In this document: in pieces, positions 1-8,387 of the stretch | Numbering within the stretch: position 1 is the stretch's first letter | Layout of the letters: the number at the start of each line of letters is the position of its first letter | Origin: an uncultured Prevotellaceae bacterium | GTDB taxonomy: Bacteria; Bacteroidota; Bacteroidia; Bacteroidales; Bacteroidaceae | Assembly (NCBI GenBank): GCA_902775075.1 | Contig: CACYKX010000140.1 | Coordinates: 1-8,387 of the forward strand | Length of the DNA: 8,387 bases | Direction of reading: 5' to 3' | Program-made: the position numbers and the translations under genes | Notes under the pieces: generated by a model | Database searches by the model: none | Told to the model about the DNA's origin: nothing | What the model saw: the letters and a program-made list of their open reading frames with translations, nothing else

Positions 1-1
1 T

Positions 2-82
2 AAGTTCAAGCTGCCATCCGACATGAAAGGCATAGGCCAGAACTATATGTTAGGCCGTTTTGATGCTATTCCTAAAATATAG
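2..82 (+). CDS. RloA-like AAA ATPase, C-terminal end only
   Basis: An open frame enters from the left edge and ends at TAG 80-82, giving the last 26 codons of a protein. The tail contains the segment YMLGRFDAIPKI. A C-terminal 'GRFxAIP' ending is typical, as I recall it, of RloA/AAA_15-type ATPases, which pair with RloB. The following gene is RloB-like and starts one base after this stop, which strongly supports the pairing and suggests translational coupling in one operon. RloA proteins are SMC/ABC-like ATPases, thought to be the sensing or motor subunit of a phage-defence pair. The Walker motifs would lie outside the window, so ATPase identity rests on this short tail plus the neighbour. 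The 5' end is missing because of the window edge. Confidence 0.7.
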   Translation, partial: KFKLPSDMKGIGQNYMLGRFDAIPKI

Positions 83-83
83 C

Positions 84-707
84 ATGATGGAAAAGCTAAA
101 TTTGGATTTCGTTACGATTCCAGGGAAAGATGCTTATGAATCAGGAAGCACCCCTGTCCGTGATTTATTCTTCATTGCAATCATAGCTGAAGGAAAGGAA
201 GAGTGTATCTATCTGGATTATATTAAGAGCATCGTTAATGAGGCAACCACCGTAAAGCTAAACATAGAAATACTCAATCATTACTACAACAAAGAGAAAA
301 CCGCACTGAGCGAATCTCATCCATTGAAACGCCTTGATGCTCTAAAAGAATGGAGTGATGCTATTCAGAAAATATCACTAACAGATGATGAGGAATGGAT
401 AATTTGCGATCGTGATAACGGCTCTTTTACAAATGATCAATATGATGAGTTGCTTGCGGATGCTGAGACTTTGGGTATTCATGTCATTGTTTCCAATCCA
501 GCCTTCCAGATATGGTTGTTGTTTCATTTCGTTAAGGATATAACTCCATTGCGGCTTGATGACTATCCAAAGAGCAAGGATAGATTAAAGATAGTGGAGA
601 GCGAGCTGAAAAAATATGTGGATGGATATAAACATGGATCTTTGGAGATTGACGCTTTCTCAGAACATATCAGAGATGCCATGGACAATAGTCAATCTAC
701 GACATAA
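84..707 (+). CDS. rloB: RloB-family protein (Toprim-like nuclease partner), probably C-terminally truncated
   Basis: I start at ATG 84, one base after the upstream stop. ATG 87 is equally possible, while a longer TTG start at 60 would overlap the upstream gene. The product is 207 residues. Family landmarks are an 'AEG' motif (residues 35-37) after a hydrophobic strand, the acidic 'CDRD' (108-111), and the signature SNPAFQIWLLFHF (137-149), equivalent to the usual SNPxFExWLLxHF. RloB proteins are Toprim-like predicted nucleases that act with the ATPase RloA; the lactococcal AbiL abortive-infection pair is built the same way. Two oddities suggest decay. The usually acidic position in 'FExW' is Q142. 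The frame also stops at TAA 705-707, although in-frame codons beyond it (to TAA 801-803) encode the expected end, with a 'GTN' motif. No promoter is visible, so it should be cotranscribed with the upstream gene. Family call firm; activity doubtful. Confidence 0.85.
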   Translation: MMEKLNLDFVTIPGKDAYESGSTPVRDLFFIAIIAEGKEECIYLDYIKSIVNEATTVKLNIEILNHYYNKEKTALSESHPLKRLDALKEWSDAIQKISLTDDEEWIICDRDNGSFTNDQYDELLADAETLGIHVIVSNPAFQIWLLFHFVKDITPLRLDDYPKSKDRLKIVESELKKYVDGYKHGSLEIDAFSEHIRDAMDNSQSTT

Positions 708-803
708 GACCTTAAGGAACTAAAGCGGTCTTCGGGTACCAATTTCAGGAATCTGCTTTGTTCTATCCAAGACAAATGTAGCGATGTTGCCTTGTTTAGA
801 TAA
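708..803 (+). pseudogene. In-frame 3' remainder of rloB after a premature stop
   Basis: The frame of rloB continues without another stop for 31 codons after TAA 705-707, ending at TAA 801-803. It encodes a charged stretch, then SSGTNFRNLLCSIQDKC. RloB proteins commonly finish with a 'GTN' motif followed by a short amphipathic helix, so this looks like the lost C-terminus rather than random sequence. A single-base change at 705-707 would account for the break. The comparison with the family end is from memory and is therefore moderate in strength. Confidence 0.55.
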
Positions 804-871
804 CATCGTAGGGATGATGGCATGAAGAAAAAAGCAGTCAGTGGAAGTATTGTAAACGTCTTATTTTCCGC

Positions 872-903
872 CTTGACACCGGCACATAAAAATATTACCT
901 TTG
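872..903 (+). promoter_or_regulatory. Bacteroidetes-type promoter of the relic tnpA
   Basis: CTTG at 872-875, a 20-bp spacer, and TACCTTTG at 896-903 fit the Bacteroidetes -33/-7 consensus (TTTG / TAnnTTTG). It still points at the broken tnpA and could start outward transcripts towards the downstream sequence. Confidence 0.6.
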
Positions 904-930
904 CGGCATCAACTTTAAAACAGAAAAGTT

Positions 931-1050
931 ATGCCAAAAGAAAAAGTCAATTATTAGGAAGTCTACAATCTGTATCAGCTGTGCAGTGAGACTAAGAATC
1001 TGAAGGAGTTCTGCTCCGAGTATGGTGTCAACTATGACAAGTTTATGAAC
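931..1050 (+). pseudogene. tnpA: Broken tnpA of the IS66 relic
   Basis: ATG 931 starts MPKEKVNY and is then stopped by TAG at 955-957, where both other copies have CAG (Gln). After this the frame continues as EVYNLYQLCSETKNLKEF and onward, recognisably the N-terminal helix-turn-helix region of IS66 TnpA, until about 1050 where similarity ends. It carries a nonsense codon and is truncated, so it cannot give a working protein. Several differences from the 8205 copy are G-to-A or C-to-T, consistent with simple decay. Confidence 0.85.
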
Positions 1051-1264
1051 ACAAACTGGAACTTGCATTTAAAGTCCAGAGCTAACTCCCGATCTGATTA
1101 AAGTGCGACGGGAGCGACAGTCCAAGACAATACTCAGCAAAGAAACCTATGACAAGCGGCAATTGCTGCCCTGTTATATCATAATATAGGTTAAACTTGG
1201 AAAAACATTTTTTTTGCGTAATCCACATAACCGGCTGAAAAACTATTCAGCCATTCCCATCGTA
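1051..1264. other. Intergenic DNA with no recognised gene
   Basis: This follows the point where the IS66 relic loses similarity. No frame is long enough to support a gene. One + strand frame (about 1079-1189) ends in QLLPCYIII and faintly recalls the LLPCYY end of TnpC; I treat this as weak. A perfect inverted repeat, GGCTGAA/TTCAGCC with a 6-base loop, lies at 1233-1252. It has no T-run on either side, so it is not a convincing terminator. Confidence 0.5.
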
Positions 1265-1292
1265 GTTAGGGCGGGTTTATCCCAGCCCTAAC
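1265..1292. repeat. REP-like palindrome, copy 1
   Basis: GTTAGGGC (1265-1272) pairs perfectly with GCCCTAAC (1285-1292). An inner GGG/CCC and the loop TTTAT sit between them, with one bulged A at 1284. A related palindrome with the same loop and the same right arm occurs at 5001-5027, just after the upxY-like gene. Two related palindromes in non-coding positions fit a dispersed REP-type repeat family. There is no downstream T-run, so a terminator role is not supported. Confidence 0.6.
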
Positions 1293-1337
1293 ATTGGAAA
1301 GAAAAAATAGTCTTGCTGAAAATTTTCATTTAAAAAC

Positions 1338-1369
1338 TTTGCCCACATCATTTATTTAATTTAACTTTG
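1338..1369 (+). promoter_or_regulatory. Near-consensus promoter, originally for the upxY-like locus
   Basis: TTTG at 1338-1341, a 20-bp spacer, and TAACTTTG at 1362-1369 match the Bacteroidetes sigma consensus exactly. Transcription should begin around 1374-1379. The IS66 element is inserted at 1388, about ten bases further on. Removing the element joins this promoter to the leader at 4138 and then to the antiterminator gene at 4420. No inverted repeats of the kind that make phase-variable Bacteroides capsule promoters invertible are apparent around it. Confidence 0.72.
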
Positions 1370-1378
1370 CAGAAATAC

Positions 1379-1387
1379 ATGTGCCCG
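1379..1387 (+). repeat. Left copy of the IS66 target-site duplication
   Basis: ATGTGCCCG here is repeated at 4138-4146 immediately after the right end of the element. IS66 elements make 8-bp duplications; the ninth identical base is probably coincidental, so the exact junction is ambiguous by one base. Confidence 0.85.
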
Positions 1388-1407
1388 GTAAACGTTCTAT
1401 TTTCCGC

Positions 1408-1439
1408 CTTGACACGAACCTCAATATCTAGTACCTTTG
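1408..1439 (+). promoter_or_regulatory. tnpA promoter inside the IS66 left end
   Basis: CTTG at 1408-1411, a 20-bp spacer and TACCTTTG at 1432-1439 fit the Bacteroidetes -33/-7 pattern. The same arrangement is conserved in the other two IS66 left ends of the window (872-903 and 8225-8256), which supports its being functional. It lies 28 bases before tnpA. Confidence 0.7.
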
Positions 1440-1466
1440 TGGCATCGAATCTTAAATTTCAAGATC

Positions 1467-1835
1467 ATGCCAAAGAAAGAAGTGAATTATCAGGAGGTGT
1501 ACGACCTCTACCAACTCTGCAGTGAGACGAAGGAACTGAAGGAGTTCTGCAATGAGATGGGAGTGAACTACGAGAAGTTTATGAACTGGCAGCGCCATCA
1601 GCTATGGGACGAGAAGATGGGCAAGACGGTGAGCGTGGAGCAGCCGTCAACGGCACCGGTGAGGATCGTCGGCACGCCGAGCAACCAGCCGACGGTGAAA
1701 ATGGAGCAGGTGAAACCTGCCAAGCCGGAGCCCATCAAGTGGGTGAAGCTGCAGCTGACCGGTGGTGCCACCATCTTCCTGAGAAATACGAACGTGTTGG
1801 ACCTGAGCCTGATGCTCAACAAACTCATTGGATGA
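1467..1835 (+). CDS. tnpA: IS66 accessory protein TnpA
   Basis: The protein is 122 residues, starting at ATG 1467. The relic at 931 and the partial copy at 8284 have their ATG at the equivalent place, which fixes this start over the upstream TTG. The first ~45 residues (MPKKEVNYQEVYDLYQLC onward) form a predicted helix-turn-helix. A Pro/Gln-rich linker follows, and the C-terminus LTGGATIFLRNTN...LMLNKLIG is the conserved beta-rich end of IS66 TnpA proteins. TnpA is needed with TnpB and TnpC for IS66 transposition and probably binds DNA. Its stop codon is followed after one base by the tnpB start, implying coupled translation. Confidence 0.92.
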   Translation: MPKKEVNYQEVYDLYQLCSETKELKEFCNEMGVNYEKFMNWQRHQLWDEKMGKTVSVEQPSTAPVRIVGTPSNQPTVKMEQVKPAKPEPIKWVKLQLTGGATIFLRNTNVLDLSLMLNKLIG

Positions 1836-1836
1836 C

Positions 1837-2193
1837 ATGCTGGGACTGAGTGCAAACCTTGACTACTACCTGTTCAACGGCAACGTTGACATGAGGAAAG
1901 GGATCTTCCGCCTGTGCGAGTACATCCGCGAGGAGCTGAAGAAGGATCCGAGTGATACGAAGAGCGTCTACATGTTCATGGCCAGGAGCCGTAAGATGAT
2001 CAAGCTGCTGCATTATGAGCACGGTTTCTATGTCCTGTACGAGAAACGGCCAGTAACGGGAAAATTCAAAAAGCCCGTATTTGACGAGATCTCGCGCTGC
2101 TACCAAATTTCGTGGTCGGACATGGCTTATCTCACTGAGAGCCTCGTAATCGACCGTATGGCCCTAACGGACAGGGCTCCTGACCGAACATAA
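1837..2193 (+). CDS. tnpB: IS66 accessory protein TnpB
   Basis: I start at ATG 1837, one base after the tnpA stop, giving 118 residues. An in-frame TTG at 1828 would overlap tnpA and add nothing conserved. The N-terminal segment YLFNGNVDMRKGIFRLCEYI corresponds to the conserved 'Y.....DMRKG...L' hallmark of the IS66 Orf2/TnpB family. The rest, including VYMFMARSRKMIKLLHYEHGF and the following YEKR, matches the family pattern 'vFvFrnRrrdriKlL.wd..GF.l..KRLe'. TnpB is required for transposition; its biochemical role is not established. This protein is unrelated to the RNA-guided TnpB nucleases of IS200/IS605. A gap of about 70 bases separates it from tnpC. Confidence 0.92.
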   Translation: MLGLSANLDYYLFNGNVDMRKGIFRLCEYIREELKKDPSDTKSVYMFMARSRKMIKLLHYEHGFYVLYEKRPVTGKFKKPVFDEISRCYQISWSDMAYLTESLVIDRMALTDRAPDRT

Positions 2194-2227
2194 TGTTCTG
2201 ATTATCAATAAAATAAATTGGAAAAAG

Positions 2228-2259
2228 CTTGCATAATCCGAATATTTTTCGTACCTTTA
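2228..2259 (+). promoter_or_regulatory. Possible second IS66 promoter ahead of tnpC
   Basis: CTTG at 2228-2231, a 20-bp spacer and TACCTTTA at 2252-2259 resemble the element's own tnpA promoter, with one mismatch in the -7 box. Transcription would begin at or just at the tnpC ATG (2264), giving an almost leaderless message, so the call is tentative. Confidence 0.4.
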
Positions 2260-2263
2260 CATC

Positions 2264-4048
2264 ATGCAAGACGAGCGGATGTACGAATTATTACGGTCGA
2301 TGCTGGCGTTCTACAAGGAGGAGAGCGCCAGCAAGAGCAAGCAAATAGAGAAGTTGCTTGCAGAGCTTGCGTCTGTCCGCGAGAATCACTCTCAGGAGGT
2401 CTCTGCCCTCAACGACACCATACGTGAGCTCCAGGAGCAGATAAAGGCCCTTGACAGCAAAATGGCCAGCTTGCAGATGGCGTTAGATACACTTCGCGTG
2501 ACCGTCACGCATCAGAACGCGATGCTGGAAGGCAAAGACAAGCAGATCCTTAACCTCCAGAATGAGGTCCTCAACCTCCGTGGTCACCGCTTCGGCCGCA
2601 CAACCGAGCAGCAGGCTCTGCTGAACAACCGCAAGCCCGCAGATGACGCAGAGGCCAGGAAAGAGGCTTATGACGGCACGGCGGACAGCGTGAAGGACAA
2701 AGACGGCGACAATGGTGATCAGCCCACGGCAGGCGCAGCATCGGCCACGTCTGGTCCTCAGAAGCGCTCCCGCAGGAAGGAGACCGATAAGCGTGCTCCC
2801 AAACAAGGCTGCCATGTGGACGAGACCAAAGTCATCGAGGTGGATGAGTACTACAAGCTTCCTCCCGGCGCATACTTCATGAAAGACAAGGACGGCAACA
2901 TCGATTACATCTGCTACACGGTCATCGAGCATATCAAGGCCCGGAACGTGCGGTACATCTACAAGGTCGCCCGTGTGCATATGCCCGACGGCAGCTTCGT
3001 CTATACGAAGGACATGCCGAACAAGAACCTTGGCTGCATCTTCTCCCCAAGCCTCCTGGCCATGGTACTCTGCTGGAAGTACGCATACCACCTTCCCGTC
3101 AACAGAGTGAAGCGCCTGCTCCGCGACCAGGGCATCTCCATCAGCAAGAGCACGCTGAACCGCTATGTGCAGAATGGCATGAAGCTCATCCGCGACTTTA
3201 TGGAAAAGCCCTTCAAACGGGAAGTACAGTCCACCCACTACATGATGGTAGACGAGACCACGGAGCTCGTCGGCGTCCAGGACGGTGACAAGGTGAGCTA
3301 CAAGAAGAAATACCTCTGGGCGTTCTTCGCCACGATGAAGCGGATGGTGTTCTACCTCTACGACAAAGGCAGCCGCGCCCGCAGGGTGGCCCTCGACTTC
3401 CTGGAGAAGTTCAGCGGATATGTCTCTACCGACGGCTATACTGCCTACAGCATCTTCGACGATGCGAAGAAGTACCCCAATATCGTCCACATCGGATGCT
3501 GGGTGCACGCCCGAAGGAAATGGATAGATGCCTTGCCTACCGACCGCCGGGCGATGGACATGATCAACGACATCGCCGAGCTCTTCAAGAATGAGATAAG
3601 CTTCAAGCTCCTTAAACTGAAGCCCTTCGAGATAGAAGACCGACGGGAACGACGCTCGAAGCCCATCCTGAAAAGAATCCACGACAGGGCTGTGCTGATG
3701 AAATCAAACCTGATGCTCATGGCAAATGACAAGATGCGGAACGCCGTTGACTACCTGCTCAACCAGTGGAAATCACTGGAGAACTTCATCAAGTCAGGAT
3801 TGGTCGAAATCTCCAACAACCTCTGCGAGCAACGGATGAAGCCCATCAAGCTCAACCTGAAAAACTGCCAGAACGTCGGAAGTGAAGATGCAGCCGAGAA
3901 TGCCGCCTTCATGTTCTCCGTCACAGAGAGCTGCCGGCTCAACAACATCAATCCGGTGAACTATCTGGAGATGATCTTCACCAAGATCCGCGACGGAGAG
4001 ACCGCCACCCAAGCACTTTTGCCTTGCTACTACAAGGAGAAATGTTAA
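2264..4048 (+). CDS. tnpC: IS66 transposase TnpC (DDE family)
   Basis: This is a 594-residue DDE transposase. Residues ~20-105 are heptad-rich and predicted coiled coil. Residues ~125-180 form a charged, low-complexity linker ending in a basic patch (KRSRRKETDKR). The catalytic domain follows, with the probable triad D330 (MMVDETT), D390 (STDGYTAY) and E522 (SNNLCEQRMKP), plus the family motif GCWVHARRKW (411-420). The C-terminal segment NAAFMFSVTESCRLNNINP is the usual IS66 C-terminal domain. The CxxC zinc-finger found in many IS66 TnpC proteins before the catalytic domain is not evident, as far as I can see. It catalyses strand cleavage and joining during transposition. The length is normal and no frameshift is visible, so it is probably functional. 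Confidence 0.96.
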   Translation: MQDERMYELLRSMLAFYKEESASKSKQIEKLLAELASVRENHSQEVSALNDTIRELQEQIKALDSKMASLQMALDTLRVTVTHQNAMLEGKDKQILNLQNEVLNLRGHRFGRTTEQQALLNNRKPADDAEARKEAYDGTADSVKDKDGDNGDQPTAGAASATSGPQKRSRRKETDKRAPKQGCHVDETKVIEVDEYYKLPPGAYFMKDKDGNIDYICYTVIEHIKARNVRYIYKVARVHMPDGSFVYTKDMPNKNLGCIFSPSLLAMVLCWKYAYHLPVNRVKRLLRDQGISISKSTLNRYVQNGMKLIRDFMEKPFKREVQSTHYMMVDETTELVGVQDGDKVSYKKKYLWAFFATMKRMVFYLYDKGSRARRVALDFLEKFSGYVSTDGYTAYSIFDDAKKYPNIVHIGCWVHARRKWIDALPTDRRAMDMINDIAELFKNEISFKLLKLKPFEIEDRRERRSKPILKRIHDRAVLMKSNLMLMANDKMRNAVDYLLNQWKSLENFIKSGLVEISNNLCEQRMKPIKLNLKNCQNVGSEDAAENAAFMFSVTESCRLNNINPVNYLEMIFTKIRDGETATQALLPCYYKEKC

Positions 4049-4082
4049 ATCAGAAAAAGTTTATTGCCTCCCTCATCACTGC

Positions 4083-4104
4083 AACCGCCTTATACAAGGC
4101 GGTT
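4083..4104 (+). terminator. Stem-loop after tnpC
   Basis: AACCGCCTT (4083-4091) and AAGGCGGTT (4096-4104) form a perfect 9-bp stem with the loop ATAC, 34 bases after the tnpC stop. There is no T-run after it, so it may be a 3' stability hairpin or a weak terminator. If weak, IS transcripts could read into the upxY-like leader. Confidence 0.5.
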
Positions 4105-4137
4105 AAAGTGGGTGTGGGCGGGAAATAGAACGTTTAC

Positions 4138-4146
4138 ATGTGCCCG
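4138..4146 (+). repeat. Right copy of the IS66 target-site duplication
   Basis: ATGTGCCCG repeats the sequence at 1379-1387 at the left junction. It also forms the left arm of a hairpin in the native leader: TGTGCCCG (4139-4146) can pair with CGGGCATA (4160-4167) including one G-T pair. Confidence 0.85.
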
Positions 4147-4419
4147 AAGCATACGCATCCGGGCATACAAGGTAAGGAACAAGCAACCGGTTAAAGAGAA
4201 AGACTTGGCCAATGGTTAACATTCAATATAGAACCGCACGGAAGGGAGCAGCTGTAGCTGTGACCTTCGAAGAAATAAAATGATGTCGACTGTAGACGCT
4301 GCAAAGCTCTAAGGTCTTTATCATAAACCAATGGAAGACTTTACTTTCCATCCAGGTATATTCATTATCAGAACTGAGGCGCTGCTCGGTTTTGAATCTA
4401 GAGAGAATGCACTGAACCG
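4147..4419 (+). promoter_or_regulatory. Long 5' leader of the upxY-like gene
   Basis: Excising the IS66 element gives a leader of about 285 bases between the predicted start near 1375 and the antiterminator gene at 4420. Long untranslated leaders are the known site of action of UpxY proteins, which let RNA polymerase pass early termination in capsule operons. The leader begins with the hairpin split by the IS and contains CAGCT/AGCTG (4249-4260). It also holds AAGGTCTT...AAGACTTT (4311-4318 with the stretch around 4333-4343), two short ORFs (MMSTVDAAKL at 4280-4312 and the 30-codon ORF at 4331), and no convincing intrinsic terminator. That this leader is the UpxY target is inference. Confidence 0.5.
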
Positions 4420-4423
4420 ATGA
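4331..4423 (+). CDS. 30-codon ORF overlapping the upxY-like start (ATGA)
   Basis: ATG 4331 opens a 30-residue frame whose TGA (4421-4423) overlaps the ATG of the next gene (4420-4422) as ATGA, the classic arrangement for translational coupling. The peptide starts MEDFTFHPGIFII and is mildly hydrophobic near the start, with no signal peptide or known domain. The frame is closed upstream by TAA 4310-4312, so this start is the only ATG available. It could be a regulatory leader peptide, the remnant of a former longer gene, or chance. I do not recognise it. Confidence 0.4.
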   Translation: MEDFTFHPGIFIIRTEALLGFESRENALNR

Positions 4424-4989
4424 TACAAGAAGCCGATAACAACTCTACCTGGGGATATATCTACCGTCATCCGTTGAAAGTAGCCCGATTCCCTGCTGAG
4501 ATGGACTCTGTCTTGGCAGAAGCCCGTGTCAGTCCGGATGCCGTCTTCGTTCCGCATTACTTCATCCATAAGACCATCAGGGCGGTCAAGAAGCACACGA
4601 CCGTGCGCGAAGTGGAGGAGATCACACCGATAGGCTTCATCTTCCTTCATGGCACCACCGCTCAGCTACGCCAGTTCCTGACAGACTATTTCCCACAGGA
4701 TCATCTGATCAATAATCCCCTCACTGGCGTTCCTGCGGAGATTCCCAACAGTCAGATGAATCCCTTCATGCAACTCATCAACAAGCAGCCCGAGCGCATC
4801 AAACCGCTCGACAATCCCATCAGCTATTTCAAGCAGCACCCACATATCCGCATCACCTCCGGCCTCCTTGAAGGCTTGGAAGGATACGTCGTCAGAGTCA
4901 GTGGTAGCCGCAGCCTCGTCATCGACATCGCCGGCCGCTCTTTCGCCATCAAGGATATACTCAGAGAAGCATGGGAGACTGTCGAATAA
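4420..4989 (+). CDS. UpxY-like NusG-family transcription antiterminator
   Basis: The protein is 189 residues. Residues ~11-90 look like a NusG N-terminal (NGN) domain: it opens WGYIYRHPLK, has a central 'VFVPHYFIHK' strand, and ends with PIGFIFLHG, the counterpart of 'PGYVFV'. Residues ~143-180 form a KOW domain (RITSGLLEGLEGYVVRV onward). The order and length fit the specialised NusG paralogues of Bacteroidales, typified by UpxY of Bacteroides fragilis capsule loci, which bind elongating RNA polymerase and prevent premature termination in the leader of their own operon. An in-frame TAG about seven codons upstream leaves ATG 4420 as the only reasonable start; it overlaps the stop of a 30-codon ORF. 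Its promoter is now 3 kb away because of the IS66 insertion, so expression may depend on IS read-through. No upxZ-like gene follows. Confidence 0.8.
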   Translation: MIQEADNNSTWGYIYRHPLKVARFPAEMDSVLAEARVSPDAVFVPHYFIHKTIRAVKKHTTVREVEEITPIGFIFLHGTTAQLRQFLTDYFPQDHLINNPLTGVPAEIPNSQMNPFMQLINKQPERIKPLDNPISYFKQHPHIRITSGLLEGLEGYVVRVSGSRSLVIDIAGRSFAIKDILREAWETVE

Positions 4990-4993
4990 TCTC

Positions 4994-5030
4994 CCCCTCG
5001 TAGGGGCGGAGGTTTATCCCCGCCCTAACC
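4994..5030. repeat. REP-like palindrome, copy 2
   Basis: TAGGGGCGG (5001-5009) pairs with CCGCCCTA (5020-5027) with one bulge. An inner GG/CC and the loop TTTAT match the palindrome at 1265-1292, and the right arm GCCCTAAC is identical. The preceding CCCCT (4994-4998) can instead pair with AGGGG (5002-5006), so two mutually exclusive hairpins are possible. It begins about 5 bases after the upxY-like stop. No T-run follows. Confidence 0.6.
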
Positions 5031-5235
5031 CTCTTGTCTAAAATATTCCTCACACAAACTCACAGAGCACTCTACCCGTAAGAAATCTCACACAGATTTC
5101 ACCCTAAGAACGATAATAAAATAACTTTTTTCAAAAACAGATACGTGTAACTACTTGTAAAATAGTGGGGACGCTGTATTGGTGATATACAATAATCGGG
5201 CAATTTGTTTCATGTAACTGATAAAAATAAATATT
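5031..5235. other. Intergenic region before the HD-GHKL gene
   Basis: This A+T-rich spacer contains a perfect hairpin, GAAATCT/AGATTTC with a CACAC loop, at 5082-5100. I looked for the Bacteroidetes -33/-7 promoter and found no good match. The nearest candidate, CTTG at 5154-5157 followed about 19 bases later by TATTGGTG, is poor. The start region ATAAAAATAAATATTATGG is A-rich, as is usual for Bacteroidetes translation starts, and has no Shine-Dalgarno sequence. Confidence 0.45.
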
Positions 5236-7851
5236 ATGGATAAATATGAATTGACAACTTTATGGCAAAATACATTGGGCTTGAAAAATCAAACTAATGG
5301 TTATCAAGAACAAGTAGATTTTTTGCGACAAGCATATTATTCATTAAGGCAAAAGGCACAGCTTTTTGCTTCAGAAATAAATCGAAGCTTACCCTCATTT
5401 ACAATACATGATATATCACATGCTGATGCTTTGTGGGGGATTGCCTCAATGATACTTTCCTCTAATGAAAATCTAAATCCAGCGGAAGGGTTTGTTTTGG
5501 GTGCTGCTTTCTTGGTTCATGACTTGGGAATGGGAATCGTTGCTTATCAAGAGGGCATCGAAGAGTTGAAGAAAACAGCATTGTGGCAGGATACCTATAA
5601 AGCATTGGAACGCAAGACTCTAGGATCTTTAGAGAAAAAAGATTTAGAGCAATGGGCTTTAGAGTCAACCCTAAGAGATTTGCATGCGCAAAAAGCAGAG
5701 TCGTTACCACTGGCTTCTTGGAAAAATAATATGGGCAACCAGATGTTTTTATTGGAGGATTCCGATTTGAGAAACTCTTATGGAGACATCATTGGAAAAA
5801 TAGCGGCAAGTCATGGAACTACGATTGATAGAATGATGCACCTATTAGGTACGGATTTGATAGGTGCTCCAGGATTTTTACCTTCACATTGGACGATAGA
5901 CCCGATAAAATTAGGTTGTTTGATGCGTGCTGTTGATGCAATTGATGTAGATGACAGCAGAGCACCAAGTCTCCTCTTTACTTTAAGAAAACCAAGTGGA
6001 ATTTCAAAAGAACATTGGACATTCCAAAATAAGTTGAATCAGCCTACAGTAAAAGGAAGCAGAATACTATTTACTTCAAAATCTCCTTTTGGTATAGAGG
6101 AAAGTGACAGTTGGTGGCTTTGCTTTGATACATTGCGCATGATAGATAGCGAACTGAAAAGTGTTGATTCTTTCTTGTCTGACTTAGGAAGAACCACATT
6201 TGGTGTCAATGGTGTTGCTTACATAGATACCCCATCTCGCCTTACTGAGTCTGTAAAGGTCGTTGGTTGGAAGCCAGTAGATACCACGATTAATGTTTCA
6301 AATGTTCCCAAGCTAGTGGCTACGTTGGGAGGCAAGGAGTTATATGGTAAAAATTATAAAGTTCCGTTGAGAGAATTAATACAAAATGCCTCAGATGCAA
6401 TACGGGCAAGAAGAATATTGGATGATGATGATTCTTTTGATGGAAAAATCCGAGTTAAGTTTGGAGAAGATGCTAATGGCACGTATATCGAAATTTCGGA
6501 TAATGGAGTAGGCATGTCTTCTTTGGTTATGACTCAATCTTTGTTGGATTTTGGTCAATCTTTTTGGGGAACAAATCTTATGCATAAAGAGTTTCCTCTG
6601 TTGGAAGCAAAAGGTTATAGTTCAACAGGAAAGTATGGAATAGGCTTCTTCTCTGTATTTATGCTTGGATCTAAAGTGCAGGTTATATCACGTAAATACT
6701 TGTTGGGTAGGGAGCAGACACATGTGTTGGATTTTATGCATGGACTCGACTCCAGGCCAATCCTACGTTGTGCAAATCCTGATGAATATATAAAGGATGG
6801 TGGCACTATAGTTCGAGTTTGGATAGGAAAAGATATAAAGAAAAGTCTTCTTTATGATAGTTTTTTGGAAAAGCAGATTCCACTTTCTGAAATATTGGAA
6901 CGATTGTGTCCAAGCCTTGATTGTAATCTTTATGTTGAGTCTGAAACAACGCCAGTCATATCACGCAATGATTGGATAACTATGGACTCTAAGGAGTTAC
7001 TGTTAAGAATACATGGAAAGTCTAGATGTGCGGTAGCCAATGATCAACAATCAAAATTGTTAGAGTTATTGGCGAAAAATATGAGGACAGTTACGGATTC
7101 AAAAGGCCAAATTGTAGCAAGAGCTTCTTTATATTTAGATAAGGGTTACCATTTTCATGGGCATTTGGATTTATGTGAAGGTATGATTACGATAGGAGGT
7201 CTAAATGCTGGTGTTATTCGTGGTATCGTTGGAATCGTTAAGGGATATAGTATTAATGCATCTCGAAATTATGGTATGCCGATAGTTTCTTATGCGGAAA
7301 TATCCAAATGGGCAACAGAACAGTCTCAGTTGTTGGCTGATTCGTGGTTGGATGGTAATATACAAATGCATTGTGCAACAATAGTCCATCAGTTAGGGGG
7401 ATGTACCGGTGACTTGAAATGTTTTGAATACCGAGGTGGCTATATCTCTTGTAATGAATTGGTTTCTTATATCAAAAATGAGAACATAGATGAATGTATC
7501 TTATTATCAGATGCAGCTGTATCTGTAGAGTTTAGGCGTAGAAACGACAATCGTGTGTTTATAGCAAATCCAAATGTGTTTTGGGGAGAAGCTGGTATTG
7601 TTTCAATATTATGTAATGTATTGGATTTTGAATATTCCTTGAGATGGCCAAATAGGGAAAGAGCATTAGAGGTATCGATGTCAAATTTGTTTATTGCAAA
7701 ATTAGCGGAAGCATGGGATACTGATGTTGATACTGTAAAAGCATATGCAAAAATCTCTACAGACGATGTGAAATATAATGCGGTTATTGGTACCTTTGGT
7801 GATCAAGATGCTAATTATGATTTTGCTGATATTTTTAAAAGACCAAATTAA
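5236..7851 (+). CDS. Large HD-domain / Hsp90-like GHKL ATPase fusion protein
   Basis: This is an 871-residue protein. Residues ~50-250 look like an HD-type hydrolase or HD-derived domain: IHDISHAD (57-64), FLVHDLGMG (92-100), SHGT (192-195) and AVDAIDVDD (232-240) supply the expected spaced His/Asp residues. Residues ~350-530 are a GHKL ATPase resembling Hsp90: N-box LRELIQNASDAIRAR (378-392, with E380 and N384), ATP-binding DNGVGM (422-427), and glycine-rich lid STGKYGIGFFSVFMLGSKV (463-481). The remaining ~340 residues have no domain I recognise. There is no signal peptide or membrane segment, so it should be cytoplasmic. Fusions of an HD-like domain to Hsp90-like ATPases are known to me from predicted NTP-dependent conflict systems. 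The cellular role is not established here. The gene is visibly A+T-rich compared with upxY and the IS genes, and sits between upxY and a flippase remnant, suggesting horizontal arrival. Confidence 0.85.
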   Translation: MDKYELTTLWQNTLGLKNQTNGYQEQVDFLRQAYYSLRQKAQLFASEINRSLPSFTIHDISHADALWGIASMILSSNENLNPAEGFVLGAAFLVHDLGMGIVAYQEGIEELKKTALWQDTYKALERKTLGSLEKKDLEQWALESTLRDLHAQKAESLPLASWKNNMGNQMFLLEDSDLRNSYGDIIGKIAASHGTTIDRMMHLLGTDLIGAPGFLPSHWTIDPIKLGCLMRAVDAIDVDDSRAPSLLFTLRKPSGISKEHWTFQNKLNQPTVKGSRILFTSKSPFGIEESDSWWLCFDTLRMIDSELKSVDSFLSDLGRTTFGVNGVAYIDTPSRLTESVKVVGWKPVDTTINVSNVPKLVATLGGKELYGKNYKVPLRELIQNASDAIRARRILDDDDSFDGKIRVKFGEDANGTYIEISDNGVGMSSLVMTQSLLDFGQSFWGTNLMHKEFPLLEAKGYSSTGKYGIGFFSVFMLGSKVQVISRKYLLGREQTHVLDFMHGLDSRPILRCANPDEYIKDGGTIVRVWIGKDIKKSLLYDSFLEKQIPLSEILERLCPSLDCNLYVESETTPVISRNDWITMDSKELLLRIHGKSRCAVANDQQSKLLELLAKNMRTVTDSKGQIVARASLYLDKGYHFHGHLDLCEGMITIGGLNAGVIRGIVGIVKGYSINASRNYGMPIVSYAEISKWATEQSQLLADSWLDGNIQMHCATIVHQLGGCTGDLKCFEYRGGYISCNELVSYIKNENIDECILLSDAAVSVEFRRRNDNRVFIANPNVFWGEAGIVSILCNVLDFEYSLRWPNRERALEVSMSNLFIAKLAEAWDTDVDTVKAYAKISTDDVKYNAVIGTFGDQDANYDFADIFKRPN

Positions 7852-7871
7852 GTTAAACAGAGTATAGCATT

Positions 7872-7965
7872 ATGTCCTCTCAATCAGATAAAAACAAGCG
7901 AATAGTGAAGAATACTTACTTCTCTACTTCCGTATGCTGTTCTTGATGTTTGATTGTAGTTTATA
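7872..7965 (+). pseudogene. 5' remnant of a polysaccharide flippase (Wzx-type)
   Basis: ATG 7872 begins MSSQSDKNKRIVKNT, the characteristic start of Bacteroidales O-antigen/capsule flippases (MATE/PST-type membrane exporters). The next expected residues, LYFRMLFLMF, are present from 7923 but one frame over. Restoring one T near 7915-7918 would join the two frames. Similarity to the expected 'VSLYTSRVVL' continuation fades after about 7952, so the gene is both frameshifted and truncated to its first ~30 codons of a normally ~450-500-codon gene. It starts 20 bases after the HD-GHKL stop. It identifies the surroundings as a former surface-polysaccharide locus. The family comparison is from memory of the conserved N-terminus. 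Confidence 0.68.
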
Positions 7966-8008
7966 AGGCAATATTTTTAGTAGGAATGTTGAACTGACTG
8001 AGAATATT

Positions 8009-8194
8009 ATGACGGAACATCTATATAACGAATTGCTGAAAGCCTACACAAAGGAAGCTTTTGCAAATATGATAAAGGCAGATATACGACAAAGGTTCCC
8101 TGAACCTTACGCCAGTATGTATTGCCAGCAGTTTGATAATTTCAAGAATGTTGCAGATTTCTTTGAATTTTCAGCAAAGTTAATAAGGAGATAA
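8009..8194 (+). CDS. Hypothetical 61-residue protein
   Basis: A short ORF from ATG 8009 to TAA 8192-8194. The product has a mixed charged and aromatic composition, is probably helical, and has no signal peptide or membrane segment. I do not recognise it. It lies between the flippase remnant and the third IS66 left end; its last base overlaps the start of a palindrome at 8194-8212. It could be a small real gene, or the remainder of a larger gene lost with the flippase. Coding status is uncertain because of length. Confidence 0.4.
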   Translation: MTEHLYNELLKAYTKEAFANMIKADIRQRFPEPYASMYCQQFDNFKNVADFFEFSAKLIRR

Positions 8195-8224
8195 CGTTTA
8201 TGAAGTAAACGTCTTATTTTCCAC

Positions 8225-8256
8225 CTTGACACCGGCACATAAAAATATTACCTTTG
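8225..8256 (+). promoter_or_regulatory. tnpA promoter of the third IS66 element
   Basis: CTTG at 8225-8228, a 20-bp spacer and TACCTTTG at 8249-8256; identical in layout to the promoters in the other two IS66 left ends. Confidence 0.62.
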
Positions 8257-8283
8257 CGGCATCAACTTTAAAACAGAAAAGTT

Positions 8284-8387
8284 ATGCTGAAAGAAAAAGT
8301 CAATTATCAGGAAGTCTACGATCTGTATCAGCTGTGCAGTGAGACTAAGGATCTGAAGGAGTTCTGCTCCGAGTATGGTGTCAACTA
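8284..8387 (+). CDS. tnpA: IS66 TnpA, N-terminal part (cut by window edge)
   Basis: ATG 8284 begins MLKEKVNYQEVYDLYQLCSE and runs open to the window end (34 full codons). It is the N-terminal helix-turn-helix region of IS66 TnpA, closely similar to residues 1-34 of the intact TnpA at 1467. The Gln codon that became a stop in the relic at 955 is intact here. The second residue is Leu rather than Pro, because of two substitutions next to the start. Confidence 0.88.
   Translation, partial: MLKEKVNYQEVYDLYQLCSETKDLKEFCSEYGVN

What the first reader, a model, noticed from the sequence alone, without database searches (positions are those of the whole stretch)
5236..7851. HD domain fused to an Hsp90-like GHKL ATPase: candidate single-gene conflict system
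One cytoplasmic 871-residue protein carries spaced HD-type His/Asp motifs, then a GHKL fold with a very Hsp90-like N-box (LRELIQNASDAIRAR) and lid (GKYGIGFFSVF), then ~340 unassigned residues. The combination suggests an ATP-gated sensor or remodeller controlling an HD-type effector, or nucleotide signalling. It is A+T-rich against its neighbours and sits as cargo in a polysaccharide locus near an RloAB pair. Seen: motifs and context. Inferred: a defence role. The C-terminal third could hold an unrecognised effector or sensor.
Basis: partly seen in the sequence, partly recalled or inferred. Interest (0 to 1): 0.75.

Follow-up and report, generated by a model that had tools for sequence, protein, structure and literature searches.

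The report
Hsp90-like ATPase with HD enzyme
A bacterial gene makes one protein that joins a nucleotide-cutting (HD) enzyme to an Hsp90-like ATP-driven clamp; it belongs to a widespread, patchily spread family that probably works as a single-gene immune switch, a kind already predicted but for which no bench test was found.

The parts
5236..7851 (+). HD-CE / Hsp90-like fusion gene, 871 aa
5389..6159 (+). HD-CE domain (residues 52-308); motif H58xxxH62, H95-D96, H150, H193, D234
   Evidence: Pfam E 6.7e-51; conservation; model pLDDT 94.9 with HD-superfamily matches
6292..6735 (+). Hsp90-type GHKL ATPase domain (about residues 353-500): E380, N384, D387, D422-x-G424-x-G426, G468/G470
   Evidence: residues kept in 51/51 or 52/52 aligned loci (the loci were found partly through a pattern covering N384 and D387)
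6736..7776 (+). Hsp90 middle-domain-like region (about residues 501-847), with R677 kept in 47/47 loci aligned there
4420..4989 (+). UpxY-like transcription antiterminator, ending 246 bp upstream on the same strand
   Evidence: NCBIfam 58.3 bits, below cut-off 100
1388..4137 (+). IS66-family element (TnpA-like, TnpB, TnpC) with terminal inverted repeats and flanking 9-bp direct repeat
852..1068 (+). truncated left end of a second IS66-like element
8205..8387 (+). left end of a further IS66-like element running off the window, 96.7% identical to the copy at 852 over 183 nt
60..707 (+). RloB-like gene (AbiLii model in PADLOC, E 1.4e-10)

Best explanation
It is a single-gene immune (conflict) protein of the HD-CE/Hsp90 class. 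SHOWN: an N-terminal HD-superfamily domain with a complete, conserved metal-binding motif, fused to an Hsp90-type GHKL ATPase with complete ATP-site motifs, and then a region that models as the Hsp90 middle domain. INFERRED: the protein dimerises through its Hsp90-like part; a phage- or invader-derived client, or another sign of infection, is captured by the clamp; the ATP-driven cycle (E380 as catalytic base, N384 for magnesium, R677 possibly as the Hsp90-type middle-domain arginine) moves the N-terminal HD domains into an active arrangement; the HD site then hydrolyses nucleotides (NTPs, dNTPs or a related phosphate ester) and starves replication or halts the cell. The Hsp90 part would do the job that STAND ATPases do in other immune proteins. 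The gene probably travels as mobile cargo, here between IS66-family ends.
Confidence: 0.5

Rival explanations
1. The HD domain is a phosphodiesterase for a signalling nucleotide (cyclic or ppGpp-like) and the Hsp90 part senses stress; the protein tunes signalling rather than killing or starving.
For: Best Foldseek hit and most VIA rows of the HD model are cyclic-nucleotide phosphodiesterases; the H58xxxH62 spacing with H95-D96 and D234 resembles the class I phosphodiesterase site (recalled, not tested).
Against: No neighbour gene family recurs widely, so no constant synthetase partner is evident; fold similarity does not fix the substrate.
Confidence: 0.15
2. A specialised chaperone or remodeller of a cellular process, with HD as a regulatory or structural part (housekeeping or stress role).
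For: Hsp90-like N plus middle architecture with conserved ATPase residues; many loci have ordinary neighbours.
Against: Patchy distribution, no HD-CE in 14 of 14 control genomes, presence on a plasmid and predicted viral contigs; 10 of 11 genomes tested also have a PF00183 (Hsp90) match; HD metal residues are conserved as in an enzyme.
Confidence: 0.1
3. A mobile-element function: the gene serves its plasmid, prophage or transposon (exclusion of rivals, maintenance) rather than the host.
For: IS66 ends on both sides of the gene; a plasmid copy; 6 IMG/VR contigs carry relatives.
Against: No neighbour family, hence no element type, recurs in more than 8 of 52 loci; no match in 50,697 phage records.
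Confidence: 0.13
4. The HD domain is a nuclease acting on nucleic acid (Cas3-like), licensed by the Hsp90 clamp.
Against: Best HD matches here are nucleotide and polyphosphate enzymes; Pfam shows no DNA-binding domain in the protein.
Confidence: 0.1

Closest known systems
Pfam PF24391 HD-CE family with HSP90-like module (Nicastro, Burroughs, Iyer and Aravind, NAR 2023, doi 10.1093/nar/gkad879; paper not held, content recalled, title seen in reference lists only)
   Same: Same HD domain family (tested) and same fusion with an Hsp90/GHKL ATPase; predicted nucleotide-targeting immune effector (recalled).
   Different: Nothing found that sets the window protein apart; here the middle-domain-like region and motif residues are described for this subfamily.
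VcSduA, type I-D Shedu with GHKL ATPase (PMC12137116, section 12 read)
   Same: One gene; GHKL ATPase with clamp-like middle domain coupled to an enzymatic effector; shown to be anti-phage.
   Different: Effector is a C-terminal PD-(D/E)xK nuclease (DUF4263), not an N-terminal HD; no DUF4263 match in the window protein.
HtpG / Hsp90 chaperone
   Same: N-domain homologous (hhalign probability 99, E 5.5e-18); model superposes on N plus middle domains.
   Different: Far below the HtpG equivalog cut-off (62.4 against 371 bits); extra N-terminal HD domain; no clear Hsp90 C-terminal dimerisation domain.
CloA of the Clover system (PMC12265719, passages seen) and SAMHD1/dGTPase-type HD dNTPases
   Same: HD-domain enzyme acting on nucleotides in anti-phage defence; a dGTPase is second in the Foldseek list (E 0.24).
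   Different: CloA has a C-terminal helical bundle and an accessory NTase; no GHKL part is described in the passages seen.

Membership tests
HD-CE (PF24391) | Profile score over the curated cut-off | tested here: met
   173.9 bits against 27, profile positions 1-262 of 263
HD-CE (PF24391) | Intact HD metal motif | tested here: met
   H62, H95, D96, D234 present; kept in 44, 44, 46 and 46 of 46 sequences. Which residues bind metal is inferred from the HD superfamily.
HD-CE / HSP90-module immune class (recalled from Nicastro et al. 2023) | HD-CE fused to Hsp90-like GHKL ATPase | tested here: met
   25 of 26 HD-CE ORFs examined show it
HD-CE / HSP90-module immune class (recalled from Nicastro et al. 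2023) | Association with defence genes | tested here: inconclusive
   clear single cases but no significant enrichment; PADLOC listings truncated and defence models also in controls
HD-CE / HSP90-module immune class (recalled from Nicastro et al. 2023) | Anti-phage activity and nucleotide degradation | not testable with these tools
   needs bench work
HtpG/Hsp90 chaperone | Score over HtpG equivalog cut-off | tested here: not met
   62.4 against 371 bits
HtpG/Hsp90 chaperone | Hsp90 N-domain ATP site | tested here: met
   E380, N384, D422, G424, G426, G468, G470 present and invariant in A1 and the aligned loci; hhalign E 5.5e-18
HtpG/Hsp90 chaperone | Middle domain with catalytic arginine | tested here: inconclusive
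HtpG/Hsp90 chaperone | C-terminal dimerisation domain | tested here: inconclusive
   only about 70 residues lie beyond residue 800; longest superpositions end at model residues 826-863
Shedu (type I-D, VcSduA) | DUF4263 nuclease domain | tested here: not met
   no such match among Pfam families at E 1 or better
Known PADLOC defence systems | Strong match to a defence model | tested here: not met
   only five weak TmtA models in the GHKL region, best 5e-5 over residues 378-485 (PADLOC-DB of 2023)

The most novel reading that the evidence does not exclude
An Hsp90-type chaperone clamp has been turned into an immune receptor: invader proteins are captured as clients, and the ATP-driven closing of the clamp, not the binding of a nucleic acid or second messenger, switches on an N-terminal HD nucleotide hydrolase, all in one gene found in bacteria and archaea.
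Probability: 0.3. Interest if true: 0.8.

Novelty: new member of a known kind. Interest (0 to 1): 0.42.

Why it matters
If the reading is right, Hsp90, known as a folding machine, was also recruited by bacteria and archaea as the switch of an immune protein. It would give the nucleotide-depletion type of defence a new trigger and make 'chaperone as sensor' directly testable with a few point mutants and a phage panel. Close relatives are numerous: one cluster represented by a 98% identical protein stands for 783 sequences.

Tried and rejected
Middle domain by sequence: hhalign of residues 501-871 or 605-800 against ten HtpG sequences gave probability 1-2; kept as a structure-only claim. Conserved partner gene: rejected, no neighbour family in more than 8 of 52 loci (flanks of some loci are short and ORFs under 80 aa were not compared). 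Sequence match of the HD domain to solved structures: none at E 10. Rfam families at the gathering score and tRNAs in the window: none. Promoter-like sites in 4900-8387: 15 found against 12.4 expected, so no weight. Defence enrichment by PADLOC in 252 near genes of 23 loci and 250 control genes of the same 23 genomes: listings stop at 25 families for three of the four sets (53, 95 and 55 families; the fourth, 13, is complete). Near hits shown include LmuA, PDC-S05, PDC-S23 (these three at L001), Avs1a, WYL, RTasMBL, a type I MTase and specificity subunit, PDC-S04, mad2, mad3 and mad8; control hits shown include UvrD-type GajB/RTasHel, IetA, NsnA, PDC-S37, viperin, MkoA, mad2 and mad3. No rate can be given. 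Controls were one 20-kb stretch per genome, placed by hand, not random draws. The other 29 loci were not scanned with PADLOC (their 131 neighbour genes were listed but not sent). Integrase proximity: listing truncated, not used. Literature: searches gave no bench test of HD-CE/Hsp90 proteins in their listings; the held library lacks the key paper and most subscription journals. Passages of PMC13092281 and PMC8195603 added nothing on this fusion.

Full report
WHAT IS THERE. The ORF is exact: 5236-7851 (+), 871 aa. Pfam gives HD-CE over residues 52-308 (E 6.7e-51) and HATPase_c_3 over 378-487 (E 3.7e-7). Solved-structure and NCBIfam searches place the ATPase nearest to Hsp90; profile comparison with ten HtpG-like sequences taken from relatives' genomes gives probability 99, E 5.5e-18 over 240 columns, residues about 351-614.

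HOW COMMON. The protein search found 818 homologues at E 0.001 or better among the 7993 candidates scored (120 listed, most of them full length). Genome contigs gave 52 loci; by the record titles they include Bacteroidota, Bacillota, Pseudomonadota, Actinomycetota, Acidobacteriota, Chloroflexota and archaea. Within the family of the Segatella copri genome 2 of 301 genomes have a match at E 1e-60, one of them that genome itself. HD-CE itself gives a match in 50 of 395 genomes of that phylum (23 with 45 bits or more; the rest are weak and near the cut-off) and in 16 of 398 of the phylum of a Pseudomonas genome; 0 of 14 named controls. Architecture was examined in 24 loci (L005, L091-L113: the best-scoring HD-CE loci of two searches and four picked by me; L096 and L103 repeat L001 and L019). 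They hold 26 HD-CE ORFs; 25 show a GHKL domain, 24 by a home-made profile and one (L110) by Pfam at 25.1 bits against 25; the exception is a 1214-aa ORF in L113, not scanned with Pfam. The fusion is therefore the usual state of HD-CE proteins in this sample.

SETTING. In the window an IS66-family element (1388-4137) is bounded by inverted repeats and a 9-bp direct repeat; left ends of a further IS66-like sequence lie at 852 and 8205, 96.7% identical over 183 nt and in the same direction. The HD-CE gene and a UpxY-like antiterminator lie between them. No neighbour gene family recurs in more than 8 of 52 loci. The most similar genome-contig relative (S. copri, L001, 58% identical) is followed by a RhuM/PDC-S05 gene at 2.3 kb, a strong LmuA at 3.5 kb (256.6 bits; the other three LmuA matches in 23 genomes have 43-51 bits), a trypsin-like gene with a sub-cut-off CTD4 match and a 1033-aa gene with a sub-cut-off AAA_15 match, which together look like a Lamassu/ABC-three-component cluster. 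A Zymomonas plasmid copy (31% identical) is followed at about 1 kb by a TIR-domain gene. Clostridium uliginosum has three HD-CE genes within 11.5 kb. Six IMG/VR contigs carry relatives; no phage record in the INPHARED set does; 5 records of the plasmid set do, two of them over about 80% or more of the query, one of these an 11.9-Mb replicon, the other three over 13-25% only. Against this: neighbours of the 23 loci tested are a mixture of mobile, defence and ordinary genes, LmuA, PDC-S05 and PDC-S23 come from L001 alone, control stretches also give defence models, and DNA N6-methylase genes lie within 20 kb at 2 of 23 loci against 0.43 expected (P 0.07).

MECHANISM. Shown: a complete HD motif and a complete Hsp90-type ATP site in one chain. 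Inferred: clamp closure switches the HD enzyme, the substrate is a nucleotide, the trigger is an infection-linked client, the outcome is defence. The nearest tested precedent is VcSduA, where one protein joins a GHKL ATPase with a clamp-like middle domain to a nuclease and both E27A and K557A abolish protection (PMC12137116, section 12 read). DnaJ-dependent phage sensing by bNACHT25 (PMC12169576, search listing only) shows that chaperone logic in phage sensing is not far-fetched.

KNOWN OR NEW. Pfam's HD-CE entry shows the domain is curated. From memory, Nicastro et al. (NAR 2023) named HD-CE as a nucleotide-targeting effector and described systems using HSP90-related modules as analogues of STAND domains; I could not read it and saw only its title in the reference lists of three papers. 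On that footing this is a new member of a known, predicted kind. The searches listed no bench test.

Noticed in passing
window 1388-4137: IS66-family element with 21-nt inverted repeats (95%) and flanking 9-bp direct repeats; its G+C (0.526) differs from the surrounding 0.38.
   Followed up: yes
window 852-1068 and 8205-8387: Left ends of another IS66-like element, same direction, 96.7% identical over 183 nt, on either side of the HD-CE gene; the first is truncated.
   Followed up: partly
window 1274-1292 and 5011-5029: 19-nt direct repeat (95%) in intergenic DNA, the second copy just after the UpxY-like gene.
   Followed up: no
window 8009-8194: 61-codon ORF downstream of the gene; 75% identical over 48 aa to a piece of L001 (5747-5890), also downstream of the HD-CE gene there.
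   Followed up: partly
L005 6740-18254: Three HD-CE/GHKL genes (815, 879, 1302 aa) within 11.5 kb in Clostridium uliginosum; the first also matches iHD-CE (PF24401).
   Followed up: partly
G017 C1:273766-276652 (genome of L041): A second family copy in Methylobacter tundripaludum lies about 0.6 kb from one of several 305-aa integrase-family genes with the same or nearly the same score.
   Followed up: no
model m1b4d3316485a: Phage RIIA proteins are among the best viral structural matches of the full-length model.
   Followed up: no
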